This document shows, piece after piece, positions 1 through 64,000 of a stretch of 64,000 nt of DNA. Origin of the DNA: Caldisericum exile AZM16c01 (GTDB taxonomy: Bacteria > Caldisericota > Caldisericia > Caldisericales > Caldisericaceae); contig NC_017096.1 of the NCBI RefSeq assembly GCF_000284335.1, positions 1,302,001-1,366,000 of the forward strand. Reading direction: 5' to 3'. The notes beneath the pieces are model-generated. The model was not told where the DNA came from. It saw only the letters and a list, made by a program, of their open reading frames with translations, and made no database searches. Both the position numbers and the translations under genes were made by a program. Numbering within the stretch: position 1 is the first letter of the stretch; every line of letters starts with the position of its first letter.

Positions 1-31
1 AGTAAAACAAGCAATTGAGAAAATTATATAG
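1..31 (+). CDS. 3' end of a truncated upstream gene
   Basis: An open frame enters from the left edge and ends at TAG (29-31), giving the tail VKQAIEKII. It is followed within 10 bases by an intrinsic terminator, which supports it being a real gene end. Nothing can be said of its function from nine residues. Confidence 0.45.
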   Translation, partial: VKQAIEKII

Positions 32-39
32 AAATCTTT

Positions 40-59
40 GGGGGCTTAGGCCCCCTTTT
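40..59 (+). terminator. intrinsic terminator of the upstream gene
   Basis: GGGGGC, a four-base loop TTAG and GCCCCC form a hairpin at 40-55, directly followed by TTTT. It ends only a few bases before the metallo-hydrolase start at 65, so that gene has little room for its own leader. Confidence 0.8.
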
Positions 60-64
60 AACTT

Positions 65-823
65 ATGGCACTTATAAAATTCTTAGGCACTGCTGGTGCA
101 AGGTTTGTTGTCGCAAAGCAACTCCGCTACTCGGCAGGAACAGTCATAAAAAGTAAAAGCGCAACCCTTATTTTAGACCCAGGACCTGGCACTCTTTTAA
201 GACTTTCATCTGCCCGCCCAAAAATTCCAATTGAGTCAGTTAATGGTATTATCCTTACACACATTCACCTTGACCACTCAACTGACGCAAACATCATACT
301 TGATTCTATTACAGAGGGAGGTCTCAAAAAATTCGGTGTACTTTTTACAACTGATGAAGCCCTTAACTCAGAGAACCGCGTAATTCTCCCATTTTTAAAA
401 CCCTATCTTGAAGGGATTTTCACATTAACGCATGGAGGAATTTTTGAATTCAAGGATATAAGGTTTACATCTTTCAAGCACAACCACGGTGCAGAAACCT
501 ATGGAATAAAGCTTGAAATTGATGGAAAAATTGTTTCGTTTGTTGTAGACACACTATTTTTTGATGAACTTATTAGTTACTACAAGAATTCGGACTATCT
601 CATATTAAATGTTGTGCGTCTTTCAGAGAAAGAAGGCGTTCAACACCTTTCAGTTCCTGATGTCGAAAAGTTTATTAAATACGCAAATCCGAAGAAAGTC
701 ATAATGACACACTTTGGAATGACCATGCTCAAGGCAAGCCCTGAAAAAGTTGCAGAGACTCTTTCAGACAAATACGGAGTTGAAGTAATTGCAGCATATG
801 ACGGATTGACTGTTGAATTTTAG
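65..823 (+). CDS. metallo-beta-lactamase fold hydrolase
   Basis: This 252-residue protein is a cytoplasmic metallo-beta-lactamase-fold hydrolase, probably binding two metal ions. The signature THIHLDH lies at residues 65-71 and supplies His66, His68, Asp70 and His71. A further His in FKHNHGAE, an Asp in VVDTLFF and a His in MTHFGM near the C-terminus fit the remaining ligands. The N-terminal FLGTAGAR strand is typical of the RNase Z/PhnP-like branch, but the exact substrate cannot be named. No Shine-Dalgarno is visible before ATG 65, which lies just after a terminator. The patatin gene follows after 9 bases and is probably co-transcribed. Confidence 0.85.
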   Translation: MALIKFLGTAGARFVVAKQLRYSAGTVIKSKSATLILDPGPGTLLRLSSARPKIPIESVNGIILTHIHLDHSTDANIILDSITEGGLKKFGVLFTTDEALNSENRVILPFLKPYLEGIFTLTHGGIFEFKDIRFTSFKHNHGAETYGIKLEIDGKIVSFVVDTLFFDELISYYKNSDYLILNVVRLSEKEGVQHLSVPDVEKFIKYANPKKVIMTHFGMTMLKASPEKVAETLSDKYGVEVIAAYDGLTVEF

Positions 824-832
824 GAGGTAAAT

Positions 833-1672
833 ATGAAATTGGGTTTGGTTTTATCAGGTGGTGGCGCAAGGGGGCTTGCGCATATTGGAGTTTTAAAAGC
901 CTTTGAAGAAAACGGTATTCACCCAGATATTATTACAGGCGCTTCAATGGGTGGAATAATTGGTGCTTTGTATTCGCTTGGAATTAGCGCAAACAAACTT
1001 GCAGAGATGCTTTCAGGATTAAATTTCGATGAACTTCTCGAAGTAAGAAACTTTTTCTATTCGCAAAAAACAAATAAGATTTTAAATACAGTAATTCAGC
1101 AAACTGCCTTTATTCCACTTTTTACAAAATTAGGGTTTGACTCGGGAAGGAAAATAAGAAAAGCCTTTAAGGAAATTACGCACGACAAAGAATTTAAAGA
1201 CTTAAAGATACCTTTTGCTTGTGTTGCAGTTGACCTTATTACAGAACGCCTCATAACATTAAATTCGGGAAAACTATACGAAGCAATGTATGCAACGGGT
1301 GCAATACCTCCATATCTTGAGCCTCTTGAAAAAGAGGGGATGCTTCTTGCAGATGGTGGTATTTTAAGCAATGCTCCTGTCGATGTTGCAAAGGAAATGG
1401 GTGCAGATAAGGTAATTGTCGTTGATGTAAATCCCATGCAAACATTTAGGAAGAAGGAAAATTTCAAAAACGCATTTGATATCATTTTAAGGGTACTTGA
1501 TACAACACTTGATGCCCTATATATTGACGACCTTGCAAAGGCCGATTACCTTATTCAGATCCCTTTAAACTTCGATATATTTGAATTCGAAAAAAAGGAC
1601 GAAATAGTAAATATTGGCTATACAATTGGGCGTGAAAGTATTCTATCTAAGAACTTAAAGTCTTTGAAGTAG
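833..1672 (+). CDS. patatin-like phospholipase (RssA family)
   Basis: A 279-residue patatin-family lipid acyl hydrolase. The oxyanion-hole motif GGGARG is at residues 9-14, the nucleophile elbow GASMG at 36-40 (Ser38), and the catalytic Asp is in DGG at 174-176, so the Ser-Asp dyad is complete. Length and architecture match the bacterial RssA/YchK group, which is soluble and lacks a signal peptide. It has a GGAGG site (AGGAGGTAAAT before ATG 833) and follows the metallo-hydrolase in a likely two-gene operon. Its 3' end overlaps the convergent MFS gene by 26 bp. Natural substrate is unknown. Confidence 0.88.
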   Translation: MKLGLVLSGGGARGLAHIGVLKAFEENGIHPDIITGASMGGIIGALYSLGISANKLAEMLSGLNFDELLEVRNFFYSQKTNKILNTVIQQTAFIPLFTKLGFDSGRKIRKAFKEITHDKEFKDLKIPFACVAVDLITERLITLNSGKLYEAMYATGAIPPYLEPLEKEGMLLADGGILSNAPVDVAKEMGADKVIVVDVNPMQTFRKKENFKNAFDIILRVLDTTLDALYIDDLAKADYLIQIPLNFDIFEFEKKDEIVNIGYTIGRESILSKNLKSLK

Positions 1673-2852
1673 TAAGTTTTGTTGTTAACAGTACACCTAA
1701 AAGCGACACAAGAAACCCAAGGATAAATACGCCATTTAGTTTTGCAAATCTATAGGCATAACTAAATATAAGTGGGCCAATAGTCTGTCCCAAATTCACC
1801 ATTGACCCGTTAACAGTCATTGTAAAGCCTCTTAATCTCTCATCTGTAAATTTGTTTATAAGTTGAGGTGTAAGGGTGATGTTAATACCCTGTGCTGCCC
1901 CAAATGAAATTGCACCAAGTGTAAGAAATGCATAATTTTTTGAAATCTCAAAAAGAATCATGGAAATCGCATAGAAAACAAAGCCAATTACATAAATAAT
2001 CTCATCACTAAAAAATTCTGTGATGCGCTCGATTTTATAGGAAACAATAGCGGAAATAAATGAAGAAATTCCAATGAAAACACCTGTAAGGGTTCCAGAC
2101 ATTTCAAATCTGTATTTTGTAAGGAACGAAAAATAGTTTAGATACGCTCCATAAAGCACAATAAACGTGCAGATTGTCCCTAAAAATACAAAGATAAGGT
2201 TTGTTTTAAATGCATTTTTTAAAGAAGTTTGTGAATCGCTATTTTTGGTATTTTGTTTGTTTTCATTAAGAAGGAAAATAATGAGAATTAATGATAAAAA
2301 GGAGAATGTGGAAAGTAAAAATGGGCTCCTTGCATCCTTATCTGAAAGTATTCCACCTAAAATTGGAAAGACAGTTAACGCAATAGATGTTATAACTCCA
2401 TTTATGCCAAGTGCAAATTTGAGATTCCGCCCCTCAAATGTATCCCCAAGGATTGCAACATTAAGGGAAAGCAAGGTTGATGCTCCAATTCCCTGAATAA
2501 AACGAATGAAAAGAAGCGTCTTAAAATCATTTACAAAAAAGCCTAACGCACCAAGCCCAAAAATAAACAACGCAATTAAAAGAATGATTTTTCTCCCAAC
2601 TTTATCAGAGAAAAAACCCAAAATTGGTGAAAACACAATGCCAGGAAGCGTAAAAAAGAAAAGTATAAGTCCAACGGAAGCATCGTCAACCTTAAAATAC
2701 TCTGCAATTTTTGGCAAGGCAGACGATAGACTTGATATACCTAAAACTGCTGTTACAGTAATAAGAATCGCAGCCCAAAAATTCGGGTTTCCAAAAATAG
2801 AAGTGTAGACATTTTCTTTAGAATACAAGTTTATAGAATTGTTTTTTCCCAA
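1647..2852 (-). CDS. MFS transporter (drug-efflux type)
   Basis: About 400 residues with 12 predicted hydrophobic helices. The loop after helix 2 reads GFFSDKVGRKIILL, the classic major facilitator motif A, and a GIGAS motif follows in helix 4. This matches the Bcr/EmrB-like drug:proton antiporter group; the substrate is not predictable. The start is uncertain. The frame has no ATG near its beginning; TTG at 2852 or TTG at 2828 are the candidates, and both lie inside the 3' end of tyrS (35 bp overlap), with no clear ribosome site. Translation is therefore probably coupled to tyrS, which is upstream on the same strand. Confidence 0.82.
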   Translation of the reverse strand: MGKNNSINLYSKENVYTSIFGNPNFWAAILITVTAVLGISSLSSALPKIAEYFKVDDASVGLILFFFTLPGIVFSPILGFFSDKVGRKIILLIALFIFGLGALGFFVNDFKTLLFIRFIQGIGASTLLSLNVAILGDTFEGRNLKFALGINGVITSIALTVFPILGGILSDKDARSPFLLSTFSFLSLILIIFLLNENKQNTKNSDSQTSLKNAFKTNLIFVFLGTICTFIVLYGAYLNYFSFLTKYRFEMSGTLTGVFIGISSFISAIVSYKIERITEFFSDEIIYVIGFVFYAISMILFEISKNYAFLTLGAISFGAAQGINITLTPQLINKFTDERLRGFTMTVNGSMVNLGQTIGPLIFSYAYRFAKLNGVFILGFLVSLLGVLLTTKLTTSKTLSS

Positions 2853-4005
2853 CCCTTAAAATATCTCCCGAATTTACCTTAACCTTAAAACTGGAAACTT
2901 TTTCCTCATTTAATTTTAACCCACCTTGTTCAATAAGCCTCTTAACTTCTGATTTTGTTGGAAGGATATTGAGGCTTACAAGGAGATTTACAATATCAAC
3001 AACCCCATCTTCAACAAACTCTTCAATGTGAAGTTCAGGCATTTCATCGGGCAATTCTCTTTTGCTAAAGACTTTTATGAAGTTATCGTATGCCTTCTCT
3101 GCCTCATCTGCCCCGTGGAAGATTTTAACAATACCTTTTGCAAGTTCAAGTTTAAGGTCTCTTGGGTTTACATGCCCTTCTTTTATGCTCTCTTCAATTT
3201 CTTTTGCTTTGTCTTCATCAACATCAAGGATAAGGAAATAGTATTCTGAAATAAGCTCATCGGGAATTGACATAATTTTTCCAAACATCGTTTTGGGGTC
3301 TTCTGTTATGCCAACATAATTTCCAAGGCTTTTGCTCATTTTTTGAACACCATCAAGCCCACGTAAAATTGGCATAATGATCGCAATTTGAGGTTGTTTA
3401 CCTTTTGCTTCAAGCAGGTGCCTTCCCATGATAAGATTAAACTTTTGATCGGTTCCGCCAAGTTCAACATCTGCATCAATTGCATAAGAATCATACGCTT
3501 GCATTATGGGATAGAAAAGCTCATGGAAGAATATTGGAATATCTTGTGAAAAGCGCTTTTGGAAGTCATCACGCTCAAGGATACGTGCAAGAGTGAAGTT
3601 TGCACAAAGTCTAAACCAATCCTCAAAAGTTATCTTTGAAAGCCATTCTGAGTTAAAGCGGACTTCTGTTTTATCCTTATCAAGCACTTTAAAAACTTGT
3701 TCAAAATAAGTTTTTGCATTCTCTTGAATTTGCTCCTTTGAAAGTGGAGGGCGCGTTTTCGAACGCCCTGAAGGATCGCCAACAAGCCCCGTAAAGTCAC
3801 CAATAATGAAGACAACTTGGTGCCCTAATTCCTGGAAATCCTTTAATTTTCGAAGCACAACATAGTGGCCAAGGTGTAAATCAGGTGCTGTTGGATCTGC
3901 ACCCAATTTCACACGTAATTTTTTGCCGCTTGCAAGGCGCTCTTTTAATTCCTCTTCATTTATTATCTCGACTGTTTTTCTTTTTATTTTTTCAAACGCA
4001 TCCAT
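2818..4005 (-). CDS. tyrS: tyrosyl-tRNA synthetase
   Basis: A class I aminoacyl-tRNA synthetase that charges tRNA-Tyr. The HIGH-type motif LHLGH is at residues 43-47 and KMSKS at 222-226, with an S4 RNA-binding domain at the C-terminus (KSEVKRLIEQGGLKLNEEKV). The KMSKS form, rather than KFGKT, places it with the TyrZ-type bacterial enzymes. I chose ATG 4005 because GGAGG stands 5 bases upstream; an in-frame TTG at 4017 precedes that site and is unlikely. The gene follows tRNA-Arg and fur on the same strand but is separated from them by a terminator. Confidence 0.96.
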   Translation of the reverse strand: MDAFEKIKRKTVEIINEEELKERLASGKKLRVKLGADPTAPDLHLGHYVVLRKLKDFQELGHQVVFIIGDFTGLVGDPSGRSKTRPPLSKEQIQENAKTYFEQVFKVLDKDKTEVRFNSEWLSKITFEDWFRLCANFTLARILERDDFQKRFSQDIPIFFHELFYPIMQAYDSYAIDADVELGGTDQKFNLIMGRHLLEAKGKQPQIAIIMPILRGLDGVQKMSKSLGNYVGITEDPKTMFGKIMSIPDELISEYYFLILDVDEDKAKEIEESIKEGHVNPRDLKLELAKGIVKIFHGADEAEKAYDNFIKVFSKRELPDEMPELHIEEFVEDGVVDIVNLLVSLNILPTKSEVKRLIEQGGLKLNEEKVSSFKVKVNSGDILRVGKKQFYKLVF

Positions 4006-4091
4006 TGAAACCTCCAAAAGAGATTTTTATATTTTATCCATAAATTAGATTTTTAAAAGTCAAATTTTTAAGTTGCACCCAATCTAAAAAT

Positions 4092-4112
4092 GCCCCCGAT
4101 CTTTTGGGGGCG
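4092..4112 (-). terminator. terminator after tRNA-Arg
   Basis: On the minus strand GCCCCC, an eight-base loop and GGGGGC form a hairpin followed by ATTTTTA. It ends the fur/tRNA-Arg transcript before tyrS. Confidence 0.8.
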
Positions 4113-4119
4113 TATAATT

Positions 4120-4194
4120 TGGCGCGCCTGAGGAGAATTGAACTCCTATGCATGGCTCCGGAGGCCATTGCTCTATCCGTTGAGCTACAGGCGC
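4120..4194 (-). tRNA. tRNA-Arg (anticodon CCG)
   Basis: A full cloverleaf reads on the minus strand. The acceptor stem GCGCCTG pairs with CAGGCGC, the D arm is GCTC/GAGC, the anticodon stem ATGGC/GCCAT encloses CTCCGGA with anticodon CCG, and the T arm AGGAG/CTCCT carries TTCAATT. Discriminator G and an encoded CCA follow. The 5' end lies only 15 bases past the fur stop codon, so it may be processed from the fur transcript. It reads CGG codons. Confidence 0.96.
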
Positions 4195-4209
4195 TTTTTT
4201 AGGTTCTTT

Positions 4210-4632
4210 TTAATTATGGGCTTTTTTTCTACAATCTTTACAGATGCCGTAGACGTTTAAGGAAATTTCTTCTACCGTAAAGCCTGTTTTCTCTATGGCT
4301 TTCTTAATACTTGTTAGATCGATATCCAAGTCTTCAATTTTGCCACACACTCTACAAATTAAGTGAATGTGAGGCTCAGTATGGCCGTCGTACCTTTTTG
4401 CATCTTCCGAGGTAGACACTTCCTTTACAAGTCCCTTTTCAAGAAAATCGTTAAGTACATTGTAAACTGTTGCATAACTTATTTTCTTCATTGTAGGCTT
4501 TACATTTTTAAAGATTTCTTCAACAGTAGGGTGGGAATACGTGTTTTTTAGATACTTGTAAATTTCTACTCTCGGCTTTGTCGCCTTAAGCCCATTTTTC
4601 CTTAAAATTAATTCAACACTTTCTTTCATCAT
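4210..4632 (-). CDS. Fur/PerR-family metal-dependent repressor
   Basis: A 140-residue Fur-superfamily regulator. The N-terminal winged helix contains ATKPRVEIYKYL and SYATVYNVLNDFLEKGLV. The dimerisation half carries metal ligands in HTEPHIH (His84, His88, His90) and two CxxC pairs (Cys93/96 and Cys131/134) that normally hold a structural zinc. This set resembles PerR and Fur; which one cannot be decided, though no iron-uptake genes are adjacent. Two tandem ATGs (4632 and 4629) are possible starts. No Shine-Dalgarno is present, and the -10 box lies so close that the message is probably leaderless. tRNA-Arg follows directly. Confidence 0.9.
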   Translation of the reverse strand: MMKESVELILRKNGLKATKPRVEIYKYLKNTYSHPTVEEIFKNVKPTMKKISYATVYNVLNDFLEKGLVKEVSTSEDAKRYDGHTEPHIHLICRVCGKIEDLDIDLTSIKKAIEKTGFTVEEISLNVYGICKDCRKKAHN

Positions 4633-4636
4633 AAAT

Positions 4637-4666
4637 ATATTATTGCATAATTTTTAATTTTTGCAA
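4637..4666 (-). promoter_or_regulatory. promoter of fur, probably leaderless
   Basis: On the minus strand TTGCAA (4666-4661), an 18-base spacer and TAATAT (4642-4637). The second of the two ATG codons begins seven bases after the -10 box, where transcription should start. Confidence 0.5.
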
Positions 4667-4879
4667 GTAACTTAATCAAAGAGGTTGGATTAAAACTTTT
4701 CACCCTTTGAAACTTAACTAAATCCGTATGTAAAGTAGAAAGTGTCCATTTCAGAGGAACATAATCGAACAAGAAACCTATTTAAATTTTAGTGGAAAAC
4801 TCTATCTATCAATTCCCCTTAAGACCACCAAGACCCTTTTATTTTTTGTTTGTTATCCAAAACGAATTTAGGGAATTTC

Positions 4880-5430
4880 TCACATCTAAAGGGGAAACTA
4901 ACCCCCTCACTACTCCCCCATATGCCATAGTCATCCTGAACAAAGTGAGGGATCTCCTCGGTTAAATCTGAGGGGCAACAAACCCCTCAGCACTCCCCCA
5001 ATAACACAATTATCTTGTAGTCATGCCGAAATGACTTTCTGAGGCATCTCCTTTTAATAGAGGAGGGCAATGCCCTCCTCTAACTCCACCCAAAAAATAG
5101 TAATTTGTCATTTCGACGAACGAATGTGAGGAGAAATCCCCGCCTTTTAAGGAGGAGTTAGAGGGGGGAATCGTAAGTCCCCCTCTAACTCCCCCTGAAA
5201 AGGCGGAGAAAATTTAAATTTTTGGGAGCACTGAGGGGATCTTTTTCCCTCAGATTGAAAAGAGGAGATTTCTCACTACGTTCGAAATGACCAATTACTA
5301 CTTTTGGGGAGTATTGAGGGTGTTTGTTTCCCATCAGATTGAAATGAGGAGACTCCTCACATTCGTTCGGAGTGACTTAGTGATTTTTGGGGGAGTATTG
5401 AGGGGGGTGTTTCCTTCTCAGGTTTTTTTA
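4880..5430. repeat. mosaic of palindromic intergenic repeats
   Basis: The 879-bp gap between fur and the ATP-grasp gene holds no convincing gene. Instead it contains repeated modules. One is a motif of the type GTCATnnCGAAnnAA.TGAGGnATCTCC, in direct orientation at about 4930, 5019 and 5107 and inverted at about 5270 and 5348. Between them are GC-rich palindromes: CTGAGGGG/CCCCTCAG (4968-4989), AGAGGAGGGC/GCCCTCCTCT (about 5059-5081) and a long stem of about 28 bp around 5140-5206. About 80 bp near 5083-5175 recurs near 48317-48395. These look like REP/MITE-type dispersed elements rather than coding sequence. Confidence 0.75.
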
Positions 5431-5471
5431 TAAAATAGTTGTAAATTAAACACATACTTCAAAAGTGGGAC

Positions 5472-5499
5472 TTGATTTTTAGAGAAATTTTTGTAAAAT
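5472..5499 (+). promoter_or_regulatory. promoter of the ATP-grasp gene
   Basis: TTGATT (5472-5477), 16 bases, TAAAAT (5494-5499). The expected start of transcription is about six bases before ATG 5512, and no Shine-Dalgarno is present, so the leader is nearly absent. Confidence 0.55.
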
Positions 5500-5511
5500 C
5501 GCAACGTAAAA

Positions 5512-6519
5512 ATGAAAGTTGGAATAACTTTTAACTTAAGGAAAACATTTTCTGAGAGGGATTCCGTTTTCGATAGCCCCAAGACTATTGAAGACGTAAA
5601 GTTAGCGCTTACATCCTTAGGACATCGGGTTAAACTCTACGAAGCAGATTCTGAAACGCTTTTTTATATTCTAAAAATAGATCGACCTCAAATTGTCTTT
5701 AATATGGCAGAAGGGCGATTCGGTGTTTTTGGTGAGTCCTTTGTACCTGCACTTCTTGATGAATTAAAAATACCATACACAGGTTCAGGCGTTCAAGGTA
5801 CACTTGTTGCTGTAAACAAGGTGTTTACAAAACTAATTCTTCAAAGTATCGGAATAAGTGTTCCAAAACTCTACCAGGTTGTAAACTCTTTAAAAGAAGA
5901 AATTACCCCTATTGACAAATTCCCCGTTATCGTGAAACCTGTTTTTGAGGGTGCAAGTATTGGCATCAAATCGAAGTCAATTTGTTATTCTCAAGAAGAG
6001 GTTGATAAAGCTGTCTTAAAACTCAAAGAGCGACTTGGAAATCGCCCAGTTATGATTGAAGAATTTATTGATGGAGTTGAGGTAACCGTAGGAGTTATTG
6101 GAAATTTTCCTCCAAAGTCACTTCCGCCAATGGAGATCGACTTTTCGCCACTAAATAAACGTGAACTAAATGCAACAAATGGTATTCAAACATTTACCTT
6201 CAAAACCAACTATTCCGAAAAGGCAAATTATTACTTGCCAGCAAGGTTTCCCCCTGAGGTGAATACTCATATACAAAAAATGGCAGTAAAGGCTTTTGAA
6301 ATTCTGGGATTAAGAGATATTGCCCGATTTGATGTAAGGGTTGACAAAGATTTCACACCGTATTTTATTGAAGTAAATGCAATTGTTGGACTTGAGAAAG
6401 AACACTCAGATTTTCCAAGAATGTATAAAATGCTTGGTTATGATTATAACGATCTTATAAAGGATATCCTCAACAGTGCCTTGGAGCGAGTAAAGAATAA
6501 TATGAGAGTTACTTATTAA
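5512..6519 (+). CDS. D-alanine--D-alanine ligase-like ATP-grasp protein
   Basis: A 335-residue ATP-grasp ligase. The N-terminal Ddl-like domain ends near residue 100. The ATP-binding region contains FPVIVKPVFEGASIG, corresponding to the Ddl motif EGSSxG. The metal/substrate end reads DVRVDKDFTPYFIEVNAIVGLEKEHSDFP, where Ddl has an NTxPGLTxxS signature. Both the altered EGASIG and the NAIVGLEKEHSDFP ending differ from classical Ddl, so this may ligate another amino acid pair or peptide; a peptidoglycan Ddl cannot be excluded. It ends 4 bp inside the convergent transporter gene. Confidence 0.78.
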   Translation: MKVGITFNLRKTFSERDSVFDSPKTIEDVKLALTSLGHRVKLYEADSETLFYILKIDRPQIVFNMAEGRFGVFGESFVPALLDELKIPYTGSGVQGTLVAVNKVFTKLILQSIGISVPKLYQVVNSLKEEITPIDKFPVIVKPVFEGASIGIKSKSICYSQEEVDKAVLKLKERLGNRPVMIEEFIDGVEVTVGVIGNFPPKSLPPMEIDFSPLNKRELNATNGIQTFTFKTNYSEKANYYLPARFPPEVNTHIQKMAVKAFEILGLRDIARFDVRVDKDFTPYFIEVNAIVGLEKEHSDFPRMYKMLGYDYNDLIKDILNSALERVKNNMRVTY

Positions 6520-7199
6520 ATTCTTAATTTCTGCGCTGAAACACCAGGAATCGAAAGTCTATTCTCAAAATAAACCATTAACCTTGTAAGAACAACGGAT
6601 ACAAAAAGATATATTACTCCTGCAACCGAGAATGCTTGAATATAAAGAAAAGTCTTGCTTCCAACATATTTCGAAACTGCGGTAAGTTCCATAACAGTTA
6701 AAACCATCGCAAGACTTGAATATTGCGTAAGTGCAATAAGTTCATTTGTCCAAGATGGAAGAACAATTCGAATAACCTGTGGAAGAAGTATATTAAATAT
6801 GAGTTGCACTCTTGTCATACCTAAAGAAAGTGCTGCTTCAGTCTGACCTGTTGGTATTGCAAGAAATGCTGTCCTAAAATATTCGGCTTGATATGCGCCA
6901 CTATTAAGCCCCATACCTATGATTGCTGCCTGCAATGGCGTAAATTTTACAATTCCGGTTGAACCAAGGCCATAGTAGAGAATAAATAACTGAACAATCA
7001 TTGGTGTTCCTCTTATAAGATCGATATAGGCAACGGCAATCGCCTTAAAAAATCTGTTTCCATAGATACGCATGATGGCAAAAAGTAGACCAAGTACAAT
7101 CCCTATAAGAATCGATGCAACGGTAATCCACATAGTATACTTTAACCCCACTATCCAGAAATCTTTATATCTTGTTAAAACAGCTTCAAGACTATTCAT
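6516..7199 (-). CDS. polar amino-acid ABC transporter permease
   Basis: A 227-residue inner-membrane permease of the HisM/GlnP family with about five hydrophobic helices. The coupling loop EAALSLGMTRVQLIFNILLPQVIRI is the EAA motif that docks on the ATPase. It is the last gene of a four-gene operon (binding protein, permease, ATPase, permease) and overlaps the ATPase by 4 bp (ATGA type), implying coupled translation. The paired permease at 7933-8592 is a paralogue, so the pore is likely a heterodimer. Confidence 0.93.
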   Translation of the reverse strand: MNSLEAVLTRYKDFWIVGLKYTMWITVASILIGIVLGLLFAIMRIYGNRFFKAIAVAYIDLIRGTPMIVQLFILYYGLGSTGIVKFTPLQAAIIGMGLNSGAYQAEYFRTAFLAIPTGQTEAALSLGMTRVQLIFNILLPQVIRIVLPSWTNELIALTQYSSLAMVLTVMELTAVSKYVGSKTFLYIQAFSVAGVIYLFVSVVLTRLMVYFENRLSIPGVSAQKLRI

Positions 7200-7936
7200 T
7201 CTTCACCTTTTGCAATTTTACTCAAAAACTTTTTGAGCCTTTCAGATTTTGGATTTTCAATAATTTCCTTTGGTGGACCTTTTTCTACGATAACACCTGA
7301 TTCAAGAAACATAATTTCATGCGCAACATTTCTTGCAAATTCAAGTTCATGTGTTACGATAAGCATTGTCATTCCTTTATCTCTAAGTGTTTTCATTGCC
7401 TGCAAAACTTCTCCTATAAGTTCCACATCGAGTGCTGATGTTGGCTCATCAAATAGAACAATGCGAGGAGACATTGCAATTGCCCGTGCGATTGCAACCC
7501 TTTGTTGTTGTCCTCCGGAAAGTTGTGCAGGATAGTGGCTCCAAAGATCCTCTTTTATGCCAACCAAAAGAAGCGAATTCTTAGCAATTTTCAGAGCCTC
7601 ATCTTTGGGAAGTTTTTTCACCTTCGTAAGACCAATCATTACATTATCAAGTGCCGTAAGATGCATAAAAAGATTAAAATACTGAAAGACAAAACCTATC
7701 TTTTTTCTTGCTTCATATATATTTTTTGGAGTTATTAACTCTGAGTCAAGATAGATTTCGCCCGAGTCAGGCTTTTGCAAATGGTTTATACAGTAGAGTA
7801 GTGTACTCTTACCTCCCCCACTTGGTCCTATGATAACCTTTGTTTCTCCTTCGTTTATTGAAAAACTCACTCCTTTTAAAACTTCATTTTTGTGATAAGA
7901 CTTCCTTAAATTTTCCACCCGTAAAACTTCTTTCAT
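7196..7936 (-). CDS. polar amino-acid ABC transporter ATPase
   Basis: A 246-residue nucleotide-binding subunit of the GlnQ/HisP type that powers amino-acid import. Walker A is GPSGGGKST near residues 38-46, the signature is LSGGQQQR, Walker B is IVLFDEPTSALD, and the switch His is in IVTHE. It overlaps both neighbouring permease genes by 4 bp, so stoichiometric translation with them is expected. Confidence 0.95.
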   Translation of the reverse strand: MKEVLRVENLRKSYHKNEVLKGVSFSINEGETKVIIGPSGGGKSTLLYCINHLQKPDSGEIYLDSELITPKNIYEARKKIGFVFQYFNLFMHLTALDNVMIGLTKVKKLPKDEALKIAKNSLLLVGIKEDLWSHYPAQLSGGQQQRVAIARAIAMSPRIVLFDEPTSALDVELIGEVLQAMKTLRDKGMTMLIVTHELEFARNVAHEIMFLESGVIVEKGPPKEIIENPKSERLKKFLSKIAKGEE

Positions 7937-8592
7937 CGTTTTTCTCCCAAACCTGGAATTCGAATTTTCTCATATAAATTGTTTAAACTACTCATAGAGA
8001 TTTTTACAAGGACAAAATATATAAGTGCTATAAAGATGTAAATTTCAAGATACCTTCCCACTGATCGTGCAATGAAATCTGCTCTTGTCATTATATCCAT
8101 TACTCCGAGCACAAATGCAATTGACGTATCTTTAAGGACCGTTATAAACTCATTAGTCCAGCCAGGAATCATTATTCTCAATGCCTGCGGCACTAAAATT
8201 TCCTTGAATACTTGGAATTTAGTCATGCCCAAGGAAAGACCTGCATGCATTTGCCCTGCACTTATTGCTTCAAGGGAACTCCTAAAAATTTGCCCCTGGT
8301 ATGAGGCACTTCTTAAACCAAGCCCTAAAATTGCGGAAAGTGCCATTCCAAGGTTAAATCCAAAGTAGAGGATTAAAAATAAAAGCATTAAAGGAATCCC
8401 TCGAAGTATTTCGCCAATAATTCTAAAAATATAAGAAAATGGGGGAGGCAAATACACCTCCCCAAATGCAAGCACGCTTCCTAAAACAAGCCCTAAACCA
8501 ATGCTAACAAATGTAAGAAAAAGTGTCCAAAAAATTCCTTTTAAAACGTAAAGTAAGTTTGAAGGGTTTAGTACACTTATATCAAAAATCAT
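7933..8592 (-). CDS. polar amino-acid ABC transporter permease
   Basis: A 219-residue permease with an EAA loop (AGLSLGMTKFQVFKEILVPQALRIMIPG) and the HisMQ fold. It follows the binding protein gene after 6 bases and overlaps the ATPase gene by 4 bp. Together with the permease at 6516-7199 it should form the transmembrane channel. Confidence 0.93.
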   Translation of the reverse strand: MIFDISVLNPSNLLYVLKGIFWTLFLTFVSIGLGLVLGSVLAFGEVYLPPPFSYIFRIIGEILRGIPLMLLFLILYFGFNLGMALSAILGLGLRSASYQGQIFRSSLEAISAGQMHAGLSLGMTKFQVFKEILVPQALRIMIPGWTNEFITVLKDTSIAFVLGVMDIMTRADFIARSVGRYLEIYIFIALIYFVLVKISMSSLNNLYEKIRIPGLGEKR

Positions 8593-8598
8593 CCTTCT

Positions 8599-9354
8599 TT
8601 ACTGTCCACCAAAGTATTTGTTAATAAGGTCAACCCATTCTTGTGTTCCCTTAATCTCAGAGAGTGCTTTTTCAAGTTTTGATTTAAGTTCAGTATTACC
8701 TTTCTTTACGAAAAGCCCAGCCTCTTCTGAGACAAGTTCGCCTGTTACCTTAAAGTCTTGCTTTGTTGAATAATATGTTGCAACAGGTGTATCAATAACA
8801 ACTGCATCAATATTCCCATTCTGCAAATCGGTAATTGCAAGAACAACAGAGGTATATCTTCTTATATCTGCGTTTTTGATTTTGCCATCTGTAACTGCCT
8901 TGTCAATTGCTTCTTCTCCTGTTGTACCTTTTTGAACGCCAATTTTGTGGTTGCTTAAATCTTCAAAAGTTTTAGGTGTAAATGGCGAGTCTTTTTTAAC
9001 AAGGATTGATTGCCCTGTTGAAAGATACGGCACTGCATCTGCTTGTTGAAGTCTTTCATTAGTAATTGTTATGCATGCAGCACCTACATCAATCTTATCA
9101 GTTTGAAGGGAAGGGATGATTGTGTCAAAATCCATATTAACGATTTCAACCTTATCATAACCCATCTTCTTTCCCAAAAGCCTCATAAGGTCCAGGTCAA
9201 ACCCAACAAACTCCTTTGTTTTCTCGTCAACATACTCAAAAGGTGGATAATCTGCGGAAGTTCCAACCTTAAGAATACTCTCCTTTTTTGCGCAACCTGA
9301 AAAAAGCGGAAGGAAAAGCAAAACTACCACAAAAATAATTAATACTTTCTTCAT
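8599..9354 (-). CDS. amino-acid-binding lipoprotein (solute-binding family 3)
   Basis: A 251-residue type II periplasmic-binding protein that delivers a polar amino acid to the ABC importer encoded downstream. The signal peptide ends in LFSGC, a lipobox, so Cys20 should be lipidated and anchor the protein outside the membrane. The family 3 signature is GTSADYPPFEYVDEKTKEFVGFDLDL. First gene of the operon, with AGGAGG before ATG 9354 and a strong promoter upstream. The specific ligand (Gln, His, Arg or another) is not evident. Confidence 0.94.
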   Translation of the reverse strand: MKKVLIIFVVVLLFLPLFSGCAKKESILKVGTSADYPPFEYVDEKTKEFVGFDLDLMRLLGKKMGYDKVEIVNMDFDTIIPSLQTDKIDVGAACITITNERLQQADAVPYLSTGQSILVKKDSPFTPKTFEDLSNHKIGVQKGTTGEEAIDKAVTDGKIKNADIRRYTSVVLAITDLQNGNIDAVVIDTPVATYYSTKQDFKVTGELVSEEAGLFVKKGNTELKSKLEKALSEIKGTQEWVDLINKYFGGQ

Positions 9355-9379
9355 ATCTTACCTCCTTATTTTTGGAAAT

Positions 9380-9407
9380 ATTTTATACAAACTCTCATTC
9401 CTGTCAA
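9380..9407 (-). promoter_or_regulatory. promoter of the amino-acid ABC operon
   Basis: TTGACA (9407-9402), 16 bases, TAAAAT (9385-9380) on the minus strand. The leader of about 20 bases includes the GGAGG of the binding-protein gene. Confidence 0.75.
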
Positions 9408-9440
9408 TATATTGTAAAGGAAATGAAAAAAAATTTAAAA

Positions 9441-10049
9441 TTACTCTTGTTGAATTACTAACGTAATTTGATAAAAAAGATTGGTATCAATTGACTTGTC
9501 TTTGAGCGTATTTTCTACTACTTTAACAGTAGGTGTATTTTCAATTGTATTTAAAAATTCCGATACTTTATCACCCTTGACAGCAAAAACATATGTTCTA
9601 CTATTTTTGTCTGTGCTTTTAAGAGTTGCTATTTTTTTGAGTTCTTCCAGTAAAGAATTTACATTCCCATTGTCTATTTCAATTTTTATCGTATCTTCGA
9701 TAGGCTTTTGCATTATATCCATATTAGGTGCAACCTTAAATTGTCTTGTAATTTCGGTTTGTTTACTTACTAATTCCCTATTCAAAATGAAATTTCTTGA
9801 AAAAACAGCCCCAAAAACTATAACTAAAACGAGTGCAAATGCAAGGGAATATCTAAAGACTGCATGCCTTTTCTCAACAAGTCCCAATTTGCTTACAAAA
9901 TCGGGCGATTCAATTCGCAGTTCCCTTAACCCTTCCTTCATCTTTTTGAGATCTTCGTAATACGAAGCATACTCCTTGTCCTCAAGGAGTGGCTCAATTT
10001 CTTCTTTTCTTAGTTTACCATCAAGATACTCATTAATTTTTTCTTTCAT
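9441..10049 (-). CDS. putative anti-sigma factor, single-pass membrane protein
   Basis: A 202-residue protein with a cytoplasmic N-terminal region (about residues 1-65), one transmembrane helix (about 67-88, YSLAFALVLVIVFGAVF) and an extracytoplasmic domain. It follows an ECF sigma gene after 42 bases, the classical sigma/anti-sigma layout. The N-terminal MKEKINEYLDGKLRKEEIEPLLE resembles the short anti-sigma helix pair, but no zinc-binding HxxxCxxC is present. The outer domain is not recognised. Role is inferred from position and topology. Confidence 0.65.
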   Translation of the reverse strand: MKEKINEYLDGKLRKEEIEPLLEDKEYASYYEDLKKMKEGLRELRIESPDFVSKLGLVEKRHAVFRYSLAFALVLVIVFGAVFSRNFILNRELVSKQTEITRQFKVAPNMDIMQKPIEDTIKIEIDNGNVNSLLEELKKIATLKSTDKNSRTYVFAVKGDKVSEFLNTIENTPTVKVVENTLKDKSIDTNLFYQITLVIQQE

Positions 10050-10091
10050 CGCTAATTAGATACCTATTATAATAAAAAAGTTCCGTCATTT

Positions 10092-10616
10092 TTAAAAATA
10101 CCCCAAATCCTTCAAAATATTCCGTAATTTATCCCTTGCTCTATATAGCCGTGATTTTACGGTTCCCAAAGGCACACCTAAAATTTCAGAAACATCTTCA
10201 TAGGAAAGCCCTTCAACATCAACCAAGGTTATAATTTCTCTGTCCTCAGGGTCAATTTTTTCCATTGCTTGGTATAATAACTCCTTTGTTTCGTAATCCA
10301 ATATTTTTTCCTCTCCATTTTTAAATGTCACCAAGTCGTCTCTCAACTCTATGTTCTTGAATTTATTGTAATGCTTGTAAAGAATGTTTCTTGCAATGCG
10401 ATAAAGCCACGTTTTTATTGAAGATTCTCCTTTAAAATTCTTTATATATTTAAAGGCTGCTAAATACGTATCAACGACAACATCCTCTGCAAGTTCCTTA
10501 TCGTGGCACACCTGCATTACTGAATTAAATAAAAAGTCCTGTGTGGACCTTACAAGGATTTCTTTTGCAGTCCTGTCTCCTTTTTTAAGACTTTCAATTA
10601 ACTCACTCTCATTCAT
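10092..10616 (-). CDS. ECF-subfamily RNA polymerase sigma factor
   Basis: A 174-residue sigma-70 family protein of ECF size. Region 2 includes ELAEDVVVDTYLAAFKYIKNFKGESSIKTWLYRIARN (-10 recognition), and region 4 includes REIITLVDVEGLSYEDVSEILGVPLGTVKSRLYRARDKLR, a complete helix-turn-helix for -35 binding. It is transcribed away from plsY and followed by a probable anti-sigma factor. The regulon cannot be read from this window. Confidence 0.93.
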   Translation of the reverse strand: MNESELIESLKKGDRTAKEILVRSTQDFLFNSVMQVCHDKELAEDVVVDTYLAAFKYIKNFKGESSIKTWLYRIARNILYKHYNKFKNIELRDDLVTFKNGEEKILDYETKELLYQAMEKIDPEDREIITLVDVEGLSYEDVSEILGVPLGTVKSRLYRARDKLRNILKDLGYF

Positions 10617-10638
10617 TACTCAATCCTTATCAATTTGT

Positions 10639-10646
10639 ATTATAAT
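10639..10646. promoter_or_regulatory. shared palindromic -10 box of divergent promoters
   Basis: The octamer ATTATAAT is its own reverse complement. TATAAT reads to the right at 10641-10646, exactly six bases before the plsY ATG, and to the left at 10644-10639, 23 bases before the sigma gene ATG. Neither direction has a strong -35 box. Confidence 0.55.
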
Positions 10647-10652
10647 GAAAAT

Positions 10653-11270
10653 ATGAAAATTTTATTCAGTTTTTTAGTTGCATATATATTCGGCTCATTT
10701 CCATCTGCATACATTATTACGAAACTGAAAAAGGGGATCGATATTCGTGAAATTGGCACCAAAAATATGGGAACAGGCAATGTATTTCACCATGTAGGAA
10801 AAATTGAAGGACTTACAGTTCTTTTCTTGGACATTCTTAAAGGAAGCATACCAATTATCATTGCAATTTATATTTTCAAACTTCCTTATTATGTTGCCGC
10901 TATCTCTGGAATATTTGCAGTTTTAGGGCATGTGTTTCCCATCTTTCTTAAGTTTAGAGGTGGAAGGGGGGCTGCAACAACATTGGGCGTTACCCTTACC
11001 ATCATTTTCTCTTATCTTGAATTAAAAAGCCTTTATGTATTTATACCAATCCTCATAATCTACCTTACACTTATCACAATGACAAAATCTCAGGTTATAA
11101 GTCTATTTTTCCTGTTTCCCGTGTATCCGTTTTTGATATTTTTGGCAACAAACGACTTGAAACTATTTCTTGTAAATATTGTCTTTACAATAATGGTTGA
11201 ATTTTTTGGATTTCCAAACTTTAAAAGAGAATTTAATAACCTTATTACTTCGAAAAGAGGTTCATTATGA
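10653..11270 (+). CDS. plsY: acyl-phosphate:glycerol-3-phosphate acyltransferase
   Basis: A 205-residue integral membrane enzyme that acylates glycerol-3-phosphate from acyl-phosphate, the first step of phospholipid synthesis. The PlsY signatures are FGSFPSAYI (about residues 13-21), IGTKNMGTGNVFHHVGK (40s to 50s, the phosphate-binding loop, here GTKN rather than the usual GSGN), and FRGGRGAATTLG near residue 105. I place the start at ATG 10653 because TATAAT ends six bases before it; the frame is open further upstream but that start would lie above the promoter. It opens a five-gene operon with 4-bp overlaps. Confidence 0.93.
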   Translation: MKILFSFLVAYIFGSFPSAYIITKLKKGIDIREIGTKNMGTGNVFHHVGKIEGLTVLFLDILKGSIPIIIAIYIFKLPYYVAAISGIFAVLGHVFPIFLKFRGGRGAATTLGVTLTIIFSYLELKSLYVFIPILIIYLTLITMTKSQVISLFFLFPVYPFLIFLATNDLKLFLVNIVFTIMVEFFGFPNFKREFNNLITSKRGSL

Positions 11271-12514
11271 AGAAAAAAGATACCGGTAAATTAATCAGTT
11301 TATTTTTACTTGTATTGTTTGTTGTTGGATTAACGGGGGGACTAATTTACCTTAGGACGAAAGAAGCGGAAACCTCTTCTGTGAATGTATACTTCTATGA
11401 CCCTATTCCAAAAGAACTTGTTCCCGTGAAAGAAAATTTCTCAGGATCCGTTGAAAGTATTGCAAAACAAGTTTTTGAAACTTTGAAATCTCCGCAACTT
11501 TTGACATATTTTCCCACAATACCAAAGGAACTTTCTTTGGATTTTGCAAAATTTCAAGATGGCACGCTTACAATTAACATTGTTACAAATGGAGCAAAGA
11601 AAACAGTAAAAGAAGAGTACATAGCATTTTTAAGTCTTGCAAACTCTCTTAAATCAATAAAAGGAGTAAATAGCCTAAAAATTCTTGTGGATTCAAAAGA
11701 AAGTAATGTTTTTTTACGATATGTAAATATAAATGAAACTTTATCACACCTTACTTCTTCACTTCCAAAATTTAGGACAGTATATCTATACTTCCTCACG
11801 CCTGATTTAAATTACCAGGCTGTTGAGAAAAGAGAAATTCTTGATTCGGATAAAGGAGAGGTGCTTGCAATGGAGATTCTTAACGAACTCTCATATGGCT
11901 CGAAAATTGGACTTGTAAGTTTATTGAAACCTGAATATGTTAAAAGCATTGAGCTAAAGTCAGGTGGACTTGCCATTGTAAACTTTTCAAATATTATTAA
12001 TGAATTGTCTTTGGGTAGTTCTACTTCAAATCTCTTTGTGCTAACTATTGTAAATTCCTTAACAAATATTGGGGATATAAGAAAGGTTTCGTTTGAAATA
12101 GACGGAAATAAAGTTGATACACTTTTTGGCGCAGTAGATGTAAGTATGCCGATTGCAAGGTTCAATGCATTGCCGAACATGTCTTTTATGATTCTATATT
12201 ATGTATCGTTCATAAATGAAAATCCTGTTTACATTCCTGTTGCGATACCAACAAAAACAATTAACCTAACAAAAGTGTTTGAAGAATTAAAAAAACCAAA
12301 GAACAATTTGCAGACATATCTAAGCGATATAGATATCACAAAAATTGAGGTAAAAAATTACACTCTAAAAATTTCGCTTACCTCAAAAAGAGTTTTGTCC
12401 GCAGATGAAATTGATTACATTAAAAATCAGGTATTCTTAACTGCAATGGAAATTCCGAACATCAATACCCTCGATTTAACAATAGGAGAGGAGGGATTTT
12501 TGCTTACAAGATGA
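11267..12514 (+). CDS. GerMN-domain membrane-anchored protein
   Basis: A 415-residue protein with one N-terminal transmembrane anchor (residues about 11-28) and extracytoplasmic domains. A first GerMN-like unit starts at VNVYFYDPIPKELVPVK and a clearer second one at RTVYLYFLTPDLNYQAVEKRE, continuing to NSLTNIGDIRKVSFEIDGNKVDTLFG. GerMN domains occur in the sporulation protein GerM and in LpqB-like proteins, where they are thought to bind cell-wall or protein partners; no enzyme activity is known. There is no sign of sporulation genes here. It overlaps plsY and the amidohydrolase by 4 bp each. Confidence 0.75.
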   Translation: MKKKDTGKLISLFLLVLFVVGLTGGLIYLRTKEAETSSVNVYFYDPIPKELVPVKENFSGSVESIAKQVFETLKSPQLLTYFPTIPKELSLDFAKFQDGTLTINIVTNGAKKTVKEEYIAFLSLANSLKSIKGVNSLKILVDSKESNVFLRYVNINETLSHLTSSLPKFRTVYLYFLTPDLNYQAVEKREILDSDKGEVLAMEILNELSYGSKIGLVSLLKPEYVKSIELKSGGLAIVNFSNIINELSLGSSTSNLFVLTIVNSLTNIGDIRKVSFEIDGNKVDTLFGAVDVSMPIARFNALPNMSFMILYYVSFINENPVYIPVAIPTKTINLTKVFEELKKPKNNLQTYLSDIDITKIEVKNYTLKISLTSKRVLSADEIDYIKNQVFLTAMEIPNINTLDLTIGEEGFLLTR

Positions 12515-13923
12515 AAATAAAAGCAAAAGGAGTTTATTTAGATGGAAGGATTTTGAAAGACTACGGATTGTATGTTATAGGCAACTACATAAAGGAAATT
12601 TTACCGAATAGCGAGATTGGTAATGACCCTGATACAACTTCTTTGGACGGTTTTGTTTACCCTGCATTTATCGAATCGCATGCGCATATTGGCGAAATAG
12701 CAAATACACTTGGACATATAAATGGTGAAAATATGTCGTTTGAAGATATTGTTTTAACAGTTTCAGGTCGTGATGTATCATTCATATTCAACGTTAACTT
12801 CAATAAACTTACAAAAGAGCAATTCAAATATCTATTTACACTCAACAAAAAAATTTATATGCAAAGTAAGGACGAACACTCTACATTCGTGTCAAAGAAA
12901 TTTCTAAAGAGCGCTTCTATTAATTACGAGTTAATTGATAAAGACTCGCTTGAATTTCTTAACGATGAATTTATTGGTATTTTCAAGGATAGTGCTATAA
13001 ACCATGTAAAACATCTAAAAGAAATTAAGATCGATGACCATATACTATCACAGGTTGAGGAATATTTCCTTTCGCGTGGAATTGTAACTGTCACAAACTT
13101 TGATTTTTATATGAAAGACTACCTAAAGGATAGAATTATTAGGGTAGTGCAAGGCATTCAAAAAGAGTACCTTGATGAAGCAATAAAAGAGGGCATAAAA
13201 ACTGGACTTGGTGATAACAATTTTATTTATGGACCGTTAAAAATATTTCTAGACGGATCCCTTGGCTCACAAACCGCAAAGATGCTTAATGATTTTCCAT
13301 TTAAAGGACTCCTTCTTATGGAGGAGTTAGAATTTGAAGAAATTGTAAAGAGAGCAAATGAAAATGGAATTTTCGTTGCAGTTCATGCAATTGGAAGTGA
13401 GGCGGTACACATTGCCTTAAGGGTGTTTAGCAAATACAAAAATTTGACTTGTATGAATCGTATTGAGCATCTGCAGTTCATTGATCCTAATGACTTGTTC
13501 CTTTTGAAAGAAACACCATTTATTCCGTCGATGCAGCCAATTCATGCAAAAGGAGACGTTGAATTATATAAAAAATATATGGAAGGTTTTCACTATGCAT
13601 ACGCATTTAATACAGTTCTTAATGCAAAGGGATTCTTAATTTTTGGCTCCGATGCACCTGTTGAAGATGCTTCAATTTTTGAAGGTATAAATGCATCAGT
13701 AAAACATCCAATTATTGAAAGTGAAAGCATTCCACACAACAAGGCTTTAAAGGCATACACAGAGTGGGGAGGAGCATACAATTATGTTCCAAACAGAGGA
13801 AGTATTTCAAAAGGAAAACTTGCCGACTTTGTAATTTTGAAAAATGAAATTTCTGAGGATAATTTATTAACAAATGAAATAGTAGCAGTTTTTAGGGGAG
13901 GGGACATTGTATGGACGAAATAG
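12511..13923 (+). CDS. amidohydrolase family protein (YtcJ-like)
   Basis: A 470-residue metal-dependent hydrolase of the amidohydrolase superfamily, shorter than typical YtcJ proteins. The motif SHAHIGE near residue 52 supplies two metal-binding His, DGSLGSQTA lies mid-protein, HAIGSEAV and RIEHLQ supply further His residues, and GSDAPVED supplies the catalytic Asp. The C-terminal GKLADFVIL strand is the usual small beta domain. The substrate is unknown. It overlaps its neighbours by 4 and 13 bp in the plsY operon, which links it to no obvious pathway. Confidence 0.85.
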   Translation: MKIKAKGVYLDGRILKDYGLYVIGNYIKEILPNSEIGNDPDTTSLDGFVYPAFIESHAHIGEIANTLGHINGENMSFEDIVLTVSGRDVSFIFNVNFNKLTKEQFKYLFTLNKKIYMQSKDEHSTFVSKKFLKSASINYELIDKDSLEFLNDEFIGIFKDSAINHVKHLKEIKIDDHILSQVEEYFLSRGIVTVTNFDFYMKDYLKDRIIRVVQGIQKEYLDEAIKEGIKTGLGDNNFIYGPLKIFLDGSLGSQTAKMLNDFPFKGLLLMEELEFEEIVKRANENGIFVAVHAIGSEAVHIALRVFSKYKNLTCMNRIEHLQFIDPNDLFLLKETPFIPSMQPIHAKGDVELYKKYMEGFHYAYAFNTVLNAKGFLIFGSDAPVEDASIFEGINASVKHPIIESESIPHNKALKAYTEWGGAYNYVPNRGSISKGKLADFVILKNEISEDNLLTNEIVAVFRGGDIVWTK

Positions 13924-15401
13924 AAACAAAGGTGCTTGCAACAATTACAAAGGATAAATACCTTCTTACAAGGGGGCTTGCAGAAGGCCTCGAAAAAGAA
14001 CTGTTTGAAATGTCTGAAGCGAGGACTTTGTTTGAATATATAGTCTCAAAATACTCAAAAAATGCAGCACAAATTGATATTGATCTTCTAAAAGAAACTC
14101 TACGTGAAGACGGGTTTCTTACCACAAAAATGCAGGAACTTATAAACACAATACAAAAAGAAGATCCACTTACCCTTGAAGGTTTATTTACATATACGGA
14201 AACTTTAAAAAGACGGCTTGCCGAGAAAACCCTTATAAATATAGCAAAAAAGATTGAAAGCTACGTTGAATCAAAGGCAAAAAAGGAAGATCTTGTAGAA
14301 TTTACGGGAAATATAATTGGGGAATTAAGAGAAATCATAACAGGAAAAGCAAAAAGAAAAATCTTGCCTCTTCGAAGCTATCTTATTAGATTCACTGCAG
14401 AACTTGAAGGAAGAACAGAAAATATAAATCCAATTCTTGGATATTCTCTTGAACCATTTTCATGCCTAAACGAGACACTATCTGGAGCACGAAGAGGGTT
14501 TTATTATGCACTTGCCGGAGCGCCACGCAGAGGCAAAACAAATTTTATGCTCAAACTTGCAACCTCTATAGCAATGAATGAAAAAATCCCAGTGCTGTAT
14601 TACTCCTGGGAGCAGACCGAAAGAGTCTTATTTTTAAGAGTATTATCGCAGGAAACCTTAATTCCACCTTATCTTCTTGAAACAGAAAGAATTTTCGACG
14701 ACCCAGATCTATCGGAGCGGTTTAACCAGGGATACGCAAAGGTAGAGCAGTTTATGAACTATATGTATCTTGTCGAAGGGAGAAGAGAAGATACAATAAA
14801 CAAGATAAGAAGCCACGCACTATCGATAATGCAGGAAAATAACACAGACAAAATTGCAATATTTATCGATTACTTACAAAAAGTGCCAACAAATATACTC
14901 TACCAAGACCTTGCTCAGCAAGTTGATGAGGTCTCAGGAGGTATTGCTAACCTGTCAACGGAATTAAACGCACCAATATTCGCAATTTCATCTTTTGATA
15001 AAGAAGGGGCGAAACTTGACACGGAAGAAAGCAAAACTCGTCCAACAATGTTTAATTGCACTGGTGGTGGCGATATTGAATACGATGCAGACGTTGCAAT
15101 GGTTATAACAAAGGATTTTAAAGATACAAATGTCCTATATGAAAAAATCTACAATGCTTCAAAAGAAGGTCGTATCGATCCCAATAGAATCCCCCATTTT
15201 GATATTTTAAATCTTTACGTTGATAAGAATAGAGATGCCCCCTTCGGTGGAAACATAATAATTCAATACTTATTCCTTATTGAGGATAATACGCTTGTAG
15301 AAATTGGATACAAAGATATAGGAGAAGAACGCACTTATGCAAAAATTTCGAAGATATTCGAGTGGATGCTTGAAAACGGTTATCTTGTTAATATGAGATG
15401 A
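13911..15401 (+). CDS. DnaB-like helicase/ATPase
   Basis: A 496-residue RecA-fold ATPase related to the replicative helicase DnaB. Residues 1-140 are helical, similar in layout to the DnaB N-terminal domain, though divergent. Walker A is GAPRRGKT (203-210) in place of the usual GRPGMGKT. Walker B is IAIFIDYLQKVP, the sensor is ISSFDKEG, and the late motif GGGDIEYDADVAMVI parallels the DnaB GxIEQDADVVxFL motif. It could be the genome's own DnaB or a paralogue. Its place in a lipid/amidohydrolase operon with 4-13 bp overlaps is unusual. Confidence 0.78.
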   Translation: MDEIETKVLATITKDKYLLTRGLAEGLEKELFEMSEARTLFEYIVSKYSKNAAQIDIDLLKETLREDGFLTTKMQELINTIQKEDPLTLEGLFTYTETLKRRLAEKTLINIAKKIESYVESKAKKEDLVEFTGNIIGELREIITGKAKRKILPLRSYLIRFTAELEGRTENINPILGYSLEPFSCLNETLSGARRGFYYALAGAPRRGKTNFMLKLATSIAMNEKIPVLYYSWEQTERVLFLRVLSQETLIPPYLLETERIFDDPDLSERFNQGYAKVEQFMNYMYLVEGRREDTINKIRSHALSIMQENNTDKIAIFIDYLQKVPTNILYQDLAQQVDEVSGGIANLSTELNAPIFAISSFDKEGAKLDTEESKTRPTMFNCTGGGDIEYDADVAMVITKDFKDTNVLYEKIYNASKEGRIDPNRIPHFDILNLYVDKNRDAPFGGNIIIQYLFLIEDNTLVEIGYKDIGEERTYAKISKIFEWMLENGYLVNMR

Positions 15402-16165
15402 AAATAGCACTTATAATAATCGGAGACGAAATCCTAGACGGTCTTCGAGAGGATGAAAATTTTAAGGTTGCAAGAAAGAATTTGAAAAATGTTCACATAA
15501 GATTTGACCAACTTCTTTTTGTAAGAGACAATCTTCTCGATTTGAAGAGGGTTTTGAATTTCACAAAAGACTACTTTGATGTGGTAATAACATCAGGTGG
15601 GTTAGGCTTAACACCCGACGATATAACACTTAAGGCATTTTCTGAAGCCTTTAATGTACCACTTGTTAAAAGCAAAGAAAAAAGAGAAATTGTTAAGAAG
15701 AACATCGAAAGGGTGAATGCGATTCAATATATTGATCTCATAGATGAACTCTCAGAAGGTCTTTTGGGAAGTATGCCTATAGAGAATCCAACTGGTGTTG
15801 CCGCAGGTGAAAAAATAAAAATTGGAAATACTACCTTTTATATCCTCCCTGGCGTCCCAAGAGAGTTTGAAGCAATGATAAAAATTGTTGTAAGCGATTT
15901 AAATTTTGCACCTGAAAATAGTGTCGTTAAAGTTATCTACGAAGTAGATGAAAAGGAAGCACGCCTAATAAAGGTCTTGAGAGCAATTGAAAGCAATTTT
16001 AATGTAAAGACTGCATCTTATCCTCCAATACATCTGGAAGAGAAGTTAAGAATAATTCTTTACGGTAAGAACGGCCTATTGAATGAAGCAAAAGAATACT
16101 TTGAAAGCACATTAAAAAATGCTAAAATTACCTTTAAAGAAATTAGCCCCAGCCACACCTCATAA
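15398..16165 (+). CDS. CinA-like molybdopterin-binding-fold protein
   Basis: A 255-residue protein carrying the MoCF/CinA N-terminal domain: LIIIGDEILDGLREDEN at the start, TSGGLGLTPDDIT near residue 65-80 and PTGVAAG later. It lacks the C-terminal PncC deamidase domain of full CinA. Such stand-alone proteins are related to nicotinamide-nucleotide pyrophosphatases, but function here is not established. It overlaps the DnaB-like gene by 4 bp and ends the operon. The last six codons (SPSHTS) lie inside a palindromic repeat, which may have replaced the original C-terminus. Confidence 0.82.
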   Translation: MKIALIIIGDEILDGLREDENFKVARKNLKNVHIRFDQLLFVRDNLLDLKRVLNFTKDYFDVVITSGGLGLTPDDITLKAFSEAFNVPLVKSKEKREIVKKNIERVNAIQYIDLIDELSEGLLGSMPIENPTGVAAGEKIKIGNTTFYILPGVPREFEAMIKIVVSDLNFAPENSVVKVIYEVDEKEARLIKVLRAIESNFNVKTASYPPIHLEEKLRIILYGKNGLLNEAKEYFESTLKNAKITFKEISPSHTS

Positions 16166-16238
16166 CCCCCACCTCAAAAAGAGGCATTTGGGGTATCTTC
16201 CCCCAAAAAAGAGGGAATGTTTGAGGTTGTAGCCAGGG
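16147..16238. repeat. MITE-like element at the 3' end of the cinA-like gene
   Basis: CCCCAGCCACACCTC at 16147-16161 is an imperfect inverted copy of GAGGTTGTAGCCAGGG at 16223-16238. The interior holds small hairpins (CCTC/GAGG and GGGG/CCCC). The 92-bp element covers the stop codon of the upstream gene and may also serve as its terminator. Confidence 0.5.
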
Positions 16239-16258
16239 TAAAAGTATTTTACAGAAAA

Positions 16259-16287
16259 TTTCAAAATTTGCAATCTCTTTTTATAAT
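16259..16287 (+). promoter_or_regulatory. promoter of ispE, leaderless
   Basis: TTTCAA (16259-16264), 17 bases, TATAAT (16282-16287). Six bases separate the -10 box from ATG 16294, so transcription should begin at the A of the start codon. A second ATG at 16288 abuts the -10 box and cannot be in the transcript. Confidence 0.7.
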
Positions 16288-16293
16288 ATGACT

Positions 16294-17136
16294 ATGGAAG
16301 CAAAAGCATATGCAAAGTTAAATTTAACACTTGAAATTACGGGTGAATTAGGTGAATACCACACCATTGAATCTGTATTTCAGAAAATAAGTCTTTTTGA
16401 TGTTGTTTCAGTCAAATTGGGAAAATCAGATTCAATAATATTCTCGGAGTCCATTAGAAATATTACTTCAACTGTTCACAAAGCGCTTGAATTGTTTAAG
16501 AAAAAGGCAAACGTGAAAGAAAATTTCGAGATCTATGTGAAGAAAAATATCCCAATGGGTAGTGGACTTGGAGGCGGAAGTGCAGATGGCGCAATAACAC
16601 TACTTCTCCTTAATGCTATGTTCAAAAATATCCTTTCAAAAAGTGATCTCTACGAAATAGCAAAGGAAGTCGGTTCCGATGTGCCATTCTTTCTCGATTC
16701 AAACACAGCATGGGTTAAGGGTATCGGTGATATTGTGCAAGAATTGCCAAACCTAAAAGAGTTATATTTTGTTTTGGTTCATCCAAAATTTCACTTCAAG
16801 ACAAAAGAAATGTATGCTATGTTTCATGATTATGGAAAATACTCAGATGGAACAAGGACATTAACTTTAGTTGAATTAATTAAAAAAGGAAATTACACAG
16901 CAAAAGACATTGATAAACTTTGCTATAACGATTTTGAAATGATGCTTTTAGAGAAATCCGAAAAGTTCGTTGAATTTAAGAATATTCTTGAAACAATTGC
17001 GGAAGTAAAATTTCACCTTACAGGATCAGGGTCTACTGTGTTTGCAATCTTTGATACAAAAAAGGAGGCGGAAAAAGTTAAAAACACTCTTGATAAAATG
17101 AAATTCAACACGGACCTTGTAAGTTCTAATATATAA
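16294..17136 (+). CDS. ispE: 4-diphosphocytidyl-2-C-methyl-D-erythritol kinase
   Basis: A GHMP kinase of 280 residues that phosphorylates CDP-methylerythritol in the MEP isoprenoid pathway. The N-terminal AYAKLNLTLEI, the ATP-binding PMGSGLGGGSADGA near residue 90, VGSDVPFF and the C-terminal LTGSGSTVFAIF are the standard IspE motifs. The start at 16294 rather than 16288 is set by the TATAAT box six bases upstream; there is no Shine-Dalgarno. It stands alone between the repeat at the end of the previous operon and the convergent photolyase. Confidence 0.94.
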   Translation: MEAKAYAKLNLTLEITGELGEYHTIESVFQKISLFDVVSVKLGKSDSIIFSESIRNITSTVHKALELFKKKANVKENFEIYVKKNIPMGSGLGGGSADGAITLLLLNAMFKNILSKSDLYEIAKEVGSDVPFFLDSNTAWVKGIGDIVQELPNLKELYFVLVHPKFHFKTKEMYAMFHDYGKYSDGTRTLTLVELIKKGNYTAKDIDKLCYNDFEMMLLEKSEKFVEFKNILETIAEVKFHLTGSGSTVFAIFDTKKEAEKVKNTLDKMKFNTDLVSSNI

Positions 17137-18483
17137 TCATAGGTTTTTTACTTTTTCAATATATTTCTTAACATCAAATTTCTTGTATATCGATTTTTCG
17201 CTCATATACCGAACTTTTCCAAAGATTGGACGCTCTTTGAAAGGTCGGTCGTGTTTTCCGAAGCACCAAGCAATCCCCGCATAAGAGTTTGGGTCACGCC
17301 CATCTAATGCGTATTTATTATTCAATTCCTCAAGATACTTAAAGGCAATATCAGGTGATTCGCTCCATTCGATTACCTTCTTACCCCAGTACATCCTTAA
17401 GTATCCGTGCATCTTCCCAGTCTTTACAAGTTCCGTCATTGCGGCATTGAAAAGAGGATCATGTGTTTCAGCATTTTCAAGTTGTGAAAAAGAATACCTA
17501 TAAGTTCGTATATCAAATTTGTGCCTTTGTAATGTTTCATATTCCCAATGTTCAAGTCCCTCAAGTCTATCATAGCGCGGATTGTAATAAACAAAGTTAA
17601 AAGCAAGTTCCCTTCGAATTATTAGTTCTTCAAGAAATGCTTCTTTTTCATGTTGCTCTACACTACTTTCAAGCACAGAAAGAGCAATTTCAATTGGCGA
17701 AATTTGACCAAAATGGAGATACGGACTTAAGTTTGATGTGAAACTTTCCGAGAAATCATTCTTCTTTTCAAAGTAATTTGGCAACTTATTCTGTATGAAC
17801 TCATTTAAAATTTCTTTTGCATTACTATAACCACCTTTGAAATAGCATGTCTCAGAAATGTTATATCTAAAGTGAAGCCTGTTTATGGCATCTTTAGGAT
17901 TTCTTACATCAAATGAAAATAAAATTTCTCTTAAAGGAGGAAAAGCAATTTGTGGCATATTTAAAGGTTTAAGATAATCATTAAGTTGTTTTTGGATTTT
18001 TCGTCTGATTGTATATGCTGCATACTCCTCTTTGTTTGATGCAATTTCTACAGGCACAATTACATTATCCTCAACTGATAAAACGGGAATATTAACAGAC
18101 TCAACAATATTCTTTCGCCATTCTCTTAGAAGTTTTGTATATCCAACATCCATAATAAGGATGGAAGCATTTTTCGAAAAATCTACTACATGTTTTACAG
18201 GATCGCCCACATGAACAACAAATTTTATTCCAAGTTTGTGAAGTTCCTCATAAACTTCCTTAAGTCCTTCAAGCATAAAAAGAAAATTTCTTCTGCTTCC
18301 GTAAGGGAAATTTTCATTTATTACAAATAAAACAACCAGGGGTTTCTTAATTTCATTTGCCTTATTAATTGCTTCGTACAGGGCTAAATTATACACAACC
18401 CTCTGTGAGGATTGCATCCAATAAAGGACAAATTTACCATAAGAATTAATATGCAAATCTTTTAAAATTTTTGTTCTTCCCAT
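17137..18483 (-). CDS. class II deoxyribodipyrimidine photolyase
   Basis: A 448-residue DNA photolyase that uses light and FAD to split pyrimidine dimers. The N-terminal domain opens with GKFVLYWMQSSQRVVYNLAL, the class II hallmark. The C-terminal FAD domain includes NLSPYLHFGQISP, the helix WGKKVIEWS, and near the end DGRDPNSYAGIAWCFGKHDRPF, again class II. I place the start at ATG 18483; the upstream extension would run through a hairpin. It is downstream of the Lys-rich gene on the same strand, separated by that hairpin, and is close to a divergent RudS-like gene. Confidence 0.93.
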   Translation of the reverse strand: MGRTKILKDLHINSYGKFVLYWMQSSQRVVYNLALYEAINKANEIKKPLVVLFVINENFPYGSRRNFLFMLEGLKEVYEELHKLGIKFVVHVGDPVKHVVDFSKNASILIMDVGYTKLLREWRKNIVESVNIPVLSVEDNVIVPVEIASNKEEYAAYTIRRKIQKQLNDYLKPLNMPQIAFPPLREILFSFDVRNPKDAINRLHFRYNISETCYFKGGYSNAKEILNEFIQNKLPNYFEKKNDFSESFTSNLSPYLHFGQISPIEIALSVLESSVEQHEKEAFLEELIIRRELAFNFVYYNPRYDRLEGLEHWEYETLQRHKFDIRTYRYSFSQLENAETHDPLFNAAMTELVKTGKMHGYLRMYWGKKVIEWSESPDIAFKYLEELNNKYALDGRDPNSYAGIAWCFGKHDRPFKERPIFGKVRYMSEKSIYKKFDVKKYIEKVKNL

Positions 18484-18494
18484 TTCTAAATGTT

Positions 18495-18511
18495 GGGGGA
18501 CAAAGTCCCCC
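18495..18511 (-). terminator. hairpin between Lys-rich gene and photolyase
   Basis: GGGGGAC/GTCCCCC with a three-base loop. The T-tract on the minus strand is poor (AACATTT), so it may act as a partial terminator or processing site, allowing some read-through into the photolyase gene. Confidence 0.5.
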
Positions 18512-18519
18512 AAAATAAA

Positions 18520-18750
18520 TTACTTTGCCTTTTTCGTAGAGGAGGATTTTTTGGTTGTTGCTTTCTTCTCCTCTTTCTTTACAGGCTCTTTTACTTCTTT
18601 CTTAACGGCCTTTTTCGTTAATTCTTTTTTGGGCGATTCTTTCTTTTCAACTGCCTTCTTTGTTTCTTTCTTTGGAGCCTCAACTACCTTCTTTTCTTCT
18701 GTCTTTTTTGCTTCTGTTGCGCTTTCGGTTGTCTTCTTTTTGCAGGCCAT
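18520..18750 (-). CDS. small lysine-rich, histone H1-like protein
   Basis: A 76-residue low-complexity protein made almost wholly of Lys, Glu, Ala, Thr, Val and Ser, with roughly two Lys in every five residues and repeated KKAVKK/KKE blocks. It has GGAGG before ATG 18750. It resembles the C-terminal tails of histone H1-like and other nucleic-acid-binding bacterial proteins and is probably disordered; a DNA- or RNA-binding role is inference from composition. The photolyase gene follows it. Confidence 0.75.
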   Translation of the reverse strand: MACKKKTTESATEAKKTEEKKVVEAPKKETKKAVEKKESPKKELTKKAVKKEVKEPVKKEEKKATTKKSSSTKKAK

Positions 18751-18837
18751 TTTTACCTCCTTTACTTTTATTTTATAATAAAATTAAAAAATGCAATAAC
18801 TTTTAAAGAAAATTATTTGACTTTTTTGGAGGTTTTT

Positions 18838-19776
18838 ATGGAAAATTTTCCGAAACCAAAAGTTGTATTAAGCAAATGCATCAATTTAGAAGCAACCAGG
18901 TATGATGGCGGTATCATAAAGGATGAATTTTCAAAAAAGTTGGGTGAATTTGTAGAGTACATCCCGGTTTGTCCAGAGGTTCAAATTGGACTCCCTATAC
19001 CAAGAGACCCAATAATCATTGTAAAAAATAATCCAGACAAACTAATTCAGCCATCAACAAGAATAGACTTAACTCAAAAGATGAAAGAATTTAGCAAAGA
19101 ATTTTTGCAAAGTCTTAAAAGTGTAGATGGGTTCCTTTTGAAAAGCAAATCTCCAAGTTGTGGAGTAAAGGATACAAATTACTATAAGGACTTTGAAGGG
19201 CGTGAACCTGTGGGAAAAACCTCAGGAATGTTTGTGAGACATGTTATGGAGATGTTTAAAAATTACCCAGTCGAAGATGAAAAACGCCTTATTGACAAAG
19301 GCATCCGAGAACTATTTTTAACAAAGATTTTTGCATTCGCAGATATAAGAAATCTCAAAGACAATCTCACAAAATCGAATCTTATCGAATTTCATACAAG
19401 ATACAAGTTGATGCTTATGACATACAATCAGACAAATTTAAGAGCACTTGGAAAAATTGTTGCAAACCTCAAAGAAAATAAACTATTTGATGCATACGAA
19501 AATTACGCGCAAATATTCAGAAATTCCTTTAACAAAAGGCCATCAGTTGGTGCGCATATTAATACACTATTGCACGCATTTGGATATTTCAAAGACAAAA
19601 TATCTGTGAAAGAAAAAGCACATTTCTTAGATATTATTGAAGACTTTTCAAAAGAAACTGTTGATCTTCATACACCAATTGAACTTATTTTAGGATTTGC
19701 AGTTCGATTTGATGAGGATTATCTCTTGAAACAAAGGTATTTTAACCCTTATCCAAAGGAATTAAGGCGCTTGTAA
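18838..19776 (+). CDS. TudS-DUF1722 fusion (RudS-like tRNA 4-thiouridine desulfidase)
   Basis: A 312-residue two-domain protein. Residues 1-155 are a DUF523/TudS domain with the three cysteines expected to hold a [4Fe-4S] cluster: Cys14 (VVLSKC), Cys45 (VCPE) and Cys108 (SPSCG). Residues about 175-312 are a DUF1722 (YbgA-like) domain with YKLMLMTYNQTNLRALGKIV. Such fusions are known as RudS and remove sulfur from 4-thiouridine in tRNA, a near-UV-sensitive base. Start ATG 18838 follows GGAGG by 5 bases. It is divergent from the Lys-rich/photolyase pair, and YbgA-photolyase linkage is also known in E. coli. Confidence 0.85.
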   Translation: MENFPKPKVVLSKCINLEATRYDGGIIKDEFSKKLGEFVEYIPVCPEVQIGLPIPRDPIIIVKNNPDKLIQPSTRIDLTQKMKEFSKEFLQSLKSVDGFLLKSKSPSCGVKDTNYYKDFEGREPVGKTSGMFVRHVMEMFKNYPVEDEKRLIDKGIRELFLTKIFAFADIRNLKDNLTKSNLIEFHTRYKLMLMTYNQTNLRALGKIVANLKENKLFDAYENYAQIFRNSFNKRPSVGAHINTLLHAFGYFKDKISVKEKAHFLDIIEDFSKETVDLHTPIELILGFAVRFDEDYLLKQRYFNPYPKELRRL

Positions 19777-20387
19777 TAGTTATTTCTTAAAATTTCTAAC
19801 TCAACCTCTTTTGGCACAAGGTAGGTTATTGATAAACCGTTTTTTACACGCTCTCTTATAAGAGTTGAAGAAATGCAAAATAAAGGATGACTTAAAGTAA
19901 AGATTTTGTCTTTAAACCCGTTAAGGTTTTCTGAAATAAACTCTCTCAAAGTTGAAAAATCATCGTTCAACCTTTTTGCAACAATAAAGTAAGAATTTCT
20001 TAAGATTTCTTCGTAATCTTTCCAAAGAGTGATCTTAAGAAATGCATCTTCTCCAATGATTGAAAAGATTTCAACACCTTCTTGCTTAAAGTGTTTCAAG
20101 GTTTCAATGTAATAAGAAGGCTCGGGGCTTTTCACTTCAAAATCAGAAACTTCGAAATGATTTTCATCTTTTATCGCCATTTTAACAAGATTCAGGCGTA
20201 TATACTTGTCAAGTAAATCTTTCTTTGCAAATACTGGATTGCCAGTTGGTATAAAGATAACTTTACTTAAATTAAAAAGATTTATAGCCTCTTTTGCAAC
20301 AAAGAGATGACCCACATGAATTGGGTTAAACGCTCCACCATAGAGAGCAATTCTAATCTTCGTGGTAGATGAAAGATTTGCTTCCAA
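19749..20387 (-). CDS. nadD: nicotinate-nucleotide adenylyltransferase
   Basis: A 212-residue nucleotidyltransferase that makes deamido-NAD from nicotinate mononucleotide and ATP. The motif YGGAFNPIHVGH near residues 15-26 and the late CISSTLIRERVKNG are diagnostic for NadD. The only plausible start is TTG at 20387, which lies inside the 3' end of obg (35-bp overlap), so translation is probably coupled. Its own 3' end overlaps the convergent RudS-like gene by 28 bp. Obg-NadD adjacency is common in bacteria. Confidence 0.93.
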   Translation of the reverse strand: MEANLSSTTKIRIALYGGAFNPIHVGHLFVAKEAINLFNLSKVIFIPTGNPVFAKKDLLDKYIRLNLVKMAIKDENHFEVSDFEVKSPEPSYYIETLKHFKQEGVEIFSIIGEDAFLKITLWKDYEEILRNSYFIVAKRLNDDFSTLREFISENLNGFKDKIFTLSHPLFCISSTLIRERVKNGLSITYLVPKEVELEILRNNYYKRLNSFG

Positions 20388-21636
20388 TGAACACTCTATC
20401 TCCTTCCTTTATGCCATTTGATTTAAGAATCTTTTCAAGGTTGATTTTGTCAAAATATCTCAAAAGCTCATTAACCGAACCAACTCTGTTGAAATCTGTA
20501 AGTTCAGCGTGGCGTTCAAGTTCTGAATTTAAAACTTTGAAGGTATGCTCATCAATCTTTTCAACAACTATTTCTTTTCTTTCAAGTGTAAATTCTCTTA
20601 CCTCTTCAGGAGGCTTTTCCCCCTCCTCTTTTGTTTCTTTTACAAGTACATATAGCCTCTCAAGAACTTCTTTAATTCCAATGCCATTAAGCGCAGAAAT
20701 AAAATAGACCTCCTCATTAACTCTTTTAAAGAAATCCTTTAGTTCTTTTGTTCTCCTCACAAGCCATGTATCAATTTTATTAATAACGATTATTCTTTTT
20801 TTCTTAAGAAGATTTTCATTGTAATTGCCAAGCTCATTTAATAAGATTTTGTAGGTCTTCTTGATATTCTTTCTGTCTGAGCCATCAATAAGAAACATGA
20901 GGACCTTAGTTTTCTCAACGTGGGATAAAAACTGATTGCCTAAACCTTTTCCAATAGAAGCACCTTCTATAAGGCCAGGTAGGTCAGCAATAGTAAATGA
21001 CCTAAGATCGTCAAGTTTTACAACACCAATTTTTGGAGAAAGCGTTGTAAATGGGTATGAAGCAATTTCAGGATGAGCATTGCTTACTTTTGAAATAAAA
21101 GTAGATTTTCCTGCATTCGGAAGGCCAACAATTCCTACATCAGAAATAACTTTAAGGATAAGTTCGAGATCTCTTTCTTCATATGGTCCACCCTTTTCAG
21201 AATAGCGAGGTGCTCGTTCTGTTGAGGTCGTAAAAGCCTTGTTTCCCCTCCCACCTTTACCACCTTTTGCAACAACAACTGATTCTCCATCTCTGTTTAG
21301 TTCGGCGATGACTTTTCCTGTTTCTCTATCGATAATGGTAGTACCAATGGGAACTTCAATAATTAAGTCTTTTCCGTTTTTTCCATGTTTCAGGCGTCCA
21401 CTTCCATTTTCACCATTTTCAGCAAAAAAGTGCTTCTTGTATAAAAATTTTTGGAGGGTTGTGAGGTTTTTATTGGCTCTTATAATAACATCGCCACCCT
21501 TACCTCCGTCCCCTCCATCAGGACCGCCTTTTGGTATAAACTTTTCTCTTCTAAAACTTATTGCACCGTCTCCGCCTTTTCCTGAGCGAACTCTTATGTA
21601 TGCGTGATCAATAAGCGACTTCTTAAGCGGTTTCAC
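20353..21636 (-). CDS. obg: GTPase Obg/CgtA
   Basis: A 427-residue ribosome-assembly GTPase. The glycine-rich Obg fold spans about residues 1-158 ([14 protein letters not shown] and GGRGNKAF). The G domain has G1 [10 protein letters not shown]3 DLPGLIEGA and G4 NKID. A C-terminal OCT domain (about 345-427) is present. It overlaps rpmA by 14 bp upstream, in the conserved rplU-rpmA-obg order. Confidence 0.96.
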
Positions 21637-21874
21637 TCTCTAAAACATCAACCTTTGTGTACTTTCTTGTCTTGGTGAATTTGACAATACCATCTTTGAG
21701 AGCAAAAAGTGTCCAGTCAGATCCAATGCCAACATTTTTGCCAGCCTTAATCCTTTCACCTCTCTGTCTTACGATAATATTGCCAGCCTTTGCAAATTGC
21801 CCATCAAATAATTTCACTCCAAGATATTTTGGGTTGGAGTCTCTCCCATTTACTTTGCTTCTCTTCTTGCCCAT
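21623..21874 (-). CDS. rpmA: ribosomal protein bL27
   Basis: An 83-residue bL27 of the large subunit, located near the peptidyl-transferase centre. It has the typical [27 protein letters not shown] core. The N-terminus [19 protein letters not shown] is lysine-rich and has no long cleavable extension of the kind found in many Firmicutes. Lies between rplU (1 base gap) and obg. Confidence 0.96.
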
Positions 21875-21875
21875 A

Positions 21876-22196
21876 TTAGCTTACCTCCCCTACAATTTTA
21901 TCAATTGTAACAAGTGTGTAGGGTTGTCTGTGCCCCTGTTTCTTCTTGTTCCTTGTCTTGTGTCTGTAGAAGAAAACAATGATCTTCTTTTCTCTTCCCT
22001 GCTCTTTGATTGTTCCCTCTACATAAGCATTCTCTACCTTGGGGTTTCCAACAATAACTTTTTCTCCATCCTTAAGAAGGAGCACTTCATCAAATTTTAC
22101 CTTGGTGCCTACTTCTTGATCAATTTTTTGCACCTTAATTGTGTCACCTTCCTTAACTCTATATTGGTGACCACCAGTTTTAATAATCGCTTCCAT
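21876..22196 (-). CDS. rplU: ribosomal protein bL21
   Basis: A 106-residue bL21, recognised by [16 protein letters not shown] at the start and the basic [20 protein letters not shown] segment near the end. It is the first gene of rplU-rpmA-obg-nadD. GGAGG stands before ATG 22196, and a leader of about 60 bases with a competing hairpin precedes it. Confidence 0.96.
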
Positions 22197-22258
22197 AATA
22201 ACCTCCTTCCACTACAGAAGGTACTGGGGAAACCTTCCGTAAGTAGTTTAACTCTAAT
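22197..22258 (-). promoter_or_regulatory. structured leader of the L21 operon
   Basis: In the leader, ACGGAAGG (22240-22233) pairs with CCTTCTGT (22221-22214). The same CCTTC can instead pair with GAAGG in the Shine-Dalgarno region GGAAGGAGG (about 22210-22202). The sequence GGAAGG thus occurs twice, once as the partner and once as the ribosome site, so the two helices are mutually exclusive. L21 leaders are known in other bacteria as autoregulatory elements. Confidence 0.5.
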
Positions 22259-22264
22259 CGAAAT

Positions 22265-22293
22265 ATTATAACGAATTGCTTCTATTTTTGCAA
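22265..22293 (-). promoter_or_regulatory. promoter of rplU-rpmA-obg-nadD
   Basis: TTGCAA (22293-22288), 17 bases, TATAAT (22270-22265) on the minus strand, with a start expected near 22258. Confidence 0.75.
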
Positions 22294-22728
22294 GTTTACG
22301 AATCGAATCATCAAAAATTTATATGAAATTGAATCGTTGCCTCATATAAAAAATCTATTCAAAAATGGAGGTAAAGTGACGAAAAAGTTAGAAGAAGTTC
22401 AAAAGGGTGGCAAGATTTAAGGTTATAAGCAAGGCACAAAATTGAATTTAATGCACTAAGTAAGATTTGAAAGAGAGTCCCATCGTGAATAAAAAGGTAT
22501 TGAGAAGATAATAGAAGTGAATTTGCATTAGCGACTGCAAAGAGTTAATTGATGGGATATATATTTCATAAAACCTCTTAATAAAAATCACGGGTTCGAA
22601 AAAGATTAAGAAAATTAGGCAAGGTAAAGGGAGATCACTGTCTCGAGTCATATAACGAATTTTAATCAACTTGATATTAAATTGTCCAAGTTTACCTCTG
22701 ACTTTTACTTCTTCAAAAATTATTTTAA
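22294..22728. other. intergenic stretch without a recognisable gene
   Basis: About 430 bp between the L21 promoter and the terminator of the transporter operon. Only short frames occur. One, GTG near 22376 after GGAGG, reads 14 codons before TAA; a 73-codon minus-strand frame has no ribosome site or recognisable sequence. It may be the remnant of a lost gene, but I see nothing to name it by. Confidence 0.4.
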
Positions 22729-22752
22729 GGCTACCTCTAATTAGAGGTAGCC
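22729..22752 (-). terminator. terminator of the catabolic/transport operon
   Basis: GGCTACCTCTAA and TTAGAGGTAGCC form a perfect 12-bp inverted repeat, 25 bases past the stop of the solute-binding protein gene. The flanks are T-rich on both sides, so it could work in either direction. Confidence 0.7.
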
Positions 22753-22776
22753 TCTTTATTACATAAAAGAAATAAA

Positions 22777-24459
22777 CTAATGTATGTAGGATCTTAATTT
22801 TGCGCCAAGTTCCTTAAAACCGTCTTCAGGTGAAATCTTTTGAAGGAAGATTTTTTGCAATTCAGCACCTATATCAACATAAGCCTGAGTCCATTCTTTC
22901 GTAATTGGTTCAATCAATGCATTTGGAAGTTCATCAAATCCTGCCCTTCTTTCGGGATGCGCTTGAATAAACTCTTTTAATAAAGGCAATTCAAGGGCAC
23001 TCTTTCTTACAGGAAGATATGCAGTATCAATTGACCACCTTGCAGTTTGGTAAGTAGATGTAAACCATTTTACAAATTCCCATGCACCTTTTACAGTTTG
23101 TGAATCATATTTATTTCCAAAGATTACAACGTTTGCCCCTGAAAGAGTAGTGTATTGACCTTTTGGTCCTGCTGGAATTGGTGCCTGAGCCCATTTGAAT
23201 CTACCACCTACTGCTTGATCTACATAAGTAAATCCCACAACGCTTCCAAAAATAAAGGCACATTTTTTATTCCCAAAATCTGACTGATAATCATAACCAT
23301 TCGTAAAATGAATATTTCCATTCTTGTATAAATCGTTAAGGAATTTAACTGGTGCAAGGGCATTAGGATCTTTATCAAATAATACGTTTCTATAATCATC
23401 TGTTAAAACTCTTCCACCCCATTCATATACCATTGCATACCAAATATCGACAATTGCATCCGAAGAACTCATACCCAACGAAGCACCCCACTGAGAGCCA
23501 TCTGGTTTTGTAAGAGCCTTAACCATAGTTGCAAACTCATCCCATGTTTTTGGAGGGTGATCAAAACCTGCTTCTTTAAGCATATCTACATTGTAGTACA
23601 TTACCTCAACACTCTTATTAAAAGGCATCATCCACATCTTACCATCTGGCATATAGCCATCTTTCCACATGATTGGGAAGAAGTCATTAATATCTGCTTG
23701 TGAAAGCCCCATTGAAGGATCTTTTACAAATTTCTCCATCGGTGTGAGAAGGTTACCAAGCATATAGTTTGCAACCCAACTTTCTCTTGCTTGTGCGATT
23801 ACGGGAGGCGTATTAGATGCAACTGCTGCGGTAGTCTTTTGTTGAAGTGTAGGATAGTTTGCAACTGCGGTTTGAACAATCTTATATCTTGGGTGAGTTG
23901 CATTAAATTCATCAATGAGTTTTGTAAGTGCCTTCCCAAGTGCTGCTTGCATTGCATTCCAGAAGGTAATTTCAGTTGGATTCTTTATCCAATCTTCAGA
24001 GAATTTAACGGTAACAGATTTTTCAGTTGCATTCCACGTAATATCTGCACCAAGTGAATCAGATACAAATCTTAGAGGGACAACAGTTCTTCCTGTTTGT
24101 TTAATGATTGTTGCAGGTGAATCAAGATAGACTGTATAACCATTGACAGTTGCAGTTGATGAATCAATCTTGAGGACAATTGTGTTTCCAAGAAGTTTAA
24201 TTGTTGCTTCACGAGTGGATCCATTCCAATCAACTGTTGCGCCAAATGCCTCTGAGATAAATCTAATTGGAACAAGAGTTCTTCCATTTACGATAACAGG
24301 TGCCTGATCAAGAGTCGTAGATTTTCCATCGATTGTGCCAGTGGTTTTTCCTACATAAACTACAATGGTCTTCACATTCTGTGCCTGAACTGATGGAACT
24401 ACCTTTACAAAGGTAAAGACCATAACTAAGATTGCAAGTACTGCAATCAGTTTCTTCAT
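22777..24459 (-). CDS. sugar ABC solute-binding protein with N-terminal stalk domain
   Basis: A 560-residue exported protein. A signal peptide (residues 1-26, ending VQA) lacks a lipobox. Residues about 30-152 form a copper-amine-oxidase-N-like stalk domain with two repeats, each ending LVPIRFISEAFGATVDWN or VVPLRFVSDSLGADITWN. From about 158 follows a family 1 solute-binding domain similar to UgpB (EITFWNAMQA at its start). The fusion may hold the receptor away from the membrane instead of a lipid anchor. It has AGGAGG and its own promoter, but is the last gene of the block whose permeases lie just upstream. Confidence 0.88.
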   Translation of the reverse strand: MKKLIAVLAILVMVFTFVKVVPSVQAQNVKTIVVYVGKTTGTIDGKSTTLDQAPVIVNGRTLVPIRFISEAFGATVDWNGSTREATIKLLGNTIVLKIDSSTATVNGYTVYLDSPATIIKQTGRTVVPLRFVSDSLGADITWNATEKSVTVKFSEDWIKNPTEITFWNAMQAALGKALTKLIDEFNATHPRYKIVQTAVANYPTLQQKTTAAVASNTPPVIAQARESWVANYMLGNLLTPMEKFVKDPSMGLSQADINDFFPIMWKDGYMPDGKMWMMPFNKSVEVMYYNVDMLKEAGFDHPPKTWDEFATMVKALTKPDGSQWGASLGMSSSDAIVDIWYAMVYEWGGRVLTDDYRNVLFDKDPNALAPVKFLNDLYKNGNIHFTNGYDYQSDFGNKKCAFIFGSVVGFTYVDQAVGGRFKWAQAPIPAGPKGQYTTLSGANVVIFGNKYDSQTVKGAWEFVKWFTSTYQTARWSIDTAYLPVRKSALELPLLKEFIQAHPERRAGFDELPNALIEPITKEWTQAYVDIGAELQKIFLQKISPEDGFKELGAKLRSYIH

Positions 24460-24502
24460 ACTCTACCTCCTTTCAAAATTTGGGTTTTACCCATGATAAG
24501 TA

Positions 24503-24530
24503 ATTATAGTATTTATTTGTTTAAAGCAAA
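24503..24530 (-). promoter_or_regulatory. internal promoter of the stalk/solute-binding gene
   Basis: TTTGCT (24530-24525), 16 bases, TATAAT (24508-24503) on the minus strand. The 130-bp gap and this promoter mean the binding protein can be made at a higher level than the permeases. Confidence 0.6.
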
Positions 24531-24589
24531 GTTTTTTGACAAGTGTTGAAAAACAAATAACAAAAGATAAAAATAATTGTGTTAAGTTT

Positions 24590-25375
24590 TTAGTCTTTCC
24601 TTGTCTTTCCTGTTATATATGTAATCCCTATAAACGAAAGAAGGGATATGTAAATTAGGAATGCTGAGATAGCCGATGCGACTCTCATATCGTTTCTAAT
24701 TTGCTGGAACAGTTGTAATGGAAGGGTTTGCCCAGTAAAACCTGCAACCATACTCGTTACCTCAAATTCTCCAATAGAAATTGCAAATACAAGTAACGCA
24801 CCAACGGTAATGCCTCCGATAACGTTAGGAATTATGACATATCTAAAACGGTCAATGATACCTGCACCTAAACTCTGGGCTGCCTCGGACAATGTAATTT
24901 CGTCTATAGTCCTAAAAGATCCAAGAGTGTTTCTAAACATATAAGGAAATCCCAATAGAGTATGTGCTATGATTACCATAAATAGTGTGCCATTGAATGC
25001 AAGCGGAGGTTTTGAAAATGCAAGGATAAGTGCAGAACCGACGATAACTGGCGGAAAAATCATCGGAAGGATATTAACAAAGTTTCTTACTGTTTCTCCA
25101 AAACGACCTCTGAGTCTATTTACAACATATGCAGCAGGAAGAGAAATTAATAGAGAAATTAAAGTTGCAAAAGTTGCAACAAAGAGTGAAATCATCAACG
25201 CCGAATAATTCTTAGGGCGTCTAATAATTTGTAAATACCATTCAAAGGTAAATCCTTTTGGAAGTATTCCCTGCCAAAATTTTGAGAATGAAAATATTAT
25301 CGGCATTGAAATTGGAAGGAGGATATAAAGAACAAGCAATATTATAAATAGATTTTCTAAAATTTTCTTTCTCAT
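24590..25375 (-). CDS. ABC transporter permease (PotC/AfuB-like)
   Basis: A 261-residue inner-membrane permease with six hydrophobic helices. The EAA loop reads SEAAQSLGAGIIDRFRYVIIPNVIGGI. It follows the partner permease with only 2 bases between and forms a heterodimeric channel with it. The group includes polyamine, iron and sugar-phosphate importers, so the ligand is not decided by this subunit. Confidence 0.9.
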   Translation of the reverse strand: MRKKILENLFIILLVLYILLPISMPIIFSFSKFWQGILPKGFTFEWYLQIIRRPKNYSALMISLFVATFATLISLLISLPAAYVVNRLRGRFGETVRNFVNILPMIFPPVIVGSALILAFSKPPLAFNGTLFMVIIAHTLLGFPYMFRNTLGSFRTIDEITLSEAAQSLGAGIIDRFRYVIIPNVIGGITVGALLVFAISIGEFEVTSMVAGFTGQTLPLQLFQQIRNDMRVASAISAFLIYISLLSFIGITYITGKTRKD

Positions 25376-25377
25376 TT

Positions 25378-26214
25378 TTATCCTCCTGGTTTGAGTTTTT
25401 TCTCAAAAATATTCAATATGGATAAAACAATAGAAATAATTAATATTAAAGTAACTGAAAGAGCAGCAGCCTGAGGTAAATTATACGTTGACTCAGATGT
25501 TTGAAAATAAATTTGGATTGAAAGCAAATTTTTTTCGCCACCAACAAGTGCAAGAACAGTGCCAAAAGCACCGAGCATACCTGCAAATTGAATACTCAAA
25601 CCAGATATGAAACCAGGTGCAAGAGATGGAATAATAACATATCTCCATGTTTGCATTGCATTTGCACCTAAATTCTTTGCTGCTTCTACTATGCTTTTAT
25701 CAAGATTTTCAAAGACTGCAGCCATTGTAAGCGTCATAAGAGGAATCTGAAAGAATCCATAAACAAATACAATCCCGGGCCAAGAATATATATTAATATA
25801 AAAATCCTTAGGCAAATGCAAGATAAGCCTTATTATTTGATTTATAACTCCATTTCTTCCAAGTAAAATTATAAATGCAAAGGCAACTACAAGACCAGAA
25901 AGAGTTAAAGGAAGAGAATAAAGCGATAGTAAGAAATTTTTTCTTGACCTATTTAATTTAGAGATAAAGTAACCTACAAATGTTCCGACAACTCCCCCAA
26001 ACACACTTGCTGCTGTAGAAAATAACAAACTATTTCTCACGGCAAACTTGTATTGATCAATAGTCAGTATGTTTCTGTAAAATTGAAGCGTAAGGGTGCC
26101 TTTATCACTAAAAAAAGATTTTATAAACAGGTTTATAATAGGATAAAGTTCAAAAAATCCAAGAAAAACAAAAAACGGCAAAATTAAAAGGTATTCTTTT
26201 CTTATCTTTTTCAT
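25378..26214 (-). CDS. ABC transporter permease (PotB/AfuB-like)
   Basis: A 278-residue permease with six hydrophobic helices and the EAA loop VEAAKNLGANAMQTWRYVIIPSLAPGF. It lies between a solute-binding lipoprotein gene and the second permease, in the order expected for an ABC importer whose ATPase is two genes upstream. Confidence 0.9.
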   Translation of the reverse strand: MKKIRKEYLLILPFFVFLGFFELYPIINLFIKSFFSDKGTLTLQFYRNILTIDQYKFAVRNSLLFSTAASVFGGVVGTFVGYFISKLNRSRKNFLLSLYSLPLTLSGLVVAFAFIILLGRNGVINQIIRLILHLPKDFYINIYSWPGIVFVYGFFQIPLMTLTMAAVFENLDKSIVEAAKNLGANAMQTWRYVIIPSLAPGFISGLSIQFAGMLGAFGTVLALVGGEKNLLSIQIYFQTSESTYNLPQAAALSVTLILIISIVLSILNIFEKKLKPGG

Positions 26215-26272
26215 TTAAATCACCTTAACCAGGGGGAAAGACCCCATCGCCTTCCCCCATCTTATACTCATG

Positions 26273-27364
26273 CTATTTTGCGCCAACTGCTTGTGCCCAC
26301 GCATTCTGCAATGCTTGTGAAATCTCCGCATCTTTTTGATAATCTATAAATTTAACCTTTGAATACTGTTCCTTTGGTGGAAATTTTGCAGCAATCTCAG
26401 GTGGAATTTGGATGTCAGGTCTTATTGGAGTTACATACGCCTTAGCAAAAAGTTTTTGTCCTTCATCAGAGAACAAAAACTCTAAGAAAAGTTTTGCAGT
26501 GTTAGGATGTGGCGCATTCTTTGCCATAATTACGCCTCCACCCACTGCTACTGTCCCATCAGTTGGAATAACAACCTCTGCCGGAACTCCGAGCGTATCT
26601 CTCCAAAGAAGTAGGTTATAATCAAAATTAATAAGTATTGCAACTTCACCCCTCTGGAATTTACTTACATCAACTTTTGGATCAACAGAAGCAATAATGC
26701 CATTCTTGTGAAGCTTAACGAGGAAGTCGATTCCTGCCTGATAGTTATACGGATCTCCTGACATCGCATAAGAAACTGCCTCAACTGTATTTACTCCTGT
26801 GCCTGTTGCCCTTGGGTCAAGATAACTCACAAGTCCTTTATACTGAGGATCGTTGAGTTCTGCCCATGTGTGTGGGACTTTCTTTACAATGTTCGTATTT
26901 ACGATAAATCCAAGTGTGCCTTTATATGCTGCTTGCCAAACAGAACCGTTTGGAGCAACACCCTTTTGCCCTTCGGGAATTTTATCCCATACGCTTACCT
27001 TGTAATCACTTGTGTATCCTTCCTGTGCAAGCTTCATTGCATAAGATGGTTTAAGATCTGCAACATCATTTTTAGATGCATTTTCCTCTTTCATCCTTGA
27101 ATAGACAACAGAAGACCCCATATCGATGTCCTGATGTTTGATCCCATAAAGTTTTTCAAATTGACCATAGATCTCACCATAATTCGCCCATACATCTGGC
27201 ATGCCATAAGAGTTGATTACGCCACCTTCACCTTTTGCTGCTTCTGCAAGTTTGTCCATAACACTCTGCCCCGTCTGAGTGGTCGTGGTTGTCGAAGTCT
27301 TACAACCTACGAAAGAAACACTCAGGAAGATTACAACCAAAATGGCTGTAATTAGTTTCTTCAT
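26273..27364 (-). CDS. ABC solute-binding lipoprotein (AfuA/PotD-type)
   Basis: A 363-residue type II periplasmic-binding protein. The signal peptide ends SFVGC, a lipobox with Cys21. The fold resembles the iron/polyamine/phosphosugar group (AAYKGTLGFIVNTN, PHTWAELNDPQYKGLVSYLDP). AfuA of this superfamily binds hexose phosphates, which would suit the phosphatases encoded in the same operon, but that is inference. Its start overlaps the upstream isomerase gene by 4 bp. It is one of two binding proteins in the block, the other being the stalk fusion. Confidence 0.88.
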   Translation of the reverse strand: MKKLITAILVVIFLSVSFVGCKTSTTTTTQTGQSVMDKLAEAAKGEGGVINSYGMPDVWANYGEIYGQFEKLYGIKHQDIDMGSSVVYSRMKEENASKNDVADLKPSYAMKLAQEGYTSDYKVSVWDKIPEGQKGVAPNGSVWQAAYKGTLGFIVNTNIVKKVPHTWAELNDPQYKGLVSYLDPRATGTGVNTVEAVSYAMSGDPYNYQAGIDFLVKLHKNGIIASVDPKVDVSKFQRGEVAILINFDYNLLLWRDTLGVPAEVVIPTDGTVAVGGGVIMAKNAPHPNTAKLFLEFLFSDEGQKLFAKAYVTPIRPDIQIPPEIAAKFPPKEQYSKVKFIDYQKDAEISQALQNAWAQAVGAK

Positions 27365-28170
27365 ACTGCACCTCCTCCTAAAAGATTTTTAATATTTTTA
27401 AAACTTTTCGAAATAGCGCTAAAATCCCTGTGAAGTTCAATAATACCAATTACATCATTTTTAAGATTGTTAATTACAATAAGAGAGTCTTTAAAGTCAT
27501 CATCTATGTTTGCCTCTATAGGCCTGTGAAGATCGTAAATACCGTCGTTAGTGTGTAAGTGTAGTTTTGTAATTCTTGAGGAAACTAACGATACATAGTC
27601 AAAAATTTTAAATTTCGATATTTTTGCATGTCCAAAGTCAAGTGTAACAAAAAGATTATCAACTGTATAAACAAATCTCTTTAACTCATAGGGATTATTC
27701 ATAAGTTCAAATGGAAAATAAAGATTTTCGATTGAAATCGTAAGGTCACCATTACCCGAAAGAATTTCCTTTACTGATTTTCGCAAAGCATCTAAATGTA
27801 ATCTTCTTTCATTCTCTGCAATTTTCACATAAGAATCAAATTCTGCAAGTTTCGGATCTATGAAATCAAACCATGTAATATAACCACCGTGTAATGTTAT
27901 ATTCGTTGCGCCAATTGACCTTGCGTAATCAAGTTCCTTGAAAATTTCTGAAACAGCACTTTTTCTGATACTTTCCGTAGGAAATGAAGGATTAAATCCT
28001 TTAAGAAAAGTCACATGAAAAGTAATCTCAAAGGAAATCTTTTTTGCAAATTCTATGAATGCCTGTGGCGTTCTTGCATTAACCTCAACACACGTCAAAC
28101 CTTCCCTGTAAAGATTTTCTACATCCTTAAATGTTAATTCTTCACTATAAGAAAATCCAAATTTAATCAT
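27361..28170 (-). CDS. sugar phosphate isomerase/epimerase-like TIM barrel
   Basis: A 269-residue xylose-isomerase-like TIM barrel (AP_endonuc_2 fold). Metal-ligand candidates are in NITLHGGY, the Glu of LTISIENLYFP, the Asp/His of FVTLDFGHAKIS and the His of ITKLHLHTNDG, all in the right order. It should isomerise or epimerise a sugar or ketose, possibly as part of breakdown of the imported ligand. It overlaps the ATPase and the lipoprotein genes by 4 bp each, an unusual place for an enzyme inside a transporter cassette. Confidence 0.85.
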   Translation of the reverse strand: MIKFGFSYSEELTFKDVENLYREGLTCVEVNARTPQAFIEFAKKISFEITFHVTFLKGFNPSFPTESIRKSAVSEIFKELDYARSIGATNITLHGGYITWFDFIDPKLAEFDSYVKIAENERRLHLDALRKSVKEILSGNGDLTISIENLYFPFELMNNPYELKRFVYTVDNLFVTLDFGHAKISKFKIFDYVSLVSSRITKLHLHTNDGIYDLHRPIEANIDDDFKDSLIVINNLKNDVIGIIELHRDFSAISKSFKNIKNLLGGGAV

Positions 28171-29207
28171 CGCTCAATAAGTAGTGCTGCGCTTTCCGCA
28201 AATGACACAAAAACTTCCATTCCTTTTTCATATCTTGAAGCCTCCTCAATGGGGACATCCACTTGAACCATCTCGTTGAATGCTCTTAATGTAATACGGG
28301 CAAATGAGCCAAGAAAAGTTGACACATCAACAATTGCCTTGAAGGAGTTAATGCCTTGAGGTTCTTTTGAAATTTTCATAAGTTCAGGTCTAACAGCAAG
28401 TGCAAAATCCCCAACTCTTCTATCTTCGATTTTAAAACTTATACCATGCCAATCAAAAACACCATTTGAAGCATATCCGTGGAAAATATTAGCAACCCCA
28501 ACAAAATTTGCAACAAATAGATTCTTAGGGCTTCTGTAAATTTCTACTGGTGTGCCAACCTGCTGAATTACGCCTGCATTCATAACAACAATTCTGTCTG
28601 AAATTGATAATGCTTCTGCCTGATCATGTGTCACATATATTGAAGTAATACCAAGTTCCTTTTGGACCCTTCTAATTTCAACCCTCACTTCCTCTCTTAC
28701 CTTTGCATCAAGTGCTGAAAGAGGCTCATCTAAAAGCAAAATTTTAGGCTTTTTGGCAAGTGCTCTTGCAAGAGCGACCCTCTGTTGCTGTCCACCTGAT
28801 AACTGTCTTGGAAACCGGTCTTTTAGGTTCTCAATTCTTAACATTTGAAGAAGAGGCATAACTACTTTTTCTTGCTCCGTTTTAGAAACTCCTTTAATCA
28901 TGAGGGAAAAAGCAACATTCTCAAAAACAGTCATATGAGGAAAAAGGGCATAAGATTGGAACACTATTGCAACGTCTCTTTTTTCGGGTGGTATGTCATT
29001 TATTACCTTACTGTCTACAAGAATCTCACCAGAATCAACTCGCTCAAAGCCTGCAATACTTCTTAAAAGTGTAGTCTTTCCACACCCCGACGGTCCAAGA
29101 AGTGAAACAAGTTCTCCCTCGTTTACAGAAAGAGAGAAATCATTTACTGCAATAACATTTCCGTATGTTTTTCTTATACTTCTTAGTTCAAGATAATTTT
29201 CTTTCAT
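28167..29207 (-). CDS. ABC transporter ATPase (PotA/UgpC-type)
   Basis: A 346-residue nucleotide-binding subunit. Walker A GPSGCGKTT, signature LSGGQQQR, Walker B ILLLDEPLSALD and switch ITSIYVTHDQAEAL are all intact. A C-terminal TOBE-like domain (about 240-346) marks it as a CUT1/PotA-type ATPase, often regulatory. It probably serves the two permeases downstream and could serve both binding proteins. Confidence 0.94.
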   Translation of the reverse strand: MKENYLELRSIRKTYGNVIAVNDFSLSVNEGELVSLLGPSGCGKTTLLRSIAGFERVDSGEILVDSKVINDIPPEKRDVAIVFQSYALFPHMTVFENVAFSLMIKGVSKTEQEKVVMPLLQMLRIENLKDRFPRQLSGGQQQRVALARALAKKPKILLLDEPLSALDAKVREEVRVEIRRVQKELGITSIYVTHDQAEALSISDRIVVMNAGVIQQVGTPVEIYRSPKNLFVANFVGVANIFHGYASNGVFDWHGISFKIEDRRVGDFALAVRPELMKISKEPQGINSFKAIVDVSTFLGSFARITLRAFNEMVQVDVPIEEASRYEKGMEVFVSFAESAALLIER

Positions 29208-29209
29208 GG

Positions 29210-30004
29210 CTAATCCATAAATGCGCCACCGTTAACATTTATTGCCTCACCTGTAATAAAGTTTGAAAGATCTGAGGCAAGAAATATTGCGACATTTGCA
29301 ACATCTTCAGGGGTTTCTAATCGTCCTAAGGGTGTATCTTTAATGTATAATTCTCTTACAACATCTTCGCTTACTCCCCTAAGTTTTGCTTCCCAACTAA
29401 CTTCCCTTTCCTGCATGCTTGTTTTTACATAGCCAGGACAAATCGCATTTACAAGAATCTTGTAAGGTGCAAATTCTCCTGCAAGTGCCTGTGTTAAACC
29501 AACAACTGCAAACTTACTTGCAACATAGTGTGCAAGAAATGGCGCATTACCTCGTTTTCCTGCCATACTTGCCGTGTTTATTATTTTGCCTCTTACTTCA
29601 TTAACTATCTCTTGATTAATCATTCGCCTTAAAACCTCTTGAGATGCTATAAACACCCCTTTTGCGTTAACAGACATGTTGAAATCCCAATCTTTGTCTG
29701 TAAGATCAAGAAATTTATTCATTGTTGATACGCCAGCGTTATTGTGCCATACATCGATTCGTCCAAATTTGTCGTAGATAACATCAATTGCTTTTTTAAT
29801 TTCTTCTCTATTCGTGACATCAGCCTTAATTGGTAATGAAATTTCACCACTTTTTTCAATTTCATCTGACACATTCTTTGCAAAGTCAAAATTAAGGTCA
29901 ATAACAATTACTTTTGCTCCTTCTTTTGCATATGAAAGTGCACACGCCTTTCCAATACCTGTACCACCACCTGTTATTGCAATTACTTTATCCTTGAGTA
30001 GCAT
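29210..30004 (-). CDS. short-chain dehydrogenase/reductase
   Basis: A 264-residue classical SDR that oxidises or reduces an alcohol with NAD(P). The cofactor motif GGGTGIGKA is near residue 11, NNAG near 89, catalytic Ser in NTASMAG and the active-site YVASK motif. Asp after the second strand (VIVIDLN) favours NAD over NADP. Start ATG 30004 follows AAGGAGG; it overlaps the deoR gene by 17 bp. In this operon it may oxidise the incoming polyol or sugar. Confidence 0.92.
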   Translation of the reverse strand: MLLKDKVIAITGGGTGIGKACALSYAKEGAKVIVIDLNFDFAKNVSDEIEKSGEISLPIKADVTNREEIKKAIDVIYDKFGRIDVWHNNAGVSTMNKFLDLTDKDWDFNMSVNAKGVFIASQEVLRRMINQEIVNEVRGKIINTASMAGKRGNAPFLAHYVASKFAVVGLTQALAGEFAPYKILVNAICPGYVKTSMQEREVSWEAKLRGVSEDVVRELYIKDTPLGRLETPEDVANVAIFLASDLSNFITGEAINVNGGAFMD

Positions 30005-30773
30005 CAAACACCTCCTTGGTTAAAATTGTTACATTAAGTTCTTTGAGTTTTTCGTATAAAGGCCCTTTTGGTCTTTCGTTTGATACAAGATAGTGAATCT
30101 TATCAAGACCTGCAACGAAAGAAAATGCAACTTTATCAAATTTACTTGAATCCGCAACAACTATTACTTCTTTTGCATTTTTTATAAGTGCTTTTTTAAC
30201 AAGCGAATCTTCAAGGTTATATTCTGTTAAACCTGCATCTTTATCAATTGCACCAATCCCTAAAAACAACTTATCCACAAAAAATTGTTCAAGATTTCTT
30301 ACCGCAATCTCTCCTGTTAAGGACAACTCGCCGCTTCTTAAAATTCCTCCGGGAAGGATAAGTCTAATTTCCTTTTTGTTTGCAAGAAGATTAACTATGT
30401 GCAAATTTGGTGTAATAACTGTTAGATTGTGAAATTTCTCAAGGTGCTTTGCAACTTCAATTGTTGTTGTTCCAACATCAAGCGCAATTGAATCACCATC
30501 AGTTATTAATGTTGAGGCAATGCGACCTATTATTTCCTTTTCCCTTTTATGTTTTGTTTCCCTTATAACAAATGGTGGCTCAAAACTTCTTCCACGACTA
30601 CTTACAGCCCCTCCATAAACACGCCTTAAAAGTCCCTCATGTTCAAGGCGCGAAAGATCTCTTCTAACAGTCATTTCGGAGACATTAAGAATTTTTGACA
30701 AAGTTTCGATTGTTACACTTCCGTTTTTCTCAAGTTCTTGAAGAATTACTTTTGCTCTCTCTTCATAAAGCAT
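29988..30773 (-). CDS. DeoR-family transcriptional regulator
   Basis: A 261-residue DeoR/GlpR-type regulator. The N-terminal helix-turn-helix is ETLSKILNVSEMTVRRDLSRLEHEGLLRRVYGGAV (residues about 19-53). The C-terminal sugar-phosphate sensing domain has DGDSIALDVGTTTIEVAKHL and the LFLGIGAID and VVADSSKF motifs. These regulators usually respond to a phosphorylated sugar intermediate, so it likely controls the surrounding operon. It overlaps the IMPase gene by 11 bp. Confidence 0.92.
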   Translation of the reverse strand: MLYEERAKVILQELEKNGSVTIETLSKILNVSEMTVRRDLSRLEHEGLLRRVYGGAVSSRGRSFEPPFVIRETKHKREKEIIGRIASTLITDGDSIALDVGTTTIEVAKHLEKFHNLTVITPNLHIVNLLANKKEIRLILPGGILRSGELSLTGEIAVRNLEQFFVDKLFLGIGAIDKDAGLTEYNLEDSLVKKALIKNAKEVIVVADSSKFDKVAFSFVAGLDKIHYLVSNERPKGPLYEKLKELNVTILTKEVFDATQG

Positions 30774-31527
30774 TTAACACCTCCAAAATTTGAGGATGTA
30801 AAAAGGGATTTGCCGCAATAATTTCTCCCTTTTCAAGGTAATTTCCCCCATTTCTAAAATCGCTTACAACCCCATTTGCTTCCATAACAATAAGTGAGCC
30901 TGCAGCAATATCCCATTTAGATAGCCCTTTTTCCCAGTAGCCATCAATTACACCTTCTGCAACGCGTGCAAGGTCGAGAGCGGCACTTCCATCAACCCTA
31001 ACAGACAATGTTTTTCTAAATAATGCTTCAAATTGAGGAAAATTTGAATACTCTGAAAAATCGTAGGGAAAACCGGTTGCAAGAAGAGAATTTGAGAGGT
31101 TTTCAGTTTTAGAAACACTTATTAACTTTCCGTTTTTAAAAGAACCGCCACCTTTTACTGCATAGTAAATATCTTCAGAAATAGGATTGTATATTACGCC
31201 TAAAATCACTTCCTTTTCTTCCATAAGCGCTATGGAAATGCACACGTTTGGATAACCTTTTACAAAATTAGTAGTGCCGTCGAGTGGATCAACAACAAAA
31301 ACCTTATTTGAACTTCCTTGCAAGGTTCCCCCTTCCTCAGACAAAATACCGTATTGAGGAAAATACTTTTTTATCTCATCTCTTATGAGGGCATCAACCT
31401 CTTTATCGACGTTAGTTACAAGGTCTGTTTCTCCCTTATGTGTAATGAGTATACTTCCCTTAAAATTCTTTTTTATAATTTGACCGCTTTTTTTTACAAC
31501 ATCCAAAATAAAATCAAGTTCGACCAT
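30763..31527 (-). CDS. inositol monophosphatase-family phosphatase
   Basis: A 254-residue Mg-dependent phosphatase of the IMPase/FBPase/CysQ superfamily. The metal site is built from ILSEEGG (Glu), VVDPLDGTTNFVKGYP (Asp-x-x-Asp) and SKWDIAAGSLIVMEANG (Asp), all intact. It could release phosphate from inositol phosphate, a sugar phosphate or PAP. Only 2 bases separate it from the metallophosphoesterase gene upstream, so two phosphatases are made together. Confidence 0.9.
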   Translation of the reverse strand: MVELDFILDVVKKSGQIIKKNFKGSILITHKGETDLVTNVDKEVDALIRDEIKKYFPQYGILSEEGGTLQGSSNKVFVVDPLDGTTNFVKGYPNVCISIALMEEKEVILGVIYNPISEDIYYAVKGGGSFKNGKLISVSKTENLSNSLLATGFPYDFSEYSNFPQFEALFRKTLSVRVDGSAALDLARVAEGVIDGYWEKGLSKWDIAAGSLIVMEANGVVSDFRNGGNYLEKGEIIAANPFLHPQILEVLNAL

Positions 31528-31529
31528 TT

Positions 31530-32477
31530 TTATCCCATCGTAAATTGGTATGTAAATTTTTTCTTTTTCTCATCAAGATTAATAAGAACCCCTCTTAAAA
31601 TGCCGTCAGAGTATTCACTTCCTGGGTTTAGACACACGGTTTTTCCAATCTTTATATTCCCGGCAGATTCATGCACATGTCCGTGCAAACCTAAATCAGG
31701 TTGAAATTCCTCGATTATCTTACGCACACTTTTACTTCCAACATTCTCTGTCGCAACCGATCCACTTTCTATAACCGGCTTCAATGTCTTATCAAGTTTA
31801 GGTGCAATGTCAAGAGATGTATTATATGGAGGTACATGGATATTAAAAATCGTAAATTTATTGTAATCCATTTTTTCTGCAAGAGCCTTTAAATCGCTAT
31901 AAATTTCATCTTCGCTTTTTTCACGTGGCGAATTCCAAGGAGTTGGATTTGAATACCCATAAGAAAGCATTTTTACATTTTCGAAAATTTCAACAACCTG
32001 CATATCTGGATTCACTACATACTTAGAAACCAACAACGCATCATCGACAACAGGATCATCATCATTTCCCGGAGACACATAAATCTTAATACCGAGTGGC
32101 TTTAGTCTTTCAGTTGCAAGAACCATCCACTCTTCAAGCGTATGTTTAATGACAAACTTAAAAATTTCTTTTCTTTTTTCAGGGCTTTTTTCTATTACTT
32201 CAAGTTCCTCTTCACTTGTCACATACGGATATAATCCGTTAAACCTTATTTCTTCTTCAAGTTTTGGAAGTTCGCTTTTTGAGACAATTTCGTCTTTTCC
32301 TTGATAGTTTGCCTTATAATAATCGTTGGGCATTTTTACAATAGGCACAAAACCTTTTCCTGTTATATCTCCACCTAAAATGAGTATTTGTGCATTATAA
32401 AATTTACCGGCGTTTACAAACTTTTTGAAGCACCTTTCAGAACCATGAATGTCTGTTGTAAAAAATATCTTTACCAT
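31530..32477 (-). CDS. metallophosphoesterase
   Basis: A 315-residue calcineurin-like phosphoesterase. The metal motifs run in order: TTDIHGS (D-x-H), LGGDIT (GGD), SPGNDDD (GND) and the late HGHVHE (GHxH). There is no signal peptide, so it acts in the cytoplasm. Substrate is unknown; phosphomonoester or diester hydrolysis are both possible. It sits in the catabolic operon 8 bases after the nucleotidyltransferase-like gene. Confidence 0.88.
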   Translation of the reverse strand: MVKIFFTTDIHGSERCFKKFVNAGKFYNAQILILGGDITGKGFVPIVKMPNDYYKANYQGKDEIVSKSELPKLEEEIRFNGLYPYVTSEEELEVIEKSPEKRKEIFKFVIKHTLEEWMVLATERLKPLGIKIYVSPGNDDDPVVDDALLVSKYVVNPDMQVVEIFENVKMLSYGYSNPTPWNSPREKSEDEIYSDLKALAEKMDYNKFTIFNIHVPPYNTSLDIAPKLDKTLKPVIESGSVATENVGSKSVRKIIEEFQPDLGLHGHVHESAGNIKIGKTVCLNPGSEYSDGILRGVLINLDEKKKKFTYQFTMG

Positions 32478-32485
32478 CTTTCCTC

Positions 32486-33238
32486 CTATTCAAGTCTAAC
32501 TTCCTCTGGTTCATCATACCAAGGCATTTTTCTTCCTATGATACTGCGCATTTTCCAAGAAAGAGTTTTTGGAGCATTATCCATTGCATTTATTATGTAT
32601 CCAATGACCGCTTGAACTCTATCATAATCCTTTCCCGTTAAGTAATCCTTAGAAAAGTCTTTGAGAAGTATCAAATTATCACGTGCCGTGGTATACCATC
32701 CCCAATCATTTGAGGTAATACTGAGAATATATTCAAGTTCGTTTAATTCGACCTTGTTTTCCAATCCAAAATCGTGATCAATTAAAAACATTAAAAGATC
32801 TTTAACATCTTTTTCATTCATTTTATGAATCTGAATCTTTGTTAAGAACACGTCTCCAAGGCTAATTGTATAAGGTAACATAGTAATTCTTTGCTCAAGG
32901 TCGATTTTATGACACTGTTCAAATACGCCAATAAAAACATCTATTTGGAATTCATTTCCTTTGTAATATAAAAGTCTTGTTGCACCGTGTAAAGCATTAA
33001 ACTGTTTGTCTTCCATTAAACCATTTTCGTTGAAGATTCTACTTAAACCCTTAACACCCTTTCTATTAACAACAAAATCGAGATCTTTGTATTCTCTTTT
33101 AAGAGTTTCAATCGTACGCCCTTTTGGTGAATTCAAATACACTGCAAGCCCACCGAGAAGACGGAGGTTTGGGCCCTCCGCCTTCGCTTTGTCAATCAAA
33201 TCTTTTGCAAGGTTTACAAGCTCCTCGGTTCTACCCAT
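32486..33238 (-). CDS. nucleotidyltransferase-fold protein of unknown role
   Basis: A 250-residue protein whose first half fits the Pol-beta nucleotidyltransferase fold: RLLGGLAVYLNSP (GG motif, about residues 27-39), YKDLDFVV (the Asp pair) and FQIDVFIG (third acidic position). This layout resembles AbiEii/MNT-type proteins, although no partner antitoxin is seen. The second half is helical and not recognised. It is embedded in a sugar operon between an APC permease and a phosphoesterase, where no known pathway needs it. Confidence 0.6.
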   Translation of the reverse strand: MGRTEELVNLAKDLIDKAKAEGPNLRLLGGLAVYLNSPKGRTIETLKREYKDLDFVVNRKGVKGLSRIFNENGLMEDKQFNALHGATRLLYYKGNEFQIDVFIGVFEQCHKIDLEQRITMLPYTISLGDVFLTKIQIHKMNEKDVKDLLMFLIDHDFGLENKVELNELEYILSITSNDWGWYTTARDNLILLKDFSKDYLTGKDYDRVQAVIGYIINAMDNAPKTLSWKMRSIIGRKMPWYDEPEEVRLE

Positions 33239-33247
33239 ATAACACCT

Positions 33248-34828
33248 TTACTCTGGTGGTATCTCCGTAAATACCTGTGTAATATCAATACCTTGAGATT
33301 TCCTCACTGCAACTGCAATTGCATACCAAATTACTGCAATCACAGGTACAGAAAATGCCTCAATCATTGCAATAGGCTCAATCTTTAAGCCAAACTGTGG
33401 AACAAGAAATGCAGCAACAAAAACAGTTCCCCATGTAAGTACAGTTACAATTCCTGCAATGGTCATGTAAGGAATACCACCCAATTTTCTCTTTGCAAGG
33501 TCTGGTGCATTTTCAAAGAGATCCTTTTTCTTGTAAGGGAAGATTATTGCAGCAATTCCAACAACAACAAATGCAAGAGCCATAACTGCAATGATATTAA
33601 TCAAATATCCACCAAGGCCGCCATAGATATTCAACCAATTCAACAATTCAATGTAAAGCCCCATTATGATGGTTGCTTTAACAGGCGTATGTAAATTTGG
33701 ATCTACATCTGCAACCCAATCTGGTGCTAATCTATCAAATGCCCATGCAAACAGGTTCCTTGTGCCAAGCAAGAATCCTGCAGGAGTCCACCAAACAATA
33801 CTCAAAAGGAATGCAAGTGCAATATACACTTTAATAAATTGAGGCAAACTTAGGAATTTTGTAAGCGCTGGCAATATGAAGACAATATTTTGAGGCAATT
33901 TGTCCGATGCGTTCATTCCAACATACGACAGAGACGAGAAGAAATCAAATCCCATCGCTTTATATACGAAAAGAGAGCCAAGCGCATACAATGCACCACC
34001 AATGAGTAGTGCCCCAAGGACAGATACAATAACTGTTCTTCTTACATTTTTAATTTCCCCAGCAAAATAACCAGTCCATTCAAATCCTGTTAGGTTTTGG
34101 AAAGCCCAAAGCATTGCAAGGATTGTCATTCCCCAGTTAATTCCCTGAGGTGGAACATATCCAACATTTTTTGCAATATCAATTATTTGTTGTGGTTGCG
34201 TTCCCGTTATTGTTGCAAAACTTGATTGAAATGCTTCTTTTGAAGTAATAAGAAGACCAAGATACCACAAACCAACTCCAACCCACACAATTAAGAAAAG
34301 GATTCTCATAAATTTTGCAGCAAACTTTGTGCCTTTAAGCATTATAAGAGTAAAGAAAATTGTAAGGAGCGTTGCAACCAAAAACTGATTTCCAGGTTTT
34401 GCAAACCAGTCAATAAATGGCTGAGGAAGATTTGCAACATATCCAAATGCTGGCATAAAGAAAGTCATCATTGTCGTAAAATTAAATGCAACCCAGTTCA
34501 CAAAAACAAAAGTTAGCGTGACATTTACAACAAATCCAATAAGCGGACTTAAAGTCCTACTTACCCAAACATAGTCACCACCGGATCGTGGCATAATCAA
34601 TGTATAGTAGATGTAAACAAAGCCAAAACCTAAAAGCAAAATCGAACCAAGGACAAATGCAAGGGCAATGTTTGCACCGGGAAAACTCGCTGCTCCAAAC
34701 TGAAGCGCCTGTGAAATACCAACAGGAATAAGAATAGCAGCAAAAACAAGGTTAAACGCATCAAAGGGAGTAAGTTCTCTTACAAGCCCAGTTGCGTTTC
34801 TTACAAACAACTTTTGTTTTGTTCCCAC
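33248..34828 (-). CDS. APC-superfamily amino acid/amine permease
   Basis: A 526-residue membrane protein with about 12-14 helices. The glycine-rich first helix segment (FAAILIPVGISQALQFGAASFPG) and the FVYIYYTLIMPRSGGDYVWVSRTLSP segment are typical of the APC family of amino-acid, polyamine or cation symporters. It provides a second uptake route within a sugar operon, so the degraded compound may contain an amine or amino acid. 2 bases separate it from the kinase gene. Confidence 0.88.
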   Translation of the reverse strand: MGTKQKLFVRNATGLVRELTPFDAFNLVFAAILIPVGISQALQFGAASFPGANIALAFVLGSILLLGFGFVYIYYTLIMPRSGGDYVWVSRTLSPLIGFVVNVTLTFVFVNWVAFNFTTMMTFFMPAFGYVANLPQPFIDWFAKPGNQFLVATLLTIFFTLIMLKGTKFAAKFMRILFLIVWVGVGLWYLGLLITSKEAFQSSFATITGTQPQQIIDIAKNVGYVPPQGINWGMTILAMLWAFQNLTGFEWTGYFAGEIKNVRRTVIVSVLGALLIGGALYALGSLFVYKAMGFDFFSSLSYVGMNASDKLPQNIVFILPALTKFLSLPQFIKVYIALAFLLSIVWWTPAGFLLGTRNLFAWAFDRLAPDWVADVDPNLHTPVKATIIMGLYIELLNWLNIYGGLGGYLINIIAVMALAFVVVGIAAIIFPYKKKDLFENAPDLAKRKLGGIPYMTIAGIVTVLTWGTVFVAAFLVPQFGLKIEPIAMIEAFSVPVIAVIWYAIAVAVRKSQGIDITQVFTEIPPE

Positions 34829-34830
34829 TT

Positions 34831-36324
34831 TTAACCTCCTTTATTTTGTATCTTATAAAGCCTCTCATAAAGAGGCTTTACTGCTTTGTAAAGATCTTTA
34901 TATAACCCAAAATACTCTCTGTATAACGAGGTATTAGAGGTATTTGGTTCAATGGTCTCATAGTCCTTAACAAATGTTTCTACTGCACTTACATCTTTCA
35001 CAAGACCTACGCTTAACAAAGCAAGAAAAGCAACACCCAAAGAAGAACCAGGATTTGTTTTCACATATTTCAGTGGAAGACCTATAGCATCTGAAGTAAT
35101 TTGTCTTAGAAGTGGATTTTTTGCGCCACCGTCTGAAATAAATACTCTTTTAACATCAAGTCCTATTTCATTTAATACATCTATATGGTGCATAAAGCCA
35201 TAAACAATACTTTCAAGAATTGACCTGAATATATCACCTCTTCCGTGGAATAGTTGGAGCCCAAAGATAACTCCCCTTGCCTTTGCATCAAAGATGGGAG
35301 TTTTTTCTCCAAGGAAATAAGGAAGGATTATTATTCCGTTTGCACCGATTGAGCTTTTATAAGCCTCATCTGTTATCTTATCAAAGTCATTTTCGCCTAT
35401 TACATTCATATACCATTTAATAACAGAACCACTGGAAGCCATACATCCATTTAAGACATATTTTCCTTCTACATCGTGAAAGTCAATAAAAAGTCTCTTA
35501 TCAATACGCAAAGAATCCGAAACAAACATTATATCTCCTGCACCACCAAATTTTAGAAGAAGGTCTCCTTCATTTATGAGTCCAACTCCAAGCGTTGAAG
35601 CAATATGATCAGCTGAGCCACCAATAACAGGCACACCACTGTTAAATCCAGTAAGGGCTTCAATTTCCTTAGAAACATATCCAACAACTTCCTTTGGATT
35701 AACTACTTGTGGCAAAATTGACTTAACGATTTCAACTTTTGAAAGAATCTCTTCGTCGAATTTATTCTCCTTTATATTAAACAATCCGCTTTCAAGTGCC
35801 CAGTTTAATTCAACGTGAGGATTCCCTGTTAATTTTGTTGACACAAAATCATACGAGCCCATAATGTATTTTGTCTTTGATATCACATCGGGTTCATGTT
35901 TTTTAAGCCACAACCACTTTGGAAAGATAACCTGCTGATTTATAGTGTTTCCAGTTTTATTAAAATACCAATCTTCGTCAATAGCAGTCTTAAAATACTC
36001 AATTTCTTCCACGGCACGCGCATCATTTTGTTGAATTGAGTATCTTAAAGGTTTTAGGTTTTCATCTACGGGTATGAGTGTTGGGACCATTCCTGTGATT
36101 CCAATTGACGCAATTCTTTTATCGAGACCCATTTTATAAACTTCAGAAAGAATCCTTAGTGTATTTTCAAAAAATGCATCTGCGTCCATTTCTGCAAAGT
36201 TTGGCGCAGTGCTTATTAGATTCTGACTTATGGATTTTTCAAAATAAATTTTTCCAGAACTATCTATTACGATAGCTTTAAGGGCTGTTGTTCCAAGATC
36301 AATACCAAGAGCAAGATCTCTCAT
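34831..36324 (-). CDS. FGGY-family carbohydrate kinase (xylulokinase-like)
   Basis: A 497-residue sugar kinase of the actin/hexokinase fold. The phosphate-1 loop is GIDLGTTALKAIVID (residues 7-21), phosphate-2 is LLKFGGAGDIMFVS and the adenosine motif is VFISDGGAKNPLLRQITSDAIGLP. It resembles xylulokinase, but family members also act on glycerol, ribulose, erythritol or fuculose. It overlaps the BtpA gene by 4 bp and would make the phosphorylated intermediate sensed by the DeoR regulator. Confidence 0.9.
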   Translation of the reverse strand: MRDLALGIDLGTTALKAIVIDSSGKIYFEKSISQNLISTAPNFAEMDADAFFENTLRILSEVYKMGLDKRIASIGITGMVPTLIPVDENLKPLRYSIQQNDARAVEEIEYFKTAIDEDWYFNKTGNTINQQVIFPKWLWLKKHEPDVISKTKYIMGSYDFVSTKLTGNPHVELNWALESGLFNIKENKFDEEILSKVEIVKSILPQVVNPKEVVGYVSKEIEALTGFNSGVPVIGGSADHIASTLGVGLINEGDLLLKFGGAGDIMFVSDSLRIDKRLFIDFHDVEGKYVLNGCMASSGSVIKWYMNVIGENDFDKITDEAYKSSIGANGIIILPYFLGEKTPIFDAKARGVIFGLQLFHGRGDIFRSILESIVYGFMHHIDVLNEIGLDVKRVFISDGGAKNPLLRQITSDAIGLPLKYVKTNPGSSLGVAFLALLSVGLVKDVSAVETFVKDYETIEPNTSNTSLYREYFGLYKDLYKAVKPLYERLYKIQNKGG

Positions 36325-37103
36325 CTTAATTTATTTACCTTCTCCATAAATCTTTTTACTCTTTCAGGGTCAATTGGGTTAAATGTAAATCCATCCTTTT
36401 TTAAAGATGTGCCAACAATTGCACCGTCTGCAACACTTAAAAGTTCTTCTACATTGTTTTCATTCACACCCGTGTTGACAAAAACAGGGACATTAACATT
36501 TTTTTTAACATTCTCTATCATTTCTTTAGTGGGTGCTTTTCCAGTCATTGGCCCGGAAACAAGTATAACATCTGCAAGAGAAGAAAAAGCAACGCTTTTT
36601 GCAATCTCTTCTAAGGGCCTTCTATCAAGCGAGTATGCAAATTCTGCTGAAATATTAAAGAAAACTTTAATATCTTTTGCATCAAGAAGTTTTTTGTATC
36701 TGTATACCTCGCCAACATTCGTATTCCATAAACCCATATCCGATACATATACACCTGTAAGAATTTCTCGCACGAAACTTGCTTTCGTTGCCTTTGCAAG
36801 GGAAATTGCAGCAAATGGATCCCAAAGCACATCAATTCCAAAAGGAACTTTCACAAGAGAGGAAACCTTACCAATAACATAACCCATTGTTGCAACTGTT
36901 GCATAGTTTGCTTCGAGTTTGTAGGGACGATCATTTTCATTACAAAACATTATTGCATCAATACCACCCTCCTGAAGATTAATAACATCTGCTTCAATTC
37001 GTGAATAAATATAGTCAATTCCAAGAGAGTCATCGTAAAGCGGTGAAGAAGGAAGCGGCGGGAAATGCACCATTCCTATTATTGTTTTACTTTTTCCGAA
37101 CAT
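36321..37103 (-). CDS. BtpA/SgcQ family TIM-barrel protein
   Basis: A 260-residue protein of the BtpA/SgcQ family: IIGMVHFPPLPSSPLYD at the start, then NLQEGGIDAIMFCNENDRPY and the late VFVNTGVNENNVEELLSVADGAIVGTSLK. In E. coli SgcQ lies in a cryptic sugar operon, while BtpA was linked to photosystem I stability in cyanobacteria; the reaction is unknown. Here it is the first gene of a large sugar operon, with GGAGG before ATG 37103, so a role in carbohydrate breakdown is likely. Confidence 0.88.
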   Translation of the reverse strand: MFGKSKTIIGMVHFPPLPSSPLYDDSLGIDYIYSRIEADVINLQEGGIDAIMFCNENDRPYKLEANYATVATMGYVIGKVSSLVKVPFGIDVLWDPFAAISLAKATKASFVREILTGVYVSDMGLWNTNVGEVYRYKKLLDAKDIKVFFNISAEFAYSLDRRPLEEIAKSVAFSSLADVILVSGPMTGKAPTKEMIENVKKNVNVPVFVNTGVNENNVEELLSVADGAIVGTSLKKDGFTFNPIDPERVKRFMEKVNKLR

Positions 37104-37183
37104 CTCAAGCCTCCTTTGTTAATTGTTGTAAAACATTTTACATAAATTTGTTAAATTTGTCAATAGTTAACAACGAATAATTT
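37104..37183 (-). promoter_or_regulatory. promoter and candidate operator of the catabolic operon
   Basis: TTGACA (37163-37158), 17 bases, TAAAAT (37140-37135) on the minus strand, a near-consensus promoter. TTGTTAA-type elements flank and overlap it: TTTGTTAATTGTTG near 37116, AATTTGTTAAATTTG near 37145 and the inverted GTTAACAAC near 37166. These repeats are good candidates for the DeoR-type regulator's binding sites. Confidence 0.65.
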
Positions 37184-37268
37184 TGAAGGAAATTTAACGA
37201 AACTACGAAAGTAAGATTAAAAAAACATTTTTTCAGTTTCTCTAACAATCTCTTTTTCTTGGAGGTGC

Positions 37269-37296
37269 TTGACATGATTCCAATTTTTGCTATATT
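37269..37296 (+). promoter_or_regulatory. promoter of the PEP carboxylase gene
   Basis: TTGACA (37269-37274), 16 bases, TATATT (37291-37296), with a start expected near 37303, a few bases before ATG 37307. Confidence 0.55.
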
Positions 37297-37306
37297 TCAC
37301 ACTAAT

Positions 37307-38767
37307 ATGAGAAAGATACCAAGATGTATGAGCACGCAACATCCTGATAATGTTTCGATACCATTCTTTGCAAAAAATCCCGAATTGGATGGCGAAGACG
37401 AGGTAATGGAAGCATTCTATGTATTTTCTCATCTTGGAGCAGACGAACAGATGTGGGACTACGAGGGAAAAGAAGGCGATGATTATGTTGTTAAAAAACT
37501 TCTATCAAAATACAAATACTTCTTTAAGGAAAATAGACTTGGAAAGGATATTTTCTTAACATTACGAATTCCAAATCCTGAATTTGAAGTCGTTGAAGCA
37601 AAAATTCTTCTTGAAACACTTGAAAGTATCCCGCGTTCTTTTGATACAGCATACACCGTTTTTAAAGACGAAATCTCGCCGATTTTTGAAGTAATACTAC
37701 CAATGACAACATCTGCAAAAAGTCTTGAAAGAGTTTATAGATACTATACAGACTTCGTTGTAGGAAAAGAGGAAAAACCAATCTTTGATAGCGATATAAA
37801 GGTTAAAGATTGGGTAAATGAATTCAAGCCAAAGAAAATTTATGTAATCCCACTTTTTGAAGATTTTGAACATATAGTAAATGCCGATTCAATTGTTGAA
37901 GAATATGTGAAGGAAAAAGATTTTGAATACTTGAGAGTTTTCCTTGCTCGTTCGGACCCTGCAATGAACTACGGGCTTATAAGTGCTGTACTCATCGTAA
38001 AACTTGCACTCTACAAATTGTGGAAGCTTTCTAATAGGATTGGCCTTCCAATTTATCCAATTGTTGGTGTAGGCTCGGCTCCATTTAGAGGAAACCTTAA
38101 GCCAAATAACGTCTTAAAAATAGCAAATGAATATAGAAGCGTTCATACATACACGGTACAATCATCTTTTAAATACGATTATCCTGTTAATGAAGTTGTT
38201 GAAGGTTTAAAACAACTAAAAGGGATACTCCCTACAAACCCAAAAGAAATTGATGAAAAATTCGTTCTTGATTTCTTTAAGCGCGGTTCCTTAACATATT
38301 TCTTGCATGTCGAAAATCTTGAGCCTGTTATAAACAAAGTTGCAAAGCATATTCCTTCAAGAAGAAAAAGAAAACTACATGTAGGTCTATTCGGATATTC
38401 AAGAGACAATGCAAAACTAAAACTTCCAAGAGCAATAGCATTTACAGGAAGCCTTTATTCAATTGGCGTTCCACCTGAAATTCTCGACCTTATTGCAATT
38501 GAAAAGGATGATTACTTTAAAATTAAGTCTCTCTACGAGAATTTTGAGAGTGATTTAAAAGATGCTTTGAAATTTGCAAATGTTGATTCTCCATTCTTTC
38601 CAAAAGAGGTTTTAAGAAAATTAGAAGAGTTTGGGATATCTTTTGAGGTTAATGAAGAGCATAAAGAACTTACAAAAGCAATATACTCAACGGTGCTTGA
38701 CCTTAAAAATTACAACCTTGACGAACTTATCTTAAGAGCATCCTTAATTCGCAAATTTATAGGGTAA
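37307..38767 (+). CDS. ppcA: archaeal-type phosphoenolpyruvate carboxylase
   Basis: A 486-residue PEP carboxylase of the short archaeal type (about half the length of the bacterial form), which makes oxaloacetate from PEP and bicarbonate. MRKIPRCMSTQHPDN at the start, the FSHLGADEQMWDYEGKEGD segment, FLARSDPAMNYGL and SAPFRGNLKP are diagnostic. Start ATG 37307 gives the standard family N-terminus. An upstream ATG at 37274 has a GGAGG site but would add 11 residues and overlaps the -35 box. This enzyme type is rare in bacteria, so transfer from archaea is plausible. Confidence 0.92.
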   Translation: MRKIPRCMSTQHPDNVSIPFFAKNPELDGEDEVMEAFYVFSHLGADEQMWDYEGKEGDDYVVKKLLSKYKYFFKENRLGKDIFLTLRIPNPEFEVVEAKILLETLESIPRSFDTAYTVFKDEISPIFEVILPMTTSAKSLERVYRYYTDFVVGKEEKPIFDSDIKVKDWVNEFKPKKIYVIPLFEDFEHIVNADSIVEEYVKEKDFEYLRVFLARSDPAMNYGLISAVLIVKLALYKLWKLSNRIGLPIYPIVGVGSAPFRGNLKPNNVLKIANEYRSVHTYTVQSSFKYDYPVNEVVEGLKQLKGILPTNPKEIDEKFVLDFFKRGSLTYFLHVENLEPVINKVAKHIPSRRKRKLHVGLFGYSRDNAKLKLPRAIAFTGSLYSIGVPPEILDLIAIEKDDYFKIKSLYENFESDLKDALKFANVDSPFFPKEVLRKLEEFGISFEVNEEHKELTKAIYSTVLDLKNYNLDELILRASLIRKFIG

Positions 38768-40441
38768 TTATTTTAATCTTTCCAGTTTTTTCTTTAAAAT
38801 TCTGAGCTCTTCTTCTTTTTTCTTGTTTCCCGTTTCCTTTAAGAGTTTTTCAAGATATTGAATTCGTGCTTTAATTTTGTTAATCTCTTTTTGCTTTTGA
38901 GCATCAACTTTTTTGTCTTTTGTCTTAGGATTTTGAATGCCTTCAATAAGCGTGCTATTTTCAAGTGTTAGAACCTTTTGAGAAATGTTTTTTATAAGAT
39001 ATCTGTCGTGGCTTACAAGAAGAATTGTCCCTTTGTAATTTTTAAGTGCCTCAATAAGCGCTTCGGTTGTTTCAATATCAAGATGATTTGTTGGCTCATC
39101 AAGGACAAGGAAATTCGAACTTACGAGATTCAATTTTGCTAAAAGCAATCTTCTTTTTTCGCCGCCACTTAATTCCGATACTTTTTTGAAAACATCTTCG
39201 CCTGTAAAATCAAACTCCGATAGGTAGTTTCGCGCAACGCTTACCTCAAGCCCTTCTTTTAGCATCAAATTAAGAAGAGTGTCTTCTAAGTTTAACACAA
39301 ATTCATCTTGTGGAAAGTAGCGCATTTCAACACTTGGCCCAATGTAAATTAAACCTGCATCGGGAGTTTCAGTGCCTGTAATTATTTTTAAAAGAGTTGT
39401 TTTGCCAACACCATTTTTTCCCACAATTGCAATACGCTCGCCTCTTGTTATTGAAAGATTTATATTCTTTAAGATCGTTTTCCCATTGTATGATTTTGAA
39501 ACACTTTTCAGTTCAAGCACTTTGAAGGAGCCAATATCACCACTTTCAATATTTATCTTTATTTCTTTTTGCGATTTTTCCTCTGGAACAATAATCTTTT
39601 CAATCATCTTTTCTCTTGAAAGTGCCTGCTTTGAGCGTGTGCCATAACGAAACTTCTCTATAAACTTTCTCTGTTTATCAAGATAAAGAAGTATTTGCTT
39701 TCGCTCATTCTTTAGTGTTTCATCTTCAATTGTTTTTATCTTTATAAATTTGTCGTAATTCCCTGGATATTCTTTAATTACACCATCCTCAAGGTAAAGA
39801 ATGTGCGTTGCAAGTTTGTTAATGAATGTTTTATCATGAGAAACAATGAGAAGCCCTCCTTTAAACTGTGCTAAATATTTTTCAAGCATCTCGATTGTTT
39901 CTATATCAAGGTTATTCGTAGGCTCATCAAGTATAAGAAGTTCAGGCTTTGATATAATTGCTTTAATGATGAGGCATTTTGTTCGCTCTCCACCACTCAT
40001 AGCAGACATTGGCTTTGAAACGGTTTTCTCATCAAGATCAAAATCGCTAAGCATCGATAGGATTTCACTTCGGTAAGTATATCCACCGAGGTGCTCATAC
40101 TCCTCCATTAAGAATGAGTAATCCTCGGAGAAGTCTCCCACACTTTCAAGTTCCTCAATCATCTGTTCAATTTCTTTTATTTGGGAGACACCTTCTTCTA
40201 TTACTTCCATTCCAGTTTTTTCAATTGCCTTTATCTCCTGCGGTACATACCCTATGGAATTTGGACGTTTAACAATTCCATAGTCAGGCAATTTAAGGCC
40301 AACAATAATATCAAGGAGGGTTGTTTTTCCGGATCCATTTGTACCAACGATAAATTTCTTCTCCTTATCAAGAGTTATAGAAACATCTTTCAAAATTGTT
40401 CTTCCCTGAATTGAGTAATGAATGTTTGAAACTATAAGCAT
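38768..40441 (-). CDS. ABC-F family ATPase
   Basis: A 557-residue soluble protein with two ABC domains in tandem. The first has GTNGSGKTT, MSGGERTK and LLILDEPTNNLD; the second has GKNGVGKTT, LSGGEKRR and FLVLDEPTNHLD. A linker rich in charged residues (about 245-315) and a C-terminal Lys-rich coiled coil are present, with no membrane segments. ABC-F proteins act on the ribosome in translation or antibiotic protection. Start ATG 40441 follows GAGG; the open frame upstream contains its promoter and is not used. Confidence 0.92.
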   Translation of the reverse strand: MLIVSNIHYSIQGRTILKDVSITLDKEKKFIVGTNGSGKTTLLDIIVGLKLPDYGIVKRPNSIGYVPQEIKAIEKTGMEVIEEGVSQIKEIEQMIEELESVGDFSEDYSFLMEEYEHLGGYTYRSEILSMLSDFDLDEKTVSKPMSAMSGGERTKCLIIKAIISKPELLILDEPTNNLDIETIEMLEKYLAQFKGGLLIVSHDKTFINKLATHILYLEDGVIKEYPGNYDKFIKIKTIEDETLKNERKQILLYLDKQRKFIEKFRYGTRSKQALSREKMIEKIIVPEEKSQKEIKINIESGDIGSFKVLELKSVSKSYNGKTILKNINLSITRGERIAIVGKNGVGKTTLLKIITGTETPDAGLIYIGPSVEMRYFPQDEFVLNLEDTLLNLMLKEGLEVSVARNYLSEFDFTGEDVFKKVSELSGGEKRRLLLAKLNLVSSNFLVLDEPTNHLDIETTEALIEALKNYKGTILLVSHDRYLIKNISQKVLTLENSTLIEGIQNPKTKDKKVDAQKQKEINKIKARIQYLEKLLKETGNKKKEEELRILKKKLERLK

Positions 40442-40455
40442 ATTAACCTCAATTG

Positions 40456-40484
40456 AATATACAATAACTATCTCAATTTTGCAA
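40456..40484 (-). promoter_or_regulatory. promoter of the ABC-F gene
   Basis: TTGCAA (40484-40479), 17 bases, TATATT (40461-40456) on the minus strand, about 15 bases from ATG 40441. Confidence 0.65.
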
Positions 40485-40526
40485 CACTTAAAAGTTTGTT
40501 TGAAAAATGTTTTTTGATGCACTGTT

Positions 40527-40554
40527 TTGAAAATATTACCTTATATGTTATAAT
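40527..40554 (+). promoter_or_regulatory. promoter of cysE-cysK
   Basis: TTGAAA (40527-40532), 16 bases, TATAAT (40549-40554). The transcript should start near 40561 and carry two ribosome sites, GGGGAGG (for a small overlapping frame) and AGGAGG (for cysE). Confidence 0.65.
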
Positions 40555-40583
40555 TCTTGCAAAATACTTTTGGGGAGGTTTAA

Positions 40584-40673
40584 ATGGAAAATGGAAGATT
40601 AGGAGGAGTCTATGGATGTAAGAAATCTCCTCCAACAAATTTTAGCGGATTTGAGGTTTTACAGGGAAAATGA
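40584..40673 (+). CDS. possible 29-codon leader frame overlapping cysE
   Basis: ATG 40584 follows GGGGAGG with good spacing and begins MENGRLGGVYGC, ending at TGA 40671-40673. It overlaps the first 62 bases of cysE in another frame, and the cysE Shine-Dalgarno lies within its codons 6-8. One Cys codon is present. Translation of this frame would cross and could modulate the cysE start. It may equally be a chance frame. Confidence 0.35.
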   Translation: MENGRLGGVYGCKKSPPTNFSGFEVLQGK

Positions 40674-41157
40674 TCCCTCAGTTGAATCACTGTTTGAAAT
40701 TATTTTTACACCCTCTTTCAGGGGACTTTTAAACTATCGCATTTATCATGCTCTTTATAAGAGCGGTCACAAAGTCTTAGCAAAAATCCTCTACATTAGA
40801 ACAAAACTCAAATACAATATGGACATACATCCTGGGGCTGTTATTGAGGCACCAATCATGATTGATCACGGGTTTTCTGTTGTTATTGGAGAAACTGCAT
40901 TTGTAGGGAAAAATACAATCATATATCACGGTGTTACGCTTGGTGCAAGAAGAGTTGAGAGCGGCAAAAGACACCCAACAATAGGAAGAAACTGCCTCAT
41001 TGGAAATCATGCATCAATTCTTGGAAATATTACAATTGGCGATTTTGTAAAAATTGGTGCAAATAGTGTGGTGCTGGAAGATATTCCATCTTATTCAACA
41101 GTTGTTGGTGTTAAAGCAAGAATCGTGAAAGGAGCTTCAAATGAAAAAAATGCTTGA
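40612..41157 (+). CDS. cysE: serine O-acetyltransferase
   Basis: A 181-residue left-handed beta-helix acetyltransferase that makes O-acetylserine for cysteine synthesis. The hexapeptide region includes IHPGAVIEAPIMIDHG and YHGVTLGARR, which hold the catalytic His and the CoA site, and ends with IPSYSTVVGVKARIV. The N-terminal helical domain is short, as in many non-enteric CysE proteins. AGGAGG precedes ATG 40612. It overlaps cysK by 17 bp, so the two subunits of the cysteine pathway are translationally coupled. Confidence 0.92.
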   Translation: MDVRNLLQQILADLRFYRENDPSVESLFEIIFTPSFRGLLNYRIYHALYKSGHKVLAKILYIRTKLKYNMDIHPGAVIEAPIMIDHGFSVVIGETAFVGKNTIIYHGVTLGARRVESGKRHPTIGRNCLIGNHASILGNITIGDFVKIGANSVVLEDIPSYSTVVGVKARIVKGASNEKNA

Positions 41158-42031
41158 TATAATTGGAAATACTCCAATTGTTGCATTGAAAGAAAATCCA
41201 AACATATTTGTGAAACTTGAATATTTGAACCCATTTGGAAGTATTAAAGATAGACCTGCCTATTTTATGCTGAAAGATGCACTTGCCGATAGAAGGCTTT
41301 CAATTCACGATACAATTGTTGAGCCAACCTCAGGCAACACAGGTATTGCGTTAAGTGCCCTTTCAAAATTTTTCGGTATAAGCATTATTCTCACAATGCC
41401 TGATAATTTAAGCAAAGAGAGATTAACTCTTATGAAAAGTTTTGGGGCAAGGGTAGTTCTTACCGACAAATCTCTGGGAATGAATGGCGCAATAGAAGAA
41501 GCAAAAAGAATTATTGATGATGGCGTTGCAAAACTCATGCTTAATCAATTTGGAAACCCCTCAAATCCAAAAGCACATGAATTGACAACAGCATACGAGA
41601 TTTTAAAAGATATGAATTTTGACATTGATGCATTTGTTGCAGGCATTGGCACAGGTGGTACAATTACAGGCGTTGGAAGAACACTTAAAAAATTTATTAA
41701 GAAGGTAAAGATTATAGGAGTTGAGCCAGAAGAATCCCCATACCTAACAAAAGGGATAAAAGGAACTCACTCAATTGAAGGCATTGGCGCAGGCTTTAAG
41801 CCAGAAATTCTTGACCTAAAAATTATTGATGAAGTCATTACAATAAAAAGTAAAGATGCAAGGGAATTTACAAATGAACTTGCTCTTAAAGAAAGTATTT
41901 TTGGAGGACCATCGACAGGCGCAAATGTGCTTGCTTCAAAAATCGTTAAGGAAAAATACGGCTTTAAAAGAGTTGTTACAATTGCACCTGACCGTGGAGA
42001 AAGATATTTTTCAGAAGATTTATTCGGTTAA
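41141..42031 (+). CDS. cysK: cysteine synthase A
   Basis: A 296-residue PLP enzyme of fold type II that converts O-acetylserine and sulfide to cysteine. The PLP Lys lies in FGSIKDRPA (about residue 35), the substrate loop is EPTSGNTGIAL, and the PLP phosphate loop is GIGTGGTITGVGR. Slightly shorter than the usual 305-320 residues, but all core motifs are present. GGAG stands before ATG 41141 within the end of cysE. Confidence 0.94.
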   Translation: MKKMLDIIGNTPIVALKENPNIFVKLEYLNPFGSIKDRPAYFMLKDALADRRLSIHDTIVEPTSGNTGIALSALSKFFGISIILTMPDNLSKERLTLMKSFGARVVLTDKSLGMNGAIEEAKRIIDDGVAKLMLNQFGNPSNPKAHELTTAYEILKDMNFDIDAFVAGIGTGGTITGVGRTLKKFIKKVKIIGVEPEESPYLTKGIKGTHSIEGIGAGFKPEILDLKIIDEVITIKSKDAREFTNELALKESIFGGPSTGANVLASKIVKEKYGFKRVVTIAPDRGERYFSEDLFG

Positions 42032-42032
42032 G

Positions 42033-42038
42033 TATAAT
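42033..42038 (+). promoter_or_regulatory. -10 box of sfsA, leaderless
   Basis: TATAAT at 42033-42038 directly follows the cysK stop codon. Six bases later comes the second of two adjacent ATG codons (42042 and 42045), so transcription should begin on the start codon. The -35 region is weak (TTTCAG or similar near 42009). Confidence 0.55.
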
Positions 42039-42044
42039 TGGATG

Positions 42045-42746
42045 ATGAAAGTCCCACTATTCGAAATTGCAATTGACCTTGAGGGAATTTTTCTTGAAAG
42101 GCTCAACAAATTTTTAGGGGTTGTTGAGATTAATGGCGTAAGTGTTCTTGCGCATATTCACGATCCAGGAAGGCTTGAAGGCCTTTTAGAAAAAGGTAAA
42201 AAGGTGCTTCTTAAAAAGGTTATCTCCCCAAAGCGGAAAACAGAATACGAGGTAATTGCAGTTAAAATAAATGATGAAACCATTCTTGTAAACTCAAGGT
42301 ACCATAATGACATTGCAGAATCACTCATACGAAATGGCATTGTTAAATTTGGAGAATCAAAAGATCTTAGGATTAAAAGAGAATTTAAATTTCAAAATAG
42401 CAGGTTTGATTTTCTTGTGGAAGGTAATTCAAAATATCTTGTTGAAGTTAAAGGATGTGTTCTTGTAAGAGATGGCATTGCACTTTTTCCTGACGCACCA
42501 ACAAAAAGAGGTGCTCGACACCTTCTCGAACTTGTAGAATCAATTAGTTATGGCTTTACTCCAAAATTATTTATCCTTATTTTGAGAAATGCAAGTGCTT
42601 TTAAACCAAACGGAGAAATTGACAAAGACTTTGAAAATAACTTTTACTATGCTCTCATGCAAGGCGTTGAAGTAAAAAAATTTCTTCTTTCCTACAATGG
42701 AAGGTTTGTTTATTTTATTAAGGAACTACCGAGTGAAGAAAATTGA
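42045..42746 (+). CDS. sfsA: SfsA family nuclease-like protein
   Basis: A 233-residue SfsA protein (sugar fermentation stimulation protein homologue). The N-terminal OB-like part includes FLERLNKFLGVVEINGVSVLAHIHDPGRLEGLL, and the C-terminal part has the PD-(D/E)xK-like core FDFLVEGNSKYLVEVKGCVL. SfsA binds DNA, and a nuclease role has been proposed; its cellular task is unclear. The reading frame is open far upstream through cysK, but the start at 42045 (or 42042) is set by the TATAAT box and the family N-terminus. Confidence 0.92.
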   Translation: MKVPLFEIAIDLEGIFLERLNKFLGVVEINGVSVLAHIHDPGRLEGLLEKGKKVLLKKVISPKRKTEYEVIAVKINDETILVNSRYHNDIAESLIRNGIVKFGESKDLRIKREFKFQNSRFDFLVEGNSKYLVEVKGCVLVRDGIALFPDAPTKRGARHLLELVESISYGFTPKLFILILRNASAFKPNGEIDKDFENNFYYALMQGVEVKKFLLSYNGRFVYFIKELPSEEN

Positions 42747-42850
42747 ATTTTAGTAATTACAAATGGCCAAAAAAATAAAATGCTCAAGCAATAACTTGTT
42801 TACTAATTTGCAATAAAAATTTTCCAGAGTATTATTAATTGAAAAAAGAA

Positions 42851-43630
42851 ATGAAAAATAGTGTTGAGTGGTATATAGGGACAAGCGGGTTCCAATTTGA
42901 TGATTGGATTGGCACATTTTATCCTCCAGGGATAAGCAAAAGCAAATTATTTGATTACTACATCAAAAACTATGGGTTTAATACTGTCGAATTAAATTCA
43001 ACTTTCTATGCAATTCCAGGTATTAAATCGGTTGAGCGTCTTGTAAATAAAGCACCTCATTATTTTAAATTTGCTGTAAAAGTACATGCGTCGATAACAC
43101 ATGAGCAAACACTTAACGATTTGTGGAAATTCCTTGAAGTTTCAAAGGTATTTATAAACGAGGGAAAATTGCTTGCGTTTCTTGCGCAATTTCCATACTC
43201 ATTTAAGAATACTGAAGAAAATATCTTGTATCTATATAAATTGCATGATGCATTCACTTATTCGAATTTCCTCTTTATTGAGGTAAGGCACGATTCTTGG
43301 AATAGTTTTGCACGCACAAACAACGATTTTAATTTTGTTGTTCCTGACCTTCCAAACCTCCCCCACCTTCCAAAATTCTCAGATTGGATTGAAATTTTAA
43401 AAGGGCGAAAACAAGAAATGCTCTATGCAAGATTTCACGGAAGAAATAAAAATTGGTATGAGGCAGATGAAAAAACACGATACGACTATTTTTATTCGGA
43501 TGAAGAACTAAAAGCATTTAAGGATGCAATGGAAAGCATTCCATACTCAATCAAAGCAGGGTTTTTCAATAACTGCTTCCTTGGAAAAGCAGGAAAGAAT
43601 GCGTTCAGGTTCAAAGAAATGGTTGATTAA
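42851..43630 (+). CDS. DUF72 family protein (YecE-like)
   Basis: A 259-residue TIM-barrel protein of the DUF72 family: WYIGTSGFQFDDWIGTFYP at the start, the VELNSTFYAIP motif, FAVKVHASITH, and a late FHGRNKNWYEA. The function is unknown in all bacteria. I use ATG 42851, which gives the standard N-terminus; a TTG at 42839 is in frame. TTGCAA (42809-42814), 15 bases and TATTAT (42830-42835) form a weak promoter about 15 bases upstream, with no Shine-Dalgarno. Confidence 0.88.
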   Translation: MKNSVEWYIGTSGFQFDDWIGTFYPPGISKSKLFDYYIKNYGFNTVELNSTFYAIPGIKSVERLVNKAPHYFKFAVKVHASITHEQTLNDLWKFLEVSKVFINEGKLLAFLAQFPYSFKNTEENILYLYKLHDAFTYSNFLFIEVRHDSWNSFARTNNDFNFVVPDLPNLPHLPKFSDWIEILKGRKQEMLYARFHGRNKNWYEADEKTRYDYFYSDEELKAFKDAMESIPYSIKAGFFNNCFLGKAGKNAFRFKEMVD

Positions 43631-43715
43631 ACCGTATTGACAATACCCATAAAATGATTAAAAATCTTTTTATATAAACTAAAAAGATGTCTCACATTAA
43701 TAACCTTTTTTGGAG

Positions 43716-44288
43716 GTTTTAGGAAGTCTTGCAGGAATGATTGCAATTGCATTTTTGGTTTGATTTATATTGCTTGAACGATTACAACTGGGTTTTTGGA
43801 CTATTATATGGCTTTCTTGCCGATATCTATAGCAAAAAAGCAACACTAATTTTTTCAGCAATACTTCTCCCAATAAGTGCAATTCTTATTTACGCTTCAA
43901 ATAATCTATTTGTACTTTTTATTGGGGCAATGCTTGGTATCAGAAACAAGTTCAACATCAAGTAGAAGAGTGGAAGCGGTATTATTGCTTCCTTTGCGAT
44001 GCTTGTTGTAAAGTATCTTTATTTATATACCTCTCTCGATGTCTACGCCGAGAGTCATGGTGCTCTCAGTGCAATAGTCGGCGATGACCTATCTTGTTGA
44101 ACTGATGAAGTGGGAAGGGCACTTGGAGTAAATCAGGTTACAAGGCTTGCCTCATCATCGCTTGGCACATTATTTTCGGATTACTGTCTAATTTACAAGA
44201 TGTAGGCTTGCCTTTCTACGCCTATGGCATTGTTATGAGCATTAATATTTTGCTTTATTACAAATTTTTCAAGGATGTAAAAGAGTAA
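43716..44288 (+). pseudogene. degraded MFS transporter
   Basis: Fragments of a major facilitator appear in different frames: VLGSLAGMIAIAFLV then stop; WVFGLLYGFLADIYSKKATLIF (motif A) and its continuation to LFIGAMLGI; then, after several stops, EVGRALGVNQVTRLASSSLGTLFSDY and YGIVMSINILLYYKFFKDVKE to TAA 44286. At least three frame breaks and several stops separate them. The pieces are collinear with one transporter. Confidence 0.8.
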
Positions 44289-44321
44289 AAACAAGGCCTT
44301 AAAAGGAAGTCAATATTATAA

Positions 44322-44670
44322 TTATGATGAAAAAATATCCCTTCCTTTCGTAAGGAGTAAGAATAGTGCAATCATTATAATGAAAATCGCAAAAACAAAA
44401 TTGGCCTTAACGCTAATTGCAGAGACTATCAATGCACCCAAAAACGGCGCATAAATACCACGCACTCCACAGGTAAAAAGGTGCAAAGAAGACAAGTCTT
44501 CGGTTCTGTAATCTGGATAGGATATAGCAAAAGTTTGTGAGAAAAAAAGAAATTGATGACCCTCCCATGCCGCAAAAAAATATGAAATAAACAACGACTA
44601 ACCCTGCAAATACCAGTGGATTTTTAGAAAAAGCAAGAAAAGCAATAAGTGATGTACCTAAGCATGATTT
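44322..44670 (-). pseudogene. second degraded membrane transporter (MFS-like)
   Basis: Two frames carry complementary parts: TSLIAFLAFSKNPLVFAGLV (about 44650-44580) in one, and FFSQTFAISYPDYRTEDLSS followed by a glycine-rich helix (VRGIYAPFLGALIVSA) and a hydrophobic C-terminus (to 44322) in the other. No start codon fits. It looks like the 3' half of an MFS gene with a frameshift near 44580. Confidence 0.6.
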
Positions 44671-44782
44671 TTTTGTCCATGTCGATCATTTCAACATGCT
44701 TTAGTATTCGAATAGCACAATCTGTTAGCATGTCAGTCGTTATTGGTCCTGCAAATAACTTCTTCGCACACTCTTCATTCAT
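44624..44782 (-). pseudogene. 5' gene remnant fused to transporter debris
   Basis: A 52-codon frame starts at ATG 44782 behind a good GGAGGG site and reads MNEECAKKLFAGPITTDM at its N-terminus. After about 40 codons it runs out of frame into the transporter remnant and stops at 44624. The first 36 residues look like the true start of a lost protein that I do not recognise. Confidence 0.45.
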
Positions 44783-44834
44783 TTTACCCTCCTTTCTATA
44801 ATTTACGGAAAATTGTGGAAATTCATGTCTTTAA

Positions 44835-44869
44835 CCCCCTGGGTTTCTAAATAAGATAAGCCCAGGGGG
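44835..44869. terminator. bidirectional-type terminator hairpin
   Basis: CCCCCTGGG (44835-44843) pairs with CCCAGGGGG (44861-44869) around a 17-base loop. It lies just downstream of the BASS-type fragment on the minus strand. Confidence 0.6.
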
Positions 44870-44888
44870 AATCTACTTATTATCAATA

Positions 44889-45233
44889 CTACTTATCATA
44901 AATATCGTTTTCGACGGGCTCAGGCTTATAAGTTTGCTTGGTGACATAGTTAAGATCTTTCACGGGTTTTCCTCTCTCAATATATGAGGTTCCTTTTCGA
45001 TTAAAGTATTCTTTAACCCAGTCTTTAGCCTTTAAATACGATACAAGGAATATGATTTGAAAAATAGGCATTGTTGCAGCGGGGATTGCAACCATTGGTG
45101 AGAATGCCATTGTTGCAATAGCAATTGCAGTGCCGTTATTCTTGCCAGTGCTCGTAAAAACAACTGCCATATTATTTAAAAAAGTAAATGGCATAAAGAA
45201 CAAACACAAGTATAAGTAAAATGAGTCCTTCAA
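44889..45233 (-). pseudogene. C-terminal fragment of a BASS/ACR3-type transporter
   Basis: The frame has 114 codons and two to three hydrophobic helices. FTSTGKNNGTAIAIATMAFSP matches the conserved late helix of the bile-acid:sodium/arsenite (BASS/ACR3) transporter superfamily, whose full length is over 300 residues. No N-terminal helices or ribosome site precede it; the sequence upstream belongs to the NifX-like gene's tail. The soluble C-terminal tail appears intact. A 5'-truncated pseudogene. Confidence 0.65.
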
Positions 45234-45261
45234 GTATGTTGGTATTCACTCTTATCGCCTC

Positions 45262-45753
45262 TTATTTAATCTTTTTACTTATCTCAATAAGAATTGATTT
45301 TAAATCGGCAATTTCTTTTCTTAGTGCTGCAATGTCCTTTTTCATCCTGTCAACTTCTGTGGATAAATCTCCTTCAGAAACTTCTTCATTTTCTTCTTGG
45401 GGGTATTCTTCCTCACTTGTTGTAATTTTTACTTCTCCATGAAGGTACTCCTCAAGGACATCTTTTACCTTTCCGTAAGCACCAACAACAGGGGTTATTC
45501 CATAATCTTTGAAGAATGTCTGTGCCTTTGGTCCCATCCTGCCTACAATAATTACATCAACACCTTTCTGCCTCATGAAATTTGGTAAATCATAAGCGTT
45601 GTGCTCATTCGCAAATGGGTTTGGAATAGATTCCACATTCTTCACGACACTATCAACTACATCAATAATCACGTAATATGGACATTGCCCAAAGTGATAA
45701 CTCATCGTACTATCAAGTCCTTTTGCTTCATCGCTTGTAAAGCAAATTCTCAT
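45262..45753 (-). CDS. NifX/NafY-like (dinitrogenase Fe-Mo cofactor family) protein
   Basis: A 163-residue protein. Residues 1-112 are the NifX-type domain, beginning MRICFTSDEAKGLDSTMSYHFGQCPYYVIID, with the GxxG strand VIIVGRMGPKAQTFF. Residues about 113-163 are an acidic stretch followed by a coiled coil (VDRMKKDIAALRKEIADLKSI). Outside nitrogen fixers such proteins are thought to bind metal clusters; no nif genes are present. GGAGG precedes ATG 45753. Lies next to a DUF5320-like gene, a common pairing. Confidence 0.85.
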   Translation of the reverse strand: MRICFTSDEAKGLDSTMSYHFGQCPYYVIIDVVDSVVKNVESIPNPFANEHNAYDLPNFMRQKGVDVIIVGRMGPKAQTFFKDYGITPVVGAYGKVKDVLEEYLHGEVKITTSEEEYPQEENEEVSEGDLSTEVDRMKKDIAALRKEIADLKSILIEISKKIK

Positions 45754-45801
45754 TTTTTTACCTCCTTAAGAAATTTTTTAAACAATTTTTTTGAAAAATC
45801 T

Positions 45802-45829
45802 CCCCTGGCACCTCAGAAGATGCCAGGGG
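45802..45829 (-). terminator. terminator of the DUF5320-like gene
   Basis: CCCCTGGCA pairs with TGCCAGGGG around a ten-base loop; on the minus strand AGATTTTT follows. It separates the DUF5320-like gene from the NifX-like gene. Confidence 0.75.
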
Positions 45830-45837
45830 TCTTTCTA

Positions 45838-46119
45838 TCACTTCAAAAGCTTTGTAAGTAAATCGTTAATGTAAGAGATTCTGTTTTCAAGTTCACGTTT
45901 TTCAAAATTAAGATCAGGATCATCTGGATGTACTGCAAGTTCTTTAGAAACATACTCTAACTTGAGTTCAAGCTCTTTCTTTGCAAATTCAAGGCGCTCT
46001 TTGTCATCAATGTGATAGGGTCCAAAACCGTAACCAAATCCTCTGTGCCACTTGTGGAAAGGTGCAAAACCTTTGAAACATCCCAGGCCATAACCAAATC
46101 TTCTGTAAGGATAGAACAT
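45838..46119 (-). CDS. small DUF5320-like Gly/Phe/Tyr-rich coiled-coil protein
   Basis: A 93-residue protein in two parts. Residues 1-34 are rich in Gly, Phe, Tyr, His and Arg (RRFGYGLGCFKGF and RGFGYGFGPYH). Residues 38-93 form a predicted coiled coil (ERLEFAKKELELKLEYVSKEL). This layout is seen in DUF5320-type proteins, which often accompany NifX-like proteins, as here. GAGG precedes ATG 46119. A metal-linked role is inference from the neighbour. Confidence 0.65.
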   Translation of the reverse strand: MFYPYRRFGYGLGCFKGFAPFHKWHRGFGYGFGPYHIDDKERLEFAKKELELKLEYVSKELAVHPDDPDLNFEKRELENRISYINDLLTKLLK

Positions 46120-46335
46120 TTTAATTCACCTCCTCTCTTAAAAATTCTTAAAATTTATCAACAAACTTTCCTCTCATCTATCTTATCACAATACCTATAT
46201 ATTTTTTACATATAGATTATATATGCATTTTTATTTTTGTCAAGGGGGTATGTGAAAGTTTTTAAAAAATCTATAACAAGTAGTTTAAATTAGAAACAAT
46301 CTATATTTTGGGATATAATTATAAGGAGGCATATA

Positions 46336-47286
46336 ATGGAAAACATACAACAAATTGCATTTGGGCCAGTACCTTCAAGAAGACTTGGAAGAAGCCTCGG
46401 AGTAAATAACATCCCGGGGAAGATTTGCTCATACTCGTGCGTCTATTGTCAAATTGGTAGAAATTTCAAGATGACAACAACACGACAGGCGTTTTACGAT
46501 CCGGAGATTGTTTTTAAAACCGTAAAAACAAAGGTTCAAGACGTTTTATCAAGAGGAGAGAAAATTGACTATATAACTTTTGTTCCAGATGGTGAGCCAA
46601 CACTCGACAAAAATTTAGGGAAAGAGGTAAACCTCATCAAAACTCTTGGCATTAGAGTTGCAATCATCACAAATTCAAGTTTGATTTATGATCCAACAGT
46701 ACAAAATGACCTTCTGAATTTTGATCTTGTTTCTTTTAAAGTAGATGCAATATCGGAAGAGATTTTTAGAAAAATAAATAGACCCTTTAAGGGAATTGAA
46801 TTGGAAAAAATACTTGAGGGAATAAAAACTTTTAGCGAATCCTTCAAAGGCACTCTTATAACCGAAACGATGATTATAAGCGATATTGATTATGGCGATG
46901 AATTTGATCGCCTTGCAAATTATTTGTCAACTATTAAAAATCTTAACAAAGCATATATCTCAATTCCAACACGTCCGCCTCAAGAAAGTTGGGTAAAGGT
47001 GCCAACAGAAGAAACCTTGAATGTTGCATTTGCGGTTTTTGAAAGCAAATTAAACGGAAGAGTTGAACACCTTATAGGATACGAAGGAAACGAGTTTGCA
47101 TCTTCAGGAAACCTTGAAAGTGATATCCTCAGTATCACAGCAGTACACCCCATGAGAGAAGAGGCAGCGCTTAAACTTATCAAGAAAGATAGGGGAAGTT
47201 TTGAAGTAATTGAAAGACTTATTAAAAAAGGACTCATTAAGAGAATTGAGTATCAAGGGCACAGATACTACTTAAGAAAACTTTAG
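46336..47286 (+). CDS. radical SAM protein with C-terminal winged helix
   Basis: A 316-residue radical SAM enzyme. The [4Fe-4S] cluster motif CSYSCVYC (CxxxCxxC) is near residues 32-39, with a TFVPDGEPTL motif corresponding to the GGE SAM-binding site. Residues about 240-316 form a winged-helix-like domain (EEAALKLIKKDRGSFEVIERLIKKGLIKRIEYQGHRYYL). It belongs to the COG0731-like group whose reactions are unknown. GGAGG precedes ATG 46336 and TATAAT lies at about 46314. It is convergent with the broken oxidoreductase, overlapping by 4 bp. Confidence 0.85.
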   Translation: MENIQQIAFGPVPSRRLGRSLGVNNIPGKICSYSCVYCQIGRNFKMTTTRQAFYDPEIVFKTVKTKVQDVLSRGEKIDYITFVPDGEPTLDKNLGKEVNLIKTLGIRVAIITNSSLIYDPTVQNDLLNFDLVSFKVDAISEEIFRKINRPFKGIELEKILEGIKTFSESFKGTLITETMIISDIDYGDEFDRLANYLSTIKNLNKAYISIPTRPPQESWVKVPTEETLNVAFAVFESKLNGRVEHLIGYEGNEFASSGNLESDILSITAVHPMREEAALKLIKKDRGSFEVIERLIKKGLIKRIEYQGHRYYLRKL

Positions 47287-47772
47287 ACTATTCTTCCTAT
47301 CGCATAGCCTTCGGAAACCGCATCAATAATTTTCCCCGTTTTTACAACATCTCCTATCAAATAGGTTTCGTGTTTATTTCGTATCGTTTCATACAATTTA
47401 TGATCACTAATACTTCCAAAGGCAATAACAAAGTAATCCATCTCCACAGATTGCCCATCACCAAAAATCACGGCATCTTCTTTTATTTCTCTAACAGGGG
47501 CATTAACAAAATATCTTACTTTGTGCTCTGAAAGTTCTCTTAAAAGATAGTTTCTGCTTAGTGTTTACATTCCTGTTGCAATCTCGGGAAGCATTTCAAG
47601 AATTGTAACTTCATTCCCATAAGATGCAAGATAAAGAGCAGTTTCACAGCCAACAAGTCCCCCCACCGCCTACAACTACCTTCTTATTCTCGATTTTAAT
47701 TGAACCACTCAAAACATCGTTATACTTAATGCAATTTTTGTTTCTAATGTCGTTTATAAGTAGATAACGCAT
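47283..47772 (-). pseudogene. truncated FAD/NAD-dependent oxidoreductase
   Basis: The frame begins at ATG 47772 with GGAGG in the arsR tail. It reads MRYLLINDIRNKN, then IENKKVVV into a GxGxxG NAD motif where a run of six G shifts the frame (LVGCETALYLASYGNEVTILEM follows), then TAA after ATGM, then LSRNYLLRELSEHKV, and ends IGDVVKTGKIIDAVSEGYAIGRIV. This is the C-terminal dinucleotide domain of an NADH:flavin oxidoreductase/dienoyl-CoA reductase; the TIM-barrel part is missing. One frameshift and one stop make it a pseudogene, or, for the G run, a possible base-calling error. Confidence 0.75.
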
Positions 47773-47774
47773 AA

Positions 47775-48068
47775 TTAATTACCTCCTGTCAAGTACTCTT
47801 CCGTGCTTTCGATTAATTTCCTTATAAAATCATTCGAAATAAAATATCTAACGAATTGACCTTCTTTTCTCTTTCGTGCAATGCCAGAATCTATGAGAAT
47901 CTGTAATTGTTGAGATACTGCTAGCTCTCTTATATTAAGTGCTTTGACAATTTTATTCACACACATTTCACCTTTATCCATGAGAAGTATTATCATCTTT
48001 AGACGAGTTGGATCCAATAGACCTTTGAAGAATCTCGATAATTTCTCAATATCAATTTTCTCAACCAC
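47775..48068 (-). CDS. ArsR-family transcriptional repressor
   Basis: A 97-residue winged-helix protein: LSRFFKGLLDPTRLKMIILLMDKGEMCVNKIVKALNIRELAVSQQLQILIDSGIARKRKEGQFVRYFIS is the ArsR fold. The single Cys (GEMCVNKI) lies at the place of the ELCVCDL metal motif of ArsR, but the second Cys is lost, so metalloid sensing is doubtful. I place the start at GTG 48068, after GGAG and a promoter; the frame open further upstream is not coding. The broken oxidoreductase follows in the same operon. Confidence 0.88.
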   Translation of the reverse strand: MVEKIDIEKLSRFFKGLLDPTRLKMIILLMDKGEMCVNKIVKALNIRELAVSQQLQILIDSGIARKRKEGQFVRYFISNDFIRKLIESTEEYLTGGN

Positions 48069-48081
48069 TTTCGTCTCCGTG

Positions 48082-48110
48082 ATTATATAAGCATATTTGA
48101 ATATGTCCAA
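48082..48110 (-). promoter_or_regulatory. arsR promoter with embedded operator
   Basis: TTGGAC (48110-48105), 17 bases, TATAAT (48087-48082) on the minus strand. The inverted repeat CATATT-TG-AATATG occupies 48092-48105, exactly filling the spacer, the place where ArsR-type repressors usually bind. Confidence 0.65.
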
Positions 48111-48425
48111 ATGTTGTAGTGGTGATTTTGTTTTTGAAATCCACGATGTTAGAGAAGAAATTAAAAGGAGAATCGCAAGTCTCCCTTTAAATGATTGAAA
48201 GGAGATGTACCCCTTTCTAATTGAAGTCACCCCGAACGAATGTGAGAAATCTCCGCCTTTAAGGGGGAGTTAGAGGGGGAGAATTATTAATCCCCCTCTA
48301 AATTAGGACACCCTCCTCCAACTCCACCCGAAAAATAGTAGTTTGTCATTGCGAACGCAGTGAGAAATCTTCGCCTTTTAGGGGGAGTTAGAGGGGGAGA
48401 ATTGCAAGTCCCCTCCAATTAAAGA
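48111..48425. repeat. second block of palindromic intergenic repeats
   Basis: About 300 bp without a gene. Near 48225-48258 and 48338-48372 are copies of the GTCA(C/T)nnCGAACG.A.TGAGAAATC motif, each followed by CGCCTTTnAGGGGGAGTTAGAGGGGGAGAAT and a CCCCCTCTAA or CCCCTCC complement. The segment near 48317-48395 matches the block near 5083-5175. The repeats probably come from one mobile family. Confidence 0.7.
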
Positions 48426-48455
48426 AGTGTATCTTTTTAAAATGTGGGAGAACTA

Positions 48456-49028
48456 CTATTGTGTAACAGTTACCTCCCTTTGTATTTTATCAGGTAGGCG
48501 GAAGAAACCAATTATTATATTTATCCATCCAACAAAGGCAACAATAATTCCAATTAAAATTATTGTCAATATTACACCCCAGAAGAGTTGATCTCCTCCC
48601 TTTTTGATGTAATCATTTGAAAACTCATTTCCGATTAACTCGAAACTTTTCTTCATATAGTAAGTTGAGAAAATTGCTGAAAAATAAAGTAAAACTAAAA
48701 TCATCACAATAAGACTTTTTGGCATGTTTTCTAATGTTCCGTGTGTTAAAAATAATGCAAGGACTACAACCAAAAATGCAATTTGAATTGTAAAAGCTTT
48801 GAGATAATTCCTAAAAATTTCAATATTGCTAACCTTTTTTGAAATTAGATATAGAGATAAAAGAAGAAGTAATAGTACTATAAAAGAAGAAAAGTCTCCA
48901 AAGGGATTCGCTAAGATAATCCGAATTCCACTGCGATTAGTAATGCTTAATACAATTGAATTTAGAAAAGGCAAAATCAAGGCAATCAAAGCGATGATCT
49001 TTTCTTTTTTAATATCAATTTCTTCCAT
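48456..49028 (-). CDS. DUF996-family membrane protein
   Basis: A 190-residue protein with five to six hydrophobic helices, related to the neighbouring DUF996 gene (shared KKVSNIEIFRNYLKAF/KKVQNPDIFSNYLTGF segment and the C-terminal GFFRLPD/GFFTLPD). GGAGG precedes ATG 49028. It is the second copy of a tandem duplication, more diverged from the family. Function unknown. Confidence 0.75.
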   Translation of the reverse strand: MEEIDIKKEKIIALIALILPFLNSIVLSITNRSGIRIILANPFGDFSSFIVLLLLLLSLYLISKKVSNIEIFRNYLKAFTIQIAFLVVVLALFLTHGTLENMPKSLIVMILVLLYFSAIFSTYYMKKSFELIGNEFSNDYIKKGGDQLFWGVILTIILIGIIVAFVGWINIIIGFFRLPDKIQREVTVTQ

Positions 49029-49114
49029 TTTAACCCTCCTTTTACGTTATCTGTCTTTTAAATCTTTTAAAATTTTTTTACAAGTTCAAAGAAGACCTTC
49101 AAATTCCTTTGTTT

Positions 49115-49702
49115 TTACCCTTGCGGTTCTTTTGAGACATCTCCTCCTATTTCGTCCGGAAGTGTAAAGAAACCTATTATCTCAAAAATTTCACCAATAA
49201 GGACAATAATTAAGCCAATACCAAAAACAATTGTAAGAATTGCACCGATAAAAAGTAGCATTCCTGCCGTCTTAAAATGTTGATTAGACAAACTATCGCC
49301 GACTGCATCAAAGCTTTTCTTAACAAAATAGTTGGACGCTATGAGAAGCCCGTAAATTACAAGTAAAAGCAAAATTGCCCTAAATCCAAGGCCTCTTAAA
49401 CCTCCCATAAAGCCTGTGCCAAAACTAAAAATGAGTGCAAGGCCTCCCACGACAACAAAAATTAACATCACAAAGTAATTTATAAGTTGTAATATGAAAC
49501 CAGTTAAGTAATTTGAAAAGATATCAGGATTTTGGACTTTCTTGGAAATTTCATTTAGTGCCATAAGAATTAGGATAATGGATGCAACACCTAAAATAAA
49601 TGAGAGGCCGTAGCCACGTCTAACAAAAAGTGATCCTATTAGTGGCAAAATTGCGCCAATTCCACCCATAAGTTTTGCATTTCTTAATTCTACTTTCTCC
49701 AT
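49115..49702 (-). CDS. DUF996-family membrane protein
   Basis: A 195-residue integral membrane protein with about five helices. It starts with the family signature ELRNAKLMGGIGAILPLIGS and has LNEISKKVQNPDIFSNYLTGFILQ. No function is known. It starts only 13 bases after the TnpB stop, and the ribosome site is weak (AGG), so insertion of the TnpB element may have cut it from its original promoter. Confidence 0.82.
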   Translation of the reverse strand: MEKVELRNAKLMGGIGAILPLIGSLFVRRGYGLSFILGVASIILILMALNEISKKVQNPDIFSNYLTGFILQLINYFVMLIFVVVGGLALIFSFGTGFMGGLRGLGFRAILLLLVIYGLLIASNYFVKKSFDAVGDSLSNQHFKTAGMLLFIGAILTIVFGIGLIIVLIGEIFEIIGFFTLPDEIGGDVSKEPQG

Positions 49703-49715
49703 TTCAACCTGGTCC

Positions 49716-51350
49716 TCAAAAGTGTATAAAACTTACACTTTTGGTAGGCCTACTTTTAGTCCGCCAATTCAGGTTAGCCATATAGCCTACAGGCGGAATT
49801 TGGCTAACCATAGTCCCTGCACCAAGCACAGGAACTAACCTTCTTGGTATCCTATCCCAATCCGTTAAGAGTGTTTTTAACGGAGAGAAGTCCCTTACAA
49901 AGGATTTACCAAGAATAGGAATACCAAAGGCTGCCTTAACAACTCTCCAAAGTTTGTATGAATACTTAAAGTATTCATCTCTCACAGGTTCCTTCCTTTG
50001 GTTTACCTGTTTTTGAGTCTTTGGGTTACTATTAAGGTTTTGTATATTAAGTTTTAACAACTTAATATCTTTATTAATTTTACTTACTTCTTGCTTTATT
50101 GGTTTTCTTTTATAGATGTTTTTCTCATTCTTTAAAAGTTCCTTTAGTTCTTCTTTTTTCTCTTCTAATTTGGCTATGGAGTATTCTAAATATTCTTTAT
50201 TTGATAATAGTTTTAAGTAGTTTTCTGGTATATCATCTTTATAGCCTAATCCTCTTCTACCTATAACATATGCTCCTGCTATATCTTTATCTATTAAATA
50301 CTGAGGACAGTATTTGTATGCTCCTATTATGCTTGTATAGGCTGGATTTACTTCAATTACCTGCATACCATTTCTTTGTCCTAATATTTTAATTTTGGTT
50401 AGGAGTGATTTGTAAGACCAATGCTCAAATCTTTTTCTTAGTTTTGGTTTTCCATCGCCTCTGTAACCTTTGTTTATACCTTCTAATCTTTCTATTGCAA
50501 TAGCTTTTTCATTTTCTTTTGCATAGTTTATGACCTTATAGGCTATTTGCCACAAAAGATATTCTCTTTGGTTCTTAGTTTTTCCTATTAATTCATGTAG
50601 ACTTATTGGTTTATATCTTATTAGATTTCCATCTATACTTACATTGGCTAATGCTATGTGAATTGGTGATGCATTTATGTCTAAGCCTACAATACCGTTT
50701 TCTTTTGTGTATTTAATTTCTGGTATAATTTCTTCATAACTGATGTTTGCGTATATTTTTCCGTTTTTTTGTTTTATTTCAACTGAATATGGAAAGTAGT
50801 TGTTTGTTAATTCTGCCTCTGTTAGTCTCCATATGAAGTCTATCCATTTGTCTGTTCCTCTTTTTACTTTTCTTATTATTTTTGCTTTTATCCATTGTCT
50901 ATTATCTGTGTTTATTCTTAAATACCAATTATCGTTTTCTTTTATTAGTCTTATGTTTAGGTTTCCTGATTTTGTTTTGTCTCCTCTTGAGTATAGAAGT
51001 AATCTTTTTTCTTTCCATTCTCTTTTTAGTTCTTTATATCTTTTACCTGTTAAGTGTTTACTTTTTAACTGGTTAAATAGTTTTCTGCCACCGAATATAA
51101 CTTTTGTAGGATTTTTGTTTAACTCCTTGTATGAGTTTATGACACTTTGGGCTTTCATTATGGCATCATCTACATATCTTGAGTTTATGTTAAATATGGG
51201 TTGTAATTCTTTTTTAAGGTCTTTTCTAACTTTGCCTTCTAACAATCTCTTATATGCATATCTCATACATGATGAGAATTTTCTCATTAGTTTCAAGAGT
51301 AATTCTTTATCTGTTTTAGAGAGTTCTAACTCACACTGCAAGGTTATCAT
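49716..51350 (-). CDS. tnpB: TnpB, RNA-guided nuclease of an IS605/IS607-type element
   Basis: A 544-residue TnpB. RuvC-like catalytic residues: Asp in NGIVGLDINASPIHIAL, Glu in KAIAIERLEGINKG, and the third Asp in YLIDKDIAGAYVIGRRGLG. The zinc-finger cysteines usual between the last two motifs are absent; only KYCPQ is left. A long coiled region and a basic tail follow. The last 45 or so codons lie in strongly structured sequence that may be the omega RNA. No intact transposase accompanies it; a 39-codon helix-turn-helix remnant overlaps its start by 20 bp. Confidence 0.88.
   Translation of the reverse strand: MITLQCELELSKTDKELLLKLMRKFSSCMRYAYKRLLEGKVRKDLKKELQPIFNINSRYVDDAIMKAQSVINSYKELNKNPTKVIFGGRKLFNQLKSKHLTGKRYKELKREWKEKRLLLYSRGDKTKSGNLNIRLIKENDNWYLRINTDNRQWIKAKIIRKVKRGTDKWIDFIWRLTEAELTNNYFPYSVEIKQKNGKIYANISYEEIIPEIKYTKENGIVGLDINASPIHIALANVSIDGNLIRYKPISLHELIGKTKNQREYLLWQIAYKVINYAKENEKAIAIERLEGINKGYRGDGKPKLRKRFEHWSYKSLLTKIKILGQRNGMQVIEVNPAYTSIIGAYKYCPQYLIDKDIAGAYVIGRRGLGYKDDIPENYLKLLSNKEYLEYSIAKLEEKKEELKELLKNEKNIYKRKPIKQEVSKINKDIKLLKLNIQNLNSNPKTQKQVNQRKEPVRDEYFKYSYKLWRVVKAAFGIPILGKSFVRDFSPLKTLLTDWDRIPRRLVPVLGAGTMVSQIPPVGYMANLNWRTKSRPTKSVSFIHF
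49718..49850 (-). ncRNA. candidate omega RNA at the tnpB 3' end
   Basis: On the minus strand GGTTAGCC (49809-49802) pairs with GGCTAACC (49779-49772). TCCGCC in its loop (49797-49792) is complementary to GGCGGA (49765-49760), giving an H-type pseudoknot. The palindrome GTAGGCCTAC (49753-49744) and a final hairpin AAAAGTGTA/TACACTTTT (49742-49718) follow. TnpB omega RNAs overlap the 3' end of the gene and often contain a pseudoknot, so position and form fit. The exact 5' end is unknown. Confidence 0.55.
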
Positions 51351-51450
51351 GAATGGTTACTCCTTTTCTTTCCAAACTTAAAATAGTCCCTTTACTTATC
51401 CCATAAATTTCTTTTAAGTTTTGCATAGTTAGTAGCTTTCTATTCTCCAT
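51331..51450 (-). pseudogene. remnant of an IS607-type TnpA (helix-turn-helix only)
   Basis: A 39-codon frame from ATG 51450 (or TTG 51486 behind AAGGAGG) encodes LLTMQNLKEIYGISKGTILSLERKGV, a MerR-like helix-turn-helix as at the N-terminus of IS607 serine transposases, and stops at 51331. The recombinase domain is missing. It could instead be a tiny DNA-binding partner kept for control of tnpB. Confidence 0.5.
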
Positions 51451-51519
51451 ATTTAACAGCAAATAATTTTGTATACTTTTTGTCAACTGTTTTTTACCTC
51501 CTTTTAAAAGATTATTATA

Positions 51520-51981
51520 TTATAACTCGTTTAAAAATTTTTCAAGTAACTCTCTATATTTTCCAGAATTTACATCTGCTTCCTTAACAAATAATGCCTT
51601 TTCAACAACACTTCCAAGAATTTCGTTCAATTTGGTAAGCACAGATTTGTTTCTTTCTCCAAATCCAGACGATGAAACAAATATAATCTCTTTATTAATA
51701 AGCGCGTTTCTATTTTTAACAATAAAACTCCTCATTGGAAATGGAATATTGGAAGCCCAGATAGGTGTCAAGATAAAAACTTTTTCAAACTCATCAAAAT
51801 CAAAAGTTGAAGGCTCAATGTCAACCACTTTTCCAATAATTGTGTAGAAAGCATCTCTAAAGAAATTTCTCTTCAAATTGTCTTTAATCTCCAAAATTTT
51901 GCAATCCCGTATTTCTTTGATCGCTTCCCCTAACAACTTGTTTTTCCCTGTCCCTGAAAAATACACTGCAATTTCATTCAT
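51520..51981 (-). CDS. flavodoxin-like protein
   Basis: A 153-residue flavodoxin-fold protein. The FMN-phosphate loop is YFSGTGKNK (residues 8-16), and later loops TPIWASNIPFPMRSF and SSSGFGERN fit the isoalloxazine and phosphate contacts. It may be an electron carrier or FMN reductase. It starts on the last base of the MscS stop codon, so they are co-transcribed. No partner redox enzyme is nearby. Confidence 0.85.
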   Translation of the reverse strand: MNEIAVYFSGTGKNKLLGEAIKEIRDCKILEIKDNLKRNFFRDAFYTIIGKVVDIEPSTFDFDEFEKVFILTPIWASNIPFPMRSFIVKNRNALINKEIIFVSSSGFGERNKSVLTKLNEILGSVVEKALFVKEADVNSGKYRELLEKFLNEL

Positions 51982-53063
51982 TAAGCCCCCTTATTATTCA
52001 TTTCTTCTACACGAACAACTTGTATTGGATAGACAATTTCTATACCCTCTTTTTTCAAAATATCAAATATGGCAATATTCACCTTTTCCTGTAGTTCCAT
52101 AAACTTGTTGTAATCAGTTTCATTTATGTAATAAGCAAGTGTAAAAATCAAACTGTAAGACCCGAAACTTGAAAATCTTGCAAATGCAAAAACCGTTTTT
52201 TCAACGCTTTCAACAGCGCGTTTTAAAATCTCAGACATTTTTTCAAGTTTTTCCTTTTCTGTTTCATACGCAATACCAATGTTTACTTGAATCCTTCTTG
52301 TCGACAAACGAGACCAATTTCTAATAACCTGCGATGTTATAACAGAATTGGGGATATTTACCTCTTCGCCCGATAGGCTTATAAGCCTTGTACTTCTCAA
52401 ATTAATTTTACTAACAGTGCCCTGCACATCGCCTGTAACAATGTACTCCCCTTCAACAAAAGGCTTATCAAAAATAATTGCAAAATAATTCAAAACATCT
52501 TGAATGATTCTCTGTAGGCCAAGCCCAATAATGACGCCACCAATTCCAAATGTTGTAAGTAGTGATGTAATATCAAATGTAGGTATGAAATTCTTTATTA
52601 TGAAAATTATCCCAAGTAACACAATTATAACTTTTATTGAGATCATTAGGACTTGCATTGCCTTTTTCTGGTCTTCCCCAAGGGTAGATGTTGTTAAAAT
52701 TTCAGAATAAACAAAATCGATAATCGCAACAAGAACGTAAATTATAGCAATCGCAATAAGCCCTCGTTCAAGAGAGTGTAAAATGCTTCTAAAGTCCTGT
52801 AGATTGAGCTGTTCAAGACTTATAAGAAAGGCAAATACGTATAAAATTGGCCCTAACCTTCTAAATAGAAATTGCGTAAGTCTAATACCAAAATTGTCTT
52901 TCTTATCCTTGATTTTATCGATGATTCTTTTAAGGATCTTTTCTGCAAGGCAAATAGCAAGAAAAAGAATAGTAAAAATTAAGAGACTAACCAAATATCT
53001 TAGAATTGTGTTTCCGAAAATCTCAGTTGTTAGTATTTTATCAATAAGCCTCATGCATATCAC
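51981..53063 (-). CDS. MscS-family mechanosensitive channel
   Basis: A 360-residue small-conductance mechanosensitive channel. Four hydrophobic helices occupy about residues 15-175. The pore helix and following beta domain read LTTFGIGGVIIGLGLQRIIQDVLNYFAIIFDKPFVEGEYI, the MscS core, then the C-terminal alpha/beta domain. It releases solutes on osmotic down-shock. It lies 3 bases after the UPF0182 gene. Confidence 0.92.
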   Translation of the reverse strand: MICMRLIDKILTTEIFGNTILRYLVSLLIFTILFLAICLAEKILKRIIDKIKDKKDNFGIRLTQFLFRRLGPILYVFAFLISLEQLNLQDFRSILHSLERGLIAIAIIYVLVAIIDFVYSEILTTSTLGEDQKKAMQVLMISIKVIIVLLGIIFIIKNFIPTFDITSLLTTFGIGGVIIGLGLQRIIQDVLNYFAIIFDKPFVEGEYIVTGDVQGTVSKINLRSTRLISLSGEEVNIPNSVITSQVIRNWSRLSTRRIQVNIGIAYETEKEKLEKMSEILKRAVESVEKTVFAFARFSSFGSYSLIFTLAYYINETDYNKFMELQEKVNIAIFDILKKEGIEIVYPIQVVRVEEMNNKGA

Positions 53064-53066
53064 TCC

Positions 53067-55814
53067 TCAAGGATTTTTGCTTAGATTCTCGATCTGTTGT
53101 ATGAGGTCCTCAACAGCTTTAAGTTCTTCGCCGGCCTTTGCATAGTCACCACTTGCAACATATTTTTTGTAATTTTCAAAGTGCGTTTTCGCAAGGTCAA
53201 CAAGTTCTTTTATATTTTGTGTTTGCGGAGTCTGTGGCACATTTTGTACCTCTCCGAAGAGCAAGTTTAATGAATCCTCAAAAGTATCACCCCAAACAAG
53301 TTTATCCTGTGTTGAAAGAACAATCTTTTTTATTTGTGGGAATTTTGCAGTGTTTGCCTGCAAGTAAATAGGTTCAAAATATATAATTGAAGTATCAATG
53401 GGTATTACGAGGAGATTTCCTCTTATTACCTCAGATCCCTGTTGATTCCATAAAGTAAGAACCTTTGATATTTCCGAATCTTGATCAATACGCGCTTCAA
53501 TTTGAAGCGGCCCATAGACAAGCCTATCTTTGGGAAATCTTAAAAGATTTATTTTCCCGAAATTATCCTTTGAACAGTCAGCAATCATAAGGGCAACAAG
53601 GTTACTTTTGTTTAGTGGTGTAAAAGCATATAAGCTTGCAAACGTGTATTTTCCGCTTGAATCTTTAACAATTGCAAAATACGGAATTACGTCCTGTGTT
53701 TGTGAATAATACTTTTCTTTTGCAATATCCCATGCGTCTTCTTTGTTGTAGAAAACTTCTGGATCAGCCATATGGTATGTAAGATAAACATAGCCCTGGA
53801 TTTTCATTAGGTCATCTGGATAGCGCATATGATTCTTCAAAAATTCAGGCATTTCACTAAAGCTATGCAAAAGTGTTGGGAACGCCTTTGAAAGAGTCTT
53901 CGCAATTGGATCGCTATTATCAACGATATAGAAAGTTACATCTCCAGTATAAGCATCAATGACGCATTTTACTGAATTTCTTATGTAGTTAACATTTTCA
54001 TTATAAACATAGACGGGCTCAGAATAGGGATAAAAATTAGAAACAGTATATGCATCAATTACCCAGTAAAGTTTCCCATTATTTCCAAGCACAATGTATG
54101 GATCACTATCAAATTTAAGATATGGTGCAATTTTTGAAACTCTATCCTTTATGTTCCTTATATATAGAAGTTTGCTATTCGAATTTATATATCGTGAGAA
54201 AATGAAGTTTATATCGTTAAAACTAATCGTGTAGAGAAACCTATTGAAAGGTGTCAATCTAATACCTCGGTTTTCTTTGTATTTTGAATAAACATTCTCT
54301 TCACCTTTAGGATAGTCAAACTCATCTGTTCCTGTATTTACAATGATATAGTCATTTGTCAGTTCGCCAAAATAGATCTCTGGTCGTATAACTTGGAGTT
54401 CTGGCACAGTTGAAATAGGTGGTATATCCTTTACAAGAAGATCCGGAAGACCTTCTTGGGTAAATTCATTTACAGTATTCATACATATACCATAACCGTG
54501 GGTAAATTTGAGATGTAAATTAACCCATGTCTTGGATGTTTCAGGTAAAAGTCCTTGGTCTAACTCTCTTGCAGAGACGAGCACTTCTCTTAATTCATTA
54601 TTAAGAATATATCTGTCAACATCAACATCATTAAATGTATAGTAAAGCCTTATAGATTGGATCTGTTGATATGTATCTTTTAAGGCTCGCCAATCCCAAA
54701 ACCTAAAGTTATTAACTATCGTTTGATTTTTAGAAAGAAGATCTTTTGTAATTGGATTTAAGTCTTTTATTTCTGTTATATTTACCTTATCAAGACCAAA
54801 TCCTTGAAGAGTCCCATTAATGTTGTAAGTGAGGAATGATTTCTCTCGTTGGAGCTCCGTGGGACGAACCACAAGCGCTTGAAAAATATTTGGCACTGTG
54901 ATATAAAAGACAACCACGACAATAGCACTTATTAAAAGAATCCTGAAAACAGGTCCTCTTGCGGTGAATCGAGGAATTATCGCATAGATTATTAATATTA
55001 AGCCTGCTACAAACAAAAGAAGTGCAATAATCCTAAATATAGGTATACGAACATAGAAGTCTGTATATCCAATTCCAAATACTGCACCACCTTTTCGAAA
55101 CAATAGAGAATATACGCTCAAATAGATCTTAAGAGACACAGAAAAAAGTATTAAGGCTGCAAGTATAGACAAAAGATTTGTTGCATGTAGATTTATCCTT
55201 GAAATCTTTGAAAAATTCGGACGTATATACATAAGGTAAACAATTTCTTCAACCAAAAACGCAATTACAAAGATAGAAAGAAGTGTTGATACAATTCCAT
55301 TCAAGAATGGATATGTAAAAAGATAAAAACTCACATCTCTATGGAAAACAGGGTCAAAAATATTTGATGGGGTTCTATTAATGAACATCAAAACTTGCTC
55401 AAATTGGGCAGATGTTGCACTTCCCGTAAAAAAGGCAAGAATAAGAGGCACTACAAACCTTGAAACATTAATAATTCGTTCCCCAACTTCGAGCTCTTCG
55501 TGTCTTTTAGGAACGTAAAAAGAAACAAAATACAGTAAGTATGAAATAGAAAATCCAATCAAGAAAAGAGTTATTTTTACGAAAATTCTTCTTAGAAATA
55601 CGTTTTGATAATTAACACTCTTAAACCAGAGTAGATTCGTAATAAAATTTACCGATGAAAGAAAAATTGTTACAATTATGACACCCAAAACAAGAATAAA
55701 TACTTCTCTTTTTACAAGATGAAATGGCGGGGTATTAGTCTTAAGTTTATATGCTTTTATTATCAAAGGTAATGCAAAGATAAAATAAAGAATAAAAACA
55801 ATAAATCCAACCAT
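53067..55814 (-). CDS. UPF0182 family large membrane protein
   Basis: A 915-residue protein. Seven hydrophobic helices lie in the first 310 residues, followed by a large extracytoplasmic domain (about 320-850) and a short helical C-terminus (KELVDLAKTHFENYKKYVASGDYAKAGEELK). Motifs WVNLHLKFTHGYGICMNTVNEFTQEGLPDL and RPEIYFGEL are hallmarks of UPF0182. Its function is unknown in all lineages. GGAGG precedes ATG 55814. Confidence 0.93.
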   Translation of the reverse strand: MVGFIVFILYFIFALPLIIKAYKLKTNTPPFHLVKREVFILVLGVIIVTIFLSSVNFITNLLWFKSVNYQNVFLRRIFVKITLFLIGFSISYLLYFVSFYVPKRHEELEVGERIINVSRFVVPLILAFFTGSATSAQFEQVLMFINRTPSNIFDPVFHRDVSFYLFTYPFLNGIVSTLLSIFVIAFLVEEIVYLMYIRPNFSKISRINLHATNLLSILAALILFSVSLKIYLSVYSLLFRKGGAVFGIGYTDFYVRIPIFRIIALLLFVAGLILIIYAIIPRFTARGPVFRILLISAIVVVVFYITVPNIFQALVVRPTELQREKSFLTYNINGTLQGFGLDKVNITEIKDLNPITKDLLSKNQTIVNNFRFWDWRALKDTYQQIQSIRLYYTFNDVDVDRYILNNELREVLVSARELDQGLLPETSKTWVNLHLKFTHGYGICMNTVNEFTQEGLPDLLVKDIPPISTVPELQVIRPEIYFGELTNDYIIVNTGTDEFDYPKGEENVYSKYKENRGIRLTPFNRFLYTISFNDINFIFSRYINSNSKLLYIRNIKDRVSKIAPYLKFDSDPYIVLGNNGKLYWVIDAYTVSNFYPYSEPVYVYNENVNYIRNSVKCVIDAYTGDVTFYIVDNSDPIAKTLSKAFPTLLHSFSEMPEFLKNHMRYPDDLMKIQGYVYLTYHMADPEVFYNKEDAWDIAKEKYYSQTQDVIPYFAIVKDSSGKYTFASLYAFTPLNKSNLVALMIADCSKDNFGKINLLRFPKDRLVYGPLQIEARIDQDSEISKVLTLWNQQGSEVIRGNLLVIPIDTSIIYFEPIYLQANTAKFPQIKKIVLSTQDKLVWGDTFEDSLNLLFGEVQNVPQTPQTQNIKELVDLAKTHFENYKKYVASGDYAKAGEELKAVEDLIQQIENLSKNP

Positions 55815-55863
55815 TTAGTCCTCCTCTTTTTCATTATACCAATAACTCCTAAATCAAAAAAGG

Positions 55864-55894
55864 CCCGTAGCAACATAAAAAACTTTGCTACGGG
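55864..55894 (-). terminator. terminator of the DUF505 gene
   Basis: On the minus strand CCCGTAGCAA and TTGCTACGGG form a 10-bp stem, followed by CCTTTTTT. Confidence 0.88.
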
Positions 55895-55914
55895 TAAAAA
55901 ACTTACGATACAGG

Positions 55915-57900
55915 TCAATCCAGAATCTCGTGGTAACTTACAAGGTCAGCTTTGGAACTCATCTTGTCGACGGCTTCAAGCAATAGCAAACCTTGTTCGT
56001 TTATACTTGTTTCACCAATGTATCCTGCAGCTCTTGCAAGTTCAAGAGCATTTTGGAAGGCCTCTTTCGAAAGACCTGAAGCCTTCAGTGCTTCTTTTAT
56101 GTTTTTTGGAAGAATCCTTACCTTACGCTCCTTCACATAAAGCGTTCCGACTTCTCTTAATGCTCTTAAAACTCTTATAAGCAATGGGTTAACAGGAAAT
56201 CCAAGCCCAGTTGGAACTCCCGACAGAGCCTTATCCATGAGTTTTCCTACTTCGGTTTCGATAACGTTCCCGTCAGGTAATATCTCAATGAGGTGTCGCG
56301 CTTCAAGTTTTGCTAAGGCAAATCTAATTCTACCTTCATCAAATTGGTCTTTTAACTTTTCAATAACCTCATCAACAATTGCACCTTTCTCAGGGATAAG
56401 CGAGAAAACAGTTCTTTCAAATTTAGTAAGAAGCGGAAGTCTTTCAATGTGTTCTGCAAGATTTGCAAAGAAATAACCATTTTTTGTAGGTTCTTTCGCA
56501 CCTATAAGTCCTTCTTCCTCTGCCTTTTTAACCCACTCAATATTGGGGGAACTGAATGTTTTTCTTGTGATGGTAATTGCTTTAACGGAGTCGGAACTTA
56601 CGCTTTCAACATTCCTTTCAAGCACACTCTCTCCCCATTTGGTTATCACAAAGACTTCCTCACCTTCTTCGTCAACGGTACTCTTTATTAGGTCAAAGCT
56701 TTCCATGGAGTGCAAATCCGCCCTCAAATCAAAGTAGCCTTCATACCATGCTGAAAGGTCTTTTGCATCTTCAAAAGCCTTTGCAATTTGTTGATATTTC
56801 TTTGGCATCTCGTTGAGTTTCCTTCCATAACGCTCAATGAGTTCCTTATACTGTTTTATGCGCCTGCCAATCATCTCTTTCTTTAAATTCTCAAGGGTAG
56901 GCCGATCTTTGGGATTTGTCTTTGCCTTCTCCCAGAGCGACTTTATCGCACGAAGTGCCATCATCTCACCTTCCTCTATGTCGAAAGACCAAACTTCCTT
57001 TCTTGGACCATCTTTGAGTAATCTATAAACCTCCAATGCCCATTCTCCTGCAGGAAGTAAGTTTCCATCAGTTCCAACATACCCAAGCGATTGCAACGTT
57101 TCAAGAGCAATATCCGTTATTTTCTTTTCATCATACCAATCAGCAATCGCTCTGAGAATGTCTTCCGATAGTACTGTTTCTTCTCCAAAACCACCAAGCA
57201 TTAAAGTCTTTTTTACTGCTTGGCCTAATGCAGTGAAAGCGAATATTTCTCCATTTAGAACAGAATATGCAATGAGCCTCATTGATTCAAGAAGATGTGA
57301 ATTATGAACCGATAATTTTATTTCAGAGGATCGTGCAGGGCCTATTGGTAAGCCTCTTATAACATTTGCAAGGTCTGAATCGATGATTAACTTTGGTGAA
57401 ACAGTATATATGTCGAGGATCGCTTTTCCTTGTTCACTTAAAATATAACTCTCCTTCTTAGTTTCAGCATCTCTAACTTTTACAGCAAGACCTCTTTCCA
57501 TGAGAGGCTCTATGCCAAGAGGACCTACACGCCCAGCCTTATTTGCGGCATCAAGAAGCGCAATGATTTCGCTTCCAATGAATCTAAAATCTGGATCCCA
57601 TTCCTCAGGTTTAGAAATTCCTCTTTTTTCAATAATAAATAAACTTGAAGAACCATAAGATTCTTCCACATAATTGGATTTCGGTCCAAGAGAATAAAGT
57701 TCTCTTAAGACATTTGCAAGTGCCTTGCCCGTATATGTTAAGACTAATTTTATAGGCGTTTCAAAACGAACAAGACCCATAATATCAAGTTCTCTTACCG
57801 TATCGCTATTGAGTTGCGACATATAAGTTGCAAACAGATCTTTATTTTCATTTAACAATATCTTTTCAAGAATAACCGCATGCTCCTTCTTAATTACCAT
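55915..57900 (-). CDS. DUF505 family protein
   Basis: A 661-residue soluble protein of the DUF505 family, found mainly in thermophilic bacteria and archaea. It consists of repeated winged-helix-like units: each ends in a strand such as LVLTYTGKALANVL, YILSEQGKAILDIY, FAFTALGQAVKKTL or FVITKWGESVLERN. This suggests four or more copies of one fold. No catalytic residues are evident. Start ATG 57900 follows GGGAGG. It is transcribed alone, divergent from the peptide array. Confidence 0.85.
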   Translation of the reverse strand: MVIKKEHAVILEKILLNENKDLFATYMSQLNSDTVRELDIMGLVRFETPIKLVLTYTGKALANVLRELYSLGPKSNYVEESYGSSSLFIIEKRGISKPEEWDPDFRFIGSEIIALLDAANKAGRVGPLGIEPLMERGLAVKVRDAETKKESYILSEQGKAILDIYTVSPKLIIDSDLANVIRGLPIGPARSSEIKLSVHNSHLLESMRLIAYSVLNGEIFAFTALGQAVKKTLMLGGFGEETVLSEDILRAIADWYDEKKITDIALETLQSLGYVGTDGNLLPAGEWALEVYRLLKDGPRKEVWSFDIEEGEMMALRAIKSLWEKAKTNPKDRPTLENLKKEMIGRRIKQYKELIERYGRKLNEMPKKYQQIAKAFEDAKDLSAWYEGYFDLRADLHSMESFDLIKSTVDEEGEEVFVITKWGESVLERNVESVSSDSVKAITITRKTFSSPNIEWVKKAEEEGLIGAKEPTKNGYFFANLAEHIERLPLLTKFERTVFSLIPEKGAIVDEVIEKLKDQFDEGRIRFALAKLEARHLIEILPDGNVIETEVGKLMDKALSGVPTGLGFPVNPLLIRVLRALREVGTLYVKERKVRILPKNIKEALKASGLSKEAFQNALELARAAGYIGETSINEQGLLLLEAVDKMSSKADLVSYHEILD

Positions 57901-58032
57901 AGCCCCCACCTCCCATAATATAAGTTTTTATATTTCTAACAATATTATATTGAGACAATGCATCAGAGTCAATATACTTTTTACAAAGTTCCAAACTCGG
58001 TTCATTAAAATGTATATTTTACGCTAAAACAC

Positions 58033-58060
58033 TTGACAAATGCAAAAATGTTCATAAAAT
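58033..58060 (+). promoter_or_regulatory. promoter of the six-peptide array
   Basis: TTGACA (58033-58038), 16 bases, TAAAAT (58055-58060). Transcription should start near 58067, leaving a leader of about 37 bases before the first peptide ATG. It is the only strong promoter for the array, so all six units are probably on one transcript. Confidence 0.8.
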
Positions 58061-58103
58061 TTTTGTGGAATAAATAAATTAATTAGAAAGGAGGTAGAAG
58101 ATC

Positions 58104-58190
58104 ATGAAGTGGGGAGCAAGAGTTTTAGCATTCATTCTTAGCGTAATGGTTATAGCATTGACAGTATTAGCAGATTTGAAATGGCATTAG
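58104..58190 (+). CDS. 28-residue hydrophobic peptide, copy 1 of 6
   Basis: AAAGGAGG stands 9 bases before the ATG. The peptide begins MKWGAR, continues with a hydrophobic stretch (residues 7-23, VLAFILSVMVIALTVLA) and ends DLKWH. A positive N-terminus, one membrane-length helix and Trp at both ends fit an inserted single-pass peptide. The V-L-A before Asp24 also fits a signal peptidase site, which would release the pentapeptide DLKWH. No similarity to a known family is recognised. Confidence 0.8.
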   Translation: MKWGARVLAFILSVMVIALTVLADLKWH

Positions 58191-58207
58191 AAAGGAGGTA
58201 GAAGATC

Positions 58208-58294
58208 ATGAAGTGGGGAGCAAGAGTTTTAGCATTCATTCTTAGCGTAATGGTTATAGCATTGACAGTATTAGCAGATTTGAAATGGCATTAG
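58208..58294 (+). CDS. 28-residue hydrophobic peptide, copy 2 of 6
   Basis: Identical in DNA and protein to copy 1, with its own AAAGGAGG. The ribosome site lies 18-25 bases past the start of the preceding linker, so re-initiation is not needed. Confidence 0.8.
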   Translation: MKWGARVLAFILSVMVIALTVLADLKWH

Positions 58295-58311
58295 AAAGGA
58301 GGTAGAAGATC

Positions 58312-58398
58312 ATGAAGTGGGGAGCAAGAGTTTTAGCATTCATTCTTAGCGTAATGGTTATAGCATTGACAGTATTAGCAGATTTGAAATGGCATTAG
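58312..58398 (+). CDS. 28-residue hydrophobic peptide, copy 3 of 6
   Basis: Identical to copy 1, with its own Shine-Dalgarno; a different reading frame from copies 2 and 4. Confidence 0.8.
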   Translation: MKWGARVLAFILSVMVIALTVLADLKWH

Positions 58399-58415
58399 AA
58401 AGGAGGTAGAAGATC

Positions 58416-58502
58416 ATGAAGTGGGGAGCAAGAGTTTTAGCATTCATTCTTAGCGTAATGGTTATAGCATTGACAGTATTAGCAGATTTGAAATGGCATT
58501 AG
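58416..58502 (+). CDS. 28-residue hydrophobic peptide, copy 4 of 6
   Basis: Identical to copy 1, with its own Shine-Dalgarno; same reading frame as copy 1. Confidence 0.8.
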   Translation: MKWGARVLAFILSVMVIALTVLADLKWH

Positions 58503-58519
58503 AAAGGAGGTAGAAGATC

Positions 58520-58606
58520 ATGAAGTGGGGAGCAAGAGTTTTAGCATTCATTCTTAGCGTAATGGTTATAGCATTGACAGTATTAGCAGATTTGAAATGG
58601 CATTAG
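58520..58606 (+). CDS. 28-residue hydrophobic peptide, copy 5 of 6
   Basis: Identical to copy 1, with its own Shine-Dalgarno; same reading frame as copy 2. Confidence 0.8.
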   Translation: MKWGARVLAFILSVMVIALTVLADLKWH

Positions 58607-58623
58607 AAAGGAGGTAGAAGATC

Positions 58624-58710
58624 ATGAAGTGGGGAGCAAGAGTTTTAGCATTCATTCTTAGCGTAATGGTTATAGCATTGACAGTATTAGCAGATTTGAA
58701 ATGGCATTAG
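58624..58710 (+). CDS. 28-residue hydrophobic peptide, copy 6 of 6
   Basis: Identical to copy 1. After its stop the next linker is broken after AAAGGAGG, and no clear terminator follows before the promoter of the HD-GYP gene at 58737, so read-through into that gene is possible. Confidence 0.8.
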   Translation: MKWGARVLAFILSVMVIALTVLADLKWH

Positions 58711-58736
58711 AAAGGAGGGGTTTCATTTATTAAAAA

Positions 58737-58765
58737 TTGACAGAAAAATAACTTAGATATATAAT
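58737..58765 (+). promoter_or_regulatory. consensus promoter of the HD-GYP gene
   Basis: TTGACA (58737-58742), 17 bases, TATAAT (58760-58765): a perfect sigma-70 promoter. Seven bases separate it from GTG 58773, so the transcript should begin at or one base before the start codon, without a Shine-Dalgarno. Confidence 0.8.
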
Positions 58766-58772
58766 ATTAAAT

Positions 58773-60065
58773 GTGAAGAAAACAGAAAAGCGGATATATT
58801 TATTGGTTTTTCTTTTGCTTTTATTTTTTTTATTTACACTTGCTTATTCTGTTTATAAATTTAAATTTATCCTAACTAAAAATGATATAGTATTCTTAAT
58901 CATCTTATTAGCATCGATAATTTTCTCGGATAAGTATCCTGTCATAATTCCAATTGGCACCGAAGTTTCAGAACTATCCGTTTCCACAGCTATAACTTTT
59001 ACTGTGGCATTCCTCTTTAATCCAACTCTTACTATCATAGTGGTAGTATTAGGTACTATTATTTCAGATATAATCACAAAAAAGAAGTGGTATAAAATCC
59101 TTTTCAATACCGCAAATATAGGGACAGCAACGGGAATTACAAGCTTGTTCTTTTCTAAATTTTACAATCCAATTTTGCCTTTTACTTCACCTCAAAACCT
59201 GGGAGTAGTAATATTTGGAGCAGCAACTCATTTCTTTCTCGAGTCTTTTTTCCTCTATCTCCTTCTTTCCTTTATCGTAAACAGGCCACTTTTCAGTTTT
59301 TATGTGGAAAACATAAAATTCATAGCAGTAGAAGTTTTAACGCTTTACCCACTTGGTATAGTACTCATGTATTTCTTTAAATATAATCCTTTGATGAACG
59401 CATTTCTTTTACCATCGCTTATTGCTGTATATTATGCCCTGCAAAGAAGATATGTAATAATTCAAGAAACCAAAAACGCACTTTTTGCAATAGCAGAAGT
59501 TGTTGATAAAAAAATACCCGATACAATTGACCATACGAAACGTGTTGCAATAATAACTGAGGCAATCTGTAATGAACTTCAACTTCCATTATCACAAACA
59601 AATGAAATTGTCCTTGCGGCAATGCTTCACGATATTGGCAAAATTGTAATCCCAGACTTTATCCTCAAAAAGTCAGATCCAAACGATGATGAAATGGAAG
59701 TAATACATCTCCACGTAATCGAAGGAGAAAAAATTGTTTCACGATTATCACTATTTAGAAAAGGGGCAGTAATTATAAGACATCACCATGAAAAATGGGA
59801 TGGAACAGGATATCCTGATCACCTTAAAGGAGAAGAAATTCCTCTTGGCTCAAGAATTATAGCAATTGCAGATTCATTTGATGCAATGACAACGCAAAGG
59901 TACTACCGTGACAGAGTTAAGAGTTTTGACGAAGGATTAAAAGAATTAAAGGCATGTGCAGGAACACAGTTTGACCCAAATCTTGTAGAAATTGCAATAA
60001 AAGTGATATCCCAAAAGAGAGAAGAACTTCTCAAGTTAATGTACCCGATACTACAGTCCCAATGA
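58773..60065 (+). CDS. membrane HD-GYP domain phosphodiesterase
   Basis: A 430-residue protein. Residues 1-225 hold about seven hydrophobic helices, a probable membrane sensor. Residues about 240-425 are an HD-GYP domain: AAMLHDIGKIVIPDFILKK (HD), HHHEKWDGTGYPDHLKGEEIPLGSRIIAIADSFDAMTT (HHExxDGxGYP). All metal ligands appear present, so cyclic-di-GMP (or related) hydrolysis is likely. GTG start 58773 is fixed by the promoter. It overlaps the DUF5317 gene by 4 bp. Confidence 0.9.
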   Translation: MKKTEKRIYLLVFLLLLFFLFTLAYSVYKFKFILTKNDIVFLIILLASIIFSDKYPVIIPIGTEVSELSVSTAITFTVAFLFNPTLTIIVVVLGTIISDIITKKKWYKILFNTANIGTATGITSLFFSKFYNPILPFTSPQNLGVVIFGAATHFFLESFFLYLLLSFIVNRPLFSFYVENIKFIAVEVLTLYPLGIVLMYFFKYNPLMNAFLLPSLIAVYYALQRRYVIIQETKNALFAIAEVVDKKIPDTIDHTKRVAIITEAICNELQLPLSQTNEIVLAAMLHDIGKIVIPDFILKKSDPNDDEMEVIHLHVIEGEKIVSRLSLFRKGAVIIRHHHEKWDGTGYPDHLKGEEIPLGSRIIAIADSFDAMTTQRYYRDRVKSFDEGLKELKACAGTQFDPNLVEIAIKVISQKREELLKLMYPILQSQ

Positions 60066-60619
60066 CAGTTTTCGTTCTTGTTGCAGCAATTCTTGGGATA
60101 ATAATAAATAGAGGCTTTGAAGGTGTTGTTGAAAATTCCATAAGAGGATTTTATCTTGCTATAATTGGCTTCATAATTCAACTTGGTATTTTTAGTTCCG
60201 ATTTTGCATTTTCGGAATATGAATATCTTACTCCTTATTTTTATATTGCCTCACTTGTATTCTTGCTTGCATTTGTCCTTTTGAACCTCAACTATCACGG
60301 GATGAAAATAATCCTTGTTGGTTTTCTACTTAATTTCCTTGCAATAATTACAAATGGTGGATACATGCCTCAATATATCGATAAACTAACAATTGCAGGA
60401 GAATTTGAAAAAATTGAACTTCTAAAACAATACGGACACTTCTACAATGGCATCCTTGGAAATAGTCAAACAAGGTTAAGACCTCTTACAGATATTATTG
60501 CAATTGGAAAGCCAGCAATTCTATCAGGAGTTTACAGTATTGGCGATTTAATAATTATTGTGGGATTGATAATTTTCATATTCGAGTTTACCAAAAAGAA
60601 AAAGGGGCGCTCCGGATAA
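60062..60619 (+). CDS. DUF5317 family membrane protein
   Basis: A 185-residue integral membrane protein with five hydrophobic helices and the family segment LNYHGMKIILVGFLLNFLAIITNGGYMP, plus TRLRPLTDIIAIGKP near the end. Function unknown. It often stands next to HD-GYP-type sensors, as here with a 4-bp overlap, suggesting a shared signal. Confidence 0.82.
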   Translation: MTVFVLVAAILGIIINRGFEGVVENSIRGFYLAIIGFIIQLGIFSSDFAFSEYEYLTPYFYIASLVFLLAFVLLNLNYHGMKIILVGFLLNFLAIITNGGYMPQYIDKLTIAGEFEKIELLKQYGHFYNGILGNSQTRLRPLTDIIAIGKPAILSGVYSIGDLIIIVGLIIFIFEFTKKKKGRSG

Positions 60620-60636
60620 ATTTGAAGCTGCCCCTT
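60602..60636. terminator. bidirectional terminator between DUF5317 and amidase
   Basis: AAGGGGC (60602-60608) pairs with GCCCCTT (60630-60636). It overlaps the DUF5317 stop codon and lies 5 bases from the amidase stop, so it can serve both convergent genes. Confidence 0.6.
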
Positions 60637-60640
60637 AACT

Positions 60641-61270
60641 TCAAAATGCCTTCAAGAGTTTTAAAATTCTATAGGCGATAAGAAACCCTTCTTCACGGGT
60701 CATTGGGTCCTTAGGTCGAAAAGAATTTCCATCGCCTACAATGATTCCTAATTCGTTGAGTTTTTGAATTACATCCTTGTATAGATAATCATTTTCCGTC
60801 CCTTTCGTTCCGGCAAATACAGTATTAAGCATCTCTTCATATGGGAAATACTTCCCAGGACAAAGCGTTGAGTTGCGCCTTCCTGTTTCATCTGAAATAA
60901 CATCCTTATGGCGCACGACATTTTCGCTTTTTATATCGTAGCGCTTAACAATATCCTTCAATAATTTTACCCCCGCATCAAATTGTGCAACCTGCATTCT
61001 ACTTTTTTCAAAATTACCAAGAAAACAAACACCTATACTTTCAAGGTTAACCACGTAATTTGTTGCATGCCATCCGGGAAATTCTTCAGGTTGTCCTTTG
61101 AATATTTTTCCCGTTGGCCCCACCATATAGTGATAATCACAAACATAATTTGGAAAATCCTTTATCCACTTTCTTCTTTGGTTTGACATTATTGCATCGG
61201 CGAGCACACTTCCATCGCCATAAACATCAGTTGCAGAGTGATGTAAAACAATATACTTTATTTGCCTCAC
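60641..61270 (-). CDS. N-acetylmuramoyl-L-alanine amidase with SLH motif
   Basis: A 209-residue protein. Residues 1-150 are an amidase_2/PGRP domain with zinc ligands in VLHHSATD (His10/11) and the late VVRHKDV...CPGK motif; GWHATNYVVNLESIGVCFLG is typical. Residues about 160-209 form one S-layer homology motif (YKDVIQKLNELGIIVGDGNSFRPKDPMTREEGFLIAYRILKLL). There is no signal peptide, so export needs a holin or another route, as with phage-type endolysins. It follows YvrJ-, DUF2922- and DUF1659-type genes. Confidence 0.87.
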   Translation of the reverse strand: MRQIKYIVLHHSATDVYGDGSVLADAIMSNQRRKWIKDFPNYVCDYHYMVGPTGKIFKGQPEEFPGWHATNYVVNLESIGVCFLGNFEKSRMQVAQFDAGVKLLKDIVKRYDIKSENVVRHKDVISDETGRRNSTLCPGKYFPYEEMLNTVFAGTKGTENDYLYKDVIQKLNELGIIVGDGNSFRPKDPMTREEGFLIAYRILKLLKAF

Positions 61271-61273
61271 GGC

Positions 61274-61418
61274 CTACACCTTACTTTCAATAAGGTTTGC
61301 AAGTTTCTCAACTGCATCTGACAGTCTATCAATCTTTGCTCCAAAAACGACAAGGAGATAAACTGTAATTGCAATTGGAAAGCCTACATTTTGAATTAAA
61401 GTTATAATTTCATCCATA
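61274..61418 (-). pseudogene. YvrJ-family gene with an apparent frameshift
   Basis: ATG 61418, behind GGGAGG, reads MDEIITLIQNVGF. In the present frame it stops after 29 codons. If one T is removed from the TTTT near 61379-61382, it reads on as PIAITVYLLVVFGAKIDRL and SDAVEKLANLIESKV to TAG 61274, a 47-residue YvrJ-family protein (one transmembrane helix and a short helix). It is thus a recent pseudogene, a base-calling error in a short run, or a slippage-dependent gene. Confidence 0.65.
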
Positions 61419-61440
61419 TTTGCCTCCCTTTAAACTTTAG

Positions 61441-61454
61441 GGGGCAATTGCCCC
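61441..61454 (-). terminator. hairpin between DUF2922 and YvrJ genes
   Basis: GGGGCAATTGCCCC is a perfect palindrome (5-bp stem, AATT loop). The following bases on the minus strand are TAAAGTTTAAAG, a poor T-tract, so attenuation or RNA processing is as likely as termination. Confidence 0.45.
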
Positions 61455-61471
61455 CTGATCTAAAACAAAAC

Positions 61472-61699
61472 TTATGGCACTAAATCTGTAAAAGTCCTCT
61501 CAACAATTCCGCCATCAACAAACTGCACCAAATCGCCATTTTTTGTAGTTACAATATTCTTTGCAACAATCAAATTGCCCAAAGTCTCAACCTTTTGAGA
61601 AGTAATCGTATCCTTTGGGTTTGCAAACTCCATTGCATATGTCTTACCATTTTCCGTTTTAAAAACAAGCCTTAAAACCTTTGTAGTTATATTAGCCAT
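61472..61699 (-). CDS. DUF2922 family protein
   Basis: A 75-residue protein with the DUF2922 pattern TTKVLRLVFKTENGKTYAMEFANPKDTITSQ and a late FVDGGIVERTFTDLVP. It is soluble and of unknown function. AGGAGG precedes ATG 61699. It is found together with DUF1659 and YvrJ genes in clostridia and relatives, as here. Confidence 0.85.
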   Translation of the reverse strand: MANITTKVLRLVFKTENGKTYAMEFANPKDTITSQKVETLGNLIVAKNIVTTKNGDLVQFVDGGIVERTFTDLVP

Positions 61700-61710
61700 G
61701 CTCTACCTCC

Positions 61711-61908
61711 TTATGCAGCATAAGTCTTAACAATTCTTCTCCTAACGTCACTTACAGTATCCGATAGAAGATTTATAATACTCTGTGCAACTTCAAATAA
61801 ATCAGCATCAGTTGCAGAAGGCTTAATACCAGTTATACTTTCACGCCTTGCCTTACCATTTACATCAAATACAATTTCTAATACTCCATTTTTCTCTAAA
61901 ACAGTCAT
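61711..61908 (-). CDS. DUF1659 family protein
   Basis: A 65-residue protein with the DUF1659 pattern DVNGKARRESITGIKPSATDADLFEVAQSIINLLS. I use ATG 61908 behind GGGAGG; the frame is open upstream through the leader but is not coding there. The leader contains a small hairpin (GAAGGG/CCCTTC). First gene of DUF1659-DUF2922-YvrJ-amidase. Function unknown. Confidence 0.83.
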   Translation of the reverse strand: MTVLEKNGVLEIVFDVNGKARRESITGIKPSATDADLFEVAQSIINLLSDTVSDVRRRIVKTYAA

Positions 61909-62004
61909 GTTTACCTCCCATAAAATTTTTGAAGGGTTTTCCCCTTCGCCTAATAATATGTAAGGGGTGTCGAAAATTTGGAAAAAATATTTTCCTTTAT
62001 ACTG

Positions 62005-62033
62005 TTGCAAATCATTTTAAAATTTGTTAAAAT
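62005..62033 (+). promoter_or_regulatory. promoter of ribokinase operon, leaderless
   Basis: TTGCAA (62005-62010), 17 bases, TAAAAT (62028-62033). Six bases later is ATG 62040, so transcription should begin at the start codon. Confidence 0.75.
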
Positions 62034-62039
62034 TCATTT

Positions 62040-62942
62040 ATGGATAATGCCAAAATTTTTGTACTTGGAAGTATTAATGTTGACCTTGTCGTTTATGCAG
62101 AGCGTTTTCCTGAAGCAGGTGAAACGATTGTTGGTAAAGAATTTCTAATAAATCAAGGTGGAAAAGGAGCAAATCAGGCTGTCGCAGCAAAGAAGGCTTC
62201 GGGTAATGTCACCTTCATAGGCCGTGTTGGAAGTGATATATTCTCAACAATAGCCATTAATTCACTCCGAAAATTCAATGTAGAAAATCACCTCATTATT
62301 GATGAACATACAGAAACAGGCATTGCAGTAATTAATGTGGATGATAAAGGAGAAAATAGGATTACAATTATAGAAGGCGCAAATGGAAAGGTGGGCAGCG
62401 AAGAATTAAAATATCTCAAAAGTAATATAAAAGTTGGAGATTTTTTACTTCTTCAAGGAGAAATTCATGTGGATGTGCTTGTTGAGGCATCACAAATTGC
62501 AAAATCATCAAATGCAACAGTGATTTTTGACCCTGCGCCTGTAAAAAATGAACTCACAAAGGTAATACCTTTTGCAGATTTTATTACGCCAAACGAAAAT
62601 GAATTAAGGAAACTCACAAATTCAAACGATCCATACGAACTTTTGAAACTTGGAGCAAAAAATATTGTTTTTAAAATGGGAGAAAGAGGCGTTAGATTCA
62701 TTAACGAAAGCGAAGACTTTGTTGTTCCTGCTTTTAAAGTAGATGTGGTAGATACCACTGGAGCAGGAGATACATTTAACGGAAGTTTTGTAGCAGCCCT
62801 TTCCAAAGGAATGAGCATTAAAGATGCTTTGAGATTTGGCAATGCAGCTGCTGCAATATCAGTAACAAGAAAAGGGGCTGCTATCTCGTCGCCAACATAC
62901 GATGAGATTGTCAAATTTTTGGAGGTGCATTGTGAATTATAA
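62040..62942 (+). CDS. rbsK: ribokinase
   Basis: A 300-residue PfkB-family sugar kinase that phosphorylates ribose. The N-terminal signature GSINVDLVVYAERFPEAGETI and NQGGKGANQAVAAKK mark it as ribokinase-like, and DTTGAGDTFNGSF near residue 240 is the catalytic anion-hole motif with Asp. It is followed by a nucleoside hydrolase and a BMP-type binding protein, so the ribose is likely derived from nucleosides. No Shine-Dalgarno; leaderless by promoter position. Its end overlaps the hydrolase gene by 11 bp. Confidence 0.94.
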   Translation: MDNAKIFVLGSINVDLVVYAERFPEAGETIVGKEFLINQGGKGANQAVAAKKASGNVTFIGRVGSDIFSTIAINSLRKFNVENHLIIDEHTETGIAVINVDDKGENRITIIEGANGKVGSEELKYLKSNIKVGDFLLLQGEIHVDVLVEASQIAKSSNATVIFDPAPVKNELTKVIPFADFITPNENELRKLTNSNDPYELLKLGAKNIVFKMGERGVRFINESEDFVVPAFKVDVVDTTGAGDTFNGSFVAALSKGMSIKDALRFGNAAAAISVTRKGAAISSPTYDEIVKFLEVHCEL

Positions 62943-63828
62943 GATGATCATTGATACAGATTGCGGTATTGATGATGCAGTAACAATTATGAGTGCGATA
63001 AAATACGGGATCGATATTGTGGGAATTACAACCGTTTCGGGAAATGTATATGTGGATCAGGTAACTGATAATGTGCTACGAATTCTTAACTTTATGGGAA
63101 GAAACGATATTAAGGTTTTTAAAGGTGCACACAAACCTTTAATTTCTGAAAAAACAACACCTGCAAAGATCCACGGAGAAAATGGTCTTGGCAATGTGGA
63201 ACTTGAAAAGTCGGAAAAAATCGCCGAAGAGATTCCCGCACCATTTGCAATTTATAAACTAGCAAAAGAAAACCCAGGAATAATCCTTCTAACGCTTGGG
63301 CCCCTTACAAATATTGCAATGGCCTTTAATCTTTATCCAGAACTTAAAAATTATGTGTCTAAAATTGTTTCAATGGGTGGTGCAGTAAATGTTGGAAATG
63401 TTACCAGATTTGCCGAATTCAATTTCTTTTACGATCCAGAGGCTGCGGAATTCGTTTTAAGGCTTGGAATCCCAATCCACTTGGTCCCATGGGATCCAGT
63501 GGTTTCAACACCAATCTTCGAAGATGAACTAAAAGAAACTTTTAAAGGCAAAGAAGGCGCCCTTATACTTCAGATGGAAAAAGCCGTAATGGATTTTGTA
63601 GAAAAATCTCGCGGTGTAAGGGGCGTATTTCTCCCTGATCCCATGGCGCTTGTAACATTCCTTAGTCCAAACATTATTAAATCCAAAATCAATACATCAA
63701 TGCATATGGAATTATCCCATGGCTCCCTTATGAGAGGAGCATCATTTATAGGTGAAGGACACGGGACAGAAATCATAATGGAAGTAGATAAGAGAAATTT
63801 CCTGGATTTTTTCAAAAACATATTTTAA
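62932..63828 (+). CDS. inosine/uridine-preferring nucleoside hydrolase
   Basis: A 298-residue nucleoside hydrolase that splits ribonucleosides to ribose and base. The calcium-binding motif IIDTDCGIDDAVT is near residues 6-18, with HGENGLGNVEL and the late EFNFFYDPEAAEFVL motif. I use GTG 62932, six bases after GGAGG; ATG 62944 is a shorter alternative. It overlaps rbsK by 11 bp, coupling ribose release to its phosphorylation. Confidence 0.92.
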   Translation: MNYKMIIDTDCGIDDAVTIMSAIKYGIDIVGITTVSGNVYVDQVTDNVLRILNFMGRNDIKVFKGAHKPLISEKTTPAKIHGENGLGNVELEKSEKIAEEIPAPFAIYKLAKENPGIILLTLGPLTNIAMAFNLYPELKNYVSKIVSMGGAVNVGNVTRFAEFNFFYDPEAAEFVLRLGIPIHLVPWDPVVSTPIFEDELKETFKGKEGALILQMEKAVMDFVEKSRGVRGVFLPDPMALVTFLSPNIIKSKINTSMHMELSHGSLMRGASFIGEGHGTEIIMEVDKRNFLDFFKNIF

Positions 63829-63839
63829 GGAGGTAATGC

Positions 63840-64000
63840 ATGAAAAAGGCACTATTAGTGCTACTTGCAGTAGTCTTATTAGTAAGCGTTGCAGTTGCAC
63901 CAGGTTGTAAAAAGACAACTACAACCGAAACTCAGAAAAAGGTTAAAGTCACTCTTTACATTAACGGAACTCTTGGTGACAAATCTTTCTTTGACTCAGC
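63840..64000 (+). CDS. BMP/PnrA-type nucleoside-binding lipoprotein (partial)
   Basis: The first 53 codons of a gene cut by the window end. A signal peptide (LLVLLAVVLLVSVAVAPGC) ends in a lipobox-like APGC. The mature start KKVKVTLYINGTLGDKSFFDSA contains the GDKSFxDSA motif of the BMP family, whose members bind nucleosides for ABC import. AGGAGG precedes ATG 63840. Its place after rbsK and a nucleoside hydrolase supports nucleoside uptake. Confidence 0.85.
   Translation, partial: MKKALLVLLAVVLLVSVAVAPGCKKTTTTETQKKVKVTLYINGTLGDKSFFDS

Follow-up and report, generated by a model that had tools for sequence, protein, structure and literature searches.

Background

In RRNPPA signalling systems a propeptide of 50-120 aa bearing a short C-terminal signal is exported, and some propeptides contain repeated pheromone units (PMC11343458). 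The locus described here, a tandem array of very small genes in the genome of Caldisericum exile AZM16c01, resembles the RRNPPA systems (Rap-Phr, NprR, PlcR, PrgX, AimR), in which the gene of a Sec-exported propeptide lies beside that of its receiver and the specificity resides in a C-terminal tail of 5-10 residues. It differs from them in three respects: whereas an RRNPPA peptide is re-imported and bound by a cytoplasmic TPR-type receptor, the partners here are a membrane sensor with a c-di-GMP or kinase output and a protein of the DUF5317 family; the precursors have 25-50 aa; and the repeats are separate genes rather than units within one propeptide. Pfam identified no TPR-type receptor among the neighbours of the array in the window (the whole stretch of DNA analysed, 64,000 nucleotides; NC_017096.1, positions 1,302,001 to 1,366,000).

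Other described systems share single features with this locus. The enterococcal sex pheromones cAD1 and cCF10 are the C-terminal ends of lipoprotein signal peptides, and here too the candidate signal would be the C-terminal part of a leader that resembles a signal peptide; however, cAD1 and cCF10 are by-products of a lipoprotein, whereas the genes described here have no other product and show no lipobox. ComX-ComP and Agr (AgrD-AgrB-AgrC) similarly combine a short precursor with an adjacent membrane sensor and a polymorphic mature peptide, and ComX carries an essential tryptophan; no homologue of ComQ or AgrB was found by Pfam in the window neighbourhood. In the open-licence literature searched, DUF5317 is unmentioned (a prior description elsewhere is possible), MASE9 occurs only as an unrelated word, and there is nothing on Thermus quorum sensing with HD-GYP proteins and nothing fitting on HD-GYP proteins with peptide pheromones. 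A Thermotoga peptide, TM0504, was considered and dropped, no paper on it having been found. We rate the system as new in its parts and as lying outside the RRNPPA families, with a function that we infer.

A six-copy peptide gene array in Caldisericum exile

At positions 58082-58718 of the window, TRF finds a repeat with a 104-bp period, 6.1 copies, 100% match and no indels, which holds six whole forward-strand ORFs of 28 aa (58104-58190, 58208-58294, 58312-58398, 58416-58502, 58520-58606 and 58624-58710). The product of every copy is MKWGARVLAFILSVMVIALTVLADLKWH; the coding sequences are identical in 15 of 15 pairwise comparisons, all five spacers between the copies read AAAGGAGGTAGAAGATC, and each gene is preceded by its own AAAGGAGG. 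This Shine-Dalgarno sequence lies at 58087-58094 (forward strand) for copy 1, 9 bases ahead of the ATG, and recurs every 104 bases; a seventh occurrence, left over after the last stop (58711-58718, forward strand), closes the repeat array. A promoter-like site, TTGACA-16-TAAAAT (11/12), precedes the array at 58033-58060 on the same strand, and a perfect sigma-70-type promoter, TTGACA-17-TATAAT, follows it at 58737-58765 (forward strand), belonging to the next gene, which encodes a membrane HD-GYP protein. Because this second promoter ends only 7 bases ahead of the GTG start codon, the HD-GYP transcript may be leaderless. The identical units with their ribosome-binding sites, the promoter ahead of them and the perfectly promoted HD-GYP gene directly behind them had all been described in the first-pass annotation of this DNA and are borne out.

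The array copies are confined to one locus of the 1,558,103-base single-contig genome, with none elsewhere in it. In the named species-genome collection, the only other match to the exact pattern is in the Caldisericum exile MAG ZAV-07, which has one full copy flanked by two Shine-Dalgarno repeats, a similar promoter ahead of it and the same promoter layout downstream; thus, either copy number varies or the ZAV-07 assembly collapsed the array. The peptide genes of the window and ZAV-07 differ by 2 silent and 0 replacement changes, and the adjoining HD-GYP proteins are 77% identical. A chance origin is excluded, since the same peptide and the same neighbours recur in many genomes. The perfect identity of the six units would suit an assembly artefact or a selfish satellite repeat with incidental ORFs, but the silent-only divergence of the single-copy ZAV-07 version, and the diverged arrays of other genomes, which are under purifying selection (see below), argue so strongly against either that we give this explanation almost no credence. 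Viral contigs contain no copy of the peptide, and a phage origin was rejected on that ground.

Elsewhere in the window there is a second tandem repeat (5218-5405; 84-base period, 2.3 copies, 77% alike). Two large uncharacterised proteins, of the UPF0182 (915 aa) and DUF505 (664 aa) families, are encoded divergently from the array at 53067-57909 on the reverse strand; Pfam identifies Amidase_2, PfkB and nucleoside hydrolase proteins as further neighbours.

Proteins encoded next to the array

The gene following the array (58773-60065, forward strand) encodes an HD-GYP c-di-GMP phosphodiesterase, a membrane protein whose N-terminal membrane domain is MASE9-like. Its HDIGK and HHE-GYP motifs are intact and are invariant in the alignment, its HD_5 domain scores 129.2 bits against a cut-off of 27.2, and its structurally characterised relatives include 5z7c and 4mcw. 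The MASE9 (PF20972) match of the window protein, 20.8 bits, is under the cut-off of 24.3; homologues score 65.5 (L242), 31.3 (L123) and 28.5 (L030). Overlapping the HD-GYP stop codon is the start of a gene for a DUF5317 membrane protein (PF17248; 60062-60619, forward strand; 100.9 bits against a cut-off of 25), in which a conserved loop of 60 residues (NGGxMP, LNFLGD) is placed outside the cell by loop charge bias. DUF5317 has no detectable relation to any family of known function: its profile gave only weak matches to designed repeat proteins in the PDB, judged spurious, and the structure predicted from a two-sequence input has a pLDDT of 46. The 28-residue peptide matched no family in Pfam or NCBIfam, and genes so small are easily missed by annotation.

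The peptide family in Caldisericota

A search of 61 relatives, of the kind suggested in the first-pass annotation, matched the peptide in 19 genomes and revealed a conserved family with the same neighbours, which further searches traced into multiple phyla. Strong profile matches occur in 18 of the 54 genomes of the phylum and span two Caldisericota families, the commonest form being MKWG(S/A/T)(K/R) followed by a hydrophobic core and A-x-x-K-W-H. Many copies are in tandem, and many contigs stop at or near the array, as expected of short reads, which cannot resolve identical repeats. On the Caldisericota contigs that run past the array, HD-GYP and then DUF5317 are always next, and the genes on the opposite side are variable. 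DUF5317 is present in 31 of the 54 genomes; the peptide is found in 18 of these 31 and in none of the 23 genomes that lack DUF5317 (Fisher p = 3e-6). Three congeners of the window genome (G001, G002, G004) have neither DUF5317 nor the peptide, which suggests that loss or gain affects the whole module at once.

A conserved module in at least six phyla

Because of the linkage in Caldisericota, DUF5317 was taken as the anchor for other phyla, and the DNA around its genes was searched there for mini-genes, defined by a strong ribosome site, 20-52 codons, a basic start and a hydrophobic stretch. The array heads a conserved module that consists of one or more peptide genes, a membrane sensor and DUF5317; the sensor is usually a c-di-GMP enzyme, either HD-GYP or GGDEF, that carries a MASE9-like domain. 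The module spans at least six phyla, being found in Caldisericota, in Deinococcota of the Thermus type, in a Bacilli-like class and in three or more other phyla. Specifically, genes for peptides of this kind adjoin those for DUF5317 and a membrane sensor in the phyla of G356, G153, G270 and G194, in the class of G378 and at L123 from G226. The gene after DUF5317 at L244 matches the homoisocitrate dehydrogenase structures 3asj and 1x0l over the full length of these structures; they are from Thermus thermophilus, and we take the G356 phylum to be Thermus-like. The assignment of G378 to a Bacilli-like class is a guess, as are all labels beyond Caldisericum and Thermus. Thermus composti, a control genome, also gave a signal.

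A mini-gene is found in the expected place at 69 of 75 loci, of which 1-2 could be chance ORFs (L279 at a contig end, for example), versus an expectation of 0.03-0.07 per locus, about 3 in all, set by the rate elsewhere within the same loci. The six misses include some cut, masked or displaced copies and one locus without any sensor gene (L270). In two additional phyla, each of the 16 complete loci has a mini-gene. By contrast, none of 14 sensor-less DUF5317 loci (L095, L097, L102, L130, L131, L132, L134, L231, L236, L246, L270 and L350-L352) has a mini-gene; thus, the peptide tracks the combination of DUF5317 and sensor and not DUF5317 alone. Two of these loci, L131 and L132 (G098 and G373), encode the DUF5317 proteins closest to that of the window among distant genomes (46-48% identical), beside other conserved genes and with neither an HD-GYP nor a peptide gene.

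The commonest gene order is peptide, HD-GYP, DUF5317; the Bacilli-like class and part of the G270 phylum have either peptide, DUF5317, sensor or DUF5317, peptide, sensor. An independent array of five copies of MKKALVYIGIVATFIVSATSGWYYY, with a 109-bp unit, lies between DUF5317 and a GGDEF-type sensor at L269 (G404; about 5570-6085, reverse strand). In one Thermus-like genome (G652, L254:3150-4028) the peptide and HD-GYP genes have between them a further ORF, perhaps that of a transposase.

That the sensor and DUF5317 are the only constant partners bears on the possibility that the tail acts, once secreted, as an antimicrobial or on the envelope, with DUF5317 for immunity or processing and the sensor regulating production. 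The high dosage, the strong expression signals and the species-specific tails described below would fit such a product, but at about 5 residues the tail is very short, and the window neighbourhood holds no exporter, modification or immunity-type genes, which together make this role improbable.

Conservation and variation within the peptide

The peptides share a plan of basic start, hydrophobic core, A-x-A-like site and a tail that mostly has 5 residues, usually xxxWx, and in this they resemble a bare signal peptide. The small-residue sites include AAGA, AGGA, LSGA, VLA, ILA and TSA, and the tails include DLKWH (window), NYKWH, RFKWH, NHKWG, GFHWK, SARWE, DTTWQ and KATWR. A permissive rule, which fits nearly any end rich in small residues, locates a -3/-1 small-residue site in all 52 representatives, mostly with 5 residues left behind it. 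There are exceptions to the plan: the tryptophan is replaced by F at L260 and L314 and by K-F or other residues in the Bacilli-like class, and a clean A-x-A is missing in a few peptides (L237, Paenibacillus-like types).

In the Thermus group, 46 peptides of equal length carry 40 different pentapeptide tails, in which the tryptophan is invariant; in the preceding AAGA only the first residue varies, and only once. The four variable tail sites have entropies of 2.1-2.8 bits, compared with no more than 1.8 bits in the leader, and pN/pS is 0.80 for the tail without its tryptophan, 0.39 for the leader and 0.01 for AAGA. Because the tail value does not reach 1, constraint on it may be relaxed between species, which counts against reading the tail as a signal. 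Within genomes the pattern is the reverse. The five copies at L238 differ by 1-11 silent and 0 replacement changes in the last 13 codons while their leaders drift; at L240 the tail has 2 silent and 0 replacement changes and the leader has 15 replacements; and in the L237 array every change is silent. Homogenisation, proposed in the first-pass annotation from the exact identity of the copies, fits the window array, but it is not the sole cause of tail identity: the copies at L237, L238 and L269 keep the same tail despite many silent differences, so that selection as well as copying preserves the product. A tail that is constant within a genome and different between species is what a specific signal should show, unlike a passive membrane anchor or a neutral repeat.

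Constancy of the tail within arrays also bears on the analogy with type I toxins that the first-pass annotation had drawn. Like the Ldr and Ibs genes of E. coli, the genes described here are tandem ORFs for tiny hydrophobic peptides, and a type I toxin-like array might be held under an antisense RNA. Antisense control, however, defines Ldr and Ibs and is not seen here: there is no promoter-like site on the minus strand inside the array, and the array has no Rfam match. Signalling proteins are instead the constant partners in many phyla, and viral contigs, as noted, have no copy of the peptide. The analogy is not supported, and we regard a toxin as very improbable.

A more serious competitor is an uncleaved accessory subunit that would span the membrane once (N-in, C-out), pack against the membrane parts of the sensor and DUF5317 and set the activity of the enzyme, the array providing an excess. 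CydX, KdpF and AcrZ are accessory subunits that act in this way on their partners, and like them the peptide is tiny, hydrophobic and linked to a single membrane complex. Such a subunit would also fit the constant gene linkage with the sensor and DUF5317; the MKWG start, at what would be the cytoplasmic end, is conserved in Caldisericota and the G153 phylum, in the former as strongly as the tail and beyond the needs of a plain signal peptide; the tryptophan would lie at the far membrane interface; and AAGA could provide helix-packing contacts. However, a passive anchor does not explain a tail of near-fixed length that is species-specific yet identical within arrays. CydX, KdpF and AcrZ are not known to have such tails or tandem arrays, and known accessory peptides are usually single-copy. 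We therefore consider an uncleaved subunit possible but unlikely. The first-pass annotation had left open whether the product is a membrane peptide or a source of DLKWH; the invariant A-x-A-like site, the short tails, their variation between species but not within an array, and the constant sensor favour the latter, and the membrane peptide is now the less favoured.

Interchangeable outputs behind one sensor domain

The output domain encoded beside the peptide is HD-GYP in most lineages and GGDEF or GGDEF-HD-GYP in others. At L277:5430-7001 (G487), a PAS-histidine kinase replaces the c-di-GMP enzyme within a peptide-DUF5317 locus. The membrane domain of this kinase scores 21.1 bits against the sensor profile, compared with 4.1 for the best of 200 shuffles, and is similar to the L275 sensor by BLAST (E = 2e-7). 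A constant peptide, DUF5317 and sensor domain with swappable outputs has the look of an input system. With the catalytic domain corrected for, distances between tails correlate with those between sensor domains (partial correlation 0.26-0.33). The leader, as a control, gives a similar value; thus, the co-variation of tail and sensor is not proof of recognition.

Proposed function

We propose, with a probability of about 0.6, that the array is a set of precursor genes for a short secreted peptide signal that is read by the neighbouring sensor, the multiple copies adding dosage. The 28-aa product would amount to a Sec signal peptide, made up of a basic start, about 17 hydrophobic residues and V-L-A, with hardly anything beyond it but DLKWH. 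After Sec export, a membrane protease, signal peptidase I or another, would cut behind the small residue, releasing the tail outside the cell. There, the MASE9-like domain of the HD-GYP protein, DUF5317 with its conserved outward loop, or both may sense it at the membrane, and sensing would alter the hydrolysis of c-di-GMP inside. With six strong ribosome sites and a strong promoter of its own for the array, and a separate promoter for the enzyme, many peptides would be made per receiver. Export, cleavage, the mature form, the binding protein and the direction of the effect are in each case our reading of the sequence.

Conclusions

On balance, with a slight lean in favour, the comparisons suggest a new class of peptide communication, in which a bare signal peptide would release a species-specific tail of about 5 residues to a MASE9-type sensor with DUF5317, coupled to swappable c-di-GMP or kinase outputs, in at least six phyla, with tandem arrays in some lineages for greater peptide output. 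If true, this would provide an input for the many c-di-GMP enzymes whose membrane sensors are orphans, and would give DUF5317 a first role. It would also establish peptide signalling in deep-branching and thermophilic bacteria, for which we know of none that is established. Thermus is easily transformed, and is a host in which the signalling reading becomes testable at once.
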